Source: an uncultured Nitrospirales bacterium (GTDB lineage: Bacteria; Nitrospirota; Nitrospiria; Nitrospirales; UBA8639). From it: a stretch of DNA of 64,000 bases. Positions 1-64,000 of the stretch are shown here, in pieces. Made by a program: the position numbers and the translations under genes. Under the pieces are notes generated by a model that did no database searches, had not been told where the DNA came from, and saw nothing but the letters and a program-made list of their open reading frames with translations. Numbering within the stretch: the stretch's first letter is position 1; each line of letters starts with the position of its first letter. The stretch covers positions 1,477,914 to 1,541,913 of the forward strand of contig OX638327.1 in NCBI GenBank assembly GCA_951812745.1, written 5' to 3'.

Positions 1-823
1 TAAAATTGGCATGTTTGGTCGAAATTTGCGCATCTCCTACCCGGTGACCCTTCAGACCGGCTTCTTCAATCAGCCGACCGGCCGTGGTTTCCGGGGGATT
101 TTTAAACACCGACCCGGCATTGGGTTGCGAGAGAGGTTGCGAGCGTTTTCGATACTGCAGATAGGACTTGGTGCGTGCTTCAATGGTTTCTCTGGAGGCC
201 GAGGCAAGACGAAGCCACGCTCCCACCACCACGCCTTCGGGCAGGCTGACGGAACGGTAGGCAAAAGAGAGGTCCGCCGCAGGATAGGTCATTAACCGGC
301 CCTCGGGATCGACCAATTGAACGGCGTCCAAACAGGTTTGCATCTCTCCCAGCTTGGTCCCCGCATTCATCACGACCGCACCGCCGACGGTCCCCGGGAT
401 GCCGGCTGCCCATTCGAGCCCCGACAAGGCATGGTGCACGGCAAACCCCAGCAGGGTCGGCATCCGCGCACCGGCTTCGGCGAACACGAGCCGGTCGTCT
501 TCTTGTTCAATGGTCGTCAAATTGGACAAACTCAAGACCACGCCTCGAATGCCGCCGTCCTGCACCAACAGGTTCGTCCCCCCCAACACCATGATAGGAA
601 CCTGAGCCGTATGCGCTTGACGCACGATCCGACACACGTCATGGACGTCTGCCGGACTGACGAACACGTCGGCCGGGCCCCCGATGCGAAGCGAGGTCAA
701 CTCCGCCAACGGCGCGTCAAACACGACCTCTCCGCGGATCCCCGACAGAGCCGCTTTCAAATCATGATGGTTCGACACGGTCAGCACGTCTCCCGCCCCT
801 GGCAGTCCGCTCCACAGGCTCAC
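1..823 (-). CDS. murB: UDP-N-acetylenolpyruvoylglucosamine reductase, C-terminus cut by window edge
   Basis: MurB reduces UDP-GlcNAc-enolpyruvate to UDP-MurNAc with FAD and NADPH in the cytoplasm. I translated the minus strand by hand. It gives the FAD-binding motifs GGGTNLLVQDGG and GIPGTVGGAVVMNAG, then AGSVFKNP and AGRLIEEAGLKGHRVGDAQIS followed by KHANF, all diagnostic of MurB. About 274 codons are visible, and roughly the last 25-30 residues, probably including the conserved Glu, lie left of position 1. The likely start is GTG at 823-821, whose last two bases overlap the murC TGA (GTGA). This is the usual murC-murB order and suggests translational coupling. Family identity is secure; only the exact start is inferred. 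Confidence 0.93.
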   Translation of the reverse strand, partial: MSLWSGLPGAGDVLTVSNHHDLKAALSGIRGEVVFDAPLAELTSLRIGGPADVFVSPADVHDVCRIVRQAHTAQVPIMVLGGTNLLVQDGGIRGVVLSLSNLTTIEQEDDRLVFAEAGARMPTLLGFAVHHALSGLEWAAGIPGTVGGAVVMNAGTKLGEMQTCLDAVQLVDPEGRLMTYPAADLSFAYRSVSLPEGVVVGAWLRLASASRETIEARTKSYLQYRKRSQPLSQPNAGSVFKNPPETTAGRLIEEAGLKGHRVGDAQISTKHANF

Positions 824-2196
824 AACGACTCCAACAACTCGACACCCACCTTCCACACGTCTCCGGCACCCAACGTCAGCACCGTATCCCCGGGTCGAAG
901 TTCCGAGATCAGTCGATTGAACAACGCGTCTTGTTTCTCCATCCAATGGACCGCCGGATGTCCCGTGGTCCGAATGCGTTCGGCCAGGATTTCCCCGGAC
1001 ACGCCTTCGATCGACTCTTCGCCTGCCGCATAAATCGGCGTCACGTACAGGATGTCCGCTTGCTCGAAGGCGTTCGCGAATTCATCCAACAAATCGTGCG
1101 TGCGGCTGTACCGGTGTGGTTGAAAGACCACCACCAATCGCCCCGACCAGACGGCCCTGGCCGCGGCCAGGGTCACCCGGATTTCCGTCGGGTGATGGCC
1201 GTAATCATCCACGACCGCCACGCCCCCTCTTTCTCCACGGATATGAAATCGCCGTTCGACGCCGGAGAATGAGGCGACGCCGGCACGAATCAAGTCCAAT
1301 GGCACGTCCAATTCCAAACCGACCCCGATCGCGGCCAACGCATTGGACACGTTGTGAACGCCCGGACTATTGAGTCGAAACGGGCCTAGTTGCTGTTCGC
1401 GAAAGTGCACACGAAAATTCGTGGTCCGGCCCCTGATTTCTATGTCCGTGGCACACAAATCCGACTTGAAGGAGTCGGCGACCTCCCGGCCATAGGTGAC
1501 GTATCGCTTCTGGACCTGAGGCAGCATCGCGCGAAGATGCTCGTCATCCGCGCACAGGATGGCCACGCCATAAAAAGGAACTTTATTGACGAATTCCAAA
1601 AAGGCCGCTTTCAGCCGATCCATGGATCCATAGTGGTCGAGATGCTCTCGATCGATATTCGTCACCACCGCAATCGCGGGGGACAGTCGCAGGAACGACC
1701 CGTCACTTTCATCCGCCTCGGTGATGAGCAAGTCGCTTCGTCCCAACCGGGCATGGGTGCCCATGGCATTCACCTTCCCCCCCACCACGAACGTCGGGTC
1801 GAGGCCGGCCTGCGCCAAGACCGACGCAACAATGGACGTCGTCGTGGTTTTGCCGTGAGCCCCGGCGATCGCCACGCCGAACTTGAGTCGCATGAGTTCC
1901 GCCAGCATTTCGGCCCGCGGGATCACCGGCACGACTCGCTGTTTCGCGGCTATCACTTCCGGGTTCGAGGCCTGCACGGCTGAAGAGATCACCACCACTT
2001 GCGCCCCTTCCACGTGGGAAGCATCATGCCCGATGGAAATTCTTCCCCCTAAGCTTTCCAACCGGCGCGTATTATCGGAGGGGGCTACGTCGGATCCCGT
2101 GACGTGATAGCCCAGCGTCAACAACACCTCGGCGATGCCGCTCATCCCACTCCCACCGATCCCCACGAGATGAATATGCCGAATCTTTCTAAACAC
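820..2196 (-). CDS. murC: UDP-N-acetylmuramate--L-alanine ligase
   Basis: MurC is the ATP-dependent ligase that adds L-Ala to UDP-MurNAc, the first peptide-stem step. The 458-residue protein has the normal family length. Visible motifs are the N-terminal Rossmann-like GIGGSGMSGIA (residues 12-22), the ATP P-loop GAHGKTTTTS (about 112-121), the ERRFHIRGE segment (about 317) and DDYGHHPTEI in the C-terminal domain. The ATG at 2196 overlaps the end of murG by 8 nt, and its TGA overlaps the likely murB start. The gene therefore sits in a tightly coupled run from murG to murB. Nothing is unusual. Confidence 0.97.
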   Translation of the reverse strand: MFRKIRHIHLVGIGGSGMSGIAEVLLTLGYHVTGSDVAPSDNTRRLESLGGRISIGHDASHVEGAQVVVISSAVQASNPEVIAAKQRVVPVIPRAEMLAELMRLKFGVAIAGAHGKTTTTSIVASVLAQAGLDPTFVVGGKVNAMGTHARLGRSDLLITEADESDGSFLRLSPAIAVVTNIDREHLDHYGSMDRLKAAFLEFVNKVPFYGVAILCADDEHLRAMLPQVQKRYVTYGREVADSFKSDLCATDIEIRGRTTNFRVHFREQQLGPFRLNSPGVHNVSNALAAIGVGLELDVPLDLIRAGVASFSGVERRFHIRGERGGVAVVDDYGHHPTEIRVTLAAARAVWSGRLVVVFQPHRYSRTHDLLDEFANAFEQADILYVTPIYAAGEESIEGVSGEILAERIRTTGHPAVHWMEKQDALFNRLISELRPGDTVLTLGAGDVWKVGVELLESL

Positions 2197-3298
2197 CGTC
2201 CGTCATCGTACGTTCAGGGGGATTTTTCCCCAACAACCGATAACACTCATGAACCATGGTCTCGGCCGCCTCGGTATTTCGCAACCGCAGGCTGTGTTCC
2301 GCCATGTGTCGAACACGTTCCGGGCGGTCCAGCAATCCCTCAATCTCTTCAGCCAACCTGGCCCCGGTCAGCGTAGGCTGAAGCAGCACAATGCCCGCCC
2401 CCGCCCGCTCCACGACGCGGGCATTGGATTCCTGATGATGATGCGTCGCCTGCGGAAACGGAATGAGAATGGAAGGCTTCGCACAGGCGGCGATTTCCGA
2501 TAACGTCAAGGCCCCACACCGACAGATGACCAGATCCGCCCGGCGAAGCGTCCGGGGCATATCCTGGATAAAAGGCACCACTTCCGCCTTCACGTTCATC
2601 TGGCGATACGCTTGGGACACGCGATCGACGTCGTTCACTCCCGCCTGATGAATCACCGCGACCCGGCTCCGAATCAAGGACGAGGTCTGAACGGCTTTGA
2701 GTACAATGGAGTTCATGGCTTGGGCACCCTGACTGCCGCCACAGACCAATAGGGTGGCAATCCGGCCCGATCCAAGGCTTGGTGGTGGAGCGACAAACGC
2801 CCTGCGCAACGGGGTTCCCACCACGGAGACTTTGCCGGCGCGAAAATACGGCTTCGCCCGTTCGAACGAGACGAAAATCCGGTTGGCCAAGGGTCCCAAT
2901 ACGCGGTTGGCTATGCCCGGGATCGCGTTCAGTTCCACGACGGCTCGCGGGATTCCCAACAACAACGCCGCGACGACGACCGGCGGACTCGTATAGCCAC
3001 CGGTCCCCACGACAAGATCCGTTTGGGATGCGCGCAACAAACGGAGGCAGCGCCACACCGCCCCGGGAATCAACAGAAGCGCCTTGATGACAGACCACAT
3101 CCCTCGACCCGCCACTCCCTGCACCCGGAGGGTTTCCATCCGCCATGGCGTGCTGGCCATCATCGTTTGCTCAAGGGGCCGACCCGTCCCCACCAACGTC
3201 ACGGACGTATCGGCATCCTGACGACAAAACTCTTCGGCTAAGGCGAGAGCCGGGTAAAAATGTCCTCCCGTGCCACCTGCTGTAATCACCACGTTCAT
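2189..3298 (-). CDS. murG: Undecaprenyldiphospho-muramoylpentapeptide beta-N-acetylglucosaminyltransferase
   Basis: MurG transfers GlcNAc onto lipid I to make lipid II on the inner face of the cytoplasmic membrane. The 369-residue protein starts with the GT28 glycine loop AGGTGGHFYPALALAEEF (residues 7-24). The C-terminal UDP-GlcNAc site includes LVCGGSQGAQAMN (about 183) and the run RCGALTLSEIAACAKPSILIPFP (key residues R-GALT-E, about 260-282). The ATG overlaps the ftsW TGA by 4 nt (ATGA), indicating translational coupling with the lipid II flippase or polymerase gene. Length and motifs are standard. Confidence 0.97.
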   Translation of the reverse strand: MNVVITAGGTGGHFYPALALAEEFCRQDADTSVTLVGTGRPLEQTMMASTPWRMETLRVQGVAGRGMWSVIKALLLIPGAVWRCLRLLRASQTDLVVGTGGYTSPPVVVAALLLGIPRAVVELNAIPGIANRVLGPLANRIFVSFERAKPYFRAGKVSVVGTPLRRAFVAPPPSLGSGRIATLLVCGGSQGAQAMNSIVLKAVQTSSLIRSRVAVIHQAGVNDVDRVSQAYRQMNVKAEVVPFIQDMPRTLRRADLVICRCGALTLSEIAACAKPSILIPFPQATHHHQESNARVVERAGAGIVLLQPTLTGARLAEEIEGLLDRPERVRHMAEHSLRLRNTEAAETMVHECYRLLGKNPPERTMTDGV

Positions 3299-4485
3299 CC
3301 CATCCCAAACGAAGAAACGGGCGGGTCCGCTGTCGGGCCGGCCCGGGAAATACTGAGCAAGATGCCGATCGCCACCAGACTGACGATTAACGAAGATCCT
3401 CCATAACTCACGAAGGGCAGCGTCAATCCTTTCGTCGGTAACAGACCGGATACCACGCTCATATTGATAAGCACCTGAATCCCGACCAACAGGGTCACTC
3501 CCCCGGCCAAATGGCGGCCAAAGGCATCGGGAGCCCGTCCGGCAATTTTGAACCCCTTGACGATCAGGACCGCGAACAATCCGATCAGCAACCCCGTCCC
3601 AAGAAACCCGAGTTCCTCACCAACCAGAGCCAGCACAAAATCCGCGTGCGCTTCAGGCAGAAAAAACAATTTCTGTCGTCCTTCACCCAACCCCACGCCG
3701 AATAACCCGCCGTTCCCCAACGCGACAAACGATTGCGTGAGTTGGAAGCCGGCATCGGTCGGATCCTGCCAGGGGTCCAAAAAATTCAGCAGCCGGCGAC
3801 GGCGATAATCGGACTGCATGATCAACGCGTACGCCACGGCAAGCAGGCAGACGGCCATCACGAGAAGATGCGGAATCCTGGTACCGCCCAAAAACAGTAA
3901 GCCGAACAAGAGGAGCGTCAGGACCACAGCCGTTCCCATATCGGGTTCGAGCAAAAGCAACCCCGCAAACGTCCCGACGACCGCCATGGGAGCCAGTACT
4001 CCACGACTGAAGAAGACCAGGGCCTGTTCTTTCCTGACGAGAAACGAAGCCAGGTACAACACGATGGACAGTTTGGCGATCTCTCCCGGTTGAATGGAAA
4101 AACCCGCAACGCGAAGCCACCGGCGCGCACCATTCACTTGAGTACCCAGGAACGGGATCAGGACCAGGATCAACAGCACGAATGTGAGGACCAAGCCATA
4201 GGGTGCGAGAGTCTTCCACATGTTGTAATCCCGTTGAGCCACCCAATGGAGGGCCATGAGCCCCAACAGCAACCAGAGGCTTTGCCGCTTCAAAAAAAAC
4301 GTCGAATCTCCATAACGTGTTTCCGCCATCACGCCGCTCGCGCTGAACATGATGATCAGCCCAATGAGGGTCAACAGATACGTCACCACCAAGACGGTCC
4401 GATCCAGGGGACGCGGCGCAGGTTCGTCGGCAGTGGTATTCCATACCAAGGGAAGCTGTATCTTGTTGCCACGAACGCGCTGCAT
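3295..4485 (-). CDS. ftsW: Septal peptidoglycan polymerase FtsW (SEDS family)
   Basis: FtsW is the SEDS-family glycosyltransferase that polymerises lipid II at the septum together with FtsI. The protein has about ten hydrophobic segments and the SEDS signatures QPGEIAKL (residues about 150, my numbering) and the C-terminal loop AHADFVLALVGEELGFLG, with FVSYGGSSL near the end. I favour the ATG at 4485, which has GGGGGAA about 7 nt upstream and gives 396 residues. An in-frame ATG at 4521 would add 12 residues and overlap the murD stop by 17 nt. It overlaps murG by 4 nt downstream. Confidence 0.95.
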   Translation of the reverse strand: MQRVRGNKIQLPLVWNTTADEPAPRPLDRTVLVVTYLLTLIGLIIMFSASGVMAETRYGDSTFFLKRQSLWLLLGLMALHWVAQRDYNMWKTLAPYGLVLTFVLLILVLIPFLGTQVNGARRWLRVAGFSIQPGEIAKLSIVLYLASFLVRKEQALVFFSRGVLAPMAVVGTFAGLLLLEPDMGTAVVLTLLLFGLLFLGGTRIPHLLVMAVCLLAVAYALIMQSDYRRRRLLNFLDPWQDPTDAGFQLTQSFVALGNGGLFGVGLGEGRQKLFFLPEAHADFVLALVGEELGFLGTGLLIGLFAVLIVKGFKIAGRAPDAFGRHLAGGVTLLVGIQVLINMSVVSGLLPTKGLTLPFVSYGGSSLIVSLVAIGILLSISRAGPTADPPVSSFGMG

Positions 4486-4504
4486 CGTAGGTTCCCCCCA
4501 TGTA

Positions 4505-5956
4505 TCAATCAGCCAGGGCATTCACCAGATCGCGAAATTGTTGACCCCGCTCGCGATAATCCCGGAACATGTCAAAACTGGCACAGGCCGGAGAAAACAA
4601 CACGGCGTCACCCGGTGTGGCGAAATCCGCAGCCAGGGCGACCCCCTCGGCCAAGGAGGACACGCGGCTGATCGCCCCTGCCCCTTCAATGGCCCGGGCA
4701 ATGGTTTCTGCCGACTCCCCCAACACGATACAATGTTTGACACCAGGCTTGAGTGCGTCTTTCAAGCGACCGAACTCGCTCCTTCCCTTCTCTTGTCCCC
4801 CCAGAATGATGACGAACGGCTGACGGAGACTATCGATGGCTTTCAGCGTGGCATCGACGTTCGTCCCCTTGGAATCATTGATAAACGTCACGCCTCGTCG
4901 CTCACGCACGAGTTCACAGACGTGGGGCAGCCCTTGAAACGATCGGACGACCCGTCTCATGGCGTCCCGGGAACAGCCCCGGACCATGCCCACGGCGAGG
5001 GCGGCGAGGACGTTAGAGACGTTGTGGTTCCCCGGAAGAGGAATGTCGTGCACCGGCATCAGTTCGTCCCGTTCTCCATTCCATCGCGTCACGATCGTCT
5101 CACCGTCCACCCACACGCCATTGGGCACTTCCTCGAACACGCTGAATTCGATGAGTTGCCCGTGCAGGGAATCCCGCCCCTGCCGGACTGGCGCCTCGTC
5201 GGCATTGAGCACGGCAAAGTCCCCGGCGGTTTGATTGCGAAAAATGTTGGCTTTGGCCCTTGCATAATCGGCGAAGCTCGGGTGGCGGTCCAGGTGATCC
5301 GGGGTGATATTCAGCAGCACCGCGACGTGCGCATGAAACCGGTCGATCGTTTCCAATTGAAAGCTCGACAATTCCGCGACGATTTCATGAAAAGGAGCCG
5401 GCTCCTCCGGGCCCACGCACGCGTGTTGCTGCACGGCCAAGGCGGCTTCCGTTAACGGTACCCCCAGGTTTCCGCCGACAAACGGAACGGACCCACATTC
5501 CCGCAAAAGTGTTCCGATCAGCGACACGACGGTGCTCTTTCCATTCGTTCCGGTGACGCCGATGACGGGCACGGAAAAGAACCACGAGGCCAATTCGACC
5601 TCACCGACAATGGGCACGCCGCGCCGGCGCACGGCGTCGAACGCCTCCAGGGTCAGGGGAACGCCGGGGCTCACGATCACCAGGTCAACGGCTGCCAGCC
5701 CCTTCTCGAATCGTATTCCGCCAAACGGGTGAATCCCCAACGTGCGGACGTCGGCTACCCCCATTGCCCATTCCGTTTCAGGCTTGTGATCGACCAGTGC
5801 CACTGTGGCGCCGAGAACGGCAAGTAATCGCGCCGCGGCCACGCCGCTTTTGCCCGCCCCGACCACGGCCACGGACTGCCCGGCGAGACTGGGTGGCCGG
5901 TGGCGTGGATTCGTGCGAGGTGTCCGTCGAGACATCTTCTCCAACGTCAGAAGCAT
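4505..5956 (-). CDS. murD: UDP-N-acetylmuramoyl-L-alanine--D-glutamate ligase
   Basis: MurD adds D-Glu to UDP-MurNAc-L-Ala using ATP. The protein of up to 483 residues has the N-terminal UDP-binding VVGAGKSGVAAARLL (about 31-45), the Mur-ligase P-loop GVTGTNGKST (about 133-142), LLNITPDHLDRH in the central domain, and FINDSKGTNVDAT with LGGQEKG in the C-terminal domain. The start is ambiguous: ATG at 5956 lies 4 nt after the mraY stop, while ATG at 5935 (residue 8) has GGAG only 3 nt away. The gene lies between mraY and ftsW, as in many dcw clusters. Confidence 0.96.
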   Translation of the reverse strand: MLLTLEKMSRRTPRTNPRHRPPSLAGQSVAVVGAGKSGVAAARLLAVLGATVALVDHKPETEWAMGVADVRTLGIHPFGGIRFEKGLAAVDLVIVSPGVPLTLEAFDAVRRRGVPIVGEVELASWFFSVPVIGVTGTNGKSTVVSLIGTLLRECGSVPFVGGNLGVPLTEAALAVQQHACVGPEEPAPFHEIVAELSSFQLETIDRFHAHVAVLLNITPDHLDRHPSFADYARAKANIFRNQTAGDFAVLNADEAPVRQGRDSLHGQLIEFSVFEEVPNGVWVDGETIVTRWNGERDELMPVHDIPLPGNHNVSNVLAALAVGMVRGCSRDAMRRVVRSFQGLPHVCELVRERRGVTFINDSKGTNVDATLKAIDSLRQPFVIILGGQEKGRSEFGRLKDALKPGVKHCIVLGESAETIARAIEGAGAISRVSSLAEGVALAADFATPGDAVLFSPACASFDMFRDYRERGQQFRDLVNALAD

Positions 5957-5960
5957 AAGG

Positions 5961-7037
5961 TTAACGCAGCTTTAAGGTGCTGAGACTCAAGAGACTCAAG
6001 AGAATCGCCACAATCCATAATCGAACCACGACCTTGGGCTCCTCCCATCCTTTCATTTCAAAGTGATGATGAATGGGCGCCATCAGAAAAATTCGTTTCC
6101 GGCGTGATTTATAGAACAGCACCTGAAAGATCACGGATACCGCCTCCATGACGAACACGCCGCCGACCAGGATCAGCAACAACTCGTGCTTGCTGACCAC
6201 GGCGACCGTGCCCAGGGTCGCGCCGAGGGGCAAGGACCCCACGTCCCCCATGAACACCGACGCTGGATACGTGTTGAACCACAGGAACCCGAGACTGGCT
6301 CCGAAAACAGCGGCCATCAGCACGGCCAATTCCCCGGCACCCTCGATGTACGGGATCAGCAAATACTCCGACACCACTTTGTTCCCGGCGGCATAGGCCA
6401 CCACGGCATACGCCATCGACGCCACCATGATCGGGCCGATCGCCAACCCGTCCAACCCGTCCGTCAAATTCACGGCATTGGAGCAGCCCACGATCACCAG
6501 GATGGCGAACGGAATGTAGAGCGTCCCCAGGTCGGGCGTAAACGTCTTGAAAAACGGAACGCTGAGTTCCGTCGAATACCCGGGAGAGGTATAGAAAAAC
6601 AGGCCGATGCCCAGGGCAATGCCTATTTGCGCCACGAACTTTTGAAGCACGCTCAGCCCTTCCGACCGCCCCCGCGAAATTTTGATATAGTCATCGATAA
6701 ACCCGATGAGCCCGAACCCCACGATAGACAGGACGACGAGCCACACGTAGAGATTGCGCACGTCCGCCCATAGGAGCGTGGACAGCAACACGGCAAAAAT
6801 AATGAGAATGCCTCCCATGGTGGGGGTTCCCTGTTTGGCCTGGTGGTGACGCGGCCCCTCTTCCCGAATCCGTTGTCCCAATCCAAGTTTCTGCAATTTT
6901 TTAATCAGGGGCGGAGCCAGGACAAACGCGAGGATAAACGCGGTCAGGGCCGCGTAAATGATGCGAAAGCTCAAATACCGGAACACGTTGAAAATTGCGA
7001 TGTCCGTGTGCAGCGGGTACAGCCACAAATACAACAT
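5961..7037 (-). CDS. mraY: Phospho-N-acetylmuramoyl-pentapeptide transferase
   Basis: MraY is the ten-helix membrane enzyme that transfers phospho-MurNAc-pentapeptide to undecaprenyl phosphate, giving lipid I. The frame stays open well upstream of the gene, but the true start is the ATG at 7037, giving MLYLWLYPLHTD and 358 residues, the standard length. Motifs include GTPTMGGILI, the aspartate-rich FIDDYIK and NAVNLTDGLDGLA, FMGDVGSLPLGA, and the C-terminal MAPIHHHFEMKGWEE. It lies 16 nt after murF, with AAGG upstream of the ATG. Confidence 0.97.
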   Translation of the reverse strand: MLYLWLYPLHTDIAIFNVFRYLSFRIIYAALTAFILAFVLAPPLIKKLQKLGLGQRIREEGPRHHQAKQGTPTMGGILIIFAVLLSTLLWADVRNLYVWLVVLSIVGFGLIGFIDDYIKISRGRSEGLSVLQKFVAQIGIALGIGLFFYTSPGYSTELSVPFFKTFTPDLGTLYIPFAILVIVGCSNAVNLTDGLDGLAIGPIMVASMAYAVVAYAAGNKVVSEYLLIPYIEGAGELAVLMAAVFGASLGFLWFNTYPASVFMGDVGSLPLGATLGTVAVVSKHELLLILVGGVFVMEAVSVIFQVLFYKSRRKRIFLMAPIHHHFEMKGWEEPKVVVRLWIVAILLSLLSLSTLKLR

Positions 7038-7053
7038 TCGCCTTATCCTGTCG

Positions 7054-8472
7054 CTATGCGTGCCTCGGCCGTGACCGGAGCACATCCACCAGACACTCGA
7101 ACTGCATGGCCCTGGAGGCTTTGAACAACACCACGTCCCCGGGCTCAACCAGCTTCTTGAGGACCGCTGCCGCGTCAGCGACGCGCCGGGCTTCGAAAAT
7201 CCGCGCCCCGGGCATGCCCTCCGCAGAGGCCCCGCGAGCCAACTCCCTGCCGAATTCCCCACACGCCACCAACAATGAAACGCGGTTGCCGGCCACAAAG
7301 GCGCCGACTTCCCTGTGCAGGGCCCGCGTTTCCGTTCCCAACTCCAACATGTCTCCCAGCACGGCAATGGTCCGGCGGCCGGCACCCAATTCCTGCAACA
7401 GGGTCACGGCCGCCTTCATGGAATCAGGATTCGCGTTGTAGTAGTCCTCAATGACGCGGAGACCCTGCCAGGAGGAGACTTGAGACCGCATGGCCACCGG
7501 ACGAAATCGACTCAAGCCAGTGGCCACGTTGGCCACCGACAGCCCGAGGACGTGACCCACTGCAATCGCGGCCAGGGCATTCAACACATTATGGGTGCCG
7601 TGCACGTGGAGCGAGAGCCGATGCGACCGTTGCCGTCCAATGACGCGGAGACGGAATTCGGTGCGTGTTCCTCGTCGCTGAATATGACTCCCCCGAACGT
7701 CCGCGTCCTCCTGGAGTCCGAAAGAGACTACCGAACAACGGGCGCGACGTCGGAAAAAATCGTAATACGGGTCATCCGCATTCAAAATAACGGCGCCGTC
7801 ACGAGGAAGATGGGCCAACAACTCGGCTTTCGCCCGGGCAGACCCGTCCACGCTGCCGAAGAATTCCAAATGATCGTTCCCCACGTTCGTAATGAGGCCG
7901 ACGGTCGGGCGGGCGATTTCCGCCAACCGCGTGGTTTGTCCTGTGGCATCCACGCCCAATTCCAGCACCGCCGCCTGATGAACCGCGGTCAACCCCAGAA
8001 CCGTTTGCGGCAACCCGATTCGATTGTTCAAATTGCCGGCGGTTTTCCTGAGTCGCCAGCGCTGGGACAGCGTTTTCGCGACCATCTCCTTCGTGGTGGT
8101 TTTGCCGTTGCTCCCCGTCACCGCCACGACCGGAATGTCGAAGCGGGTTCGGTGAAAGGTCGCCAGGTCCTGATACGCCCTCAAGGAATCCTTAACCTTC
8201 ACGACGAACGGATCGGCCCGTGCCGAGGCAGGTTTGCCGACCTTGGCGTGGCGCGGGAAGGCTTCAAGCACGACCCCCTTGGCTCCGCGGGTGAAGACCT
8301 CATCGAGAAATTGATGCCCGTCAAACCGGGCGCCTTTCAACGCGACGAATAAATCGCCTTTGCGCACCTTCCGGGAATCGGTACAGACCCGTTGAATCCG
8401 ACACCCCGTCGCGCCTTTCAGTAACGTTCCGCCGGTTGCCGCAAGCACTTCGTCTCCCGTAAATGTCGCCAT
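7054..8472 (-). CDS. murF: UDP-N-acetylmuramoyl-tripeptide--D-alanyl-D-alanine ligase
   Basis: MurF joins D-Ala-D-Ala to the UDP-MurNAc tripeptide, completing the cytoplasmic pentapeptide. The 472-residue protein has TDSRKVRKGDLFVALKG near the N-terminus, the ATP loop VAVTGSNGKTTTKEM (about 116-130), TNVGNDHLEFFGSV in the central domain, DYYNANPDSMKAA, and AVLGDMLELG. It starts 5 nt after murE ends. The Ala- and Arg-rich C-terminus is slightly longer than in E. coli, but nothing is missing. Confidence 0.96.
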   Translation of the reverse strand: MATFTGDEVLAATGGTLLKGATGCRIQRVCTDSRKVRKGDLFVALKGARFDGHQFLDEVFTRGAKGVVLEAFPRHAKVGKPASARADPFVVKVKDSLRAYQDLATFHRTRFDIPVVAVTGSNGKTTTKEMVAKTLSQRWRLRKTAGNLNNRIGLPQTVLGLTAVHQAAVLELGVDATGQTTRLAEIARPTVGLITNVGNDHLEFFGSVDGSARAKAELLAHLPRDGAVILNADDPYYDFFRRRARCSVVSFGLQEDADVRGSHIQRRGTRTEFRLRVIGRQRSHRLSLHVHGTHNVLNALAAIAVGHVLGLSVANVATGLSRFRPVAMRSQVSSWQGLRVIEDYYNANPDSMKAAVTLLQELGAGRRTIAVLGDMLELGTETRALHREVGAFVAGNRVSLLVACGEFGRELARGASAEGMPGARIFEARRVADAAAVLKKLVEPGDVVLFKASRAMQFECLVDVLRSRPRHA

Positions 8473-8477
8473 CGAGC

Positions 8478-9995
8478 CTATATCTGCCGGCTGTCCCGCA
8501 AGCCCGCCAACAGTTCACACGCCACTTCCCGATCGTCAAAACGATGCCGCGTCTTGCCGATGACCTGATAATCTTCATGCCCTTTACCCGCGATCAACAC
8601 CATGTCGCCCGGCCTAGCTTCAAGGAGCGCCGCCCGAATGGCCGTTCGACGATCAGGGATGACGTGCAACGTTCCCCGTTCCGACGCCGGAAGACCCAGT
8701 ACCCCTTGTTCAATATCGTGCAGAATCGAGTCGGGATCTTCGGTACGGGGGTTGTCCGAAGTCAGAAACACCACGTGACTGCGTTGGGCAGCCACCCGTC
8801 CCATGTTCGGCCGTTTCCCCGGATCACGATCACCCCCACAACCAAAAACCGTAATGATGCGTTCCCGTCGCAGTTGCCGGGCGACGGCCAGAAGCCGGGC
8901 CAGGGCATCTTCCGTATGGGCGTAATCCACAATCACCGAAAAGCTCTGTCCCGCGTCCACGCGCTCGAACCGGCCCGGCACCGTTCGGCATCCCCGGATA
9001 CCCTGCCGAACGTCCTCCAGAGACATGTCCCGGGCGAGGCCGACGCCGATACTCGCCAAAAGGTTCGAGACGTTGTGCTCACCGACCAGCGCACTTTCGA
9101 TATCAACAGTCCCACGTGGAGTATGGACCGTAAACCGGGTGCCATCCATCGAGAGGGTCACGTCCGTCGCGTAAATATCCGCACCCCGGCGAAGGGAATA
9201 CGTCCAGACCGAAACCGGAGTCTCGGCTTGCAATCGGACGCCCCATGGATCGTCAATATTGATGATCGCTCGTTTGGGTCCCGTTTTGAAGGCGGGAACG
9301 ACGAACTCCTGAAAGAGGCGTAATTTCGCGTGATAGTAGGACTCCATCGTCTCGTGGAAATCCAAATGGTCCTGGGTCAGATTTGTAAAAACCACCACGT
9401 CGAATTCACAGCCTTCGACCCGGTCCAGCGCGAGCGCATGCGAGGAGACCTCCAGGACCGCCGTATCCATCCCTGCGTCCACCATCCGACGCAGGAACGT
9501 CTGCAACGGAATCGCACCCGGCGTCGTGTGACTGGCCGCCTGATACTCCGCGCCGACGTGATGCCCCACCGTCCCCATGAGGCCCGTCCGGTCACCGCCG
9601 CGTTCCAGGATAGCCTGACTGACGTGGGCCACCGTAGTTTTCCCGTTCGTCCCCGTGACTCCCACCATGAGCAAGGATTGGGAAGGATTCTCAAAAAATC
9701 GCGCGGCCAACCGGCCAAGCGCCTTCCTGGAATCCTTGACTTCGATCCAGGCCGGGCTGCCTTTCCTGACGTGAACTGGAGCTTGGAACGGAGCTTGCAC
9801 CACAACGCCCCCTACCGGTTGCCGATACACCTCAGTGACAAAAGAATGACCATCGACCTGCTGCCCTTTGACAGCGACAAACAAACTGCCTCGTGCGACT
9901 TCCCGTGAATCATCCGTGATGCCGGACAGTTCCACGTCCAGATTGCCGGTCGTGCTCACCGCGTCGAGGGTCAGCAGTAACGTCGCTAACGTCAT
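8478..9995 (-). CDS. murE: UDP-N-acetylmuramoyl-L-alanyl-D-glutamate--2,6-diaminopimelate ligase
   Basis: MurE adds the third stem residue. The 505-residue protein has ITDDSREVARGSLFVAVKG (about 26-44), the P-loop GVTGTNGKTT (about 112-121), VLEVSSHALALDRV, and the DNPR motif (within TSDNPRTEDP, about residue 420). DNPR is the signature for meso-diaminopimelate rather than L-lysine, so the wall is probably the DAP type. The gene is separated from ftsI upstream by a 123 bp gap holding a palindromic repeat; the two genes are still co-oriented and probably co-transcribed. Confidence 0.97.
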   Translation of the reverse strand: MTLATLLLTLDAVSTTGNLDVELSGITDDSREVARGSLFVAVKGQQVDGHSFVTEVYRQPVGGVVVQAPFQAPVHVRKGSPAWIEVKDSRKALGRLAARFFENPSQSLLMVGVTGTNGKTTVAHVSQAILERGGDRTGLMGTVGHHVGAEYQAASHTTPGAIPLQTFLRRMVDAGMDTAVLEVSSHALALDRVEGCEFDVVVFTNLTQDHLDFHETMESYYHAKLRLFQEFVVPAFKTGPKRAIINIDDPWGVRLQAETPVSVWTYSLRRGADIYATDVTLSMDGTRFTVHTPRGTVDIESALVGEHNVSNLLASIGVGLARDMSLEDVRQGIRGCRTVPGRFERVDAGQSFSVIVDYAHTEDALARLLAVARQLRRERIITVFGCGGDRDPGKRPNMGRVAAQRSHVVFLTSDNPRTEDPDSILHDIEQGVLGLPASERGTLHVIPDRRTAIRAALLEARPGDMVLIAGKGHEDYQVIGKTRHRFDDREVACELLAGLRDSRQI

Positions 9996-10003
9996 TCCCT
10001 GTG

Positions 10004-10117
10004 TGTGTTCACTAATCCGTTGACAATTTCCCCCTCACCCCAGCCCTCTCCCTCGTTGAGGAGAGGGGGCACTCCTTCATTCCCCTCCCTTGTCAGGAGG
10101 GGTAAGGTGAGGTAGAG
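10004..10117. repeat. Palindromic intergenic repeat, copy A (between ftsI and murE)
   Basis: Three modules are seen. The left module, TTCACTAATCCGTTGACAAT (10009-10028), recurs at 44150. The second is a hairpin with CCCTCTCC / GGAGAGGG arms (about 10044-10067); the 23 nt from 10030 to 10052 are identical to 24834-24856. The right module (10079-10117) is built on CCCCTCC..GGAGGGG arms and resembles 44181-44220 and 22560-22596. It lies between two co-oriented dcw genes, so a full terminator here would be costly, and there is no T-run after the hairpin on the gene strand. I read it as a MITE- or REP-like dispersed element. Confidence 0.75.
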
Positions 10118-10118
10118 G

Positions 10119-11864
10119 CTATGAAGAACGGGACGCCACCATCCGGACTTCTTCACCGGGAGCTACGCTTAAATATCTGAGCGCCTGTTCCGCCACCTTC
10201 CGAAACACCGGAGCCGCGACCACCCCTCCCCAAGCCGGGCCTTGCGGTTCATCGATCATCACCAATATGGCTAATTGAGGAACCTCCGCAGGCACGAATC
10301 CAACAAACGATCCCACGAATTTGGTCGACGAATACGTCCCCGTCTCGGGATCAACCTTCTGCGCGGTTCCGGTCTTGCCCGCGACCCGATAACCCGGGAC
10401 GGCCGCGCGCTTCCCCGTCCCTCGTTCCACCACGTTGACCAGGAGGTCCGTGACGGTTTGCGCGGTCTCGGCGCTAATGGGACGGCGACGAATGTGGGGG
10501 ACGTGCTCCCAAACGCTTCTTCCCTCGTGATCGGAAATCTCCCGTACCAGAAACGGCCTCATGAGCCATCCCTCGTTGGCAATGGCCGACACGGCCGTCA
10601 GGAGCTGCAACGGCGTCACGGCAATTTCCTGTCCGATGGCCAGGGAAGGGAGGGTACGTTGGCTCCATTGATCCGGCCGTCTTAAGATGCCGATGGATTC
10701 CCCGGGAAGATCGATTCCCGTTTTTTCACCAAAGCCGAACGTACGCAAAAATCGATAGACCTGTTCACGCCCCAGATCCCACGACATTTTGACAAAAGCC
10801 ACGTTGCTGGATCGTTGCACGGCTTCACGAAACGTCACCCATCCGGCTTTTTCATGGTCATGGATCACGGTCCCACTGATCGGGATCTCTCCGTCACCCG
10901 CATACAACAAGGTGTCAGGAGTAATGCTATTCGATTCCAGGGCGGCGGCGGCCAGCACCACTTTGAGCGTCGAGCCCGGTTCGTACGGATCGGTCACACC
11001 GCGATTCCTCCACTGCTCGGGTGACGCCTGGGGAACATGATTCGGGTCAAACGTGGGACGAAGGGCCCAAGCCAACATCTGGCCGGTGTTGGGGGCCATG
11101 ACGAGAACGGCCCCGCCGCGCGCCTTGGTGTCCCGGACGGCCTGGTCCAGGGCTTGCTCCGCGATATACTGAATCACTTCATCGATGGTCAGGGAAATGG
11201 CGTGCCCGGAAAGGGGCTGAGGTGTTTGCCGGCTTTCGGGAATGATGACGCGTCCCAGCGCGTCCCGCTGCAACACCACCCGACGCACCTGGCCCCGAAG
11301 ATGCTCATCATAGCCGTTTTCGAGCCCTTCCAGACCCTGGCTGTCGATGCCCGCAAATCCCAAGACGTGCGCCAATAACGTGCCCTTGGGATAAAATCGG
11401 CGCGCTTCAACCACGACCCCGATGCCGGGGAGAGCCAGATCGTTCAACCGTTCGACTTGAGAGTCGTCAATTTTCCGTTGAATCCAAACAAAGTCCCGTT
11501 CGGCCCGTAGTCGCTTTTCCAGGGGTTCCCGAGGAACGCCCAACACCTGCGCGAGTTGGCGAGCGACTCGCGCGGGATTGTCGAGGGAAGACGGCGTGGC
11601 ATACACCGACGGCACGTCCAGGTTCAAGGCCAACGGTTTCCCCTGTCGATCCAAAATGGCGCCGCGGTTGGAATTCAGGGTGATAATCTTCTCGTGCTGC
11701 TGACGGGCTCTTTGCATCATCGTTTCTGCTTGAAGCACCTGAAGATCAAAAAAACGAAAGAGCAGAATCGCGAACCCAACCAGAAAACACAGGCCGAGGA
11801 AGGCCCGTCGTCCGGCCCCTTCACCGGCCAATTTGAATTCCTGCTTCATGAATGACCGATTCAT
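10119..11864 (-). CDS. ftsI: Septal peptidoglycan transpeptidase FtsI (class B PBP, PBP3)
   Basis: FtsI cross-links septal peptidoglycan in the periplasm, anchored by one N-terminal helix (FLGLCFLVGFAILLFRFF, about residues 23-40). The 581-residue protein has the pedestal domain (DRQGKPLALN), then the transpeptidase motifs in order: STLK (catalytic Ser), SSN (in RSSNVAFVK) and KTGT (in AGKTGTAQK). The start is set by AGGAG 7 nt before the ATG at 11864, 2 nt after the ftsL stop; an upstream in-frame TTG at 11870 is less likely. There is no C-terminal PASTA domain, as usual for Gram-negative FtsI. Confidence 0.96.
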   Translation of the reverse strand: MNRSFMKQEFKLAGEGAGRRAFLGLCFLVGFAILLFRFFDLQVLQAETMMQRARQQHEKIITLNSNRGAILDRQGKPLALNLDVPSVYATPSSLDNPARVARQLAQVLGVPREPLEKRLRAERDFVWIQRKIDDSQVERLNDLALPGIGVVVEARRFYPKGTLLAHVLGFAGIDSQGLEGLENGYDEHLRGQVRRVVLQRDALGRVIIPESRQTPQPLSGHAISLTIDEVIQYIAEQALDQAVRDTKARGGAVLVMAPNTGQMLAWALRPTFDPNHVPQASPEQWRNRGVTDPYEPGSTLKVVLAAAALESNSITPDTLLYAGDGEIPISGTVIHDHEKAGWVTFREAVQRSSNVAFVKMSWDLGREQVYRFLRTFGFGEKTGIDLPGESIGILRRPDQWSQRTLPSLAIGQEIAVTPLQLLTAVSAIANEGWLMRPFLVREISDHEGRSVWEHVPHIRRRPISAETAQTVTDLLVNVVERGTGKRAAVPGYRVAGKTGTAQKVDPETGTYSSTKFVGSFVGFVPAEVPQLAILVMIDEPQGPAWGGVVAAPVFRKVAEQALRYLSVAPGEEVRMVASRSS

Positions 11865-11866
11865 GG

Positions 11867-12199
11867 TCAATCTCCTGTATGCCGAGCCAAACGAAGCGGA
11901 AGCTCAGGACCATCGCTTGGTGTTCCGTTCTCCGGGCGACTCGGGACCAGGACCACTTGCCGTTCGCCAGGAGGTCGCATCCCCAGTTTGTCGCCGGCCT
12001 CCGACGCAAGACGCTCGGGTGCCGTCATTTGAGAGAGTCGGGCCTGCAATCGTTCGTGCTCCTGCGTCAACGCGGCTTTCTTCTTCAACAAGGCGTCCAG
12101 TTCATACCCCAGTCGCACGACATCGACCTTTCCCCACACGTAAAAAAGAAGCACTCCGCTCAGGCTCACCGTCAGCAATGTCCAGAGAAACCATTTCAT
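11867..12199 (-). CDS. ftsL: Cell division protein FtsL-like
   Basis: This is a 110-residue bitopic protein with a short cytoplasmic start, one membrane helix (about residues 2-20, WFLWTLLTVSLSGVLLFYVW) and a periplasmic coiled coil (about 25-60, with LKKKAALTQEHERLQARL). That is the architecture of FtsL, which recruits FtsW and FtsI through FtsB/FtsQ. Sequence conservation in FtsL is low, so the call rests on topology and position between rsmH and ftsI. The ATG at 12199 overlaps the rsmH stop as ATGA. An upstream in-frame start at 12232 would overlap rsmH by 37 nt and is rejected. Confidence 0.85.
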   Translation of the reverse strand: MKWFLWTLLTVSLSGVLLFYVWGKVDVVRLGYELDALLKKKAALTQEHERLQARLSQMTAPERLASEAGDKLGMRPPGERQVVLVPSRPENGTPSDGPELPLRLARHTGD

Positions 12200-13134
12200 G
12201 CGTGGCTCTTTCCGGCTAACGCGTCGCCCCACCCGGGCGTTCGTTCAATGACTCGCAACTTCGCACTGCGTGCACGGGGATTGGCCCGACGTTCCTCCAC
12301 GGAAGGGGAAACGGGTTTCTTCGTCAGGATGGCCCATTGGTCCGGAGCATCGTGCGCCAAACGACGAAACGCCTGTTTCACCAGACGATCCTCCAGGGAG
12401 TGAAAAGAAATCACGCACAGGCGACCTCCAGGCGCCAGGACGTTAATGACCTCGTCCAAGCCGGTTTTCAGTGAGCCCAATTCGTCATTGACCGCCATGC
12501 GAAACGCTTGAAAGGTCCGCGTCGCCGGATGAAGGCGCCCGGACCGATACGACCGTGGCACCGATTGCCGGATCACCCGCGACAAGTCCATCGTGGTCCG
12601 AAGGGGAGACTGTCGGCGAACCCGGACGATGGCCCGCGCAATGCGCCGGGAATAGCGTTCCTCCCCCAACTCATGAATGATCTGGGCCAGTTGCATTTCA
12701 GACAGCGTGTTGACGAGGTCGTCAGCCGTTTGACCGTGAGTGGGATTCATCCGCATATCCAACGGGCCGTCCTGTTGAAAGCTCAAGCCTCGTTCGGGTT
12801 GATCCAATTGAGCCGAAGACACGCCTAAATCGAACAAAATGCCGTCTGCGTGATCCCTGTTGGCCAAGCTCATCACCGATTTCACCCGTTGAAAATTTTC
12901 ACAAAAGAGGGAGAGCCTGGATCGGTAGGCGTGAAGCCGTGTCTGGGCATGGGCAATCGCCTGAGGGTCCCGGTCGATCCCGATGAGCACGCCATCGGGC
13001 GCGCTGACCTCCAGAATACGCTCGGCCGTCCCTCCCAAGCCTACAGTGCAATCCAAGTAACACCCTTGCGCGCGTGGTTGTAACCAAGTCACAACCTCCT
13101 CTAACAACGCCGGAACATGAATCGGATTATCCAA
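12196..13134 (-). CDS. rsmH: 16S rRNA (cytosine1402-N4)-methyltransferase
   Basis: RsmH (MraW) methylates N4 of C1402 in the ribosomal P site using SAM. The 312-residue protein begins with the conserved HVPALLEEVVTWLQ and has the SAM loop LDCTVGLGGTAERIL (about 29-43), GIDRDP, DGILFDLGVSSAQLD (about 100-114) and the RTFQAFRMAVNDEL segment (about 206-219). The start codon is TTG at 13134, with AGAGG just upstream. It is the first gene of the dcw operon here. The promoter and MraZ-type boxes described below lie directly before it, but the usual partner mraZ is not present. Confidence 0.95.
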   Translation of the reverse strand: MDNPIHVPALLEEVVTWLQPRAQGCYLDCTVGLGGTAERILEVSAPDGVLIGIDRDPQAIAHAQTRLHAYRSRLSLFCENFQRVKSVMSLANRDHADGILFDLGVSSAQLDQPERGLSFQQDGPLDMRMNPTHGQTADDLVNTLSEMQLAQIIHELGEERYSRRIARAIVRVRRQSPLRTTMDLSRVIRQSVPRSYRSGRLHPATRTFQAFRMAVNDELGSLKTGLDEVINVLAPGGRLCVISFHSLEDRLVKQAFRRLAHDAPDQWAILTKKPVSPSVEERRANPRARSAKLRVIERTPGWGDALAGKSHA

Positions 13135-13144
13135 CTACCTCTAC

Positions 13145-13174
13145 ATTTCCCCCATTCTTTCCCACTTTTTTCCA
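13145..13174 (-). promoter_or_regulatory. Putative MraZ operator (three TGG repeats, 10-nt period)
   Basis: On the minus strand, three TGG triplets begin at 13174, 13164 and 13154, exactly 10 nt apart, each followed by a purine-rich stretch (TGGAAAAAAG, TGGGAAAGAA, TGGGGGAAAT). MraZ, the dcw repressor, is known to bind tandem TGGG-type repeats separated by 5 nt, i.e. the same 10-nt period. The array lies between the promoter and the rsmH start, where a repressor would block elongation or initiation. The function is inferred from this arrangement. Confidence 0.7.
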
Positions 13175-13186
13175 CTTGACGGGCGA

Positions 13187-13214
13187 AATATACGCCAATC
13201 TACAATTTTGTCAA
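13187..13214 (-). promoter_or_regulatory. Sigma-70-type promoter for the dcw operon
   Basis: The minus strand has a perfect -35 TTGACA (13214-13209), a 16-nt spacer, and -10 TATATT (13192-13187). Transcription would start near 13180, about 45 nt before the rsmH TTG and immediately before the MraZ-type boxes. This is the only strong promoter seen upstream of rsmH. Confidence 0.75.
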
Positions 13215-13381
13215 GTAAAATCAAACACTTATTGCTCTGTGCAAGACAAGTGGCAGACAAGACCTGCTAGCCAAAAATTTTACACGGATTGAACCGGGAA
13301 GGGGCTGGGAGAATGCCGGCCGCATCCTGGTTCACAGCCTGGAACAGATCCCACGCCTCCTGGCCGGGAGTTTTCCGCGGG

Positions 13382-14680
13382 TTACGGGTACAGGCGATAC
13401 AGCATGCGGGGGAAGGGAATGGTTTCGCGCACGTGCGCAAGGCCGCAAATCCAGGCCACGGCGCGCTCGATCCCCATGCCGAACCCGGCATGGGGCACGG
13501 ACCCGTATCGCCGCAGATCCAGATACCACCGGAAGGCCTCGGTTGCGAGCTGATGGTCCTGCAAGCGTGCGGCTAACGTCCGGTAATCATGGATGCGTTG
13601 CCCCCCTCCGATGATTTCGCCGTATCCTTCCGGGGCCAACATATCCATGCACAGCGCCCGGTCGGGATTGTCGGGGTCGGGTTGCATATAAAAGGCCTTG
13701 ATCTTCGCGGGATACCGATGCACGAGGACGGGTTTCTCGAACTGATTGGACAAGGTGGTTTCATCGTCCGCGCCGAAATCATCGCCTGCCTGGATCGATG
13801 ACCCGAGGCCCTGCAAACGCAGAATCGCTTCATCATAGGTCAGTCGCGGAAATGGCGGGACGACCGCTTCCAACTTGGACACGTCCCGTTCCAATACCTG
13901 TAATTCGTTCCGGCACTTCTCCAGGACCCGTTCCACCACCATGGCCACGAAAGCCTCGGACAAGTCCATCGCGTCAAGCAATTCGGCAAACGCCATTTCG
14001 GGCTCCACCATCCAAAACTCCATCAAATGCCGGCGAGTCTTGGATTGCTCGGCCCGAAACGTTGGACCAAAGCAATACACGTTTCCGAAGGCCGCGGCAG
14101 CCGCTTCGCCGTACAATTGCCCACTCTGCGTCAAGTAGGCCGTGTCCTCGAAATATTGCGTTTGAAAAAGGGTGGTCGTTCCTTCGCACGCGTTCGGCGT
14201 GAAAATGGGCGTGTCGATCAGGACAAACTCCCGTTCGTCGAAAAAGTCCCGGCAGGCCTTGATGATCGCGTGCCGGATTTTCAGGATGGCCTGTTGCCGA
14301 GTTGAACGAAGCCAGAGATGGCGGTGGTCCATTAGAAACCCGACGCCATGCTCCTTGGGTTGGACGGGAAACGGCTCGGCGAAGTGAATGATCTCAAGGG
14401 TGGTCACCTCGATTTCATACCCACCCGGAGCCCGCGCCTCCGCACGCGGCACGCCGGTGACCACCAAGGAGGATTCTTGGGTCAATTGATTCGCGAGACC
14501 GAATTGTTCCTCCCCCAACGTTCCTTTGCTCAAAATGGCCTGGATATCCCCGGATCCGTCTCGGAGCGTCAGAAACTGGAGTTTGCCGCTCGAGCGATGA
14601 TGGCGGACCCATCCTTGAAGGCGCACCTCACGCCCCACCACTTCAGCAATATGTGAGATGGATACGATCGGGATACTCAT
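13382..14680 (-). CDS. asnS: Asparaginyl-tRNA synthetase
   Basis: AsnRS charges tRNA-Asn in the cytoplasm. The protein has an N-terminal OB fold ([24 protein letters not shown], key residues W, R, F, RDG) and a class II catalytic core with [21 protein letters not shown] (motif 2) and [18 protein letters not shown] (motif 3) followed by RETIPFPR. The IPFPR ending and the lack of an AspRS insertion domain favour AsnRS over AspRS. I take the ATG at 14680 ([10 protein letters not shown], 432 residues); an in-frame GTG at 14716 would add 12 residues with no family precedent. The direct enzyme suggests tRNA-dependent amidation is not required for Asn. Confidence 0.92.
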
Positions 14681-14799
14681 ACCGGCATCTGCGCCTTCAT
14701 CAAGCAATGGAACCACACGATAAGCCTTGCGAGAACGCCGACATCACAAGGTGAGCGGTTTGCGAGGCTGTTTCTGCGATTGTGGGCCACAAACGCGAA

Positions 14800-14829
14800 T
14801 TGACACCGGCTCACTGCCAAGACTATCAT
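14800..14829 (+). promoter_or_regulatory. Sigma-70-type promoter for the rhodanese gene
   Basis: A perfect -35 TTGACA (14800-14805), an 18-nt spacer and -10 TATCAT (14824-14829) lie just before the ribosome-binding site AAAGGAGGT (14838-14846). The predicted transcript would have a very short leader of about 17 nt. Confidence 0.65.
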
Positions 14830-14852
14830 ATTTTTCCAAAGGAGGTCTGCAG

Positions 14853-15173
14853 ATGAGTTACACCATTACCGTACGGGAACTAAAGGATCGCTTGGATAAA
14901 GGGGACAAGGTGTTTTTATTGGACGTCCGGGAACCACATGAATTTTCCATGGCCAAGATTGAAGGGTCCACCCTCATTCCCTTGGGCACGTTACCCCAAT
15001 CGCTCAATCAACTCGACCCGGCCGATGAAATCGTGGCCTTGTGCCATAAAGGCATGCGCAGTGCCGACGCCGTGGGATTTCTCCTCCAACAAGGTTTCTC
15101 CAACGTGAAGAACCTGATCGGGGGCATTGACGCCTGGTCCGTTGAAATCGACCATTCGGTTCCGCGTTATTGA
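14853..15173 (+). CDS. Single-domain rhodanese-like protein
   Basis: This 106-residue protein is one rhodanese domain, a fold that carries a persulfide on an active-site cysteine and moves sulfur between partners. It has LLDVREPHEFSMAKIEGSTLIPLG (key residues DVR-E) at about 24-47 and the active-site loop ALCHKGMRSADA (about 69-80) with the nucleophilic Cys. The CxxGxRS pattern matches sulfurtransferase or MoeB/ThiS-associated rhodaneses. The start is fixed by AAAGGAGGT 7-8 nt upstream of the ATG. It has its own promoter and is convergent with the epimerase gene 3 nt away. The acceptor is unknown. Confidence 0.9.
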   Translation: MSYTITVRELKDRLDKGDKVFLLDVREPHEFSMAKIEGSTLIPLGTLPQSLNQLDPADEIVALCHKGMRSADAVGFLLQQGFSNVKNLIGGIDAWSVEIDHSVPRY

Positions 15174-15176
15174 TCA

Positions 15177-16124
15177 TCAGTGAAGCGCCGGTTTGATGCG
15201 GCGGGGCTTCTGCTGCTGAAAAAATTTCACCGTTTCATCCAAGCCTTCCGAGAGGGACACGCTCGGGGTCCAGTCCGTCTCTTTCTCCAGTCTGCTCGCA
15301 TCGAGCACGCTACGTAATTGCTCGCCTTTTTTCGCGGGACCGTGGGTTTCCCGGCACTCGGAATTCGTCAATTCTTTCAGGCGGGTGAAGATCTCATTCA
15401 CCGTCGTCTCGATACCGGTTCCGACGTTGAAAACTCCCTCTACCGGTTGACTGAAAACCGCCCGCACCGCTTCCACCACGTCTCCGATGTAGACGTAATC
15501 CCGCGTCTGGAACCCGTTCCCGTTAATCCGGGGTTGCTCGCCCGCCAGCATTTGTTGTGTGAATATCGCCACCACGCCGGCTTCGCCGTCGGCATTCTGT
15601 CTCGGGCCATAAATATTGGCTAACCGGAGGGCCACGTATTTCAGCCCGGCAACGTGGCGATAGTATTCGAGATAGTATTCGCAGGTGAGTTTACTGATCC
15701 CGTAAGGGGACAGCGGTCGCGTGGGATGAGATTCCAAAGCCGGAAACGCCTCCTGCTCGCCGTACACCGTGCCGCCGGAAGAGGCAAACAGGATTCTTCT
15801 GGCGCCGTACCGGACGGCCAACTCCAGGAGCCGAAGGATTCCCATAATGTTCACTTCGGCATCGAATACGGGATCCTCCGTTGACTTTCGGACGTTCATT
15901 TGAGCGGCCATGTGGACGATCACGAGGGGACGTTCTTTCTTGAACACCTGTTCCACTCGTGGACTGCACACGTCCAATTTGTAGAACACGGCCTTGCGGT
16001 GAACCTGCTTTCGTTTCCCCGTGGAGAGATCGTCGATCACGGAGACGCGATGCCCCTCTCCGACAAACTGGTCCACGATATGAGACCCGATAAATCCCGC
16101 ACCGCCCGTGACTAAAATATTCAT
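15177..16124 (-). CDS. NAD-dependent sugar-nucleotide epimerase/dehydratase (extended SDR)
   Basis: This is a 315-residue extended short-chain dehydrogenase of the UDP-glucose 4-epimerase type. It has the NAD loop VTGGAGFIGSHIVDQF (5-20), the acidic IDDLSTGKR, and the catalytic SSGGTVYGE and YGISKLTCEYY (YxxxK) motifs. NAQMNVRKS-like substrate-loop residues (MAAQMNVRKSTEDP) are in place. Substrate cannot be assigned; UDP-glucose or UDP-GlcNAc epimerisation for envelope polysaccharide is the family norm. Its ATG overlaps the upstream TlyA-type gene by 4 nt, so the two are translationally coupled although functionally unrelated. Confidence 0.9.
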   Translation of the reverse strand: MNILVTGGAGFIGSHIVDQFVGEGHRVSVIDDLSTGKRKQVHRKAVFYKLDVCSPRVEQVFKKERPLVIVHMAAQMNVRKSTEDPVFDAEVNIMGILRLLELAVRYGARRILFASSGGTVYGEQEAFPALESHPTRPLSPYGISKLTCEYYLEYYRHVAGLKYVALRLANIYGPRQNADGEAGVVAIFTQQMLAGEQPRINGNGFQTRDYVYIGDVVEAVRAVFSQPVEGVFNVGTGIETTVNEIFTRLKELTNSECRETHGPAKKGEQLRSVLDASRLEKETDWTPSVSLSEGLDETVKFFQQQKPRRIKPALH

Positions 16125-16912
16125 GCCATTTCCTCAGGTCGAGGCGATGCGTTCGCCGAATCCGTACCGATCCATCGCAGACCCAAAAAAATTTCGCGAT
16201 TCCCCTTTTTCCCCGGCACGGGGGAATCGAAAGCCCCGAGGCAATCAAAACCCCCTTGTTGCGCCACGCTTTGGATACGCCGGGCCACCTCCCGCCGGAC
16301 CTCGTCATCCCGGACCACGCCGCCCCGGCCCACCTGCTTCATGCCGGCTTCAAATTGTGGCTTGACAAGAGCCAGGACCGTCGCCCCGGGCGCCAGAAAT
16401 TTCACCACACAAGGCAACACCAGGCGCAGCGAAATGAAGGAGACGTCGATAACGGCCAGTTGGACGGACTCGGGAACGGCGGCCAAGTCGAGATGCCGGA
16501 TGTTACATCGCTCGAGGACGACGACTCGCGGATCGTTTCTGAGACGCCAATCCAATTGCCCATACCCCACGTCCACGGCATAGACCCGACGGGCCCCGTG
16601 CTGGAGGAGACAATCCGTAAACCCGCCCGTCGAAGCCCCGACGTCCAGGACGATCCGGTCCGCAACGCAGAGGGAAAAGGCGTCCAACGCGGGCGAGAGT
16701 TTGTCGCCTCCCCGGCTCACGAACGGGCTCGCCGGCCCTTCCACGGCAACGTCCGCATGCCCTGAAACGAGGGCCGCCCGCTTTTCCACGCGCGTCCCGT
16801 CGACTGTGACCAGGCCAGCCAGGATCATCCGCTGCGCCTGCTCCCGGCTGCCGGCCAACTGACGTCTGACCAGCACTTCGTCGAGTCGCTGTTTGGGGAC
16901 TTGGGGAGTCAT
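16121..16912 (-). CDS. TlyA family RNA methyltransferase (S4 plus FtsJ-like)
   Basis: This 263-residue protein joins an N-terminal S4 RNA-binding domain (KQRLDEVLVRRQLAGSREQA, residues about 7-26) to a Rossmann methyltransferase domain with VLDVGASTGGFTDCLLQ (about 90-106), the K-D-K-E-like positions and ALVKPQFEAG. This matches TlyA, which 2'-O-methylates rRNA cytidines in mycobacteria and is often misnamed haemolysin. The ATG at 16912 is preferred over an adjacent TTG. It is next to xseB and coupled to the downstream epimerase. Confidence 0.92.
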   Translation of the reverse strand: MTPQVPKQRLDEVLVRRQLAGSREQAQRMILAGLVTVDGTRVEKRAALVSGHADVAVEGPASPFVSRGGDKLSPALDAFSLCVADRIVLDVGASTGGFTDCLLQHGARRVYAVDVGYGQLDWRLRNDPRVVVLERCNIRHLDLAAVPESVQLAVIDVSFISLRLVLPCVVKFLAPGATVLALVKPQFEAGMKQVGRGGVVRDDEVRREVARRIQSVAQQGGFDCLGAFDSPVPGKKGNREIFLGLRWIGTDSANASPRPEEMA

Positions 16913-16984
16913 CAATTTGGAGATGACGTTTGTGGCAGATATCGGGATGAGCCCTTGGTTGTCGACGGGCGACGGCGTGGGCGT

Positions 16985-17224
16985 TCAGCTTGTTCCTTCT
17001 TCCTCGATGGAATACGCTTCCACCCGTTTTTTGCCATCTTTGTCCTGCACCATGATTTCCACTTTCCGTTCGGCATCATCCAGCATCTTGAGACAAGTTT
17101 TAGAGAGCTTGATTCCCTCTTCAAACATCTTCAAGGAATCGTTCAGCGGAAGATCCCCTCTTTCCAACTCGGTCACGATGGTCTCAAGCCTGGCCAAGGC
17201 ATCTTCAAATTTTAGGGCTGCCAT
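16985..17224 (-). CDS. xseB: Exodeoxyribonuclease VII small subunit
   Basis: XseB is the small helical subunit that coats XseA to form exonuclease VII, which degrades single-stranded DNA. The 79-residue protein has the diagnostic FEDALARLETIVTELERGDLPLNDSLKMFEEGIKL pattern (key residues FE, LE-IV--LE-G-L-L, FE-G) and a C-terminal acidic tail. It lies downstream of xseA as usual, but 148 bp away rather than overlapping; that gap shows no open frame or promoter I can support. Confidence 0.95.
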   Translation of the reverse strand: MAALKFEDALARLETIVTELERGDLPLNDSLKMFEEGIKLSKTCLKMLDDAERKVEIMVQDKDGKKRVEAYSIEEEGTS

Positions 17225-17372
17225 ACCTACCTGTGGGCGTCACGGTTCAGGTGAACTCCGTCCGTCGCGCGTCTCTTGCGACTTCAACGACGTTTCGCTC
17301 TTGCATGCGATCAGTGTCCCGTGCACAACCGGTCACACGGAGAACCGCATTATACGCGGTGGTGACGGGACG

Positions 17373-18716
17373 TCAAGATTGCCGCTCCGTTTGTTCGACG
17401 AGACAAGACAGCCTCCCTTCGGCCAGTCGCGCTCGAATCCGATCGCCGACTTGGACGGCTTGCGCATCCTTCACAATTGTTCCACCGGGATCGGTCTCCA
17501 GAATGCTGTACCCGCGAGACAAAATCGCAAGAGGGCTCAGGGTATCCAGGGTGCTGGCCACGGTTCGTAATCGATGTTTTTTCTCGGTAATCACCCACGG
17601 CATGGCCCTGGAAAGTCGTCGAAGAAGCTCAGGCAACATCAGGCTTCCCCGTTGCCACGATGGCCCCGGGCCGGCTCTTTCCAGCCCCGTGGCTAGCACC
17701 GCCAATCTCGGCCGCACCGTCGCAAGCATGGCCCGCATGCCGCTCCCAAGACGGAAACTGAACTCATCAATCCGTTGCACCTGACGTTGAAGGATTTGTG
17801 AAGGAACGGGAAGCCGATGCAAGGCCAACGTGATCTGATGTCTGTGCTCCTTCAGTGTGCCGCGCATGGTTTGGGCCAGTCTCGCGTCCTTTTCCCGTAG
17901 GCCTTCGATCAAGTCGACCAGAACGGGAGAAATGGATTCCGCCGCCGCCGAAGGCGTCGGGGCTCGATAATCAGCGGCAAAATCCGACAACGTGAAATCG
18001 ATTTCATGACCCACCGCCGAAATCACCGGAATACGGGAGCCAACAAGGGCACGAACTACGACTTCTTCATTAAAGCTCCAGAGATCTTCCCAGGAACCCC
18101 CGCCTCTTCCAACAATGAGTACGTCGAGATCCGTGTGTTGATTGGCCAGCCGAACGGCATCCGCGATCTGCTGCGCGGCCCCGGGGCCCTGCACGGCCAC
18201 GGGAAACAGTCGCAGGCGGATCACCGGGCATCGCCGGTGCACAATCGTCACGATATCGTGCAGCGCGGCTCCCGTCCCGGACGTGATGACCCCGACGCGG
18301 CGAGGGAAAAACGGCAGGGGGCGCTTGCGCGCGGGATCAAACAATCCTTCTTGCTCGAATTGTTTCTTGCGTTGTTCAAAGGCCACCTGCAAGGCGCCGA
18401 TGCCCTTGGGTTCGAGATACTCCAGAAGAAGTTGGTAGTCGCCTCTCGGTTCATAGACGCTGACGCGGCCTTTTACCAGCACCGTGAGGCCGTTTTCGAC
18501 GCGAAACGGGAACGCCGCGGCCATGCGACGAAAGAGGACCGCTCGTATTTGGCTGTCCTGATCGTTCAGGGAAAAATAGACGTGCCCGGAAGAGGGGATC
18601 CGGAGATTCGACACCTCCCCTTCGACCCATACTTCCGGAAACGCGTGTTCCATGGTCGCGCGAATGCGCGTCGTCAGTTGGGTAACCGTATAAACGGTCG
18701 GGGGGGCGGCAGACAC
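17373..18716 (-). CDS. xseA: Exodeoxyribonuclease VII large subunit
   Basis: XseA is the catalytic subunit of exonuclease VII. The 447-residue protein starts with an OB fold (VYTVTQLTTRIR ... VWVEGEVSNLRIPSSGHVYFSLND, key residues EGE-SN and GH-YF-LKD-like) and continues into the catalytic domain with GVITSGTGAALHDI (about 142-155), VLIVGRGGGSWEDLWSFNEE (about 195-214) and SAVGHEIDFTLSDFAADYRAPTPSAAAE. The start codon is GTG at 18716, 17 nt after ymdB. It is part of a leftward rny-ymdB-xseA-xseB run. Confidence 0.95.
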   Translation of the reverse strand: MSAAPPTVYTVTQLTTRIRATMEHAFPEVWVEGEVSNLRIPSSGHVYFSLNDQDSQIRAVLFRRMAAAFPFRVENGLTVLVKGRVSVYEPRGDYQLLLEYLEPKGIGALQVAFEQRKKQFEQEGLFDPARKRPLPFFPRRVGVITSGTGAALHDIVTIVHRRCPVIRLRLFPVAVQGPGAAQQIADAVRLANQHTDLDVLIVGRGGGSWEDLWSFNEEVVVRALVGSRIPVISAVGHEIDFTLSDFAADYRAPTPSAAAESISPVLVDLIEGLREKDARLAQTMRGTLKEHRHQITLALHRLPVPSQILQRQVQRIDEFSFRLGSGMRAMLATVRPRLAVLATGLERAGPGPSWQRGSLMLPELLRRLSRAMPWVITEKKHRLRTVASTLDTLSPLAILSRGYSILETDPGGTIVKDAQAVQVGDRIRARLAEGRLSCLVEQTERQS

Positions 18717-18733
18717 GAGTCAGGAATGCACAG

Positions 18734-19555
18734 TTACGCGATTTCTCGCACGCGTTGGATGCCAGTGGCTTTGCCGGTTGCGGGATCAAATTCAATCACG
18801 GTTGCACCCAGCACCGCCGGGCCGGAGGCGACTTCAAACCGTCTGGGCATCTGCGTCAGAAATTTGTCGATCACCAGTTCTTTTTTCATGCCAATCACGG
18901 AATTGACGGGACCGGTCATCCCGATATCCGTCAAATAGGCCGTCCCCTTGGGAAGGATCTGCTCATCCGCGGTCTGCACGTGCGTGTGCGTGCCCACGAC
19001 GGCCGTCACCCGGCCGTCCAAAAAATGTCCCATGGCCATCTTCTCCGCCGTCGTTTCCGCGTGCATATCCACAATAATGCAGGGGGTCTGAGATCGCAGC
19101 TTTTCGACTTCGCGTTTGACCACCTGAAAGGGACAATCGAGCGCCGGCATAAACGCCCGGCCCATGACCTGGATCAGACCGATCTTCTCGCCGTTCGGCC
19201 TGTCGATGACGAACGACCCTTGCCCCGGCGTCCCGTCGGGATAATTGGCCGGGCGCAGGATCCTCGGCTCCTTGCGAATATAGTCCACCATTTCCTTTTT
19301 ATCCCAGACGTGATTACCCGTGGTGAGTGCCGACAGCCCCAGGTCGAACAAATCATTGGCCAGGTCAGCCGTAATGCCGAATCCGCCGGCCACGTTCTCG
19401 CCGTTCCCGACCACAATATCGACGCGATACTGTTCGCTCACCCTATGGATATTCTGGGTGATGCTACGCCGTCCCGGTTCACCGACAATGTCACCGATAA
19501 ACAACACAACCACAAATTCAATCGCTTCCCGTTGCCCGTCTTCTCTATTTGGCAA
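18734..19555 (-). CDS. ymdB: YmdB-type metallophosphoesterase (cyclic-nucleotide phosphodiesterase family)
   Basis: YmdB proteins are dimetal phosphodiesterases; Bacillus YmdB hydrolyses 2',3'- and 3',5'-cyclic nucleotides and affects RNase Y-linked regulation. Visible metal-binding motifs are FIGDIVGEPGR, NGENVAGGFGI, TTGNHVWD, DMHAETTAEK and GTHTHVQTADE, ending with YLTDIGMTGP. Family members usually start just before the first motif, so the 18-residue Met start at 19555 may be an overextension and a GTG near 19512 is an alternative. The longer form overlaps rny by 11 nt. The rny-ymdB pairing is conserved in many phyla. Confidence 0.92.
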   Translation of the reverse strand: MPNREDGQREAIEFVVVLFIGDIVGEPGRRSITQNIHRVSEQYRVDIVVGNGENVAGGFGITADLANDLFDLGLSALTTGNHVWDKKEMVDYIRKEPRILRPANYPDGTPGQGSFVIDRPNGEKIGLIQVMGRAFMPALDCPFQVVKREVEKLRSQTPCIIVDMHAETTAEKMAMGHFLDGRVTAVVGTHTHVQTADEQILPKGTAYLTDIGMTGPVNSVIGMKKELVIDKFLTQMPRRFEVASGPAVLGATVIEFDPATGKATGIQRVREIA

Positions 19556-21122
19556 ATTCGACGAATCGACTTTCCCGAATCACCGTCACTTTAATCTGAC
19601 CGGGGTACGTCATTTCCTGTTCGATTTTCTTGGACAGGTCCCGAGACAGGACAAGGGCTTCATTGTCGGACAGTTTTTCCTGTCGAACAATCACGCGCAC
19701 TTCCCGCCCGGCCTGAATGGCATAGGCTTTATCCACTCCCTCATAGCCCACGGCCAAGCCTTCCAGTTTTTCCAATCGTTTCACGTAGGCTTCCAGCGTT
19801 TCCCGTCGCGCACCGGGCCTGGCAGCGGACAAGGCTTCCGCCGCCGCGACCAACACGGATTCCGGGCAAATCGGGTCAACCTGTTCATGGTGTGCGGCAA
19901 TCGCATTCACGACCTTTTCGGACTCGCCGTACTTCTTCGCGATTTCGGCGCCCAACATCGCATGCGTGCCCTCTTCTTCGTGGCTCACCACTTTCCCGAT
20001 GTCGTGCAACAGCGCCCCGCGTTTGGCCAACTTGATATCCAAGCCCAATTCCGCGGCCATGATGCCGCAGATATACGACGCCTCACGGGCATGATACAAA
20101 TTGTTTTGTCCGTAGCTGGTGCGGTAGCGTAACCGGCCCAGGAGTTTCACGATCTCGGGATGAAACTCCGAAAGGCCGACCTCGAAGATCACCTTTTCGG
20201 CTTCTTCCCGCATCACCTTCTCGAGATCGCCTTTGACTTTTTCCACGACCTCTTCAATTCGCGTCGGATGAATGCGACCATCCTGCATCAGCCGCTCAAG
20301 CGCGATTTTGGCAACCTCGCGTCGCAAGGGATCGAACCCGGAGACGATCACGGCTTCCGGTGTTTCATCGACGATTAAATCCACGCCCGTTGCCGCTTCC
20401 AAGGCTCGAATGTTTCGGCCTTCCCGTCCGATGATGCGCCCCTTCATCCCGTCACTGGCCAGGGACACCACCGAGATGGTGGCTTCATTGACGTAATCAC
20501 GAGTAATCCGTTGAATCGAGTTGGTCACGATTTGTTGGGCTTCCCGGTCCGCATGTTCCCGAGCTTCGTCAAGGATCCGCTTCGTCAGCCCCGTGGCTTC
20601 CATACGAACCTCACTTTCAATCTCGGCCAACAATTGCCGCTTGCCTTCTTCCGTGGTCAACCCGGCCACGCGCTCCAAGGCTTCACGATGTTCTCGTATT
20701 GTTTGCTCACAGACCCGTTCTTGCTTCCCCAACGAGACTTCCCGATCCGAGACGGTACGTTCTCTCTTGCGAAATTCCTCCTCGCGACGCTCAAAATTCG
20801 CGATTTTTCTTTCCAATCCTTCTTCCCGTTGCCCCGTTCGTTTTTCCAGCCACTGCAATTCGCTTCGTTTTTCTTTTTCCGTCTTTTCCAATTGCGCTTT
20901 GGATTGGAACACCAGATCCTTCGCTTCAATCTTCGCTTCCTTGACAATATGCTCGGCTTCGCGTTCCGCTGATTGCGTTAATTGGAGCAGTTGGTCTTCG
21001 GCTTTACGACGTTGCGTGGTGAAACGCGTACGTTGAATCACGCCGTTCAACACAAACCCCGCACCAAGGCCGATGCCTCCGACGACTGCCATGATGATGA
21101 TATCCGTGAAAATGGTCGTCAC
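19545..21122 (-). CDS. rny: Ribonuclease Y
   Basis: RNase Y is a membrane-anchored endonuclease that starts mRNA decay. The 525-residue protein has an N-terminal helix (IIIMAVVGGIGLGAGFVLNGV, about 7-27), a long charged coiled coil (about 35-200), a KH domain with GRIIGREGRNIRALE (about 218-232), and an HD domain with the LLHDIGK metal motif (about 363) and AAHHEQVDP. It matches the usual length of 510-525. The start is GTG at 21122 beside a G-rich stretch. It heads the rny-ymdB-xseA-xseB run and is preceded by a 548 bp non-coding gap. Confidence 0.96.
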   Translation of the reverse strand: MTTIFTDIIIMAVVGGIGLGAGFVLNGVIQRTRFTTQRRKAEDQLLQLTQSAEREAEHIVKEAKIEAKDLVFQSKAQLEKTEKEKRSELQWLEKRTGQREEGLERKIANFERREEEFRKRERTVSDREVSLGKQERVCEQTIREHREALERVAGLTTEEGKRQLLAEIESEVRMEATGLTKRILDEAREHADREAQQIVTNSIQRITRDYVNEATISVVSLASDGMKGRIIGREGRNIRALEAATGVDLIVDETPEAVIVSGFDPLRREVAKIALERLMQDGRIHPTRIEEVVEKVKGDLEKVMREEAEKVIFEVGLSEFHPEIVKLLGRLRYRTSYGQNNLYHAREASYICGIMAAELGLDIKLAKRGALLHDIGKVVSHEEEGTHAMLGAEIAKKYGESEKVVNAIAAHHEQVDPICPESVLVAAAEALSAARPGARRETLEAYVKRLEKLEGLAVGYEGVDKAYAIQAGREVRVIVRQEKLSDNEALVLSRDLSKKIEQEMTYPGQIKVTVIRESRFVEFAK

Positions 21123-21670
21123 CCCCTTCTCTCACAGGACAGGCACAAAGGCACTGTCCCTACGACAAAGGCGCGTACGTCAGCCTTTGGAATCATTGAC
21201 AATGTTCAAGTTGAACATGGGCGTAGGGAGCAACAATCGTTGATCCTTACGCTCTCATATGGACTCGTGTGACAGGAAACGGGGGGAACGAGGAAAGGCA
21301 GGGAATGACGAGAACGGACTTTACGCGATGTTAGGGTGTGTGAAAAACATCGCAAAAGGTAGATTTTGGCTGACGCCCAGATTTCGACATCTGTTTAAGA
21401 TTCTATCCGCCATGACCTTGGATCTATTATCGGCTATCTACCCGGGTGACTCTTCCTGCCTCACGGATACGGTCTCGGCCAGACAGGGTGAACCACCCCT
21501 CAATTCAAACTCCACAGTTATGCACACCCGCAGTTTGACAAAACTCGTTTCATTCCATGTCCTACACCACTCGTTCTTCCTGTTCGACGAATGTACCCCT
21601 CTCAAAGGTTAAAATTTTTTGACGTCGTACTTTACCAGAGCGTTGTACGTCGTGCAAGAACAGAGACTGA
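21123..21670 (-). other. Non-coding gap between zapA and rny with a promoter and hairpins; possible small RNA
   Basis: I find no credible protein gene in these 548 bp. On the minus strand there is a promoter at its upstream end (21629-21657). Downstream come a TCAAACT..AGTTTGA inverted repeat (about 21508-21538), a nested hairpin with GGGTG/CACCC closing and CCTGTCT/AGGCAGG inner arms (about 21440-21500), and GCGATGTT..AACATCGC arms (21326-21354). In many bacteria 6S RNA is encoded next to zapA, which makes a small RNA here plausible, but I could not build the full 6S fold or find a T-run terminator. Confidence 0.4.
21629..21657 (-). promoter_or_regulatory. Sigma-70-like promoter after zapA
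   Basis: The minus strand has -35 TTGCAC (21657-21652), a 17-nt spacer and -10 TAAAGT (21634-21629). It fires into the 0.5 kb gap before rny, so it could drive rny with a very long leader or a separate small RNA. Each hexamer differs from consensus at two or fewer positions. Confidence 0.5.
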
Positions 21671-21964
21671 TCAGAGGTGGTCCGTCCCGATACGGGATTC
21701 GATACACTCCAACAACCCCTCGGCTCGACGCTCGATTTCAGCCTCGCCTGCCTGCCGACGGCGTTCTTGCCGAAACAGTTGATCCGCAATGTTCATCGCG
21801 GCCAGGATGGCCACTTTAATGGGCGTGGATCGGGTCGTCCCTTGCGCGATGGTCTGCATTTGCCCTTCAACGTATCGGGCGAGTTCCTGTACATAGCCTT
21901 CATCTTCAATAGGTCGCAAAGCCAATTTCTGTCCATATACGTCAACCTCGATGCTCTTAGTCAT
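21671..21964 (-). CDS. zapA: Cell division protein ZapA
   Basis: ZapA binds and bundles FtsZ protofilaments at the Z ring. The 97-residue protein begins MTKSIEVDVYGQKLALRP and continues with GYVQELARYVEGQM and VAILAAMNIADQLF, the standard ZapA domain pattern with a C-terminal helix. The start is set by GGAGG 7 nt upstream of the ATG at 21964; the frame is open for 22 further codons but that would overlap the upstream gene more. It overlaps the end of the zapB-like gene by 8 nt. Confidence 0.92.
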   Translation of the reverse strand: MTKSIEVDVYGQKLALRPIEDEGYVQELARYVEGQMQTIAQGTTRSTPIKVAILAAMNIADQLFRQERRRQAGEAEIERRAEGLLECIESRIGTDHL

Positions 21965-22214
21965 GTGCAACCTCCTGCAGGCCAGCCTCTGCAGATTCCA
22001 GGCTATCCAGTTGCTCCAGCACCTTTTCAATGCGTTCCTTGATATGCACGCGCTCTTCTTCCCACTCGCAGGCCTGGGCCTTTTGCCTCGACAAATCTTC
22101 TTGAACCAAATTCAACTGTTGTTGAAGCGACCCATTCGCCTGCTTTAATTCGTGGACCAACTCCACCAAGTCACGGACTCGAACCTCCAATGTTTCCATT
22201 TTTTCGAGACTCAT
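21957..22214 (-). CDS. zapB: ZapB-like coiled-coil cell division protein
   Basis: This is an 85-residue protein that is almost entirely coiled coil (VRDLVELVHELKQANGSLQQQL, then RQKAQACEWEEERVHIKERIEKVLEQL). This is the shape and size of ZapB, which links the Z ring to MatP and the chromosome through ZapA. The call rests on structure and the immediate overlap with zapA, because coiled coils are weak in sequence identity. A clear AGGAGG precedes the ATG, and a strong promoter lies upstream at 22254-22282. Confidence 0.78.
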   Translation of the reverse strand: MSLEKMETLEVRVRDLVELVHELKQANGSLQQQLNLVQEDLSRQKAQACEWEEERVHIKERIEKVLEQLDSLESAEAGLQEVAHD

Positions 22215-22253
22215 CGGGACAACCTCCTTCGCGGCAACCGGGCAAGTACGGCT

Positions 22254-22282
22254 AAAATAAATTCTTTAACAGGCCCTGTCAA
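22254..22282 (-). promoter_or_regulatory. Sigma-70-type promoter for zapB-zapA
   Basis: The minus strand has a perfect -35 TTGACA (22282-22277), a 17-nt spacer and -10 TATTTT (22259-22254). It overlaps the 3' end of the lytic-transglycosylase remnant, so zapBA does not depend on that gene for transcription. Confidence 0.72.
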
Positions 22283-22547
22283 GAGAAAGAGCGCTACATG
22301 TTGTGGCCTGTAGGGCATGATCGATACGATAGGTTGTAAGCACTGGCTTCACGTACCCACGGGTTTCCCTATAGAAAATCAGGTCGACGAATGCATCCAG
22401 ACCTCGATCTCCAATCTTGGTAATCCAACGGTGCACCGCCTCAGGCCCGGCATGATACGCCGCGACGGCTCGAAGGAGATTGCCGGTATCGTCCCGTAAC
22501 AATTCCCCAACGTCGGCCAGATACGTATTCCGCCATTCGTTGACCAC
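22266..22547 (-). pseudogene. Remnant of a lytic murein transglycosylase (SLT C-terminal part)
   Basis: The 93 codons from a GTG at 22547 match only the end of an SLT catalytic domain: YLADVGELLRDD..LLRAVAAYHAGPEAVHRWI (key AAYHAGP, RW) and YRETRGYVKPVLTTY. The catalytic Glu and the N-terminal half are absent. Upstream the same frame stays open to 22631 but reads through the palindromic repeat at 22526-22596, giving low-complexity Lys-rich sequence, then meets a TGA at 22634-22632. I infer a 5' deletion with the repeat at the breakpoint. A functional short protein cannot be excluded but would lack the active site. Confidence 0.75.
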
Positions 22548-22596
22548 TTCTGCCTTTTCCTTCCCTTTCTTTGTAAGAAGGGTCAGGAGGGGTCGA
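22526..22596. repeat. Palindromic intergenic repeat, copy B (at the SLT breakpoint)
   Basis: Positions 22535-22580 (ATTCGTTGAC, GCCTTTTCCTTCCC, CTTTGTAAG) match 44158-44202 at most positions, followed by the AGAAGGGTCAGGAGGGG arm that mirrors the CCCTTTCTT arm. It joins the truncated SLT frame on one side to the unrelated gene ending at 22653 on the other. Confidence 0.7.
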
Positions 22597-22652
22597 CCGG
22601 CAACGATTTCCGAACGGATACCGTCCTCACGTCACGCCGCGTGGGGGCGAAT

Positions 22653-23345
22653 TTACCGCGGCGGTCCGACTTGTTTCCGGTCGGGAGTCAGTTCCTCCAA
22701 CCGAAACTGCTTGGGGAGGAGGACCGGAACCACCAGGGCGACGGGATCGCCGCGTTTCAGCGTCGTGGGTTTTTCCAATTGCAGGAGCACGTTGGCCACA
22801 AACGCGTCGTAATCCGGAAGGAAGTCGTACAAATTGGGCGTGAGCTTGTATTCCTGTGATTTGATCCCTTCCCAGACGGAAAACGTGCGTTCCGGGTAAT
22901 GATAGAAATGGTTGGGGATATCCTTCAGCATAATGCCGATCTGCTTGGGGTAATAGAACCGGATGCCACAACAGAGTTTGGCATAGCCGCTGTTCAAAAT
23001 CGTGTCCACGTACCTCCCGGAAAAGGATTTGTAGCCCAGCAGCCGTTCTTCGGGACGGATTTCAGGCGCCTGCCATTTTAATCCGTCTTTCGTCCGGCGA
23101 ATCTTGCAGTCCACAGGACACCGGACCAGCCACCCGTACTGGCCCACCATGCGCACCGGCCCGCAATCATCCGGAAGCACCTTGTACCCCCCGGCGGCCA
23201 GTTCCCGCTGCTCGTGCAACGGCATGTTGGTCATCAACGGCCGGTGGGGATGGAAATCGAGCTTCAACCGTTCCGGGGCAATGGCGGTCGTGTACTCACG
23301 CTCCCAATACACGGTCCACTGAAAATGGTCAGGAAGTTCGCTCAT
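22653..23345 (-). CDS. Hypothetical protein (possibly DUF6065-like)
   Basis: This is a 230-residue soluble protein with no signal peptide or membrane helix. It is rich in aromatic residues and Cys: DDCGPVRMVGQYGWLVRCPVDCKI (about 60-83) and SGYAKLCCGIRFYYPKQIGIML (about 118-139). The GWLVRCPVD segment followed by a G-x-x-W stretch reminds me of DUF6065 proteins, but I cannot confirm that without a profile search. The start is ATG at 23345, with an in-frame GTG one codon earlier and no clear ribosome-binding site. Neighbours (SLT remnant, small zinc ribbon) give no functional hint. Confidence 0.7.
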   Translation of the reverse strand: MSELPDHFQWTVYWEREYTTAIAPERLKLDFHPHRPLMTNMPLHEQRELAAGGYKVLPDDCGPVRMVGQYGWLVRCPVDCKIRRTKDGLKWQAPEIRPEERLLGYKSFSGRYVDTILNSGYAKLCCGIRFYYPKQIGIMLKDIPNHFYHYPERTFSVWEGIKSQEYKLTPNLYDFLPDYDAFVANVLLQLEKPTTLKRGDPVALVVPVLLPKQFRLEELTPDRKQVGPPR

Positions 23346-23541
23346 CACATTGGTTCATTTCATCGGGTTCCACTGCGCCACCGGCACCATGACCGGCCGG
23401 CTGGCACCCGCGAGTGCAAGACAACGGAACAACCACAGATGGCAACAGAAACAGACATGGATGGAATCGTGAGAAAAACACCGGAAGGGAACGGGAACAA
23501 CCCGCGCGCCGCGTGGAGGCCGTGGGCCACAGCCGCGATGG

Positions 23542-23727
23542 TTACATACGCTCGGTTTCTTCTTCCATGTGTTCTTCGACGGAAACATGGGTGAGGGTGC
23601 CGTTATAGTCGCAGCGATGACAGCGAACGCGCCACTCTTCGACCCATCGTTCCTGAACAAAGGTTTGATTGCATTTGGGACAGACAAAGACCCCTTTGAC
23701 GTAATGGACCTGTCGCTTAAACTTCAT
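23542..23727 (-). CDS. Small zinc-ribbon protein
   Basis: The 61-residue protein carries two CxxC knuckles, CPKC (about residue 16) and CHRC (about 36), separated by 16 residues, which is a zinc-ribbon layout. The C-terminus is acidic (EEHMEEETERM). A strong GGAGG precedes the ATG (TGAAGGAGGAAAAGG spacing), so it is expressed as its own cistron. Function is unknown; such ribbons bind nucleic acid or act as scaffolds. It lies between the hypothetical gene and the Xer recombinase, with about 190 bp of empty sequence on the left and 120 bp on the right. Confidence 0.75.
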   Translation of the reverse strand: MKFKRQVHYVKGVFVCPKCNQTFVQERWVEEWRVRCHRCDYNGTLTHVSVEEHMEEETERM

Positions 23728-23848
23728 CCTTTTCCTCCTTCAGGCGGACTGATCGTACGTAGAGATTCAGCGAATCAAGCCTGCCACAGGGCATTTCTTA
23801 TTTGCAACGTAGGGGATGGCCCCTGTGCCGTCCCTAATGCCTTGGAGC

Positions 23849-24805
23849 CTAATCCTGGGAGGCCGTTTCACCGGGGCGCGCGCGGCGGCGTTTGCGGGGG
23901 AATCGGTCGTCATGGACCTGCTTCAGCCGCTTGTGCTCCACGTGCGTATAGATTTGGGTGGTGGCGATGTTGACGTGGCCCAGCATCATTTGCACGGCGC
24001 GCAAATCGGCGCCGTGATCCAGTAGATGCGTGGCAAACGAATGGCGCAGCATGTGCGGCGAGATCGGTTTGTGAATGCCGGCTCGCAACGCCCGCCCCCG
24101 GAGAATGATCCAAAAGCTCTGGCGCGTCATTGCCGCCCCCCGCCTCGTCACGAACAATGCCGGCGTCGATCGACCTTTCAGCAAAGCCGGCCGTACTTCC
24201 CGGCAATAGGCCACCAGCTTCCGGCGCGCGACCTCGCCGATGGGCACCATGCGTTGTTTGTCGCGTTTTCCGGTGGCTTGCACGTACCCCACTTCCACGT
24301 TGACCGCCGACAGGGGCAGCGAGATCAATTCTGACACCCGGAGCCCCGCCGCGTACATCAACTCCACCATGGCGGCATCCCGAATTTCTTCCAGGCCTTG
24401 TCCGACCGGCAATTCCAACAAGGCCGTGACCTCGGATTCGGAGAGCGTCTTGGGCAGTTTGGCCCATTGTTTCGGCGCCCCGGGTAATTGTGACAGCACT
24501 TCGGGGGCCCCGTGCTCCGTACTGAGAAACCGGTAAAACCCCCGGATGGCCGCCAGGCACCGGGACACCGAGGCCGGAGACAATTGTTGCGCGCGCAGGT
24601 GATTCAGAAACCCGGTCAAATGCGGTGGGACGTCCAGGGGATCGGTCTTGCCCTGCAACGCCAAGTAGGCTTGCAGTTTCTCCAGGTCGCGCCGGTAGGC
24701 CCGGACGGTATTGTCGGCGACGCCGCCCTCGACTCGCAAATTGGTCAGGTACTGGTCGATCAGGTCCTCGATGCGCCACGGTTGCGTCGTCGGCTCGTCA
24801 TTCAT
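23849..24805 (-). CDS. xerD: Tyrosine site-specific recombinase, XerC/XerD type
   Basis: Xer recombinases resolve chromosome dimers at dif near the division septum under FtsK control. The 318-residue protein has the N-terminal SAM-like core-binding domain (TNLRVEGGVADNTVRAYRRDL, key residues N--R-Y--DL) and a catalytic domain with Arg in YAAGLRVSEL, HMLRHSFATHLL (HxxR), LGHVNIATTQIYTHV (second His and nucleophilic Tyr). That set is complete. It is a lone chromosomal gene without an attachment site or phage neighbours, so a housekeeping Xer is likelier than an integrase. XerC versus XerD cannot be decided from sequence alone; the symbol is a best guess. Confidence 0.85.
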   Translation of the reverse strand: MNDEPTTQPWRIEDLIDQYLTNLRVEGGVADNTVRAYRRDLEKLQAYLALQGKTDPLDVPPHLTGFLNHLRAQQLSPASVSRCLAAIRGFYRFLSTEHGAPEVLSQLPGAPKQWAKLPKTLSESEVTALLELPVGQGLEEIRDAAMVELMYAAGLRVSELISLPLSAVNVEVGYVQATGKRDKQRMVPIGEVARRKLVAYCREVRPALLKGRSTPALFVTRRGAAMTRQSFWIILRGRALRAGIHKPISPHMLRHSFATHLLDHGADLRAVQMMLGHVNIATTQIYTHVEHKRLKQVHDDRFPRKRRRARPGETASQD

Positions 24806-24833
24806 GCGCGGTTCCGTTCTTCTTGGTTTGTTG

Positions 24834-24874
24834 CCCCCTCACCCCAGCCCTCTCCCGCCAGGGGAGAGGGAGCA
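24834..24874. repeat. Palindromic intergenic repeat, copy D (hairpin module only)
   Basis: Positions 24834-24856 are identical over 23 nt to 10030-10052, then GGGGAGAGGG (24861-24870) forms the other arm of a CCCTCTCCC hairpin. It sits between divergent genes, so it cannot be a transcription terminator for either; it ends about 18 nt before the promoter of the next gene. Confidence 0.7.
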
Positions 24875-24891
24875 AACCTGTCCGGTCTTTC

Positions 24892-24920
24892 TTGACAGTC
24901 TTCGACCCTGGCTTTATATA
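24892..24920 (+). promoter_or_regulatory. Sigma-70-type promoter for the TPR/periplasmic-binding protein gene
   Basis: A perfect -35 TTGACA (24892-24897), a 17-nt spacer and -10 TATATA (24915-24920) lie 22 nt before the ATG at 24943. It probably also serves the site-2 protease and trpS genes, which follow in the same direction with gaps of about 20 nt. Confidence 0.75.
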
Positions 24921-24942
24921 CCACAATGCGTAACAATGTCTC

Positions 24943-26943
24943 ATGATCGTCGCCGCGGCTTCTTTTTCCTCCACGCTTCTCCGGTTCCTCCTCCTCACCG
25001 TCAGTTTGTGGCCGGGGGCGGCCCTTGCCCAGTTTTTGTCCGCTCCACCGGCCGGGGAGCCGCCCCTGCCACTGACCGAGGAGCAGGCCCTCGCCCAAAT
25101 CAGGGTCGAACTCGGACAGGAACACGGTGAAGCGGCGGTGCAACTGATCGAACGGTTTCTCGATCGATCCGAGCCGCCCGCCTTCATTGAGCAATTCACT
25201 TTTTTGCACGCCGAAGCCCTGGAGGCTCAGGGTCAGGACAGCCAGGCCATCGTCACCCTTGAACAATTTCTGGAAGAATATCCGGGCTCTCGGCTGGCCC
25301 ACGAGGCCCGATTGCGGCTGGGCACCCTGTATACCGAATTGCAACAACCCGGCCGTGCCATTCCCATCCTGTCCCGGGTCCTGGATCTGACGCCGGACCA
25401 AACGCTGCGGGCCGAAGCCCTCCATCGCTTGTGCCTCGCGTACGAGTCGAACGGTGAGTCCCTGCAGGCGATTCACACCGCCTTGATTCATGCCGAACAA
25501 GCAGGTGAAGACGCACGACGGGATCTCCGGGACTACGTGCAAAATCTCATCCTGCACCGGATGGACGACCAATCGCTCGGCGAGGTCCTGGATGCCTTTT
25601 CGAGCACGTATCCCGGCGACCTGGCCTTGATCCGTCTCATCGAACTCCGTCAGTCACGGGGGGAGGAGACGTTGGCCGAACGGGATATCCGCGCTTTCCT
25701 GCACCGCTTTCCCGATCATCCCTATGCTCACACCGCGACCGCGCTTCTGCGTACCGCCGTGGTCGGGATCAAAGCCCATCGCCATGTCGTTGCCGCAGCC
25801 CTGCCTTTTTCGGGAACCCTGAAGCCCTTCGGGACCGAGGCGTTCAACGGCGTGCGTCTGGCCCTGGACGAGGCGGAGGCCTTTTGGGGCCCGAACGCCG
25901 TGGGGCTCGTGGTCAAGGACAGCGTCCTGCCGGCCGCCCGGTTTCGCCGCGAGCTTTCGTCCCTGCTCGACGACTTTTCCCCCATTGCCCTGATCGGCCC
26001 CTTGTTGGCCCGGGAGGTGCAACTCCTGGCCGATACCCCGGACCTCGCGGGCGTGCCGTTCGTCACCCCCACGGCGACCCTGCCGGACGTCAAGCAGTTC
26101 GGACGATATTGGTTTAGCACGGCCATGACACCTTCCCTCCAGATCAACCGTCTGGTGGACTATGCCGTGCAGCATTTCGGGTATACCCGCTTTTGTATCC
26201 TGGCTCCTCAGACGCCTCATGGCCGGCACTTGCATCACCTTTTTCAACAGGCCGTGGCTCGAAACGGAGGGACGGTGATTGCCGCCGAGGGGTATGAACC
26301 GGGGACGACCGATGCGTCGGTTCAAATCACCCGTCTCAAAGAGACGGATCTGAGCCTCGATGGAGAAATGTTGCCCCTGACACCCGAGGAGCCGGTCGAT
26401 CCGGAGCACAATCCCGTCACGGAGGACCCGACGCCGGAGGACGGGCAGACAGATGAAGATGTGCCGCTGGTGTATACCCCGGGCTTCGATGCCCTGTTTC
26501 TCCCCGGCCATCCGACCGACGTGGCCTTTCTTGCCGCGCAACTCGCTTTTTTCGATATGAACGTGCCCTTGTTGGGGACGAATACCTGGAACCACCCCAA
26601 TCTCTTGAAATGGGGGCGCAGTTCCATCGAGGGGGGACTGTTCGGGGATGCCCTGTTCCTTGACACCGCCGATCCGGCCATCCGGCGTTTTATCACCGCC
26701 TATCGTGAACGGTTTCGGGCCGAGCCTTCGATTTTTGCGCTCCAGGCCTACGATGCCATGCGCGTGGTCCTCGACGCGATCCGCCGCGGGGCGACGACCG
26801 GCCCCGACGTCCGCATGCAACTTTTTGTCCGGCACGATCTTCCCACCCTGGGCGGATTGGAAAAATTCGATGAGGGTGGCATCCTCACCCGTAAAGTGTA
26901 TATGATCCAGGTTCAACACGGTCGTTTCATCCAACTGGATTGA
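24943..26943 (+). CDS. Secreted TPR plus type-1 periplasmic-binding-fold protein (LpoA/branched-chain receptor-like)
   Basis: The 666-residue protein has a Sec signal peptide (LLRFLLLTVSLWPGAALAQ, cleavage near residue 30), a TPR region (about 40-270, e.g. HAEALEAQGQDSQAIVTLEQFLEEYPGS) and a periplasmic-binding type-1 domain (about 285-660, starting VVAAALPFSGTLKPFGTEAFNGVRLALDEAE). TPR plus this fold is the layout of LpoA, the outer-membrane activator of PBP1a, and of related ABC-receptor-like proteins. There is no lipobox, unlike LpoA. An acidic insert (about 485-515, EEPVDPEHNPVTEDPTPEDG) interrupts the binding domain. The role as a cell-wall synthesis regulator is inferred. Confidence 0.8.
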   Translation: MIVAAASFSSTLLRFLLLTVSLWPGAALAQFLSAPPAGEPPLPLTEEQALAQIRVELGQEHGEAAVQLIERFLDRSEPPAFIEQFTFLHAEALEAQGQDSQAIVTLEQFLEEYPGSRLAHEARLRLGTLYTELQQPGRAIPILSRVLDLTPDQTLRAEALHRLCLAYESNGESLQAIHTALIHAEQAGEDARRDLRDYVQNLILHRMDDQSLGEVLDAFSSTYPGDLALIRLIELRQSRGEETLAERDIRAFLHRFPDHPYAHTATALLRTAVVGIKAHRHVVAAALPFSGTLKPFGTEAFNGVRLALDEAEAFWGPNAVGLVVKDSVLPAARFRRELSSLLDDFSPIALIGPLLAREVQLLADTPDLAGVPFVTPTATLPDVKQFGRYWFSTAMTPSLQINRLVDYAVQHFGYTRFCILAPQTPHGRHLHHLFQQAVARNGGTVIAAEGYEPGTTDASVQITRLKETDLSLDGEMLPLTPEEPVDPEHNPVTEDPTPEDGQTDEDVPLVYTPGFDALFLPGHPTDVAFLAAQLAFFDMNVPLLGTNTWNHPNLLKWGRSSIEGGLFGDALFLDTADPAIRRFITAYRERFRAEPSIFALQAYDAMRVVLDAIRRGATTGPDVRMQLFVRHDLPTLGGLEKFDEGGILTRKVYMIQVQHGRFIQLD

Positions 26944-26962
26944 GGTTCCGGCGTTCCGCATT

Positions 26963-27676
26963 ATGGTCCAATTCCTTCATACCTTGTCCTACGTGATCCT
27001 GCCGCTGATGCTGGCCGTGGTCCTGCACGAGTATGCGCACGGCTGGGTCGCCAATTATTACGGAGACGGCACGGCCCGGGAGCACGGCCGGTTGACGCTT
27101 AATCCGCTCGTCCACATCGACCGGTTCGGCACCATTATCGTGCCCCTGCTCTGCCTGCTGATGCCGGGTGGGTTCCTGTTCGGCTGGGCGAAACCCGTTC
27201 CCGTGACACCGGGCCGCTTACGCAACCCCCGACGCGACATGGCCCTCGTGGCGGCCGCCGGGCCAGCGATGAATTTCGTGCTGGCCATCCTGAGCGGGAT
27301 CCTGTTGCACGTCCTGCTCACCATCGATCCGACGCTCCAGGAGAATTGGCCTCCCCAGCCGGGAGTCACCCCGAGAACCGACCTCTTGGGGATGCTCCTG
27401 TTGCCGCTGGTCGCAATGGCCCTGTTTTCGATCATCATCAACACCCTGCTCTTTGCGTTCAATCTTCTGCCGATTCCCCCGCTCGACGGAGGCCGGATCC
27501 TGCTGAGCAGCCTGCCGCTCAAACCGGCCGTCCTGCTCAGCCGGCTCGAACCCTACGGCATGCTGATTATTCTCGGCCTGCTCTTTTTCGATTCACGGAT
27601 TCACGTGGTCAGCGGCTTTATCGGGACAATCTTCCAATTCATGACCGGATCTATTCTTTCGAGGCTGGTGTTGTAA
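26963..27676 (+). CDS. Site-2 protease family zinc metalloprotease (M50)
   Basis: This is a 237-residue membrane protein with about five helices. The zinc motif HEYAHG (HExxH, residues 23-28) lies in the first helix, and the third metal ligand lies in the LPIPPLDGGRILL motif (the NPDG-type Asp, about 170-182). Members of this small M50B group cleave transmembrane substrates or act in intramembrane signalling; the substrate here is unknown. It starts 19 nt after the previous gene and is followed by trpS after 21 nt, so it is part of a three-gene transcript. Confidence 0.9.
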   Translation: MVQFLHTLSYVILPLMLAVVLHEYAHGWVANYYGDGTAREHGRLTLNPLVHIDRFGTIIVPLLCLLMPGGFLFGWAKPVPVTPGRLRNPRRDMALVAAAGPAMNFVLAILSGILLHVLLTIDPTLQENWPPQPGVTPRTDLLGMLLLPLVAMALFSIIINTLLFAFNLLPIPPLDGGRILLSSLPLKPAVLLSRLEPYGMLIILGLLFFDSRIHVVSGFIGTIFQFMTGSILSRLVL

Positions 27677-27697
27677 CTGCTTGTGAAGGAGTGAACG

Positions 27698-28678
27698 ATG
27701 CGCGTGTTAAGCGGCATGCAGCCCAGCGGGCGCCTGCACCTCGGTAATTATTTGGGAGCCCTCACGAACTGGAAGACCCTCCAGGAAGATCATACGTGTT
27801 TCTTCTTTGTGGCGGATTGGCACGCGCTGTCCACCAATTACGAAGACACCGGCCTCGTCACGACCTACGTCCGGGAATTGCTGATCGATTGGCTCGCGGC
27901 TGGAATCGATCCCGAACGGTCCACGGTCTTCATCCAATCCCACGTGCCGGAACACGCCGTGTTGCAATTACTCCTCTCGATGTTGACTCCGGTTTCGTGG
28001 TTGGAACGCAATCCGACGTATAAGGAAAAGCAGGAACAACTGGAGGGACGCGACCTCTCCACGCACGGGTTCTTGGGATATCCCGTCCTGCAAGCCGCCG
28101 ACATCCTGCTCTACAAAGCCGATGCCGTGCCGGTCGGCAAGGACCAACTCCCCCACCTGGAACTGACACGCGAAATCGCCCGCCGGTTCAACAGTCTCTA
28201 TACCCCTGTACTGGTGGAACCCAAGGAACTGCTCACGGAATTTCCCAAAGTCGTCGGGACCGACGGTCGCAAAATGAGCAAGAGTTACCGGAACACGATT
28301 AATCTGTCAGACCCCGAACCCACGGTACGGCAAACCCTCAAGACCATGGTCACCGACCCGGCCAGGGTAAAGCGAACCGACCCGGGAAACCCCGAGATCT
28401 GCCCGGTGTTTGAATTCCACAAGATCTATTCCGACGCGACGGTCATTGACCAGGTGAACGAAGAATGCCGCACGGCAAAAATCGGTTGCATCGACTGCAA
28501 GAAATTCGTGGCGGACCGCGTGGTGGCGCAACTCTCGCCCATTTGGGAGGCTCGCAGCTCGCTCGAAGCCAATCCCGCCAAGCTCGACGAAGTGGCCCGG
28601 GACGGATGCGACCGTGCTTCCAAAATCTCCCGCCAGACCCTCGAAGAGGTCAAGGAAGCCATGAAAATTTCGGTCTAA
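27698..28678 (+). CDS. trpS: Tryptophanyl-tRNA synthetase
   Basis: TrpRS is the class I enzyme that charges tRNA-Trp. The 326-residue protein has GMQPSGRLHLGNYLGAL at the N-terminus (HIGH-type HLGN, about 14-17), the tryptophan-site YPVLQAADILLY and the KMSKS loop in DGRKMSKSYRN (about 190-200). A GAAGGAG ribosome-binding site sits 7 nt before the ATG. No T-box or trp leader is visible upstream; it lies directly behind the site-2 protease gene. Confidence 0.97.
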   Translation: MRVLSGMQPSGRLHLGNYLGALTNWKTLQEDHTCFFFVADWHALSTNYEDTGLVTTYVRELLIDWLAAGIDPERSTVFIQSHVPEHAVLQLLLSMLTPVSWLERNPTYKEKQEQLEGRDLSTHGFLGYPVLQAADILLYKADAVPVGKDQLPHLELTREIARRFNSLYTPVLVEPKELLTEFPKVVGTDGRKMSKSYRNTINLSDPEPTVRQTLKTMVTDPARVKRTDPGNPEICPVFEFHKIYSDATVIDQVNEECRTAKIGCIDCKKFVADRVVAQLSPIWEARSSLEANPAKLDEVARDGCDRASKISRQTLEEVKEAMKISV

Positions 28679-28792
28679 CCCCTTTCTTTTGAAGATGATT
28701 TCAGCAGGCTTTGGATAGCATATGGTCCACTCAAGATGTGGCGGAGTGGCGGCCTGTCCGAGTCTGATATGCCCCCGAATCCTGATCGACCG

Positions 28793-29879
<1,087 letters not shown>

Positions 29880-29891
29880 TTCAGGACTTTC

Positions 29892-31085
29892 ATGCACATT
29901 ACCAAACAAACCATTGACCAAGTCGATCTGCAGGGAAAGCGGGTCATCATCCGCGTCGATTTCAACGTGCCGCTCGACGAGGACCGGAAGATTACGGACG
30001 ACTCCCGGATCCGCGCGGCGATTCCCACGATCAACCACGTGGTCGACGAAGGGGGAAGCGTGATCCTGTGTTCCCACCTGGGACGGCCCAAGGGCGCGGT
30101 CTGCCCGGAGCTCAGCCTGGCCCCGGTGGCCAAACGCCTGAAGCGCCTGTTGGGCAAGGACGTGACGTTCTCGCCCGACTGCATGGGCCCGAACGTCAAG
30201 AACCTCGCGAGCCAACTGCAGCCCGGCGACGTCATGCTGCTGGAGAATCTCCGGTTTTATCCCGGCGAGGAAGCCAATGACAGAGATTTTGCTTCGGAAC
30301 TGGCCTCGCTGGGTGACGTCTTTATCAATGATGCGTTCGGGACCGCGCACCGGTCCCACGCCTCCACCGCGGGCATCCCCCTGTACATCAAGACCTCCGC
30401 GGCCGGCTATTTGATGAAACGGGAAGTGGAGTACCTGGAGGGGGCCGTGGAAAATCCCGTCCGTCCCTTCGTGGCCCTGCTGGGCGGCGCGAAGGTGTCG
30501 GGCAAAATCGGGGTCATCAAGAACTTCGAAAATAAAGTCGATAAAGTCATTATCGGCGGCGGCATGGCGTTCACGTTTCTGAAAGCCATGAACCTGGAAA
30601 TCGGCCGGTCCCTGGTCGAAGACGAGATGCTGGATTTCGCCAAGGGCGTGTACGACCGCGCCATCGAGCAGGGCATCAAATTTTATCTTCCGGTGGATTG
30701 CGTGGTGGCTGCCAGCCTGGACCCCGGGGCCGAAACGAAAATCGTGCCCATCCAGGAGATTCCCGAAGGCTGGTACGGACTGGATATCGGCCCGGCCTCC
30801 GTCAAACTCTTTTCCGCGGCCGTGGAAAACGCCAAGACCATTCTCTGGAACGGACCCATGGGCCTGTTCGAACGGGACGCCTTTGCCCGGGGCACCCAGG
30901 CCATGGCCCACGCCGTCGCCAATGCCTATGCCCTGACGATCGTCGGAGGCGGCTCGACCGCCCTGGCCATCCACCGCGCCGGCGAAACCGACAGCATGTC
31001 GTTTATTTCAACGGGGGGTGGTGCGGCGCTTACCTTGTTGGAAGGGGGGAACATGCCCGGCCTGGCGGCCCTGCCGGCCAGGTAA
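29892..31085 (+). CDS. pgk: Phosphoglycerate kinase
   Basis: Pgk transfers phosphate between 1,3-bisphosphoglycerate and ADP. The 397-residue protein has the signature [20 protein letters not shown] (residues about 18-37, key RVDFNVP), SHLGRPKG, the [10 protein letters not shown] segment, [13 protein letters not shown], and the nucleotide-binding GPMGLFE and GGGSTA motifs at the C-terminus. All are present at the expected spacing. It sits between gap and tpiA in one operon. Confidence 0.97.
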
Positions 31086-31148
31086 AGGATCCGCAACCTC
31101 CTTTTTTCCCTAATCTCTTTACCCTGATCTCTTACGGCCACCGCTTTC

Positions 31149-31904
31149 GTGAACCCCCGACTCATCGCAGGCAATTGGAAAATGCACAAAACGACGGCCG
31201 AGGCTGTCGAGTTTGTCCACCGGTTCCGGCAGGCCCTGACTCATGACGTCTCCGTGGAGATCCTGCTCATTCCCCCATTCACCGCTCTGTACGGCATCCA
31301 GCAAATGCTCCACGCCGATGATCCGTTCAAGCTGGGCGCGCAGGACCTGTCCTGGAATGACGAGGGGGCGTACACGGGTGAGGTTTCCGGACGCATGTTG
31401 AAAGACGTGGGGTGCCAGTGGGTCATCGTCGGGCATTCGGAACGCCGGCGACTCCTGGGGGAAACCGACGCACTCGTCAACAACAAGCTGAAATCCGCCT
31501 TGCAGCATGATCTCGCTCCCATCCTTTGCGTGGGAGAAACCCTGGAAGAACGACAGGCCGGTCATACTCAAGACGTGGTCAAAGACCAACTGCTCCGGGC
31601 GTTACGCGACGTTCCTCCCGAGCAGATGACGGGGCTCGCCATTGCCTATGAGCCGGTTTGGGCCATCGGCACCGGCTACGCCGCCACGGTCCGGCACATT
31701 GAAGAGATGCACGCCTTTCTTCGCTCGATCCTGAACGTGGAATGGCCGCACATCGGACAACGAACGAGAATCGTGTATGGAGGAAGCGTTTCCCCTGAAA
31801 ATGCCCCTGAACTCTTCGGGTCGGATGAGATTGACGGGGCACTCGTAGGAAAAGCTTGTCTTGATCCAGAAGGCTTTGCTAAGATCTGTCAATTGGCCTC
31901 CTAA
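31149..31904 (+). CDS. tpiA: Triosephosphate isomerase
   Basis: TpiA interconverts dihydroxyacetone phosphate and glyceraldehyde-3-phosphate. The 251-residue TIM barrel has NWKMHK (catalytic Lys, residues 9-14), WVIVGHSERR (catalytic His), AYEPVWAIGTG (catalytic Glu, about 164-174) and the phosphate loop YGGSVSPEN. The start is GTG at 31149, 63 nt after pgk, with no strong ribosome-binding site. The third gene of the glycolytic operon, it is followed by secG. Confidence 0.97.
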   Translation: MNPRLIAGNWKMHKTTAEAVEFVHRFRQALTHDVSVEILLIPPFTALYGIQQMLHADDPFKLGAQDLSWNDEGAYTGEVSGRMLKDVGCQWVIVGHSERRRLLGETDALVNNKLKSALQHDLAPILCVGETLEERQAGHTQDVVKDQLLRALRDVPPEQMTGLAIAYEPVWAIGTGYAATVRHIEEMHAFLRSILNVEWPHIGQRTRIVYGGSVSPENAPELFGSDEIDGALVGKACLDPEGFAKICQLAS

Positions 31905-31937
31905 ACTCGTTGCAGAAAGGCCGTCAAAGAAACATTT

Positions 31938-32318
31938 ATGTATACCGCTACCGTCATTCTCCATCTCATCGTCTGTTTTCTGATGATTGCCGCGATCCTG
32001 CTTCAGGCCGGGAAGGGTGCCGAAATCGGCGCGGCGTTCGGCGGATCCAGCCAGACGGTGTTCGGCAGTCGCGGTCCCGGGACGTTTCTCAGCAAGATCA
32101 CGGTGGGCGCGGCCATAATTTTCATGGTGACCTCGCTCAGCCTGGCGTTACTTTCCAGAAATGAGAACGTCGCGTCTTCGGTGATCGACGTTCCTACCAC
32201 CTCCGGCAGAGCCACCTCCGCCGCTCCGGAAAACACGGAAGCCCCTCTTGAATCGGCGTCTCCCGACGCATCCGGAGCCCCCGCCGACTCGTCCAAGCCC
32301 CCCTCCTCGGCCCATTGA
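31938..32318 (+). CDS. secG: Preprotein translocase subunit SecG
   Basis: SecG is the small two-helix partner of SecYE. The 126-residue protein has helix 1 (ATVILHLIVCFLMIAAILLQ), the conserved GKGAEIGAAFGGSSQTVFGSRG loop (key GAEIGAAFGG and FG-RG) and helix 2 (ITVGAAIIFMVTSLSLALL). The last 45 residues are a Ser/Ala/Pro/Thr-rich tail (TTSGRATSAAPENTEAP and on) that many phyla also show. tpiA-secG adjacency is conserved across bacteria. Confidence 0.93.
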   Translation: MYTATVILHLIVCFLMIAAILLQAGKGAEIGAAFGGSSQTVFGSRGPGTFLSKITVGAAIIFMVTSLSLALLSRNENVASSVIDVPTTSGRATSAAPENTEAPLESASPDASGAPADSSKPPSSAH

Positions 32319-32666
32319 GTTTTCCCTGAAAGAGGAAGAGCTTGCGGGGTTTCGCCCCCACACGACGAAGTCCTTTTGTTTCGGCAAAAGGACCCAAAAC
32401 CATTGGCGCCCGGGCGTGGCCCTTCGGGTGCCTTTGCCGCAGTCCCTATGGCGTGGGCTGCGGAACTCGCTTCGCTCAGACAGTCCTCGCCGCCATATCA
32501 GAAACAGGACTGCGGCGCAGCCACGCCCGCAGGCGCCTGGACGTGGCGCCATGGGATGGCGCGCTACGACTACGTGGGAAAAGGCAAGGACCCTGGATTC
32601 CCGATTAAGAATGTCGGGAATGACGGAAGGGGGCGTGGGGATGACCGAAAGGGACAAGCAGGCGGC
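32319..32666. repeat. Intergenic repeat-like region between secG and ilvE
   Basis: These 348 bp hold no credible gene. Several hairpins are packed together: GGGG..CCCC (32346-32358), a 9-bp GTCCTTTTG / CAAAAGGAC stem (32370-32393) and GCGGCG-type stems around 32450-32540. The stretch with AACTCGCTTCGCTCAG (32466-32481) and the GATTCCCGATTAAGAATGTC stretch near 32594 look like dispersed intergenic repeats I have seen in many bacterial genomes, where they produce spurious ORFs. The hairpins may also end transcription from the convergent secG and ilvE genes. Confidence 0.55.
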
Positions 32667-33581
32667 TTACACCGGCGTCAGCCAATGGGCATGGGACTCG
32701 TCTTCGCCCTTCACGATGTCGAAGAAGGCTTTCTGGAGGAGATCCGTGACGGGTCCCCGTTTTCCGGTTCCGATCTGACGGTCGTCGATTTCCCGAACCG
32801 GCGCCACTTCGGCGGCCGTTCCCGTGAGGAATACTTCATCGGCCACATACAACGCGTCCCGGGTAAACCGTTCTTCAACCACCGGGATATTGTTCTCCCG
32901 GGCCAACTCCAGGATGGAATGACGAGTGATCCCTTCCAGGATGGAGGTCAAGGGAGTGGTCTTGAGCATGCCCCTCGACACGATGAACACGTTTTCTCCG
33001 GTCCCCTCGGCCACGTAGCCTTCGGTATCCAGGAGAATGGCCTCGTCGTATGCCGCGTTCTTCGCTTCACATTTGGCCAAGATGGAATTCACGTAGTACC
33101 CGGAGACTTTTGCGCGGGTCATGGAAACGTTCACGTGGTGGCGGGTGAACGATGACACCTTGGCCCGGATTCCATGCACCAGGGCGTCCTCTCCCAGATA
33201 AGTGCCCCACGGCCAGGCAGCAATTGCCAGCTTGACGGGATTATTCCCGGGATACAGTCCCATTTCCCCATACCCCACGTACAGCAAGGGACGGATATAA
33301 CAGGATTCCAGTTTGTTGATCCGAACCGTCTCCACGATGGCTTCGAACACGTCCTTGCGACTGTAGGGGACCTTCATCATCACAATATGCGCCGACTCGA
33401 ACAACCGGTCCACGTGCTCCTTCAAGCGAAAAATCATCGATCCGCCTTTTCCCCGGTAACAACGAATGCCTTCGAAGGCTCCCAAGCCGTAATGCAAGGA
33501 ATGCGTCAACACGTGGACGGAGGCTTCGTCCCAATTCACGAAGGTTCCATCCATCCAGATTTTTTCACTCGGCGTCACCAT
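32667..33581 (-). CDS. ilvE: Branched-chain amino acid aminotransferase
   Basis: IlvE is the fold-type IV PLP aminotransferase that makes Leu, Ile and Val. The 304-residue protein has HSLHYGLGAFEGIRCY (about 27-42), the cofactor Lys in KVSGYYVNSILAKCEAK (about 153-169), EGTGENVFIV and the phosphate-binding TSILEGITRHSI. It uses the D-x-G-FEG type I pattern of true BCATs rather than D-amino-acid transaminases. It has its own strong promoter (33637-33665) and is divergent from rplU. Confidence 0.94.
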   Translation of the reverse strand: MVTPSEKIWMDGTFVNWDEASVHVLTHSLHYGLGAFEGIRCYRGKGGSMIFRLKEHVDRLFESAHIVMMKVPYSRKDVFEAIVETVRINKLESCYIRPLLYVGYGEMGLYPGNNPVKLAIAAWPWGTYLGEDALVHGIRAKVSSFTRHHVNVSMTRAKVSGYYVNSILAKCEAKNAAYDEAILLDTEGYVAEGTGENVFIVSRGMLKTTPLTSILEGITRHSILELARENNIPVVEERFTRDALYVADEVFLTGTAAEVAPVREIDDRQIGTGKRGPVTDLLQKAFFDIVKGEDESHAHWLTPV

Positions 33582-33636
33582 GACTCCCCTTTCTGCTCTC
33601 GGCTCCGTTGCCGGAAATACAACCCCATACTTATAG

Positions 33637-33665
33637 CTTATAGCGAGGGGGGCTCAGCCTGTCAA
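33637..33665 (-). promoter_or_regulatory. Sigma-70-type promoter for ilvE
   Basis: The minus strand has a perfect -35 TTGACA (33665-33660), a 17-nt spacer and -10 TATAAG (33642-33637). A second overlapping TATAAG lies 7 nt further (33635-33630). Start of transcription about 50 nt before the ilvE ATG. No attenuator is evident. Confidence 0.78.
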
Positions 33666-33693
33666 TCCGGCTGGTTCAGTCCGCCATCACGCC

Positions 33694-33722
33694 TTGACAC
33701 TTTCTTCGGGGACATGATAAAC
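33694..33722 (+). promoter_or_regulatory. Probable promoter for rplU-rpmA
   Basis: A perfect -35 TTGACA (33694-33699) is followed by ATGATAAAC at 33714-33722. The best -10 is weak (ATAAAC with a 17-nt spacer, or TGATAA with 15). The rplU ATG follows about 28 nt later after GAAAGGA, leaving little room for an L21 leader structure. Confidence 0.5.
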
Positions 33723-33750
33723 GTGCTGGCAGTGAAAGGATAACGCACTC

Positions 33751-34065
33751 ATGTACGCGATCTTGGAAACCGGCGGAAAACAATATCGGGTCGAGCGAGG
33801 CTCGGTCCTTCAGGTCGAGTCGCTTCACGCCGAAATCGGGCAGACCGTTGAATTGAAGCCCATTCGATTCATTTCGACGGATGAAGAGCCCCTGGCGGGA
33901 CAACCGATTGTCGAAGGGGCTCACGTGCAAGCCACGGTCATCCGGAACGGCCGAAGCCGATCGATCACGGTGTTCAAGAAGAAACGAAGAAAAAACTACC
34001 GGAAAACCCGCGGGCATCGTCAAGCATTCACCCAACTCCGCGTCGATGACATCGTCACGGGGTAA
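33751..34065 (+). CDS. rplU: 50S ribosomal protein L21
   Basis: bL21 is a structural 50S protein next to 23S rRNA domain I. The 104-residue protein starts MYAILETGGKQYRVERG, the universal L21 opening (AI-ETGGKQYRV), and ends with FKKKRRKNYRKTRGHRQ and TQLRVDDIV, the basic C-terminal signature. AGTGAAAGGA lies before the ATG. rplU-rpmA-obgE is one of the most conserved operons in bacteria and is complete here. Confidence 0.98.
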   Translation: MYAILETGGKQYRVERGSVLQVESLHAEIGQTVELKPIRFISTDEEPLAGQPIVEGAHVQATVIRNGRSRSITVFKKKRRKNYRKTRGHRQAFTQLRVDDIVTG

Positions 34066-34086
34066 CGGGTAGGAGAAGGACCGGGC

Positions 34087-34341
34087 ATGGCACATAAAAA
34101 AGGCGGCGGCTCATCTCGAAACGGACGCGACAGTAATCCTCAATATTTGGGAGTCAAGCGATACGCCGACGAACGGGTTCAACCGGGCACTATTCTCATA
34201 CGCCAACGAGGCACCAAGTTTCATCCCGGCTATAACGTCGGGATGGGCAAGGATCATACCCTCTTTGCCAAAATTTCCGGAATCGTGAAATTCGAGGGAG
34301 GGGAAGCGCGACGCAAGATCAGCGTGTATCCCTCAACATAA
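34087..34341 (+). CDS. rpmA: 50S ribosomal protein L27
   Basis: bL27 contacts the peptidyl-transferase centre through its N-terminus. The 84-residue protein reads [18 protein letters not shown], then [12 protein letters not shown] and [23 protein letters not shown], all diagnostic. The N-terminus starts directly at AHKKGGGS, so no cleavable extension of the Firmicutes type is present. It begins 21 nt after rplU with AGGAGAAGG upstream. Confidence 0.98.
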
Positions 34342-34404
34342 ACGACTCATCTTCCTCCCCGGGCTCTTTCTTTCCCTGCTTTCCTATGACATTCGTGGTG
34401 CCTC

Positions 34405-35412
34405 ATGTTTATCGACCACGCAAGAATTTTTGTCCGGTCCGGCAACGGCGGAAACGGCGGCTGCAGTTTCCGGCGGGAGAAATTCGTCCCCCTCGGCGGC
34501 CCGGACGGCGGTGACGGCGGGAACGGCGGGAACGTCGTGGTCACGGCGTCGACCCGCATGACGACGTTGCTCGACCTGAAGTACCGGCGTCATTATGAGG
34601 CCGAGTCCGGCGCCCCCGGGCAAAAAGCCAATCGCCACGGACGTTCCGGCTCAGACGTGACGATTGCCGTACCGGTCGGCACCGTGATCAAACGTGCGGA
34701 CACCCACGACCTCCTGGCGGATCTGGTGACACCCGAGCAATGCGCCATCGTGGCCGTGGGAGGCAAGGGCGGGAAAGGCAACGCCAGATTCGCGACCTCC
34801 ACGAACCGGGCGCCGCGGACGTTTGGGGAAGGAGTATCCGGCGAAGAGTTGCAGCTCGACCTGGAACTGAAACTCCTGGCGGACGTCGGGCTCGTGGGGT
34901 TCCCGAACGCCGGAAAGTCCACGTTGATTTCCACGCTCTCAGCCGCTCGACCGGAAATTGCCGATTACCCCTTCACGACCCTGCAACCGAATTTGGGAGT
35001 CGTCCCCTGGGGCGAGTACGACAGTTTCGTCATGGCCGACATTCCCGGACTCATTCAAGGCGCCCATAAGGGCAAGGGCCTGGGACATCAATTTCTCAAG
35101 CACATTCAACGGACGCGTTTCCTGTTGTATCTGATCGATATTTCCGAATGGACCACGGATGATCCCGTCAACACGTTGCACGTGTTGCAGGAAGAGCTCT
35201 CCGCATTCGATCACACCCTGGGGCAGCGTGCCTTTGCCGTGGTCGGGACCAAAGTCGACAGCCAGGGTAACGGGCAACGTCACCGCGAGATCCAGCGCTA
35301 TTGCCAGGAACGCCGGATGAACTTTCTCCCGATTTCCTCAGCCACGCGTGAAGGGCTCGACGCCTTACGCGCGTTTATCGGGCAACACCTTCATGAAATC
35401 GAAGCCGCATGA
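34405..35412 (+). CDS. obgE: GTPase ObgE/CgtA
   Basis: ObgE is a ribosome-associated GTPase that acts in late 50S assembly and growth control. The 335-residue protein has the glycine-rich Obg fold (GNGGNGGCSFRREKFVPLGGPDGGDGG, key Gly repeats, residues about 12-38), then the G domain with P-loop GFPNAGKST (about 166-174), DIPGLIQGA (G3, about 212) and TKVDSQ (G4). There is no C-terminal OCT domain, as in many non-Firmicutes. It overlaps proB by 4 nt (ATGA). Confidence 0.97.
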   Translation: MFIDHARIFVRSGNGGNGGCSFRREKFVPLGGPDGGDGGNGGNVVVTASTRMTTLLDLKYRRHYEAESGAPGQKANRHGRSGSDVTIAVPVGTVIKRADTHDLLADLVTPEQCAIVAVGGKGGKGNARFATSTNRAPRTFGEGVSGEELQLDLELKLLADVGLVGFPNAGKSTLISTLSAARPEIADYPFTTLQPNLGVVPWGEYDSFVMADIPGLIQGAHKGKGLGHQFLKHIQRTRFLLYLIDISEWTTDDPVNTLHVLQEELSAFDHTLGQRAFAVVGTKVDSQGNGQRHREIQRYCQERRMNFLPISSATREGLDALRAFIGQHLHEIEAA

Positions 35413-36533
35413 GAGATCTCATCCTCCCACACGCCAAACGGCTCGTCATTAAAATCGGGAGCAGTATCCTGGCCGCCCGGTCGGCGGGATTGCGCCTCGA
35501 CCACGTTCAACGCCTCTCCGGTGAAATCGCCCGGCTCAAGCAGGAAAACCGGGAAATCATCCTGGTGTCGTCAGGCGCCATCGTGGCAGGCATCGGGAAA
35601 CTCGGCCTCAAGTCCTATCCGCAAACGCTCCCCTTGAAACAGGCCGCGGCTTCAGCCGGCCAGAGTTGTCTCATACACGCCTATGAATCCTGTTTCCAGG
35701 AAGCAGGGCAACAAATCGCCCAGGTGTTGCTCACGCATGAAGATCTGGCCGATCGCAAACGTTTTCTCAATGCCCGGCACACCCTCACGACGTTGCTCCA
35801 GTTGGAGGTGATTCCCATCATCAATGAAAATGACGCCGTGTCGGTGGACGAGATCCGTTTCGGCGACAACGACACCCTCGCGGCACAGGTCGCGCATCTG
35901 GTCGATGCGGACCTATTCATTATCCTCTCAGACGTCGACGGGCTGTTCACCCGGGACCCACGGCGCGATCCGGAGGCCACGTTGATTTCACACGTGACGG
36001 AGATTACCCCCGATATCGAAGAAGGAGCGAACACTTCGCAAAGCCAGGAAAGCCGCGGAGGCATGGTGACGAAAATACAGGCGGCAAAACTGGCCCGGCA
36101 ATTCGGGGTCCCGACGTTGTTGCTCAACGGTGAAACCCCGGGCCTGCTGCCGAGCGTCCTTACCGGGTCCGAAGGGGGCACCCTGTTCTTTTCCCAAGGC
36201 CGGAAACTGCCCAGCCGCAAGCATTGGATCGCCTATACGCTCCGACCAAAGGGACAACTCGTGCTGGATCCCGGAGCCGTCACGGCGCTCACCAGCCGGG
36301 GGAAAAGCCTGCTGCCTTCCGGGATCGTCGAAGTGAAGGGAACGTTCGCGGCAGGCGATGCGGTTTCTTGCCTGGATGCGGATGGGAAAGAGTTTGCCAA
36401 GGGATTGGTGAATTTTTCCTCGGACGTCGTCGCCGGGATCAAGGGACGTCGAACCCAGGAGATCGCCCATGAGGCAGGCACTCACGAATATGAAGAAGTC
36501 ATCCACCGGGACAACCTTGCGCTGTTGGTCTGA
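35409..36533 (+). CDS. proB: Glutamate 5-kinase
   Basis: ProB phosphorylates glutamate, the first proline-biosynthesis step and the feedback-controlled one. The 374-residue protein has the amino-acid kinase domain (RLVIKIGSSIL, LVSSGAIVAGIGKLG, INENDAVSVDEIRFGDND, ILSDVDGLFTRDP, GGMVTKIQAAKLA) and a C-terminal PUA domain (about 280-374, starting KGQLVLDPGAVTAL). Both domains are intact, so it is the long bacterial form. proA is not in the window. It is translationally coupled to obgE. Confidence 0.96.
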   Translation: MRDLILPHAKRLVIKIGSSILAARSAGLRLDHVQRLSGEIARLKQENREIILVSSGAIVAGIGKLGLKSYPQTLPLKQAAASAGQSCLIHAYESCFQEAGQQIAQVLLTHEDLADRKRFLNARHTLTTLLQLEVIPIINENDAVSVDEIRFGDNDTLAAQVAHLVDADLFIILSDVDGLFTRDPRRDPEATLISHVTEITPDIEEGANTSQSQESRGGMVTKIQAAKLARQFGVPTLLLNGETPGLLPSVLTGSEGGTLFFSQGRKLPSRKHWIAYTLRPKGQLVLDPGAVTALTSRGKSLLPSGIVEVKGTFAAGDAVSCLDADGKEFAKGLVNFSSDVVAGIKGRRTQEIAHEAGTHEYEEVIHRDNLALLV

Positions 36534-36565
36534 CGGCCTCATCCTCGATCCTTCTTCGTGACGCG

Positions 36566-37246
36566 GTGAGCGATTCCCCTTTCACTCGAATTGGTTTACT
36601 GGGTGGGACATTCGACCCCGTTCACAACTGTCACCTGTCGATAGCCAGGCAAGCGCAGGAAGCGTTGGCGCTCGACCGGGTCATCTTCATCCCTTCGGGC
36701 GCTCCACCCCACAAGTCGGGTGAATTATTGGCCCCGGCGCACCATCGATTGAACATGGTGCAACACGCCGTCGCGGATCTGCCGGACTTCACGGTCTCCG
36801 ACGTGGAGGCCAGCGCGCCGGATACATCCTATACCATCGATACGTTACGAACGCTTCGGGAAACCGTGAAAGGTGAACTCTGGTTTATCATCGGTCTGGA
36901 TGCGTTTCTCGAAATTGCGGGATGGAAATCGGCCGACACCTTATTGACCTTGACGAACTTTCTCGTGCTGTCGCGGCCGGACGTCCCCTTTTCCCGAGTG
37001 GCCTCGCTGGCGCTGTTGCCTTCCCTGCCGGGCGAGCAACTGCACCGTCTGGACGACGGTCATCAACGCCGCCTGGATCTCCCCCTCGGCCCACAGGCCA
37101 CGGTCACGTTGCTGCGGATCGATCCGTGTGGGGTCTCCTCGTCCGCGGTTCGAGAACGAATCCGGAAGGGTGCGGACGTCACAGACTGGTTGCCACCCCC
37201 AGTCCATTCTTATATAATCCGACACAACTTGTACGTCCCGCGTTAA
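36566..37246 (+). CDS. nadD: Nicotinate-nucleotide adenylyltransferase
   Basis: NadD makes deamido-NAD from nicotinate mononucleotide and ATP; the amidation is done by NadE, encoded at the right end of this window. The 226-residue protein has GLLGGTFDPVHNCHLSIARQAQE (GxFDPxHxGH-type motif, residues 9-31; the second His-x-x-His partner is N-C-H-L) and the C-terminal ISSSxxR-like VSSSAVRERI. The start codon is GTG at 36566. The order proB-nadD-rsfS matches many Gram-negative genomes. Confidence 0.93.
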   Translation: MSDSPFTRIGLLGGTFDPVHNCHLSIARQAQEALALDRVIFIPSGAPPHKSGELLAPAHHRLNMVQHAVADLPDFTVSDVEASAPDTSYTIDTLRTLRETVKGELWFIIGLDAFLEIAGWKSADTLLTLTNFLVLSRPDVPFSRVASLALLPSLPGEQLHRLDDGHQRRLDLPLGPQATVTLLRIDPCGVSSSAVRERIRKGADVTDWLPPPVHSYIIRHNLYVPR

Positions 37247-37257
37247 GGAGCCGCCCT

Positions 37258-37671
37258 ATTTCAGACGTCAAACGCAAAGCGTTGCTCATCGGAGGAATCG
37301 CCCTTGATAAAAAAGCCTCCGACGTCATGGTCCTGCAAATAGGACACCTCACCTCGATTGCCGACTATTTTGTCATTTGCTCCGGAAATTCAGGACGACA
37401 GGTCAAAGCCATTGCCGAGGCCATCCGGCAGGAAATGGCGCATCGGTTCGGGAACCACGGCACGATAGAGGGAGAAACCGCGGCAAACTGGATCCTTCTC
37501 GATTATCGGGACATCATCGTTCATGTGTTCCGGGAAGAGAGCCGTATCTATTACGGCATCGAGAACATGTGGAGAGACGCCCCGCAAATCCCGCCGACGG
37601 AATATGACTTGCAGGCCCTTGGGCACCTGTTGTCGGAACCACCCACGAAGATGGTTCCTCAAGCCAGCTAA
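37258..37671 (+). CDS. rsfS: Ribosomal silencing factor RsfS, apparent ATT start
   Basis: RsfS binds L14 and blocks subunit joining under starvation. The protein (about 137 residues) has the full domain: ALDKKASDVMVLQIGHLTSIADYFVICSGNSGRQVKAIAEAI (key residues DYFVICSG-S-RQV-AIA) and WILLDYRDIIVHVFREESRIYYGIENMW. No ATG, GTG or TTG lies where the family starts. An ATT at 37258 has AAGGAG exactly 7 nt upstream (37245-37250) and gives a normal N-terminus. The only alternatives are far upstream inside nadD or an internal TTG at 37282 without a good ribosome-binding site. It follows nadD after 11 nt. Confidence 0.9.
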   Translation: MSDVKRKALLIGGIALDKKASDVMVLQIGHLTSIADYFVICSGNSGRQVKAIAEAIRQEMAHRFGNHGTIEGETAANWILLDYRDIIVHVFREESRIYYGIENMWRDAPQIPPTEYDLQALGHLLSEPPTKMVPQAS

Positions 37672-37717
37672 CCCCATTTTTTTCAACCACCTCGTATGGC
37701 ACAAAGGGAGTAAGCGA

Positions 37718-38728
37718 ATGACTCGATTCGACGTTCTCGCGGAACAGGTCCTGCAAGGCCATTCGGTCACCCGTGAAGAAGGCCTGGGACTGCTTCAAAC
37801 CGACGACGCCAGCCTTTTGCCCCTTGTCAATGCCGCGTATACGATTCGTCATGCCCACTTTGGCCGAAAAGTCACCATTCAAATGTTGTTCAACGCCAAA
37901 AGCGGCGCCTGCCAGGAAGATTGTCATTATTGTTCGCAGTCCAGTATCTCCACGGCCCCGATCGACCGCTATGCGTTGGTGTCCCCGGAGGAAATGCTCA
38001 AGGCCGCCCGCCAAGCCCATGAGGCCAAGGCGGAACGGTATTGCGTGGTGATCAGCGGAAGAAGTCCTCTCGAAAAGGAAGTGGACGACATCGCCTCGGC
38101 GGTGACACGGATCAAACGGGAACTCCCGATGCAGGTCTGCTGCTCCCTGGGACTCCTCACCGAACCCCAGGCCAGACGACTCAAAGCCGCCGGGGTGGAT
38201 CGCATCAACCACAACCTGAACACGAGTGAAGCCTATCACTCCTCTATCTGCACGACCCATACGTATCAGGATCGGATGACTACCTTACGAAATGCACGAG
38301 CCGCGGGCCTGGAACTGTGTTCGGGCGGGATCGTCGGCATGGGAGAATCCGACGAGGATCTCGTGGATCTCGCCCTTGCCCTCAAGGACGTCAACCCCGA
38401 CTCGATCCCGTTGAACATGCTGCACCCGATTCCGGGAACCCCCTTGGCCGACGCTGGACACCTGACCCCGCAACGGTGCCTGAAAATCCTCTGCCTGTTT
38501 CGCTTTATCCATCCGCAAAGAGAGTTGCGCGCGGCGGGGGGGCGGGAATTCAATCTCCGGTCCCTGCAACCCATGGCCCTGTACGTGGCGGACTCGCTGT
38601 TCGTGAACGGCTATCTGACGACACCGGGACAACCCGGCCAGGAGGTCGAACGAATGATCACAGACATGGGCTTTGAAGTGGCGGGACAGAATCCCGCCGT
38701 ACCTAATTCCCCGGTCACAGCCAGTTGA
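37718..38728 (+). CDS. bioB: Biotin synthase
   Basis: BioB is the radical-SAM enzyme that inserts sulfur into dethiobiotin. The 336-residue protein has the 4Fe-4S site C-x3-C-x2-C in GACQEDCHYCSQS (about 60-72), VCCSLGLL, HNLNTSEAYHSSI and CSGGIVGMGES, which carry the 2Fe-2S cysteines, and the Arg-containing GGREFNLRSLQP. GGGAG sits 7 nt before the ATG at 37718; the frame is open further upstream but that part overlaps rsfS. No other biotin gene is nearby, and I see no BirA operator. Confidence 0.96.
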   Translation: MTRFDVLAEQVLQGHSVTREEGLGLLQTDDASLLPLVNAAYTIRHAHFGRKVTIQMLFNAKSGACQEDCHYCSQSSISTAPIDRYALVSPEEMLKAARQAHEAKAERYCVVISGRSPLEKEVDDIASAVTRIKRELPMQVCCSLGLLTEPQARRLKAAGVDRINHNLNTSEAYHSSICTTHTYQDRMTTLRNARAAGLELCSGGIVGMGESDEDLVDLALALKDVNPDSIPLNMLHPIPGTPLADAGHLTPQRCLKILCLFRFIHPQRELRAAGGREFNLRSLQPMALYVADSLFVNGYLTTPGQPGQEVERMITDMGFEVAGQNPAVPNSPVTAS

Positions 38729-38934
38729 GGAGGCGGGGCAGCTTTCGAGCTTCACTCGTGCCGTAACCCGTCGGCGATGGCGCGGCTACAAATATCTGGG
38801 GTTCGACCCCACCCGTCCTTCTCTTACCAAGGGGAAGCCCTTCTTTCTTGGTTCTCCTCTTATGATTACCCTTCATTCTGGCAACGAATGAGTGAACAGT
38901 GACAAGCGACGAGCACGGCTTCTATCCCTGTAGG

Positions 38935-39717
38935 TCAGGTTAGCGATGCGTAACCCGACTTCCTCGCTTTTCGCCCGTCGGCACACTTCCTGGCAGCCCG
39001 GATTAATGCAGAAAAGAGACGCCATTGGATGGGATCCCGGTCGTAAAGGAATTCCGGATGCCATTGGACTCCTAAGAAAAATGCGCGGTCCGGGGCTTCA
39101 ATGGCTTCGATGACGCCGTCAGGGGCAACGGCGGTTTGGAGAAGGTTCGGGGCCACCTCCTTGACCGATTGGTGGTGGGAGCTGTTCACCTCCACGCGAG
39201 CTTTTCCGGCAATACGGCGCAATAGGGAACCCGGTGCGATCTGCACGGTATGCGTCGTCTTTGTCGCCGAACGGGCGGAAAGGTGGTCAAGAGGGGTACT
39301 GAGTTGAGCCGCAATGTCCTGATACAGCGTGCCGCCGAGGGCGACGTTGATGGATTGCATGCCGCCGCAAATGCCCAACATGGGCACATCGGCCTGGTAC
39401 GCCACTTTGGCGATCCCCAGTTCCATGGTCGCCCGCTCGCGGCTCATGCGAGCAAACTTGTGCCGTTGTCGTTCCCCGTATAATTCGGGTGCCAGATCGG
39501 ACCCGCTTCCCGTGACAAGGAGCCCGTGCACGTGGGCCACCATCTGACGCCATTCGGCCCTGTTCGACAACAGAGGCAACACCACGGGAATGCCTCCGGT
39601 CTCTTCAATGGCCCTCATGTAACGGGCTCGCAGAAAGTAGGTCGGCTCCTTGCCGCCCATGTCCTGGCGATCGCCGGCATTAAAATCCGGCGTGACCCCA
39701 ATGATTGGTTTGTTCAT
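38935..39717 (-). CDS. Class I glutamine amidotransferase-like hydrolase (peptidase C26, PuuD-type)
   Basis: The 260-residue protein belongs to the gamma-glutamyl-gamma-aminobutyrate hydrolase group. It has IGVTPDFN at the N-terminus, the nucleophile elbow GICGGMQSINVALGG (Cys about 108), SSHHQSVKEVAP and VQWHPEFL with the His-Glu pair of the catalytic triad. Members cleave gamma-glutamyl amides, for example in polyamine breakdown; the substrate here is unknown. ATG at 39717 is chosen; longer readings overlap the upstream gene. It lies 8 nt after the hypothetical gene ending at 39726, so the pair forms an operon. Confidence 0.88.
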   Translation of the reverse strand: MNKPIIGVTPDFNAGDRQDMGGKEPTYFLRARYMRAIEETGGIPVVLPLLSNRAEWRQMVAHVHGLLVTGSGSDLAPELYGERQRHKFARMSRERATMELGIAKVAYQADVPMLGICGGMQSINVALGGTLYQDIAAQLSTPLDHLSARSATKTTHTVQIAPGSLLRRIAGKARVEVNSSHHQSVKEVAPNLLQTAVAPDGVIEAIEAPDRAFFLGVQWHPEFLYDRDPIQWRLFSALIRAARKCADGRKARKSGYASLT

Positions 39718-39725
39718 GGCGCTCT

Positions 39726-40181
39726 CTATTCCCCCACGGGAGGGATATCCAATTCGGCCAGCAGGGTTTCTTTTAGCGTATGCCCGTTCTGCCGCATGGC
39801 ATCCTCCAGTTCCTGGGAAAGTATGTCGTGCGACAACAGAGTCGTTTCCTGGCGGAGACCGCCCTCGATAGCGATCTGCAATTTTTCCTGACACAGGTAT
39901 TGGAGAAACAGATCCTGGCCCCGTTGAAAATATTCGTCATAGTCCTCTTGCGGAAGATGGCGAAGGATGTTCCCCAACCACGCCTCGAGGTGCAGGATCC
40001 GTTTGCAACGGGAGGCATGGAGTTGCTCAATCTCCACCACGAGTTGAATCCCGCCTTTCCAACTTCGCTTTTTGACGTTGAACACACAATAGAAAATATC
40101 GGGATTGGTTTCATGCACCTCAGGCCCGAAAAACAACGTGGTTCGATACGAGGGAATTCTTGGAGAAGACGAGGTGGACAT
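39726..40181 (-). CDS. Hypothetical protein, partner of the C26 hydrolase
   Basis: This is a soluble protein of about 151 residues (if the ATG at 40181 is used). The frame runs to 40283, but those 34 residues overlap the tatA promoter zone. It is rich in Gln, Glu and Leu, with RTTLFFGPEVHETNPDIFYCVFNVKKRSWKGGIQLVVEIE (aromatic/charged beta-like segment) followed by helical AWLGNILRHLPQEDYDEYFQRGQDLFLQYLC. I do not recognise a family. It is divergent from tatA and sits 8 nt before the hydrolase gene, suggesting co-expression. Confidence 0.7.
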   Translation of the reverse strand: MSTSSSPRIPSYRTTLFFGPEVHETNPDIFYCVFNVKKRSWKGGIQLVVEIEQLHASRCKRILHLEAWLGNILRHLPQEDYDEYFQRGQDLFLQYLCQEKLQIAIEGGLRQETTLLSHDILSQELEDAMRQNGHTLKETLLAELDIPPVGE

Positions 40182-40269
40182 TGATGACGATTTTACCACG
40201 TGTTGCACGCAACACAAGGGACGGCTCTTGTCTTCCGTGTGGAGACGGCTCGGATGATAGCCGAACGGG

Positions 40270-40298
40270 TTGACACGTCCCACCGTGGTCTTTACAGT
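40270..40298 (+). promoter_or_regulatory. Sigma-70-type promoter for tatA
   Basis: A perfect -35 TTGACA (40270-40275), a 17-nt spacer and -10 TACAGT (40293-40298) precede the tatA ATG at 40343 by about 45 nt. It overlaps the 5' region of the divergent hypothetical gene, which supports the shorter start chosen for that gene. Confidence 0.72.
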
Positions 40299-40342
40299 AA
40301 ACTCAAGGAGTCAGCAGGCGTGTATCCGCTGAAGGAATTGCG

Positions 40343-41176
40343 ATGTTCGGAACCCTTGGATTCTCAGAACTGATCATTATTCTGGTCATTGTTCTGATCA
40401 TTTTCGGAGCGGGGCGGCTTCCTCAAATCGGCGAGGGAGTCGGGAAAGCCCTGAAGGGATTCAAAAAGGAAGTCAATGAGGTTCCTCCGCCTCCCGCGGA
40501 AGAGCAGAGTGCCCAGCCCGCCTTACCCGAGCCTGCCCCTGATGCAACGGCTCAGCCCGTCGCTGCCCAAGGAGTGCAAGCAGCAGATGCGACGGCTCAG
40601 CCTACGCCTCAACCCGTGACGCAGCAAGCCCATCAGCCCGGGCCCGAACGGACCCCGGGGACGTTGGCGGCACAGGTGTATGGCGGATTCAGTCCCGAAA
40701 CGGTTCAACAGGCTCCCCAACCCGCTGCCGACACGGGACCTGCGCCGGCCGCTCCCTATCAAGAGCAGTTTGAACCGGTGACCATGGAACAGCGTGCCGC
40801 GAATTCAGTGCCTCGACCGATGGCACAGTATCCGCCTGTTCCTCCTTCGGCTGCGACGACCCAAACCGGCAAACGCCCGGCAGCCATTGTGAATAAAAAG
40901 GCCGTGGAGCGTGTGCAGGCGCAACGTGCCGCGATGCAGGCCAAAGCCGCCAAGCCTCCGGCTGCCCCGGCCAGTGACGATCTGCAATCGTTGGGAGAGG
41001 GCTTAGGGAGCACCCTTCGCACCTTCCGCGAAGCCACGGCAGACGTGCGGAACGCGATTGATCCGGAGATGCGGACGATTCAGGCGGAACTGGAATCGGC
41101 GCAAAAAGAAGTCGAACAGTCCATTGAAGCGGCGAAACAACCTCCGGTCCCCAAAGATCCACCACCAACCACGTAA
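40343..41176 (+). CDS. tatA: Long TatA-family twin-arginine translocase protein with duplicated amphipathic helix
   Basis: TatA forms the membrane-thinning pore of the twin-arginine system. The first 45 residues are standard: [20 protein letters not shown] helix, FGAGRLP hinge and amphipathic [16 protein letters not shown]. Normal TatA is 60-100 residues; this one is 277. Residues about 46-205 are a Pro/Ala/Gln-rich linker, and residues 217-232 ([16 protein letters not shown]) repeat the GEGxGxxLxxFxx pattern of the amphipathic helix, followed by a coiled-coil-like charged helix. That C-terminal half resembles TatB's helical region without a second membrane anchor. The frame is uninterrupted. 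tatC is not in the window. Confidence 0.88.
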
Positions 41177-41183
41177 CGGGACG

Positions 41184-42023
41184 TTGAACAAGCAGGTCCT
41201 GAGTCGGGTCGAACGAAGTATCCTGCGTACAGTCTCCGGGCCTGTCCTGCTGCTGTTCCTTCTCATCGGTGGCGCAGGTTGTCAGGCGGAAGCCCCTGTT
41301 GGGGATCCGCAAGCCGTCACTTCTCGACTCGTCACCCTTCTTCAGGACTCCTCCCCGGACGTGCGACGAACGGCGGCCCTCTCTCTCGGAAAAATCGGCC
41401 ATTCCGCTGGCACTACGGCCTTGGTTGAGGGGTTATCCGACCCCGATTCCCAAGTTCGCGAATATAGTGCCTGGGCCTTGGGACAAATAGGGGAAGCCGT
41501 GAACGACAAGGCAGCCGTCCGTCTCGCCGGTGCATTGGGCGATCAGCACCAATCCGTCAAACAGGCAGCCGCGCGTGCGTTGGGCAATATCGGCCCTCGT
41601 CAACCAGTCATTGCCATACTCACGCAGGCGTTGGCCGTCGGAGAGAGCGGCAGCCGTCATGCCGCGGTTGAAGCGCTCGCACAGCTTGAAGCCAGAAGTG
41701 CCTATCCGGCGTTACGGAAAGCCCTGACCGATCCGGAACCGGCCGTGCGACAGGGCGCCCTGGCTGCGTTGGGTGAGTTGGGCGATCGTGGAGTTCTCCC
41801 TGATTTTCGGGAACGGCTCCTGTTCGATGCCGACCCGGGTGTGCGAACCGAGGCTGCCTATCGACTGGGGAAATTGGGAGACCCCGGAGATCACGGGGAG
41901 TTGCAAACCCTGGATGAAGCCGCGCGTCACGATGCGTCCCCCGGTGTTCGTTTGTGGGCCGATCGGGCAAGGGCTTTTATTGGTCCACCGATGACGGAGC
42001 AGGAAGTAGACGACGAAGAGTGA
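41184..42023 (+). CDS. HEAT-repeat lipoprotein
   Basis: The 279-residue protein starts at a TTG (41184), 7 nt after tatA, and has a signal with lipobox-like GGAGC (LLLFLLIGGAGCQAE), so it is probably a lipoprotein. The rest is about six HEAT/PBS-lyase-type repeats, e.g. DVRRTAALSLGKIG, QVREYSAWALGQIG, SVKQAAARALGNIG, AVRQGALAALGELG, GVRTEAAYRLGKLG. Such repeats are protein-binding scaffolds. The tail is acidic. Co-transcription with tatA suggests, but does not prove, a role in export or envelope quality control. No better start exists in frame after the tatA stop. Confidence 0.82.
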   Translation: MNKQVLSRVERSILRTVSGPVLLLFLLIGGAGCQAEAPVGDPQAVTSRLVTLLQDSSPDVRRTAALSLGKIGHSAGTTALVEGLSDPDSQVREYSAWALGQIGEAVNDKAAVRLAGALGDQHQSVKQAAARALGNIGPRQPVIAILTQALAVGESGSRHAAVEALAQLEARSAYPALRKALTDPEPAVRQGALAALGELGDRGVLPDFRERLLFDADPGVRTEAAYRLGKLGDPGDHGELQTLDEAARHDASPGVRLWADRARAFIGPPMTEQEVDDEE

Positions 42024-42042
42024 CGACGACTCTTCCTGCCGA

Positions 42043-44040
42043 CTATTCGACCTTCGTGTCCACGAGGAATCCGATGGCACGACGAATAGAATCACTGGCA
42101 CCCATCAAGACCACGACGTCCCCGGCTTCAAGCACGGTTTTGTCCGAAGGGTTGGATTCCGTGACCCCGTCGCGCATGAAGGCGATCACGGAGGCGCCGG
42201 TTCGTGGGCGAATGGCCAACTCATGTAGTGATTGCCCCAGCGCGGGTGAATCGTCATCGATGCGGCAGGTTTCCACTTCCACGTCCTCGAGCGTACCGGA
42301 CTGAAGATGGTGGACAAGTTCGGGCAGTTCTCCCCGGCGGAGGAGGGCATAGCCTTCCTGCCGGATTTGTTCCGCCTTCCCAAGGATGACCTGGTTGGGA
42401 ATTTGAAACGATTGAAGAACCAGGGTGGAGATTTCAATCGACGTTTCAAATTCCTCGGGAATGATTTCACTGGCTCCGAGTTTGTGCAATTCTTCGAGTT
42501 CCTTGAGATAGCGGGTTCGGACAATGACGTGAATCGACGGGTTCAAACTCTTGGCCAGTTGGACGATCCGCCGTGCCCCAAAGGGGTCGGAAATCGCGAC
42601 CACGAGGACTTTGGCATTTTCAATTTGGACCTGGTGCAAGACCGTCGGATTGGTGGCGTCGCCATATTGAATGGGAACCCCCGTCCCGATTTCCAACTGC
42701 ACCACTTCCCCCCGAATATCCAGAACGACGTAGGGAATCTCGAATTCTCGAAGGACTCGTGAAAGATTGCGGCCGTTCAAGCCGTATCCCACGATGATGA
42801 CGTGATCCCGGAGTTTGAATTGGGCCGTTTCCGCGCGTAGCGAGACCCGCCCGGGCAACCACTGGTGCAGCCGTTGCACGGCTTCCGTGCGGCGCGCGAT
42901 TTTGGGGGACCACTGAATCAAAAACGGGGTGACGATCATGGTCAGAACCGAGACGGCGAGAAACATATTATAGGTTTCGTGGGACAGAATACTTGCCGTG
43001 AGGCCTTCCTGGGCCAGGATAAAGGCAAATTCGCCGACTTGCGCCAAAGCCACCCCGGCCAGGATTGCCGAACGAAGCGGCGCGCCGACCGCTAATACCG
43101 CAGCGGCTCCTGTCAAGAATTTGCCGATGACGACGGCACCGACCATGGTCATGATGAGAAGAGGGTATTCCAGGATCACCCGCGTATCCATGAGCATGCC
43201 GATCGAGACAAAAAACAGGCTGTTAAAGCTGTCCCGAAACGGGAGCACCTCGGCAAGCGCCTGGTGACTGTATTCCGATTCGGAGATGATGAGTCCGGCG
43301 ATAAAGGCGCCGAGGGCTATGGATAACCCGAACAGTGAGGTCAACCACGCCGTCCCCATGCAGAGAACCACGATGGTCAAGAGAAAGAGTTCCCGGCTTT
43401 TGGTCCGAACGATGTGCTCGAGGAGTTTGGGAACGAAAACTCTGGCGGCCAGCACGATCAGGAAAACCAGCGCCAGCGATTGTCCGAGGGCGAACAGAAT
43501 GCGGCCCATGTCTTCCGAGCCCTGGTTCCCCAAAAAGGGAGTCATGAGCATCATGGGCACGATGGCCAGGTCCTGAAAAATCAGGATGCCGATCGTGGAT
43601 CGTCCGTGGAGGCTGTCGCTTTCTCCGCGCTCAGCCAGTGCTTTCAGGACGATGGCGGTGCTGCTCAGGGTGACCAGGAATCCCCAGAAAATGGCGGAGT
43701 TCATGTCGATGTCCAAGAGGAACCCGCCGACGACGAAAAAGAGCAGGACACTGAACATCTGGGCCGGTCCTCCCACGAAAAACAGGGTCTTCGAGGACTT
43801 CAGTTTCGCCAGAGAAAATTCCAGGCCGATCGTGAACAGCAGCAGCATCACCCCGATCTCGGCCAGCACGTGCACGTGTTCCCGGTCGGAAATGAGGTTG
43901 AGTCCATAGGGACCCACGAGGGTCCCCACGACCAAAAACCCCGCAATCGAGGGGAGGTGGAGTTTTTGAAACAGGAAGACCACCGCGATGGACACGGAGA
44001 AAATAATGATGACGTCCCTGAGTGCGATGAATTCATCCAT
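42043..44040 (-). CDS. Kef-type monovalent cation:proton antiporter with TrkA domains (CPA2)
   Basis: The 665-residue membrane protein has a CPA2 exchanger domain of about 12 helices (residues 8-385, with GLEFSLAKL, LSSTAIVLKALAERGE, IGILIFQDLAIVP and ALAQVGEFAFILAQEG), a TrkA-N Rossmann domain (about 413-530, HVIIVGYGLNGRNLSRVL) that binds NAD(H) or a nucleotide, and a TrkA-C domain (about 575-660). This is the KefB/KefC layout, a gated potassium efflux system. No KefF/KefG ancillary gene is adjacent. A perfect 7-bp inverted repeat lies 39-60 nt upstream of the ATG. Confidence 0.92.
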   Translation of the reverse strand: MDEFIALRDVIIIFSVSIAVVFLFQKLHLPSIAGFLVVGTLVGPYGLNLISDREHVHVLAEIGVMLLLFTIGLEFSLAKLKSSKTLFFVGGPAQMFSVLLFFVVGGFLLDIDMNSAIFWGFLVTLSSTAIVLKALAERGESDSLHGRSTIGILIFQDLAIVPMMLMTPFLGNQGSEDMGRILFALGQSLALVFLIVLAARVFVPKLLEHIVRTKSRELFLLTIVVLCMGTAWLTSLFGLSIALGAFIAGLIISESEYSHQALAEVLPFRDSFNSLFFVSIGMLMDTRVILEYPLLIMTMVGAVVIGKFLTGAAAVLAVGAPLRSAILAGVALAQVGEFAFILAQEGLTASILSHETYNMFLAVSVLTMIVTPFLIQWSPKIARRTEAVQRLHQWLPGRVSLRAETAQFKLRDHVIIVGYGLNGRNLSRVLREFEIPYVVLDIRGEVVQLEIGTGVPIQYGDATNPTVLHQVQIENAKVLVVAISDPFGARRIVQLAKSLNPSIHVIVRTRYLKELEELHKLGASEIIPEEFETSIEISTLVLQSFQIPNQVILGKAEQIRQEGYALLRRGELPELVHHLQSGTLEDVEVETCRIDDDSPALGQSLHELAIRPRTGASVIAFMRDGVTESNPSDKTVLEAGDVVVLMGASDSIRRAIGFLVDTKVE

Positions 44041-44078
44041 CGTGATGTCTCCGGAAAACGGAAGAATGGAACGAAAAT

Positions 44079-44100
44079 ATGATCACTATACGTTGATCAT
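44079..44100. promoter_or_regulatory. Palindromic operator-like site upstream of the Kef-type antiporter
   Basis: ATGATCA (44079-44085) and TGATCAT (44094-44100) form a perfect inverted repeat with 8 nt between, centred about 50 nt before the antiporter ATG. On the gene strand the central part contains TATAGT (44090-44085), a possible -10 element, so a dimeric regulator bound here would block the promoter. No matching -35 is obvious. No regulator gene is adjacent. Confidence 0.45.
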
Positions 44101-44145
44101 TGGTATGAAAAGAGCCCACGCTACTCCCAATTTGTCACTCTTGTA

Positions 44146-44321
44146 TGTGTTCACTGATTCGTTGACAATTTCGGCCTTTTCCTTCCCCTCCTTTGTAAGG
44201 AGGGGCGAGGGGAGATAGAACCAGGGCCGGAGTGAGCAGATCGTCGGTAGCGGGCAGGGTTGGTGCCCTATGTGTCTGCGACTCTACCCCACCTAGCCTC
44301 CCCTTACAAAGGGGAGGGGAA
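44146..44321. repeat. Palindromic intergenic repeat, copy C, composite with inverted arms
   Basis: The left part (44146-44222) contains TGTGTTCACTGATTCGTTGAC shared with copy A (10004-10022, two differences) and the CCCCTCCTTTGTAAGGAGGGG palindrome. The right part (44283-44321) is an imperfect inverted copy of 44181-44220 (TCTA..CTCC..TTACAAAGG..GGGGAA), so about 39-bp arms flank a unique core of about 60 bp. This is MITE-like architecture without a transposase. It fills most of the gap between the antiporter and leuD. Confidence 0.72.
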
Positions 44322-44369
44322 GATCCCGCCCCCCCGCTCAGGGTGACAACCTGGTCCGGAACAGCGGGC

Positions 44370-44993
44370 TTACGAGCACAAGTCCTGAAAGAGCCAGGGA
44401 GTTTCCCGTGTTCTTCGTGCTTCGTAGTCCGCAATATCCTGTTCGCGTTGGAGGGTCAAGCCGATCGCGTCCAACCCTTTCAGAAGGCACTGTTTTCGAA
44501 ACGGATCAATGGAAAATCGAAATGTGGAGTTCTGCGGCGTGGCGATTGTTTGCGCAGCCAAGTCGATCGTCAGTTCAAAACGGTCATCAGCCGAAACGTG
44601 ATCGAAGAGCCGTTGAATGTCCTGGGCTTCCAGCACAATCGGCAGGATGCTGTTTTGAAAGCAGTTGTTGTAAAAAATTTCGGCAAAGCTCGGAGCCAGA
44701 ATGGCGCGAATGCCATAGTCCAATAATGCCCAGGGCGCGTGTTCCCTGGAAGACCCACACCCGAAATTGTCGCGGGTGAGCAGAATGGTGGCATTGGCAT
44801 ACTGTGGTTGATTCATAAAAAAATCCGGGTCCGGGGACCCATCGGGGAGCATGCGCCAATCCACAAAGAGCCCCTCTTTCAATCCCGTTCGATGAATCGT
44901 CTTCAGATATTGCTTGGGAATGATCTGATCCGTATCGACGTCGACGCGATCCAGCGGAGCGACTTGTCCGGTATGGGTGGTAAACGGTTCCAT
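44370..44993 (-). CDS. leuD: 3-isopropylmalate dehydratase small subunit
   Basis: LeuD pairs with LeuC to isomerise 2-isopropylmalate to 3-isopropylmalate in leucine synthesis. The 207-residue protein has the swivel-domain motifs VDTDQIIPKQYLKTIHRTG (about 20-38) and DNFGCGSSREHAPWALLDYGIRAI (about 77-100, key GCGSSREH). It begins 15 nt after leuC. Together with ilvE at 33 kb it shows branched-chain amino-acid synthesis. Confidence 0.97.
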   Translation of the reverse strand: MEPFTTHTGQVAPLDRVDVDTDQIIPKQYLKTIHRTGLKEGLFVDWRMLPDGSPDPDFFMNQPQYANATILLTRDNFGCGSSREHAPWALLDYGIRAILAPSFAEIFYNNCFQNSILPIVLEAQDIQRLFDHVSADDRFELTIDLAAQTIATPQNSTFRFSIDPFRKQCLLKGLDAIGLTLQREQDIADYEARRTRETPWLFQDLCS

Positions 44994-45008
44994 GTCAATG
45001 TTTCCGGG

Positions 45009-46412
45009 TCAGGCCCAATGACGAATATCCACGAAGTGGCCGGTGACGGCCGCGGCCGCGGCCATGGCCGGGGAAACCAAGTGGGTGCGCCCGCCCTTGC
45101 CTTGGCGGCCTTCGAAGTTGCGGTTGCTCGTAGAAGCGCACCGCTCACCGGGACGGAGCACGTCGGCATTCATGGCCAGGCACATGCTGCAACCGGATTC
45201 CCGCCATTCGGCGCCGGCCGCCCGAAAGACGGCATCCAATCCTTCTTCTTCCGCCTGTTTTTTGACCAGACCCGAACCCGGCACGACCATCGCCTGCACG
45301 CCGGGCGCCACCCTTTTCCCTTGAAAGTAGGAGGCAGCCAGGCGTAAATCTTCAATCCGCGAATTCGTGCACGATCCGATAAACACCCGGTCGATGGGGA
45401 TGTCCACAATAGGGGTTCCGGGTGTCAGGGCCATGTAGTCGAGTGCTCGTGCCGTGGCATCCCGCGTCTCCGCGTCGGAAAAGGACCGCGGGTCCGGGAC
45501 CGCGCCGTCCACCCCGGTCACCATGCCCGGATTCGTGCCCCACGTGACTTGAGGGGCAATATCCTCCCCCTGGAGCGTGACGACTCGATCATAGGCGGCT
45601 CCGGGGTCCGTGCGCAGCCTTTCCCAATGATGAACGGCCTGGGTCCAGAGGGGGGCCGGGGGAGCCATGGGACGGCCCTGGATATAGGAGAAGGTCGTCT
45701 CGTCTGGAGCAATCATCCCGGCACGGGCTCCGCCTTCGATCGACATGTTGCAGAGAGTCATGCGGCCCTCAATCGATAAGGATCGAACCGCCTCGCCCGT
45801 GTATTCCACGACGTACCCGGTTCCCCCGGCGGTGCCGATGGTTCCGATGATGGCCAGGATCATGTCTTTAGCCGAACAGTGGGGAGAGACGCGGCCGTCG
45901 ACTCGGATTTCCATGGTTCGCGGCCGTTTTTGGATCAAACATTGGGTGGCCAGCACGTGTTCGACTTCACTGGTCCCGATGCCGAACGCCAACGCCCCGA
46001 AGGCGCCGTGGGTCGAGGTATGGGAATCCCCGCAGACAATCGTCATTCCGGGCAAGGTGAGCCCCTGCTCCGGACCGATGACGTGCACGATTCCCTGGCG
46101 AACGTCGTGCATGGAGAACATCGTAATTCCGAAGTCTGTGCAATGTTGTTCGAGCGTTTGAATTTGAATGCGACTCAAAGGATCCGCAATTCCCAAGCTC
46201 CGATCTGTGGTCGGCACGTTATGGTCGGGTACCGCGAGCGTCGCTCCTGGCCGGCGCGGGCGACGTCCGGCAAGCTTGAGCCCTTCAAAGGCTTGCGGGG
46301 AAGTCACTTCATGGACCAGGTGGCGGTCGATATACAACAGCGTCGTGCCGTCCGCCCCCTCATGCACCACGTGAGGCGCCCATATTTTGTCGAAAAGCGT
46401 GTGTACTGCCAT
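45009..46412 (-). CDS. leuC: 3-isopropylmalate dehydratase large subunit
   Basis: LeuC is the aconitase-type 4Fe-4S subunit. The 467-residue protein has [12 protein letters not shown] at the start, [39 protein letters not shown] (key Cys-absent DSHT loop), [14 protein letters not shown] with the first cluster Cys (about 346) and the GCSMCLAMN pair of cluster ligands (about 406-414). The ATG at 46412 has AAAGAGGT about 7 nt upstream; an upstream in-frame ATG adds 23 residues without family support. It is cotranscribed with leuD. Confidence 0.97.
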
Positions 46413-46538
46413 CGCATGGACCTCTTTGCGCGAGCAGTCAATATGGCGCATTGGGGACAGGGCGTGCAACCCTTCGCACACGTCAGGAGCGTTTCGTGGA
46501 CTCTCTACGCTTCAAGACGTCGCAAGCCTAGCCGCGGA

Positions 46539-46568
46539 TTGCACGGCATGTTTCGGTCATGGTAGAGT
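46539..46568 (+). promoter_or_regulatory. Possible promoter for tRNA-Glu
   Basis: -35 TTGCAC (46539-46544), an 18-nt spacer and -10 TAGAGT (46563-46568) lie 40 nt before the tRNA. Two mismatches in each hexamer make this a moderate candidate. Confidence 0.45.
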
Positions 46569-46608
46569 GCGACCGTTTCCACGCACCGAGCAGAACCCCC
46601 ATGAGGCT

Positions 46609-46686
46609 GGTCCCATCGTCTAGCTTGGCCCAGGACGGCACCCTCTCAAGGTGCAGACACGGGTTCAAATCCCGTTGGGACCACCA
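46609..46686 (+). tRNA. tRNA-Glu, anticodon CTC
   Basis: A complete cloverleaf is visible. The acceptor arms are GGTCCCA (46609-46615) and TGGGACC (46676-46682), followed by A and an encoded CCA end (46684-46686). The anticodon arm GCACC-CTCTCAA-GGTGC (about 46638-46654) gives loop CTCTCAA and anticodon CTC, which reads GAG. The T arm is ACGGG-TTCAAAT-CCCGT. The GTCTAG and GGCCCAGGAC D-arm pattern is typical of tRNA-Glu. Length is 78 nt including CCA. Confidence 0.96.
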
Positions 46687-46822
46687 ACGTCCAGCACGTC
46701 CTCATGACAACGTGCCTTTTTCTCGTGTCTTTTGAGATGGGCAAGACTTCCGTTGATCCCGTTTCGTCTTTTCGCACGACGACTCAACCTCGCGTCGGGC
46801 AACGTCGCCACAGGACCGCCTC

Positions 46823-47920
46823 ATGACACGCACCTTTCATGACGGGGCCGACGACGGCCTCGAGGCCTTGGAAGCCCTTGACCCCGCACGCATTCATTCC
46901 TTCTCCGATCTGCTCACCGCGATGAAAAAAACCGCATTCGGGGGCCGGCGGCTCGGGGAAGCTTTCGAGGTGCTCAAAGCCATGATCGAGGACCCCGACT
47001 GTTTCGTGGTGCTGACGCTGTCAGGGGCCATGACCATCGCCAAAATGGGGAAGGTCATCTGTACCATGCTGGATCGGGGGATGATCCAAGCCATCGTCTC
47101 GACCGGTGCGTTGATGGCTCATGGCATGAGCGAAGCCGTCGGACAAACGCATTATAAATACCAGCCGGTCATGGACGACGTCGAACTCTTTGAAAAGGGA
47201 TATAACCGGGTGTATGACACGCTCGAAATGGAATTGAATCTGAACCACGTCGAGGAAGTGGCGGCGGCCACCCTGAACCGGCTCGATCCCGACGCACCGC
47301 TCTCTTCGGAACTCCTGAATCGGGAACTAGGGCGGACGCTGGCCGAACAATTTCCCGGTCCGGGCATCCTCAAAAGTGCCTTCCTGCAAGGGGTCCCGGT
47401 GTACGTCCCCGCGTTTACGGATTCCGAATTGGGCCTCGATACGTCCATTTGGTCCATGAAAAATCATGGACCGGCGCAAGCGAGTGAGGAACCCGCCTCC
47501 GAGACCGACCAGGCGATTTGGGAACGCTTGCAACAACGTCGTCCCGCCTTTAATCCGTTTCTCGATCTCAACAGCTATACCCGCAACCTTCTGGGCGCCA
47601 AGCGACTGGGCATCTTTACCATCGGCGGCGGCGTGCCCCGCAATTGGGCGCAACAGGTTCCGCCGTACATCGACATCCTGAATATGCGGTTAGGCACCAC
47701 CATCACCCCTCCCCGATTCCACTATGGCATCCGCATTTGCCCGGAACCCGATTATTGGGGAGGGCTCAGTGGCTGCACCTATCAGGAGGGCATCTCCTGG
47801 GGGAAATTCGTTCCTCCCGAACAAGGGGGACGATTCGCCGAAGTCTTGAGTGACGCGACCGTGGTTTGGCCGCTGTTGCTCATGGCCTTACTCGAAGGCC
47901 CCTCCTTTCAAGCCGGGTAG
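46823..47920 (+). CDS. Deoxyhypusine synthase-like enzyme (possibly homospermidine synthase-type)
   Basis: The 365-residue protein belongs to the deoxyhypusine synthase fold. It has LTLSGAMTIAKMGKVICTML and AIVSTGALMAHGMSEAVG (NAD-binding region), IFTIGGGVPRNWAQQVPPYI, and the active-site TYQEGISWGKFVPPE, in which the Lys that forms the spermidine imine in DHS is kept. Bacteria lack eIF5A, so the substrate must differ; some bacterial homologues make homospermidine. No polyamine gene is adjacent. It starts 136 nt after tRNA-Glu. Enzyme family is clear; reaction is not. Confidence 0.85.
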   Translation: MTRTFHDGADDGLEALEALDPARIHSFSDLLTAMKKTAFGGRRLGEAFEVLKAMIEDPDCFVVLTLSGAMTIAKMGKVICTMLDRGMIQAIVSTGALMAHGMSEAVGQTHYKYQPVMDDVELFEKGYNRVYDTLEMELNLNHVEEVAAATLNRLDPDAPLSSELLNRELGRTLAEQFPGPGILKSAFLQGVPVYVPAFTDSELGLDTSIWSMKNHGPAQASEEPASETDQAIWERLQQRRPAFNPFLDLNSYTRNLLGAKRLGIFTIGGGVPRNWAQQVPPYIDILNMRLGTTITPPRFHYGIRICPEPDYWGGLSGCTYQEGISWGKFVPPEQGGRFAEVLSDATVVWPLLLMALLEGPSFQAG

Positions 47921-47992
47921 AGGACGGCCCCCGTTGTCATGATCCCGGCCCTGCCACACCCACCAGAAAGAAACAGGACTGCCGGGAGCCTG

Positions 47993-48562
47993 CTATGAGC
48001 CCAACGCTTTATTCAGGAGAGACAGGGTCTTGGGAGGAATGGAAAATTCTCCGGTGACTTCGATGCGAGAGGGAACCAGCACGATGGAATGAAACGGAAT
48101 ATCCCGAACACACAATTTTTCTTCGGGTCGATCGACCACGCTGATTTCAACGTCTTCCACGGATTTCGTGATCTCCCCCACGTCCTGAGGCCCATAGGTC
48201 TCCACGACTGATTGCAGAATTTCCATCACCTGTTCGTTGGCCTCGGCCCCGGAAACCACCTCTTCATCCAACAAAGGGATACACTCTTCCGCCTGACCGA
48301 CGACGTCAAAATTCTGCAGCCGTTCTTTCTTACGCAACGCCAGCAAATCGTTATCGAGGTCTTTGCTGAACGCCCCGTAGGGAAACCGCATGAACTCGTA
48401 ATGCAACCCGCGCACCCCTTTGCCGAACATCTGCAACTCGGCCAGAAAAATCAGTTGCTGCACCTTGACGTCGCTGACCATCGAACATTCCTGTTCCTGA
48501 GCCAAGTGCAGCCCATAGATCAGCAACGTCCGATCAATCGTGATCTCTTGCGGTTTTCGCAT
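47993..48562 (-). CDS. Panacea (SocA/DUF4065-like) domain protein
   Basis: The 189-residue protein has the Panacea/DUF4065 pattern: VSDVKVQQLIFLAELQMFGKGVRGLHYEFMRFPYGAFSKDLDNDLLAL (key residues K-Q-L-F-AE, Y-F-R-PYG-FS--L--DL). This domain occurs in SocA-type and other antitoxins and in proteolytic adaptors, usually beside a toxin gene. Here no toxin-sized gene is adjacent: fur lies 180 bp away in the opposite direction. The C-terminal third, with EVTGEFSIPPKTLSLLNKAL, is not recognised. Antitoxin, adaptor or an independent regulator are all possible. Confidence 0.72.
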   Translation of the reverse strand: MRKPQEITIDRTLLIYGLHLAQEQECSMVSDVKVQQLIFLAELQMFGKGVRGLHYEFMRFPYGAFSKDLDNDLLALRKKERLQNFDVVGQAEECIPLLDEEVVSGAEANEQVMEILQSVVETYGPQDVGEITKSVEDVEISVVDRPEEKLCVRDIPFHSIVLVPSRIEVTGEFSIPPKTLSLLNKALGS

Positions 48563-48672
48563 AACGAGTGACCCAACAGGAGGGTGATCCTAACGAGCCA
48601 CAAGAAGACTCGTCAACGCGAAGGGAAGTTCGAGTTCTCCCGGTCGTTTCGTGAACGAGTCACGATTCCCGC

Positions 48673-48701
48673 TTGACCCTTCGGCCATATTCCGGTTTAA
48701 T
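48673..48701 (+). promoter_or_regulatory. Sigma-70-type promoter for fur
   Basis: -35 TTGACC (48673-48678), a 17-nt spacer and -10 TTTAAT (48696-48701) lie 42 nt before the fur ATG. No clear Fur-box palindrome overlaps it, so autoregulation is not supported from sequence. Confidence 0.6.
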
Positions 48702-48742
48702 ACGCATTTCGAACACCTTCATACACGCAGAAACTCATCTTC

Positions 48743-49231
48743 ATGGCGAAGCCCACCAAAGAGCTTGAGATTCTCAAGCAGCACCTTTCGAAAAACGGCC
48801 TGAAACTGACCCGTCAACGTGAGAACATCCTCACGACCTTTTTGAAAATGGAACACGTGACGGCCGAACAGATGTATCGGCTGCTCTCCAAGAAAGACCC
48901 CCATATCGGCCTGGCCACGGTCTACCGCACACTGAAACTCCTATGCGAGACCGGCCTCGCACAAGAGCAGCATTTCGGCAGCCAGACACAGTTCGACAAC
49001 GTGGCCCACAAAGGGCACCATGATCATCTCATCTGCACGGTGTGCGATAAAATCATAGAATTCGAGAATTGCCAGATCGAAGAATTGCAGGAAGAAGTCG
49101 CCAGAAGGAACGGGTTTACGATTCGCACACATAAACTGGAATTGTATGGTACGCCCATGCAGTTGCCGAACGGTGATTGCAAAAACTGCGGAAAAGACCT
49201 TATCACCAAAGCAAGAACAGGCCCACGCTGA
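48743..49231 (+). CDS. fur: Fur family ferric uptake regulator
   Basis: Fur represses iron-uptake genes when bound to Fe(II). The 162-residue protein has the winged helix (LTRQRENILTTFLKMEHVTAEQMYRLL ... LATVYRTLKLL, key residues R-x-x-I, TVYRTL), then the metal site GHHDHLICTVCDKIIEFEN (HHDHLIC and the first CxxC) and DCKNCGKDL (second CxxC). The pattern fits Fur more than Zur or PerR. It is followed by fbpABC and a Fur-box-bearing operon, consistent with local iron control. Confidence 0.9.
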   Translation: MAKPTKELEILKQHLSKNGLKLTRQRENILTTFLKMEHVTAEQMYRLLSKKDPHIGLATVYRTLKLLCETGLAQEQHFGSQTQFDNVAHKGHHDHLICTVCDKIIEFENCQIEELQEEVARRNGFTIRTHKLELYGTPMQLPNGDCKNCGKDLITKARTGPR

Positions 49232-49255
49232 AACCACGGATTCAGCACAATTGAG

Positions 49256-49283
49256 ATTTTTGATTTCAGTTTTTTGATTTCAG
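49256..49283 (+). repeat. Short tandem direct repeat between fur and fbpA
   Basis: TTTTTGATTTCAG is repeated with a 14-nt period (the TGATTTCAG cores are at 49261-49269 and 49275-49283), about 40 nt before the fbpA ATG. It is AT-rich against its surroundings. It is not a clear Fur box, but its position suggests a regulatory site for fbpABC. Confidence 0.5.
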
Positions 49284-49323
49284 CACTTTCCCATCCACAA
49301 TCACAAATCGTTTCCCCATTCCA

Positions 49324-50331
49324 ATGCCAAGGGTCTTTTTTTTATTATTCGTCGTAGCGGCCCTAACCCTCCCATCCTGGGGCTATGCCGAGGACTCGCT
49401 GGTTGTCTATTCCGGCCGGGCCGAACGGCTCATTCAACCGGTACTCGATGCGTTTCAAGCCGAATCCGGTATCAGCGTTCAAATGTTGACGGCGGACAGC
49501 ACGGCCTTAATCAACCGGCTGCGGATGGAGGGGGCCCGGACGCCGGCCGACGTGCTTATCACTAATGACGCCGGCACCCTGGAACGCGCGCGTGAATTAC
49601 AGTTGTTCCAGACCACGACCGTCCCTGGCCTTGAGGAAACTATTCCCAGCCGCTTCCGGGCACCGGACAACAGTTGGATCGGCCTGTCGGGTCGGATTTG
49701 GGTGATTGTCTATAACACCACCATGGTGCGACCCGGGGACATCTCTTCCATCCTGGATCTCGCCGCTCCGAAATGGAAAGGCAAAATCGCGATCCCCAGT
49801 GCAGGCAGCGTCTATTTGCAGACCGGCGTATCGGTGATTCGTGCGGTGAAGGGAGATGAGGTGACCGCCGTGTTCCTGCGAGGTTTGAAGGACAATGCCG
49901 GATCATTCGTCTATGGGAAAAACCGGCAAATCGTGGCAGCCGTAGCACGCGGGGAAGTGGCCGCCGGCCCGGTCAATCACTATTACATCAACCGCCACCT
50001 GGCCAAACATCCGGATGCGCCGATTGCTCCCCTGCTGACGGATCAAGGGGATCAGGGCATGGGTGTCGTACTCAATGCCGCAGGGGTCGGTATCACCGCG
50101 CACACCAAACGTCTTGCGCAGGCTCGGGCATTGATCCGATTTTTGATCTCTCCCGAAGGACAAAGCATGTTCGCGAACGTGAACAAAGAGTATCCTTTGA
50201 ATCCTCACGTCACGGCCGCGCCTGAGCTGTTGCCGCTTCAGAGTTTCCAAGTAGCCCAAGTCCCCTTAAGCCGGTTGGCTCGCCTCCGCGATCCCACCAT
50301 GACCGTCATTGAAGACGTTGGCCTCCGCTAA
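49324..50331 (+). CDS. fbpA: Ferric iron ABC transporter, periplasmic binding protein
   Basis: FbpA captures free Fe(III) in the periplasm and passes it to FbpB. The 335-residue protein has a signal peptide (VFFLLFVVAALTLPSWGYAED, cleavage after GYA) and starts LVVYSGRAERLIQPVLDAFQAESG, the FbpA/FutA pattern. The iron-binding Tyr pair sits in VNHYYINRHL (about 217-226). It is followed by the permease gene with a 23-nt overlap and lies 92 nt after fur. Confidence 0.92.
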   Translation: MPRVFFLLFVVAALTLPSWGYAEDSLVVYSGRAERLIQPVLDAFQAESGISVQMLTADSTALINRLRMEGARTPADVLITNDAGTLERARELQLFQTTTVPGLEETIPSRFRAPDNSWIGLSGRIWVIVYNTTMVRPGDISSILDLAAPKWKGKIAIPSAGSVYLQTGVSVIRAVKGDEVTAVFLRGLKDNAGSFVYGKNRQIVAAVARGEVAAGPVNHYYINRHLAKHPDAPIAPLLTDQGDQGMGVVLNAAGVGITAHTKRLAQARALIRFLISPEGQSMFANVNKEYPLNPHVTAAPELLPLQSFQVAQVPLSRLARLRDPTMTVIEDVGLR

Positions 50332-51922
50332 CCCTTTATCCCCACTGGCATCGCTCCGTTTTCGTTTGCCTTCTCCGCTTATCCTGCTCGGCTTTTGTCT
50401 GGCCGTGGCGCTCATGCTGCCGTTGCTCTACGTCGTCTTTTCGGCCATGACCGCGGACGCGGCGGTATGGCGACGCCTCTGGACCACACGGGTCCCGGAA
50501 CTGTTCCTCAACACGCTCTCCTTATCCCTGGGCGTCGCGGTCATCAACCTGATCCTGGGGGTCTCGCTCGCTTGGATCCTGACTCGCTATACCTTTGTCG
50601 GATCGAGAATGTGGGATTGGCTGCTGATTTTGCCCTTGTCCATCCCCTCCTACGTCCTGGCCTATACCTATACGTACCTGTTGAAACGCGGGGGCACGCT
50701 GGATCAGCTATGGCAGACCATTGCCGGGCCGGAAGCCGTGTTCTTTTCACCGTTCAGCTTCGCGGGCGCCGTGCTCGTTCTTGCCTTGAACACCTTTCCG
50801 TTCGTCTACCTGCTGGCTCGCTCGGCGCTCAAGAATTTCAACGTCTCCTTTGAAGAGGTAGCCCGCACAACCGGAGCCGATCGAGTGACGACGTTCTTCC
50901 GGGTCTCGCTTCCGCTCATCCGTCCGTCGCTGATCGCCGGACTGTTCCTCGCGATTCTCTACGTCGCGTCCGATTTCGGCGCGGTGTCGTTGTTACGCTT
51001 TCAAACGTTTACCTACGCCGTGTATCAGCAGATGACCGGACGATTCGACAACACCGCGGCCGCCTGCCTGAGCCTGGTACTGGTCGCTTGCGCGTTCGTC
51101 TTCCTGTTCGGCGAACGGTGGTTCCGGCAACGAAGCCGGTTCTACCAAACGACCGGCCGGTATCGAAAACCGGTTCCCCAACCCTGCCGTCCCCTCACGA
51201 CCCTGCTGTTCACCAGCTATCTGATTCTCGTATTCGGCGCCGCATTCGGCCTGCCGGTGCTGCTGCTCATTCAATGGACGGTCAAGGCGGCATCCGCCGG
51301 TGACATTTCTCATGCCTTCATCGGATACGTATGGAACAGTGTCTCGCTCTCAGTTCTCACGGCCACCGCGGCCGTGATCTTCGGGATTCCGCTCGCCTAT
51401 CTGGCGTGCCGGCGCCGGACTTGGGCCGGCACCTTTTGCGTCCAAGGGGCGTATACCGGCTACGTGCTTCCAGGGCCGGTCGCAGCCCTCGCCGTCCTGG
51501 TCCTGGTCTCACAGACCGTTCCCCAGCTCTATGGTACGATTCTCGTCCTGCTCATGGCGTATCTGGTTCATTTTCTCCCAGCGGCGCTGCAAGGGATGGA
51601 ATCCACGCTCCAGCAACTCTCTCCGAATCTCGAAGAAGCCGCACGCAGCCTTGGGGCTCGATCCGTTCGGACCTTTTTTCACGTGACCCTGCCGTTGGTG
51701 CGAGGTGGATTTCTGAGCGCCTGGATCCTGGTGTTTGTTCAATGCATGAAAGAATTACCGGCATCTCTCCTGCTGCGGCCCGTGGGATTCGATACCCTCG
51801 CCGTCAGAATTTGGCTTGAAGCCAGCGAGGAACTGTATCAATTGGCCGCACCCCCGGCCCTGCTGATCGTGGTCATTACCATTCCGGTCGTGTTACTATT
51901 GATGCGAAAAGACCGGACGTAA
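50309..51922 (+). CDS. fbpB: Ferric iron ABC transporter, fused permease
   Basis: This 537-residue inner-membrane protein has two fused permease halves of six helices each. Each ends with an EAA-type coupling loop: EEVARTTGADRVTTFFRVSLPLI (about 183-205) and EEAARSLGARSVRTFFHVTLPLV (about 442-464). This is the FbpB/FutB layout. The frame starts at TTG 50309 (MKTLASANPL), overlapping fbpA by 23 nt; another TTG at 50318 is possible. No strong ribosome-binding site is seen, so coupling to fbpA translation is likely. Confidence 0.92.
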   Translation: MKTLASANPLSPLASLRFRLPSPLILLGFCLAVALMLPLLYVVFSAMTADAAVWRRLWTTRVPELFLNTLSLSLGVAVINLILGVSLAWILTRYTFVGSRMWDWLLILPLSIPSYVLAYTYTYLLKRGGTLDQLWQTIAGPEAVFFSPFSFAGAVLVLALNTFPFVYLLARSALKNFNVSFEEVARTTGADRVTTFFRVSLPLIRPSLIAGLFLAILYVASDFGAVSLLRFQTFTYAVYQQMTGRFDNTAAACLSLVLVACAFVFLFGERWFRQRSRFYQTTGRYRKPVPQPCRPLTTLLFTSYLILVFGAAFGLPVLLLIQWTVKAASAGDISHAFIGYVWNSVSLSVLTATAAVIFGIPLAYLACRRRTWAGTFCVQGAYTGYVLPGPVAALAVLVLVSQTVPQLYGTILVLLMAYLVHFLPAALQGMESTLQQLSPNLEEAARSLGARSVRTFFHVTLPLVRGGFLSAWILVFVQCMKELPASLLLRPVGFDTLAVRIWLEASEELYQLAAPPALLIVVITIPVVLLLMRKDRT

Positions 51923-51985
51923 CCGCGCCCGCAAACCCTGCCATGAACTTCGCTTCGGCAAAGGCGCCATTCTTCTTACACGGAC

Positions 51986-53056
51986 ATGACTCCTCCCGAC
52001 GATAAACCGATCGTGCTCGACCTGAAGGACGTGGCCTGCTCGTATGAAGCCGGCTCCCCGGCGGTGGAAGGGATTTCGTTGTCGGCGCGGAAAGGCGACG
52101 TCATCTGTTTGTTGGGGCCATCCGGATGCGGGAAGACCACAACGCTTCGAGCCATCGCGGGGTTCGAACCGGTTTCCTCCGGCGAAATCAGGTTGAATGG
52201 CACCATCATCTCGGCGACTAACCGGCACGTCCCTCCCGAACGACGGCGGGTCGGCATGGTGTTTCAGGACTATGCCCTCTTCCCTCACTTGACGGTACGG
52301 GACAACGTGGGATTCGGGCTGACGCATGCCACGACGAACAACCGCCGAGGCCGAATTGACGAAATGCTGTCTCTCACCGGGCTTTCGGAACTTGCCCGGC
52401 GATACCCTCACTCGCTGTCCGGCGGCCAACAGCAACGCGCGGCATTGGCACGTGCCCTGGCCCCCCAACCCATGCTGCTCCTGTTGGACGAGCCGTTCAG
52501 CAACCTGGATCCCGATACGACGCAACGCATGCGCCTGGAACTCCTGCACCTGCTGAAAACCACTCAAACCACCGCCGTTCTCGTGACACATGATCACGAA
52601 GAAGCCTTTGCCATGGCCGACTATGTAGCCGTCCTGAACAACGGAAAACTCGAACAATTCTCGACACCCGAAACCATGTATCATCTTCCGGTTTCGCCCT
52701 TTGTCGCGGAGTTCGTGGGACAGGCCGACTTCATTCCCGGAACCATTCGTGATTCCGTGGTCGTGACTCAACTCGGGACGTTCGAACTACCTCAAGTCTA
52801 CCGGGGCGGTCCTGAGGTCGTGGTCATGATTCGACCGGACGACGTTCACATCCGTGAAAACGGAGATGGAGACGGGACCGTGGAATCCCGTCAATTTCGA
52901 GGCTCGGAGATCATCTATGGAATCCGCCTGGGTTCCGGCGATTTCGTGCACAGCAGCGAAGTCTCGACACGATTCTTCCCTCTCGACGCGAAGGTGGAGT
53001 TGGAAGTCATCGCCACCCATACGGTATTATTCGACAGAAAGGCATGGAAGCCGTAA
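51986..53056 (+). CDS. fbpC: Ferric iron ABC transporter, ATP-binding protein
   Basis: The 356-residue ATPase has Walker A GPSGCGKTT (about 45-53), the Q-loop VFQDYALFP, signature LSGGQQQRAALARAL (about 139-153), Walker B LLLLDEPFSNLD and the H-loop LVTHDHEEA. A C-terminal TOBE-type domain (about 245-356, EFVGQADFIPGTI and MIRPDDVHI) is typical of FbpC and other MalK-group ATPases. It completes fbpABC, 63 nt after fbpB. Confidence 0.93.
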   Translation: MTPPDDKPIVLDLKDVACSYEAGSPAVEGISLSARKGDVICLLGPSGCGKTTTLRAIAGFEPVSSGEIRLNGTIISATNRHVPPERRRVGMVFQDYALFPHLTVRDNVGFGLTHATTNNRRGRIDEMLSLTGLSELARRYPHSLSGGQQQRAALARALAPQPMLLLLDEPFSNLDPDTTQRMRLELLHLLKTTQTTAVLVTHDHEEAFAMADYVAVLNNGKLEQFSTPETMYHLPVSPFVAEFVGQADFIPGTIRDSVVVTQLGTFELPQVYRGGPEVVVMIRPDDVHIRENGDGDGTVESRQFRGSEIIYGIRLGSGDFVHSSEVSTRFFPLDAKVELEVIATHTVLFDRKAWKP

Positions 53057-53095
53057 CGCGTGTTTGCGCCACGTGAAAGGGACACAAAGAGTCGA

Positions 53096-53125
53096 TTCGC
53101 AATCTCAGACTTCCGTGTTTATAAT
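53096..53125 (+). promoter_or_regulatory. Promoter for the LTXXQ protein gene
   Basis: A perfect -10 TATAAT (53120-53125) is preceded by TTCGCA (53096-53101) at 18 nt. The leader to the ATG at 53226 is about 95 nt. Confidence 0.55.
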
Positions 53126-53225
53126 GTCTTATGGCTGAGGTTGCCATTCCGAAAACGTTGAACTTAAATCCTTTATCCCATCGACTGAACATCTGGAACA
53201 TCTCTTTCTTAAGGAGGAACCGAAC

Positions 53226-53924
53226 ATGAGAATGCATGAACCACCTTCCTGGTTTTTACCCGTTTCCCTATTGACCTCTTTCTTCCTGCTGGCTGCCGTC
53301 CCGGCCTTTGCCGACCCTCATGGTTCCATGCAGGGACATTCCAAGAGTATGTCTTCGAGTTCATCTCCTCATGGCAAATCCGGTTCGTATGGCCGTGGCG
53401 GGCATCCCTCAACATCTTCGTATGAGGGGTACGGAAAACACCACGCCAAGAGGTCTGGTCATGGTGGTTTGAGGTCCACTCATCCCGGGAAACATCAAAG
53501 CGCAGGGGAATTCATTGGGCATATATTGAAATTCAAGGAAGGCATGAGCCTGACAGCTGAACAGGAGCAGAAACTGCACGCGCTGAAGACCGATTACAAG
53601 CGAACCCGGATCAAGATGAAGGCCGAAGTGGATTTAGCCAATATCGACCTGCATGAAATCGTGAAAAACGAGAAGGCGAGTCTTTCCGATATTGAAGCGG
53701 AACTCACGAAACTTCAGGCCTTGAAGACGAAGCTGTACATGGCTTCAATCAAAGCCAAGCGGGACGCCAAAGCCGTGTTGTCCGAAGAGCAACGAGCACG
53801 GATGGACAAAATTCACGAACGCATCAAGTCCCATGGCAGCAACATGGGGCATCCCGGCGATTACTCCAAGTATAAGAAAAGTAAGAAAAGCATGGGCCAC
53901 GGAACCACCGGTCACATGAAGTAA
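53226..53924 (+). CDS. His-rich periplasmic LTXXQ-motif protein (Spy/CpxP/ZraP-like)
   Basis: The 232-residue protein has a signal peptide (FLPVSLLTSFFLLAAVPAFAD, cleavage near 35), a low-complexity His/Ser/Gly segment (about 35-95, e.g. DPHGSMQGHSKSMSSSSSPHG), a helical domain with two LTxxQ-type motifs (LTAEQEQKL and LSEEQRARM) and a His/Lys/Gly tail. Spy-like proteins are periplasmic chaperones or metal sensors, and the His-rich ends suggest metal binding. AAGGAGG lies upstream of the ATG at a good distance. A strong terminator follows. The neighbours are iron uptake and apbE. Confidence 0.8.
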   Translation: MRMHEPPSWFLPVSLLTSFFLLAAVPAFADPHGSMQGHSKSMSSSSSPHGKSGSYGRGGHPSTSSYEGYGKHHAKRSGHGGLRSTHPGKHQSAGEFIGHILKFKEGMSLTAEQEQKLHALKTDYKRTRIKMKAEVDLANIDLHEIVKNEKASLSDIEAELTKLQALKTKLYMASIKAKRDAKAVLSEEQRARMDKIHERIKSHGSNMGHPGDYSKYKKSKKSMGHGTTGHMK

Positions 53925-53951
53925 CTCGTTCCGTTGCAACGTTCTCCATGC

Positions 53952-53980
53952 AAAAGGGCCGCCTCATGCGGCCCTTTTTT
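53952..53980. terminator. Bidirectional rho-independent terminator
   Basis: GGGCCGC (53956-53962), loop CTCAT, GCGGCCC (53968-53974) and six T (53975-53980) follow the LTXXQ gene. Four A upstream (53952-53955) give a T-run on the other strand, so it can also end the convergent apbE transcript. Confidence 0.9.
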
Positions 53981-54005
53981 CTACTACAGGACCTCTCCAA
54001 GCCGA

Positions 54006-55031
54006 TTACGGCTGTGGGCTCAACTGCAACCGGCCTTGTAAGCCCGAGGAAACGGACACGCTTCCGTTTGCGCTGACGATCACGCCTTCGACTCCGGGCA
54101 GGCGTTCAATCAACGCCATGCCTTTTTCCGGACCCATGATGAAGATGCCGGTATCCAGGCCGTCGGCCAGTACACCGGTTGAGGCCACGATGGTCACACT
54201 CTGGGAGAGCCGCGCGGGCTGAAGCGTTTGAGGATCGAGAATGTGATGATAGCGAATACCGTCTTTCTCGAAATAGCGTTGATAATCACCCGCCGTGGAC
54301 ACAGCCTCATCTTCGAGTTCGAGTTGCCCGATCGTGATCCCGTTTTCCTTTCGCGGATGCTGGATGCCGAACACGAAACGTTGGCCGTCGGGCAGGCGAC
54401 CAAAGGTTTTTATATCACCGGATAGGGCAACCACGCCCGCCGAGGCCCCGGCTTCCCGCATCACGCGGGCCGCGAAATCCGCGGCATATCCCTTGCCGAT
54501 CCCGCCGATATCCACTCGCATCCCGGACCGCGCCAGATACACGGTACCCGCCTCCTTATTAATATGGATAGCGGAAAGAGCCATGAGATGGCGCGTAGTG
54601 TCCAACTCTTCACGGGTCGGGATGCGCCCTTCGCGACTGACGTTCCAGGCCTCTACGGCCGGACCGATGGCCACGTTGAAGCCTCCCTCCGTCAACCGGG
54701 CCATTTCCAGGGAGTGTTCCAGCAGCTCCATGGTTTCCGGACCGGCTTTGACGGCGCGTTCCCCTGCAGCGGCGTTGATCCGGGAGAGTTCGCTGTCGGG
54801 AATCCACGTGCTCAGGATCTGCTCCAGACGATGAATTTCGGCGAATCCCTGTTCAATGGCATCATTGGCCCGTTGTTTGTCCTGAGCCACGGCAGTCAGA
54901 AAGACCAGCGTGCCCATGTGCATCTGGCCGCGCTTGACCACGTGAGGTGAGGCGGCATGCCCGGGCAGGCTGGGCCAACACACGAACGAGACAGCGAAGA
55001 ATGTCAACAAGAGGAGAGGCATTCGTTTCAT
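54006..55031 (-). CDS. apbE: FAD:protein FMN transferase (ApbE family)
   Basis: ApbE covalently attaches FMN from FAD to a Thr of exported flavoproteins. The 341-residue protein has a signal peptide (MPLLLLTFFAVSFVCWPSLPGHA), then HMGTLVFLTAVA, LEQILSTWIPDSELSRIN, VDIGGIGKGYAADFAAR (key DIGGIGKGYA), ALSGDIKTFG and HHILDPQTLQPA, the standard family pattern. The predicted periplasmic location matches the FMN-binding protein at 57.8 kb, its probable substrate. It is transcribed away from that cluster; 475 bp and a Fur-box promoter lie between them. Confidence 0.93.
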   Translation of the reverse strand: MKRMPLLLLTFFAVSFVCWPSLPGHAASPHVVKRGQMHMGTLVFLTAVAQDKQRANDAIEQGFAEIHRLEQILSTWIPDSELSRINAAAGERAVKAGPETMELLEHSLEMARLTEGGFNVAIGPAVEAWNVSREGRIPTREELDTTRHLMALSAIHINKEAGTVYLARSGMRVDIGGIGKGYAADFAARVMREAGASAGVVALSGDIKTFGRLPDGQRFVFGIQHPRKENGITIGQLELEDEAVSTAGDYQRYFEKDGIRYHHILDPQTLQPARLSQSVTIVASTGVLADGLDTGIFIMGPEKGMALIERLPGVEGVIVSANGSVSVSSGLQGRLQLSPQP

Positions 55032-55373
55032 GTTGTAGGCGGCGGCTTAGCGACGGCGGAAATATCTGGCGTTCGGTTGCCCGTCAACCATAAACCCGCG
55101 CATTTCAAACGTCTCGGGTTTCGGCAAGACTGTTGCAATAGGCGTTCGGTCCAATCCAAGCTCCGTGGAAAATTTCTTTAGAACTCCGCCAACCCTTCAA
55201 GGATACGGATTCTCACAAGCCGAACGGTGCGAGGCGTATCCACCTGAAAGTGCCATGAGCCCAAATAAGCCAGAGGTGGACCTCACCCACTTGGCGAGAG
55301 GGTCACAGGAGATCGTTCATTCTACCAATACGAGCAATGGGTTGCAGTCATATTCGTTCGTGGCGAAATAAAG
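55032..55373. other. Intergenic stretch between apbE and the Fur-box promoter
   Basis: About 340 bp without a supported gene. A 68-codon frame at 55165-55371 lacks a ribosome-binding site and any recognisable feature. I see no repeat or hairpin with a T-run. The left 100 bp should hold the apbE promoter, but I find no convincing hexamer pair. Confidence 0.5.
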
Positions 55374-55402
55374 TTGACAGGCCACGGAAAATTCTATATT
55401 TT
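55374..55402 (+). promoter_or_regulatory. Promoter of the porin/FMN-protein cluster
   Basis: A perfect -35 TTGACA (55374-55379) is followed by TATTTT at 17 nt (55397-55402), overlapping TATATT at 15 nt (55395-55400). The Fur-like sites begin inside or just after the -10, where a repressor would block initiation. Confidence 0.68.
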
Positions 55403-55403
55403 A

Positions 55404-55446
55404 ATAACTGTTATCAAAATCATTTCAGATAAAAATAAGAATCATT
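55404..55446 (+). promoter_or_regulatory. Fur-box-like operator region
   Basis: GATAAAAATAAGAATCATT (55428-55446) matches the 19-bp Fur consensus GATAATGATAATCATTATC at 13 positions. Upstream, ATAAC-T-GTTAT (55404-55414) is a perfect palindrome of the same half-site style, and a second overlapping match of about 11/19 lies between. The block is strikingly AT-rich for this genome and directly abuts a promoter. Fur itself is encoded 6 kb away. Confidence 0.62.
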
Positions 55447-55506
55447 TTGATTTTTGTCAATGCGTTGTTGATTTGCTGAATTTCCTTTGTGGTTCTTTTT
55501 CATTCA

Positions 55507-55704
55507 ATGAATCTTGATAGAAACACCCAGTGGATGGGCACGCAATTCAAGCCTGCCGAAGCAAGATGTGAATGCGGCCAGCTTATCGCAAAACTTCGTG
55601 GGGATAATCTCGAAGTCAAATGCAAACGTTGTAAACGAATCGTTTCCATTTCTTATAACAGACTCAAGGAGAGCGAAGTCGTCTTAGCGCCATGCGCACA
55701 ATAA
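55507..55704 (+). CDS. Com-like small zinc-ribbon protein
   Basis: The protein of about 65 residues (from the ATG at 55507; an in-frame GTG lies at 55489) contains CECGQLIAKLRGDNLEVKC followed by KRCKRIVSI. The C-x-C, C-x2-C pairs and the pattern resemble the Com zinc ribbon of phage Mu, a translational activator. There are no phage genes around. It is the first gene after the Fur-like operator. The ribosome-binding site is weak. Role unknown; an RNA-binding regulator of the downstream porin gene is one possibility. Confidence 0.62.
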   Translation: MNLDRNTQWMGTQFKPAEARCECGQLIAKLRGDNLEVKCKRCKRIVSISYNRLKESEVVLAPCAQ

Positions 55705-55841
55705 CAAGAGCGGGTTGCCATCAAGGAGGTCGACAAACCATTACACGCTAAACACACCAAGACATGACTAGAGAGGGCCACAAGAGCCCCTTTAGTGACC
55801 AAGAGGACCGGCAGAGTCCCCAACAACAAGGAGGTCGTCTG

Positions 55842-57323
55842 ATGCGACGATTGTTGATCGCGGGGGCATTGATGGTCCTCATGATTGTGCCACAACCTAC
55901 TGTTTGGGCCGAGGGAGATTTCACTCCCGCCCAGATGGAGCAGATACGAAAAATGTTCGAAGAGTGGTATTCCCAACGACAGAAGATGGAGAAAGGCGCT
56001 CCTGCGACGACTCCCCCCGTCGCGGCGCCACCGCCGAAGGAGATTACCAGCCCGGCCATGGGCGACACCACAAAACAGTCAATCCGATACGGCACGGACT
56101 TCTCTGGTGGTTCTGGCCTACAGGGTGGACGAACGATCTACGCCAAACCCTTCGTCAAGGCTCCAAAAACCATCATCGGTGGTTACATCGACTTCTCGCT
56201 CACGCGATGTTCCGGGGGATCACGGGATTGTAGAAGTAGGTTGGAATTCGACCAGGAACGTTTCGTGCCGTTCTTCTATTCCCAGGTCACGGACCGGCTC
56301 AGCGTGGCCGCCGAACTCGAGGTTGAACACGGCGGCCCCCAAGGCAACAAATCGGACGGGGACATCAAGATGGAATTCGCCACCATGGACTACCGGTTCA
56401 ATGACGCACTCAACCTGCGGGGGGGCATCATCCTGATGCCCATGGGCCGGTTCAACCTCATCCACGACTCGCCCTTGAACGATTTGCCTCTTCGGCCCAT
56501 GGTGAGCCGATTGATCCTGCCTTCCACGTTTGCCGAAAGCGGACTCGGCTTTTACGGCACGTTCTATCCGACCCAGCTTTCCAAGATCGATTACGAATTG
56601 TACGTCGTGAATGGCTTCCAGGGCGATAACGGCGACTTTTCAGTCGAGGAAGGAAGCGGGCTGCGAAGCGCTCGCGGAAGTTTTCAAAAGGATAACAACG
56701 AAAACAAGGCTATCGCCAGCCGTGTCTCGTTCAGCCCTGTGTTGGGCGTCGAGGTGGCCGGATCCGTTCACCACGGCAAATGGGACAAAAATGACCAACA
56801 TGACCTGACCCTGTGGGCCATCGACGGGAACCTGCAACGAGGGGCCTTTGACGTCCAGGGTGAAGCCGCCTGGGCCAGCGCCGAAGGGAGCGGGACGTAT
56901 ACGCGTGACGCGGGCACAACATTTTTCACTCAGGATACTACCGGAGCAACGAGGCGCCAGCATGTTGCACAATACGACTCAAGTTACGTCGTCCCTGAAA
57001 ATATGTTCGGATATTACGTGCAATTGAATTACCACTTTATGCCGGAGGCGCTCACCAGGGCCCTCCCCGGCTACTTCGGCCGGGACTCGACGTTTACGGG
57101 CATCGTTCGTTGGGGACAGGTGGATATCAACACCGATGACGACAGCAACCCGAATCGCATCGACCGGTTGACCGTGGGGATCAATTTCCGACCGTTGGAA
57201 GATTCGGTCATCAAGTTGGCCTATACGTTTAATAGACATGGCAAGTTTACCGACAACGACGGTGTGCTACATGGTGCCTCTGATCGCAACGGATTCCAAT
57301 TCAATATGTCGACGTACTTTTAG
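55842..57323 (+). CDS. Outer-membrane porin-like beta-barrel protein
   Basis: The 493-residue protein has AAGGAGGT 6 nt before the ATG, a signal peptide (LLIAGALMVLMIVPQPTVWAEG), a short helical segment with PAQMEQIRKMFEEWY, a Pro-rich linker (about 55-70) and a long alternating beta-strand region ending in NGFQFNMSTYF. The C-terminal Phe is the outer-membrane assembly signal. YGYYVQLNYHF-like strands and GIILMPMGRFN are typical of trimeric or phosphate-selective-type porins. Substrate is unknown; the Fur-like control suggests iron or a redox partner. Confidence 0.85.
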   Translation: MRRLLIAGALMVLMIVPQPTVWAEGDFTPAQMEQIRKMFEEWYSQRQKMEKGAPATTPPVAAPPPKEITSPAMGDTTKQSIRYGTDFSGGSGLQGGRTIYAKPFVKAPKTIIGGYIDFSLTRCSGGSRDCRSRLEFDQERFVPFFYSQVTDRLSVAAELEVEHGGPQGNKSDGDIKMEFATMDYRFNDALNLRGGIILMPMGRFNLIHDSPLNDLPLRPMVSRLILPSTFAESGLGFYGTFYPTQLSKIDYELYVVNGFQGDNGDFSVEEGSGLRSARGSFQKDNNENKAIASRVSFSPVLGVEVAGSVHHGKWDKNDQHDLTLWAIDGNLQRGAFDVQGEAAWASAEGSGTYTRDAGTTFFTQDTTGATRRQHVAQYDSSYVVPENMFGYYVQLNYHFMPEALTRALPGYFGRDSTFTGIVRWGQVDINTDDDSNPNRIDRLTVGINFRPLEDSVIKLAYTFNRHGKFTDNDGVLHGASDRNGFQFNMSTYF

Positions 57324-57339
57324 GAAGCTTCACCCGTCT

Positions 57340-57795
57340 ATGCGCAGGCCTGTCGTTCTTTCTTTGTTTCTGGTCGTCTCCACGGTGGGGTGCGCCACGG
57401 TTTCCGGCGCGCCCCACACCGTGAATGCCGGCTGTTCCTATGACCAGGCCTGGTCCGTGGCCCTCGCGACCATGAACGAATTCGCGTTGAGTAAGTCGGA
57501 TAAGGATAAAGGGGTGATTGAAACCGAGTGGACAAATTTTGCTTCCGGGCGTAAAGCCGGGGCGTTCCAACGCCAGGCCAACAGGGAACGCGCGCGGTTT
57601 TATCTGAACGTCGAAGCGGTCCGGCAGCCGGTCAGGATCTCGGTTCGGCAGGCCCGGGAGTTTTTTTCTCCCGTGGGCGCACGGTCGCAAGGCATAGCCT
57701 GGAAACGCATTCCTCCCAACGCCGAGGAAGAACGGCGTCTCATCCAACGGATTACCAATCAACTGCTGAGTGAGGGATGTACGGTCGTCGGCTAA
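57340..57795 (+). CDS. BamC-like (NlpB-type) lipoprotein
   Basis: The 151-residue protein begins MRRPVVLSLFLVVSTVGCATV, a lipoprotein signal with Cys at residue 18. The mature part starts NAGCSYDQAWSVALATMNEFALSKSDKDKGVIETEW, the pattern of the small BamC-type domain, followed by basic and acidic helices. True BamC is longer with two domains, so this is a single-domain relative. It starts 16 nt after the porin gene and overlaps the FMN-binding protein gene by 19 nt, so the three are one transcript. A role in porin assembly is plausible. Confidence 0.75.
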   Translation: MRRPVVLSLFLVVSTVGCATVSGAPHTVNAGCSYDQAWSVALATMNEFALSKSDKDKGVIETEWTNFASGRKAGAFQRQANRERARFYLNVEAVRQPVRISVRQAREFFSPVGARSQGIAWKRIPPNAEEERRLIQRITNQLLSEGCTVVG

Positions 57796-58490
57796 TACGG
57801 AACCTCTCGGGGATTGTTGCCCTTTCCTGTGTCCTGACGGGATTGTGCGCCCTCCAGGTCCTCGCCCAGGCCCCTCCCCAGGAACAGATCTGGGACCATG
57901 AGCTCAATCGCTGGCTCACGCCGGAGGAACTGGGACATCTGGAAATTTATTTCACCGAGGAAGAAGCCGCCAAGGTCATGTTTCCGGATTCCGAAAAGAT
58001 CCGTAAAGATACCTTGACGTTAACGCCGGAGCAAAAAGCCTTCGTTGAAGAAGTCATCGGTTGGAAATTCCCGGAAACGACCTTCGACGTCTTCATCGGG
58101 GAAACCCGGGGGAATATCGACGGGTATGCGCTCATCCAGAATACCATCGGCAAGCATCGTCCCATTACGTACATGGTGGGCGTTGATTCGACAGGCGAAT
58201 GCTCGAACTTTGAAGTGCTGGTGTACCGGGAAGCCCGGGGTAACGAGATCGCCACGAAACGCTTCAATTATCAGTACCAGGGGAAAACCATCGGAGACCC
58301 GATACGGATCAATCGGGATATCATCAACATCACCGGGGCCACGATGTCGGTGCGGTCCGCGAGCGCCGGGGTGAAACGCGTGCTCGTCCTGGTGAATGAA
58401 TTCTATTTGAAGCCTCGCGGACTCGGCAGCAACGTCATGGCCGCCAGCAAGTCCGAAAAGGGATTTTTTGAAGCTCTCTTCGGGCTTTAG
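57777..58490 (+). CDS. Periplasmic FMN-binding domain protein (predicted ApbE substrate)
   Basis: The 237-residue protein has a signal peptide (SGIVALSCVLTGLCALQVLAQ) and an FMN-bind domain of the RnfG/NqrC type: GYALIQNTIGKHRPITYMVGVDSTGECSNFEVL and DIINITGATMSVRS (about 181-194). T186 in TGAT is the expected FMN attachment site. The usual Asp three residues before it (Dxx[ST]GAT) is Ile here, while Asp181 and Asn184 lie close, so flavinylation should be tested. It is followed 17 nt later by a four-helix membrane protein, suggesting a membrane-to-periplasm electron path. Confidence 0.82.
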   Translation: MYGRRLIRNLSGIVALSCVLTGLCALQVLAQAPPQEQIWDHELNRWLTPEELGHLEIYFTEEEAAKVMFPDSEKIRKDTLTLTPEQKAFVEEVIGWKFPETTFDVFIGETRGNIDGYALIQNTIGKHRPITYMVGVDSTGECSNFEVLVYREARGNEIATKRFNYQYQGKTIGDPIRINRDIINITGATMSVRSASAGVKRVLVLVNEFYLKPRGLGSNVMAASKSEKGFFEALFGL

Positions 58491-58507
58491 GGTCTATTTC
58501 CGTTGCA

Positions 58508-59020
58508 ATGCGTAATTTCAATACCCGGTTTCGACTACGTGATACCGACCGGCAGATACGGTTGGTGTATACGTGGTTTTTGCTCTTGATGTTGGCGGGA
58601 TTCGTCTTCACTTTTGTCTGGGCGCACAGCATGACCGACCTGACACCGAAAGGCATTGCCCAACACTATCGCGGGTCCGACGATAACTTCGGCGAGCCCA
58701 TGTCGTTCGGTCAATTGGCTGAAACCTCGCACTTTCACTTATTCACGATGCCCGTCGTGTTCCTGATCATGGTGCACGTGTTATACCTGACCATGGCCAG
58801 CCCGCTCACGAAGGTGCTGACCACGTGGGTCGCCTTTGCGGGCGTGACGTTGGATCTCGTGTCGCCGTGGCTGATCACCTACGTGTCTCCCCTTTTCGTG
58901 ATAACCCTGTTGACCGGCGACGTGCTCATGACGATCGCATTTTTGATCATGTTTGTGATTCCCATGTACGAAATGTGGATTTTGAACCATCCCTTTATGA
59001 TGCGAGGAGATTCCGAGTAA
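58508..59020 (+). CDS. Four-helix membrane protein, possible haem-binding anchor
   Basis: The 170-residue protein has four hydrophobic helices: WFLLLMLAGFVFTFVWAH (about 23-40), HFHLFTMPVVFLIMVHVLYL (about 75-94), WVAFAGVTLDLVSPWLITYV and LLTGDVLMTIAFLIMFVIP. Helix 2 begins with HFH and has another His 15 residues later (MVHV), and His40 ends helix 1. Paired intramembrane His residues are typical of cytochrome b-like anchors. I do not recognise the family. Immediate linkage to the FMN-binding protein and distal apbE supports a redox role. A terminator follows. Confidence 0.72.
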   Translation: MRNFNTRFRLRDTDRQIRLVYTWFLLLMLAGFVFTFVWAHSMTDLTPKGIAQHYRGSDDNFGEPMSFGQLAETSHFHLFTMPVVFLIMVHVLYLTMASPLTKVLTTWVAFAGVTLDLVSPWLITYVSPLFVITLLTGDVLMTIAFLIMFVIPMYEMWILNHPFMMRGDSE

Positions 59021-59084
59021 CGGATAAAAATTTCTGACTGGGCGGCCTTCGTTTTAGTCGAAACGCCAGAGACCATGAGTCCAG

Positions 59085-59120
59085 AGCCCAAGAATGCATA
59101 CTGCATACTTGGGCTTTTTT
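59085..59120 (+). terminator. Rho-independent terminator of the porin/FMN cluster
   Basis: AGCCCAAG (59085-59092) pairs with CTTGGGCT (59108-59115); inside, ATGCA pairs with TGCAT around a TAC loop, and the T-run covers 59115-59120. It ends the five-gene cluster 65 nt after the last stop. Confidence 0.92.
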
Positions 59121-59140
59121 GTTGCGTGTTAGCCAAGAAA

Positions 59141-59205
59141 GGAGTGTGGTGAATCCCACTCCTCATATGCCGGGAGGCCAATCTCCTCCTGTTAAGCCTC
59201 CCGGC
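59141..59205. repeat. Two further hairpins before glnD
   Basis: GGAGTG..CACTCC (59141-59162) and the 10-bp GCCGGGAGGC..GCCTCCCGGC (59169-59205) lie between the terminator and the glnD stop. The second is followed by TCCCTTTTC on the plus strand, a weak T-run. On the glnD strand neither has a T-run. Confidence 0.6.
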
Positions 59206-59249
59206 TCCCTTTTCATCCACGAAAAAGAGAAGGAACAAAACACAATTTT

Positions 59250-62048
59250 TCACCTTGCGTCGTCATATTGCAAAAATCGATCGACCTGTTCCTGCAACCT
59301 CGTTTGAATGAATTCGTGCATCCTGGCGTCTTCGACTTTGTTGCCGTTTCGTTCCGTGACGTGGAACACGTCCACGACTTGATCCAGGCGCGTGCCGATT
59401 TTGGCGGAATGCACCGAAAGCCCGAGGTCATACAAGGTTTTGGCGATCTCATGCAGCAGGCCTTGTTTGTCGTCGGCAAACACGTCGATCACGGTAAAGT
59501 GGTCCGACGTTTCATTATCAATTTTGACTTCGGTGCGATGCCGGCTAATCGGCATGCGACTGCTAAATGACACACGTTGATTCTGTTCCATAAACGTTTC
59601 GATCGAGAGTTCTCCCTTCAGCACGCTGACAATCGCCCTCCCCACTTTTTCCAACCGAGCCGAGGTGGGCTCGCCGCTGAAATCAGGATCCTTGACCCAA
59701 AACGTATCCACCACAATGCCGTCCGGTCTGGTGACAATCTGGGCATCAAGCACACGCAGACCTCTGGCAGCCAGCACGCCCGTCATCTTCATAAACATCC
59801 CGGACGCCACCGACTCGAAGGCAATGAGTGAATACTCACACACCTTCAGTTCGCGGTTGTAGGTGGATTCGACCCTGGGACGTTCCGGGGTCAAGAATCT
59901 GATGGCGGAAAGGTGGGCGATGATTCGATCCTTGGCCGTTCCGGAAAGATAGCGTACCGGAAAGGCTTCCAATTGGCTCTTGACCCACTCGCGGTTCGGA
60001 GCACCTTGGCTCTCGGCCACCTGTCCACCTGCTTCAACACGGGGCGGCTGCGTTTTCCAAGCCGCCAGGACTTCGTTGGTGACGTGCTCGACGTCAATAG
60101 CGGATTCCACCCGTTCACTTGTCCCGGACACTTCAGGAAGCGCCAGAAGGTACAAGTCGATCAGTAACGCTTCTTTCCATTTCGTCAGCATGTCCGGTCC
60201 CACCGCCGCAATGTCCGCGGCAGTCAGGAGCAGAAGTTGCTTTAATCGTTCGGGACTGCCCACGGACCGACAAAACGTCACCCGCACTTTTTCATCATGA
60301 GGATCCCGTCGAAAGGCCGTATTCGCCAGCAGCAGGTGTTCATGGACCAGGAATTCCAGGGTCCGGGATTCTTCGGTGTCGAGTCCCAATCTGACGGACA
60401 TGTCCTGAGCAATCCTTTTGCCGACTTCGCTGTGATCTTCAGGGAGACCTTTCCCCACGTCATGAAGAAGCACGGCCAGGTGCAGGAGATCCTTTTCGTG
60501 AATCTCCTGGTACACCTTTCCCAACGTTCCGGACTGTTTTCCTAGAGACTCGACTTTCTTCACGGCCAAGAGGCTATGCTCGTCAACCGTATATTTGTGG
60601 TATTGATTGAATTGCATGAGACCCCGTACCCGACCAAAGGCGGGGACCAGTTTTTCCAAAACTCGAGCCTGATGCATCAACGCCAAGGTATCAGCAACCG
60701 CCTCGGGTCCCGACAAAATTTCCCGGAGCCGCCGGCTCACGGCCGGGGAAACAAACAGGTGGTCGGGCATGTTTTCCATATGGCGGTGAATCTCTTCCAG
60801 CACCAGGCCGTCAATCGTCCATCCCTGTTTTTGCACCACCTGAAAGAGACTCAACAGATGCTCCGGATCATCAAGGACCTGCATGAGTTTTTCCTCATGA
60901 ATGGACAGCCTCCCGTCAACCGTCTGAAAAACCCCCTCGATCAGAGGAGAAGGCCACAGTCTTTTGAGGCGAGTCCAGAGAGATGTGGAGCCTGCACGCT
61001 CCACAAATCGCATTGCACGATGATGAATGCCCGTGGTCAGACGGTAGTAGTGCTGCATGAACTGTTCGACTCCCAACATATGCGGTTCATCCTGATAGCC
61101 GAACTCTTGAGCCATGCGCACTTGCTCATCGAACGATAATATTTCCTGGGCGCGACCCGCACCCAAATGAAGCAAGGCGCGCACCTTGAACAGGAACTCT
61201 CTCGCTTCGAGTAACGCCACGTAATCCTGGTGCGCCAGTACTCCACGATCGACCAACTCCTGCAACGTGGCGGCCTGATACCGGGCCATGCCGATCCATT
61301 GGAGTAAATGGACGTCTCTCAACCCCCCCTTGGTTCTCTTGATATTCGGTTCCAGGAGAAACACGGTCTCGCCGAATTTGGCATAATCCTGACTCCGCTC
61401 TTCAAGCTTTTCACGGATAAAACTCCCCACTCGCCTCCCAAGCACGCGCTTGGCAAACCGTCGCTGAAATTCTTGAAAGACCGATGGACTGCCGACTAAA
61501 AACCGCGACTCCATCAGCGCGGTCTTGGCCGATAAATCAGCCTCTGCAACGACGATACAATCGCGAATCGACCGGACACTATGCCCCACCTGAAAACCTA
61601 AGTCCCACAAATGGTGAAACACTTGTTTGGAGAGATCCTGGACGACCATTTCACCGCCGGCCCGATAGAGCAGCATGACGTCGATGTCGGAATAGGGTGC
61701 AAGTTCACGTCGGCCGTATCCCCCGACCGCCACAAGGCAACAGTGCTGCATGCCGGATGGAGCATCGCCGCCCCGCTGCCTGATCACATTTCGATATCGA
61801 CCGATGAGGACCGTATCGACGAGGGCGGTAAAATCCGACACGACTTCCGTCCCGGCTACCCCTTCCTGCAATCGCCGGAGCATACCTTCACGGCGCGACT
61901 CAAGGACGGCTTGTGTCGAGGTCACACGCGATTGAGATGAATCCTCTGCTTGTTCCATAGGTGCCTGAATCACGGACAGCCCTCTGTGCCGTTGCTGTGC
62001 GCGACGATCCTCGTTTTTTCGTATACCGGCTTGAACATTGTTCGTCAA
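59250..62048 (-). CDS. glnD: PII uridylyltransferase / uridylyl-removing enzyme
   Basis: GlnD senses glutamine and adds or removes UMP on PII. The 932-residue protein has the nucleotidyltransferase motif VGGYGRRELAPYSDIDVM (about 107-124), the GlnD linker with GGLRDVHLLQW, an HD hydrolase domain with LLHDVGKGLPEDHSEVG (about 550-566) and two C-terminal ACT domains (LRVLDAQIVTRPDG, about 770, and VIDVFADDKQGLLHEIAKTL, about 855-875). All four parts are intact. The start is TTG at 62048, overlapping the nadE TGA as TTGA, with no clear ribosome-binding site; ATG at residue 31 is an alternative. Confidence 0.95.
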   Translation of the reverse strand: MTNNVQAGIRKNEDRRAQQRHRGLSVIQAPMEQAEDSSQSRVTSTQAVLESRREGMLRRLQEGVAGTEVVSDFTALVDTVLIGRYRNVIRQRGGDAPSGMQHCCLVAVGGYGRRELAPYSDIDVMLLYRAGGEMVVQDLSKQVFHHLWDLGFQVGHSVRSIRDCIVVAEADLSAKTALMESRFLVGSPSVFQEFQRRFAKRVLGRRVGSFIREKLEERSQDYAKFGETVFLLEPNIKRTKGGLRDVHLLQWIGMARYQAATLQELVDRGVLAHQDYVALLEAREFLFKVRALLHLGAGRAQEILSFDEQVRMAQEFGYQDEPHMLGVEQFMQHYYRLTTGIHHRAMRFVERAGSTSLWTRLKRLWPSPLIEGVFQTVDGRLSIHEEKLMQVLDDPEHLLSLFQVVQKQGWTIDGLVLEEIHRHMENMPDHLFVSPAVSRRLREILSGPEAVADTLALMHQARVLEKLVPAFGRVRGLMQFNQYHKYTVDEHSLLAVKKVESLGKQSGTLGKVYQEIHEKDLLHLAVLLHDVGKGLPEDHSEVGKRIAQDMSVRLGLDTEESRTLEFLVHEHLLLANTAFRRDPHDEKVRVTFCRSVGSPERLKQLLLLTAADIAAVGPDMLTKWKEALLIDLYLLALPEVSGTSERVESAIDVEHVTNEVLAAWKTQPPRVEAGGQVAESQGAPNREWVKSQLEAFPVRYLSGTAKDRIIAHLSAIRFLTPERPRVESTYNRELKVCEYSLIAFESVASGMFMKMTGVLAARGLRVLDAQIVTRPDGIVVDTFWVKDPDFSGEPTSARLEKVGRAIVSVLKGELSIETFMEQNQRVSFSSRMPISRHRTEVKIDNETSDHFTVIDVFADDKQGLLHEIAKTLYDLGLSVHSAKIGTRLDQVVDVFHVTERNGNKVEDARMHEFIQTRLQEQVDRFLQYDDAR

Positions 62049-63829
62049 CGCTTGAGGTATCGATTGGTAATCGGCATTCGTCGATCTTTCCCAAGCGCCT
62101 TTTGCGTAATTTTGATCCCGATCGGAGCCTGGCGGCGTTTATATTCACTGCGGTCCACCATGGCCATCACGCGCTTGACGGTTTTCAGGGAAAAGCCTTG
62201 TCCGGCAATTTCCTGAAGGGAGCGCTCTCTTTCGACATACGCCTCCAGTATCGGGGCAAGAACTTCATAGGGCGGCAAGGCGTCCTGATCCGTTTGATCG
62301 GGTTTGAGCTCGGCCGACGGCGCCCGCTCGATGATACGTTGGGGAATTACGACCGCGCCATGGGCATCAACGGCTTTGAGGTTCCGATGCCGGGCCAGGT
62401 CATAGACCAGGATTTTGGAGACATCTTTAATCACAGCGAAGCCGCCCGCCATGTCTCCGTATAAGGTAGCATACCCGACGCTCATTTCGCTCTTGTTGCC
62501 GGTCGTCAGGACCAAGTGGCCGAATTTGTTGGACAGAGCCATCACGATGGTTCCACGGATGCGAGCCTGGAGATTTTCTTCCGTCACATCGGGAGCGCGT
62601 TCTCCGAAGGTCGAGGACAGTGTCCTGACGTATTGCTTCCAGAGGCGCGTAATCGGAATGCTCAACAAACGAACGTTCAGCCCCTTCATCAAGGCGTTGG
62701 CGTCCACGCGGCTCTCCCGAGAGGTAAACGGTGAAGGCATGAACACCCCTGTCACGCGATCCGGGCCAAGGGCATCGGTGGCAATCACCGCCGTCAGGGC
62801 GGAATCGATCCCCCCGCTGACGGCAATCAATACGCGTTGAAACCGGTTTTTCCTGACGTAGTCCCGCACGCCCGTCACCAGGGCCTGATAGATTTCTTCC
62901 AGATCGTGAAGCACGGCCGGATTTTTCAATGGTACCGGCTTATTCTGTTTCCGTCGTACCAACGGAGACAGTTGCACTCGCTTGACGGGATACCGCTGCC
63001 CGGCCCGTTTCCTCTGACCCGCGGGGCGCGTCTCTCGAGGGCCATCGAACGACAGGTCGGCCATAAGCAGCTCTTCTTCAAACGCCCCGGCACGCGTGAT
63101 GACCGTTCCCGTTCGATCGACAATCATACTGTTTCCATCGAATACGACTTCGTCCTGCCCCCCGACCATGTTGGTATAACTCACGACCACGTCATTCTCC
63201 CTGGCGCGCTGCACCAACATACGTTCCCGCGTCCTTGCCTTCCCCACGTGATAGGGTGAGGCATTAATATTCAGAATCAGCCGGGCACCCCCGACGGATA
63301 CCTGATCACAAGTGGGCCCGCCGGTGTACCAGATGTCCTCACAGATGTTCACGCCAAACCGCAGGCCATGGACCTGGCAGACCAACGCTTTTTTGCCTGG
63401 CGAAAAATACCGGCTTTCGTCGAACACCCCGTAATTCGGCAGGAACGTTTTTTGGCAGGTGGCGACAACCTGACGGTCATGAATCACCGCCGCCGCATTG
63501 AACACATGCCGGATTCCCGAGGGAACGACCAAAGGAGTCGAATCCCGCAAACGAATGATTCCCCCCTCTTCCAGATATCCGACCACCACGGTGAGGTCTC
63601 GGCACTGTGTGCTCAACCATTGGAGTGCCTGATTCGTATCGTGGAGAAAACTTTGTCGTAAGACCAGGTCTTCCGGTGGATAGCCGGTGATCGCCAGTTC
63701 CGGGAAGACGACGATATCCGCTCCCGTCCGACGAGCATGTTTGACCCATTTGCCCATCGCACGCACGTTCCCATCCACGTCGCCCACGACGGGATTCATT
63801 TGAACCATGGCAATTCGGCAAGCGCGCAT
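62045..63829 (-). CDS. nadE: Glutamine-dependent NAD+ synthetase
   Basis: NadE amidates deamido-NAD. The 594-residue protein joins a nitrilase-type glutaminase domain (VVFPELAITGYPPEDLVL with the Glu, KTFLPNYGVFDE with the Lys, GVNICEDIWY with the Cys) to a synthetase domain with the P-loop AVSGGIDSALTAVIATDALG (about 312-331), TGNKSEMSVGYATLYGDMAGG and KPDQTDQDALPPYEVLAPIL. ATG at 63829 (MRACRIAMVQMNPVVGD) is the family start; the frame is open upstream but that part lies in a hairpin. nadD is at 36.6 kb. Overlap with glnD couples NAD amidation and nitrogen sensing. Confidence 0.95.
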   Translation of the reverse strand: MRACRIAMVQMNPVVGDVDGNVRAMGKWVKHARRTGADIVVFPELAITGYPPEDLVLRQSFLHDTNQALQWLSTQCRDLTVVVGYLEEGGIIRLRDSTPLVVPSGIRHVFNAAAVIHDRQVVATCQKTFLPNYGVFDESRYFSPGKKALVCQVHGLRFGVNICEDIWYTGGPTCDQVSVGGARLILNINASPYHVGKARTRERMLVQRARENDVVVSYTNMVGGQDEVVFDGNSMIVDRTGTVITRAGAFEEELLMADLSFDGPRETRPAGQRKRAGQRYPVKRVQLSPLVRRKQNKPVPLKNPAVLHDLEEIYQALVTGVRDYVRKNRFQRVLIAVSGGIDSALTAVIATDALGPDRVTGVFMPSPFTSRESRVDANALMKGLNVRLLSIPITRLWKQYVRTLSSTFGERAPDVTEENLQARIRGTIVMALSNKFGHLVLTTGNKSEMSVGYATLYGDMAGGFAVIKDVSKILVYDLARHRNLKAVDAHGAVVIPQRIIERAPSAELKPDQTDQDALPPYEVLAPILEAYVERERSLQEIAGQGFSLKTVKRVMAMVDRSEYKRRQAPIGIKITQKALGKDRRMPITNRYLKR

Positions 63830-63832
63830 CGC

Positions 63833-63872
63833 AAAAAAAAACGCCCTCTTCCCTTCGGGGGAAGGAGGACGC
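63833..63872 (-). terminator. Terminator-like hairpin immediately upstream of nadE
   Basis: On the minus strand, CGTCCTCCTTCCC pairs with GGGAAGAGGGCG (one bulge, one G.U), followed by nine T (63841-63833), ending 3 nt before the nadE ATG. The 3' arm also contains the only SD-like GGGAAGAGGG. It could end an upstream gene outside the window or act as an attenuator for nadE-glnD. Confidence 0.72.
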
Positions 63873-63916
63873 CTTTGTCCCAACGGCTAGCAAACGTACA
63901 CAAATCGTCTCTTGAG

Positions 63917-63946
63917 CTTGTACCAACGATTCGGACGACCTGTCAA
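63917..63946 (-). promoter_or_regulatory. Possible promoter for nadE-glnD
   Basis: The minus strand has a perfect -35 TTGACA (63946-63941), an 18-nt spacer and TACAAG (63922-63917). If used, the leader is about 80 nt and ends in the terminator-like hairpin before nadE. Confidence 0.5.
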
Positions 63947-64000
63947 GAGCGCAGGAGCGAACAAGGATCGTCGTTCCCTACTGATCCATGGACCCACCTT

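Follow-up and report, generated by a model that had tools for sequence, protein, structure and literature searches.

A putative AUU start codon of rsfS in an uncultured Nitrospirales bacterium and its relation to a non-canonical start site conserved widely in the phylum

The window, by which we mean the whole 64,000-nucleotide stretch of DNA analysed here, carries a gene for the ribosome-silencing factor RsfS within the order obgE-proB-nadD-rsfS-bioB on one strand (Table 1). The sequence at the rsfS start reads cgttAAGGAGccgccctATTtcagacgtc, in which the TAA stop codon of nadD (37244-37246) overlaps the Shine-Dalgarno (SD) motif of rsfS and lies 11 nt before an ATT codon. The first-pass annotation had proposed this ATT as the start codon on the ground that no ATG, GTG or TTG fits. 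As regards ATG this was a judgement, the rsfS frame being open upstream as far as an in-frame ATG at 36922, inside nadD and 112 codons before the ATT, and relatives are therefore required to place the start.

Table 1. Features around the rsfS start site in the window, and infC of the same genome
Feature	Position	Strand	Remarks
obgE	34405-35412	+	Upstream, same strand
proB	35409-36533	+	Upstream, same strand
nadD	36566..37246	+	NF000840 and TIGR00482 above cut-off
Shine-Dalgarno AAGGAG of rsfS	37245..37250	+	7-nt spacer to ATT, from sequence; site kept in 12 congeners
rsfS (ribosome-silencing factor)	37258..37671	+	Reading from ATT gives 137 codons and a stop
Putative ATT start codon of rsfS	37258..37260	+	ATT in 13/13 genus sequences; start-like codon at SD distance
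In-frame TTG, rsfS residue 9	37282..37284	+	Start role rejected
bioB	37718..38728	+	Downstream of rsfS, ATG start; control gene
infC, window's own genome	L111, about 2019-1501	-	ATG, unlike ATC/ATA/ATT in most sampled infC of the phylum

Judged by sequence similarity, the encoded protein is a clear member of the RsfS/iojap family, matching TIGR00090 with 103.6 bits (cut-off 56.9; profile positions 5-99 of 99) and the Pfam family RsfS (PF02410) with 106.2 bits. RsfS prevents the joining of ribosomal subunits from the 50S side (PMC7125091). The two profiles align only from residues 11 and 14, and solved RsfS structures from residue 6 at the earliest (by sequence match to the structure chains), so that the start is not fixed by these alone and the family profiles say nothing either way about residues 1-10. 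The AlphaFold2 model is a confident alpha/beta structure (mean pLDDT 89.2) in which residues 1-10 reach a mean of 92 and a helix spans residues 3-17, residues 2-8 reading SDVKRKA; the sequence also matches solved RsfS chains (for example 6sj6 E, 2e-20).

The ATT is present in all 13 sequences of the genus, comprising the window and 12 congeners in which the region is intact, while a further genome (G002) was left out since its contig ends inside rsfS. Each of the 12 congeners retains the SD and the 7-nt spacer, one of them with GAGGAG. In three of the 12 (L084, L085 and L090) an in-frame TAA lies upstream, and the ten codons between this TAA and the ATT include no ATG, GTG, TTG or CTG. A canonical codon occurs close upstream of the ATT in two congeners (TTG at -5 in L082, GTG at -6 in L089), in both cases at or before the SD. 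Invariance of the ATT within the genus is by itself a weak test, since 20 of 51 amino-acid-invariant columns there are also codon-invariant. The recurrence of the same ATT in 12 other genomes does exclude the point mutation or sequencing error by which the first-pass annotation would have been overturned, and on this comparison the ATT of the window is neither an error nor a private mutation. The proposed start with AAGGAG 7 nt upstream is thus borne out by the sequence and its relatives, and we consider it very likely, on comparative grounds, that the rsfS start site lies at the ATT at 37258.

To place the site in the phylum, Nitrospirota by its named close relatives, an rsfS search was used which matched 288 of 295 genomes; with L048, L094 and L188 left out as too near a contig end and 24 duplicates merged, 204 distinct loci of the phylum and 29 others were examined, the loci being samples, and the edge filter of the closed-frame test then left 203 phylum loci. 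In three of the searches the sample consisted of the best 30 among 60, 57 and 57 genomes matched. A frame was counted as closed where the conserved DKK motif is preceded by an in-frame stop at a distance of no more than 40 codons, and canonical codons were sought between this stop and the position 14 codons ahead of the motif; 66 of the 203 loci fall outside the test. Among the 137 closed rsfS frames, 73 contain no ATG, GTG or TTG before the family core and the other 64 contain a canonical codon. The neighbouring genes contrast with this, as canonical codons were lacking in 1/85 closed frames of nadD, 0/29 of bioB and 0/6 of obgE, where the permitted distance between stop and anchor varies by gene (40 codons, but 70 for bioB). 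The sole exception, L149, is a nadD with no ATG, GTG or TTG in the expected start region.

A looser search, confined to a fixed interval, found no canonical codon in 111 of 204 phylum loci and one in the other 93, although it scores L095 and L099 as canonical when they are better read as ATC. After correction, the codons called in the 111 loci are ATC (35), ATA (27), ATT (19), TTA (19), GTC (4) and GTA (3), with four unresolved, a tally that serves as a reading aid given that the caller was restricted to NUN codons and an all-NUH outcome (third base other than G) is partly built in. The correction concerns six miscalls found on re-reading (L242 to ATA, L249 and L254 to ATC, L187 to TTA, and L160 and L162 left unresolved); the calls at L058, L130, L189 and L262 are arguable. 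Per-codon probabilities were not used, being circular where loci have been grouped by codon. On a quick tree of the 204 sequences the start state (canonical or not) changes at least 33 times, compared with 53-77 times in 200 shuffles, which suggests a state that tracks descent yet flips often and is far from fixed.

Outside the phylum, closed rsfS frames without a canonical codon number 7/15 in the Chloroflexota (the phylum of Ktedonosporobacter), where each of the seven frames has a CTG close to its SD, 2/23 in the phylum of L049, 0/13 in the phylum of L080 and 2/24 among mixed other loci, the last two being L047 and L079, both titled as Chloroflexota groups. The looser search also flags loci in other phyla whose ATG sits just outside its interval, which the closed-frame test avoids. 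In the seven Chloroflexota frames (L308, L310, L322, L324, L325, L330 and L331) CTG is the likely start. Two genomes of the survey gave two rsfS matches each, namely G175 (C1:1539409 and 1590612) and G088 (C73:1275 and C92:52784).

The alignments of individual families, which carry working labels here (f1, f2, f4 and f26 for families, g11 and g12 for genera), show how the site is kept and how it changes. In f1, the family of the window, only three of 27 loci outside the window's genus are non-canonical (L095 and L099 with ATC, L097 with ATT), the remainder having ATG or GTG, except that L096 can be read with either GTG or TTG. The neighbouring family f2, which we guess may be the Nitrospiraceae including Nitrospira, has ATC after AGGAGG or a variant of it in 26/26 sampled loci outside g12, the 11/11 sampled from g11 being among them; in 25 of the 26 the ATC falls in one alignment column, and in L154 it is displaced by an alignment gap. 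In 25 of these f2 genomes none of 23 amino-acid-invariant columns is codon-invariant, which indicates that the ATC is held at the nucleotide level. In g12, GTG stands one codon upstream and AGC replaces ATC in 13/16 loci, while in the other three ATC is retained and the codon upstream is ACG or GCG; the GTG follows GGAGG with a spacer of only 3 nt and is accepted as a start since it and ATC are mutually exclusive in that genus. In f4, ATG (L229) and ATA (L242) occupy one column, and elsewhere ATA, ATT and TTA align with the ATG of relatives in f26, the f26 N-terminus M-D-S-K-E-K-A-L corresponding to I-E-S-K-A-K-A-I and L-E-S-K-D-K-A-L in the non-ATG relatives. A stop codon immediately precedes the called ATT or ATA in L031, L044 and L171. 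Counter-cases are L031, in which an ATG follows the ATT at a distance of six codons, and L253, with a GTG adjoining its ATC. As judged from these alignments, the putative rsfS start codon is non-canonical and, in f2 outside g12, evolutionarily kept. The conservation of the ATT in close relatives, which the first-pass annotation had proposed to check, holds in 12/12 congeners with an intact region; the phylum-wide extent, the variation of the codon (AUU, AUC and AUA, probably UUA and GUC) and the ATG of the genome's own infC lay beyond what that annotation could see.

Apparent UUA starts are the weakest part of the case. TTA stands at SD distance in rsfS of L014, L019, L038, L039, L123, L124, L127, L134, L144, L170, L172, L190, L202 and L204, mostly preceded by CCT or ACT; the CCT is conserved too, with no obvious cause. 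In a set of 20 loci picked for TTA, other leucine columns are codon-invariant in 0/6 cases, a contrast that is the only informative feature of a set chosen in this way. Apparent GTC starts (L158, L159 and L163) and GTA starts (L161 and L181) in other families recall that of Streptomyces sigR. A second gene with UUA may be infC of a Chloroflexaceae MAG (L301), where GGAG-N8-TTA occurs with no clear canonical start N-terminally; this infC matches as two overlapping pieces, and the assembly may be faulty.

The classic gene with a start codon of this kind is infC, and the first-pass annotation had drawn a parallel to it. Among 30 infC loci examined in the phylum many read ATC, ATA or ATT (for example AAGAGG-TGGCCT-ATC in f2), and 19/28 closed infC frames lack a canonical codon, so that rsfS and infC of this phylum often share a third-base-mismatched start combined with an SD. 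This part of the parallel holds, but in the genus of the window infC has an ATG that overlaps or adjoins the stop of the upstream gene in the two genomes looked at (L111 and L282). With an ATG infC alongside an ATT rsfS in one genus, the two genes share a habit in the phylum without being locked in step. The infC start is ATT in E. coli and ATC in Streptomyces (PMC5472188), and infC provides feedback on itself, whereas control of rsfS would act in trans.

A precedent for control in trans is the Streptomyces sigR gene, which starts with GTC behind a AGGAGGTG SD and through this NUH codon places a gene other than infC under IF3 (PMC5472188). The GTC sites called at four rsfS loci are likewise NUH; sigR differs in encoding a sigma factor and in that its repression by IF3 was shown by experiment (PMC5472188), the rsfS case being known here from sequence. 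We propose that the AUU at 37258 would initiate rsfS, guided by the strong SD overlapping the nadD stop, and that it may represent one state of a start site which is kept over much of the phylum with a third base that is often not G, the range being AUC, AUA, AUU and apparently also UUA, GUC and GUA. Such NUH codons are mismatched to the initiator anticodon at their third base, a class which IF3 removes from 30S complexes. Plentiful free IF3 would then keep RsfS synthesis low, and when IF3 becomes scarce relative to 30S subunits RsfS would rise, as for infC, so that one anti-association factor (RsfS, acting on the 50S subunit) would be tied to the other (IF3, acting on the 30S subunit). Such a link is plausible because IF3 disfavours weak codon-anticodon pairs, RsfS blocks joining and sigR provides the precedent in trans.

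According to Katoh and Suga, Watson-Crick pairing at the first two positions of the start codon is required for IF3 to tolerate it, while at position 3 the effect is graded (PMC10158994). The AUH codons fit an IF3-repressed class; UUA and GUC mismatch at position 1 as well, as UUG and GUG do, which counts against them, though GUC is documented for sigR. The E. coli data do not clearly agree with the proposed coupling: rsfS there has a weak UUG start, described as a minor start codon (PMC10917681), which retains the third-base G and is canonical, unlike the NUH codons of the phylum; an rsfS-lacZ fusion reaches its maximum in exponential phase (PMC10917681); and in a rimM mutant IF3 and RsfS rise jointly (PMC13246957), which gives no hint of an inverse coupling in that organism. 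Translation of rsfS from the AUU at 37258 together with IF3 control, taken as one whole statement, appears probable to us. For IF3 control exerted through the start codon, considered separately and by analogy with infC, the balance tips slightly in favour. The broader proposition, that IF3 directly sets the amount of RsfS across the phylum as a homeostatic pair and that UUA is a genuine conserved start in part of it, is tentative and falls somewhat short of an even chance. The position of the start, its conservation, the codon class, the SD and the contrast with the neighbouring genes are readings of genome sequence, while actual initiation at the AUU, repression by IF3 and the physiological logic of the coupling are inferred.

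A hairpin sequestering the SD was considered in view of AAGG...CCTT near the SD in some loci, and was discarded as a general explanation; the SD region is similarly accessible in all classes, its mean probability of being unpaired amounting to 0.50 in canonical loci, 0.51 in ATC, 0.55 in ATT, 0.60 in ATA and 0.54 in TTA loci. A scan of the window for other NUH starts, covering frames of at least 80 codons in which an ATT, ATC or ATA behind an SD comes ahead of any canonical codon, returned five sites, all weak and unconvincing.

The product of pcnB, poly(A) polymerase, is unlike RsfS in function. The pcnB gene of E. coli shares the AUU start of the window's rsfS (PMC9410913), and this AUU is an inefficient start that limits expression according to the title of a work cited there (PMC9410913). 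By the same token the codon in rsfS may be a mere dose limiter, RsfS perhaps being harmful in excess, with no sensing of IF3. Such a start that is simply weak competes seriously with IF3 control as an explanation, and we give this dose-limiter reading somewhat less than an even chance. The exchange of the codon with GTG, TTG or ATG among relatives suits a tuned weak start, as does the UUG of E. coli rsfS. In Staphylococcus aureus, ccpN (AUA) and cvfC1 (AUU) combine conserved non-canonical starts with an extended SD, like rsfS, though they encode a metabolic regulator and a small protein; the AUA and AUU starts there yielded about 10% of the output of AUG when the medium was poor, a precedent for the main reading, and the AUU of cvfC1 is without a medium-dependent effect, which suits a dose limiter (all PMC13009471). 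Against a dose limiter it may be argued that a poor SD in front of GTG or TTG would be enough, whereas the called sites combine an SD with a third-base mismatch, as infC does.

Synthesis of RsfS by coupling or frameshifting from nadD alone, through re-initiation or as a fusion and with an unimportant start codon, is improbable. The nadD stop overlaps the SD, and nadD lies directly upstream of rsfS in 157 scored loci, but in many relatives in-frame stops intervene between nadD and the start, no slippery heptamer is evident by eye, and re-initiation, which may help, would still require a start codon. More improbable still is initiation at the in-frame TTG of residue 9 or further in, giving a shorter RsfS: TTG is a permitted start codon, is present in 9/13 genus sequences and precedes the family profiles, which begin only at residue 11 or later, yet it is CTG in the other four (L084, L086, L092 and L093), has no SD and would cut the predicted helix, and in 46 of the 73 closed non-canonical loci of the phylum the first ATG, GTG or TTG lies at or beyond the DKK motif. 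A sequencing error or a decayed gene, in favour of which it may be noted that the close relatives named are metagenome assemblies, can be dismissed, as 12 other genomes share the ATT with intact frames.

Characterised examples of bacterial genes that start with codons of this kind are very few (PMC5472188). The main text of the S. aureus study of non-canonical starts (PMC13009471) does not contain the term rsfS, and within the open-access full-text literature (PMC, preprints being outside this scope) no report was found of a non-canonical rsfS start beyond the UUG of E. coli. The kind of start is known already, and rsfS appears, on sequence comparison, to join it as a new member that is kept widely. 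UUA is a third-base variant of UUG, and the apparent UUA starts of rsfS would be a new variant which, if confirmed, lengthens the list of natural bacterial start codons. Gene finders limited to ATG, GTG and TTG would misplace starts of this kind. Were a second anti-association factor to use NUH starts throughout the phylum, IF3 would be a candidate for regulating ribosome silencing in trans.
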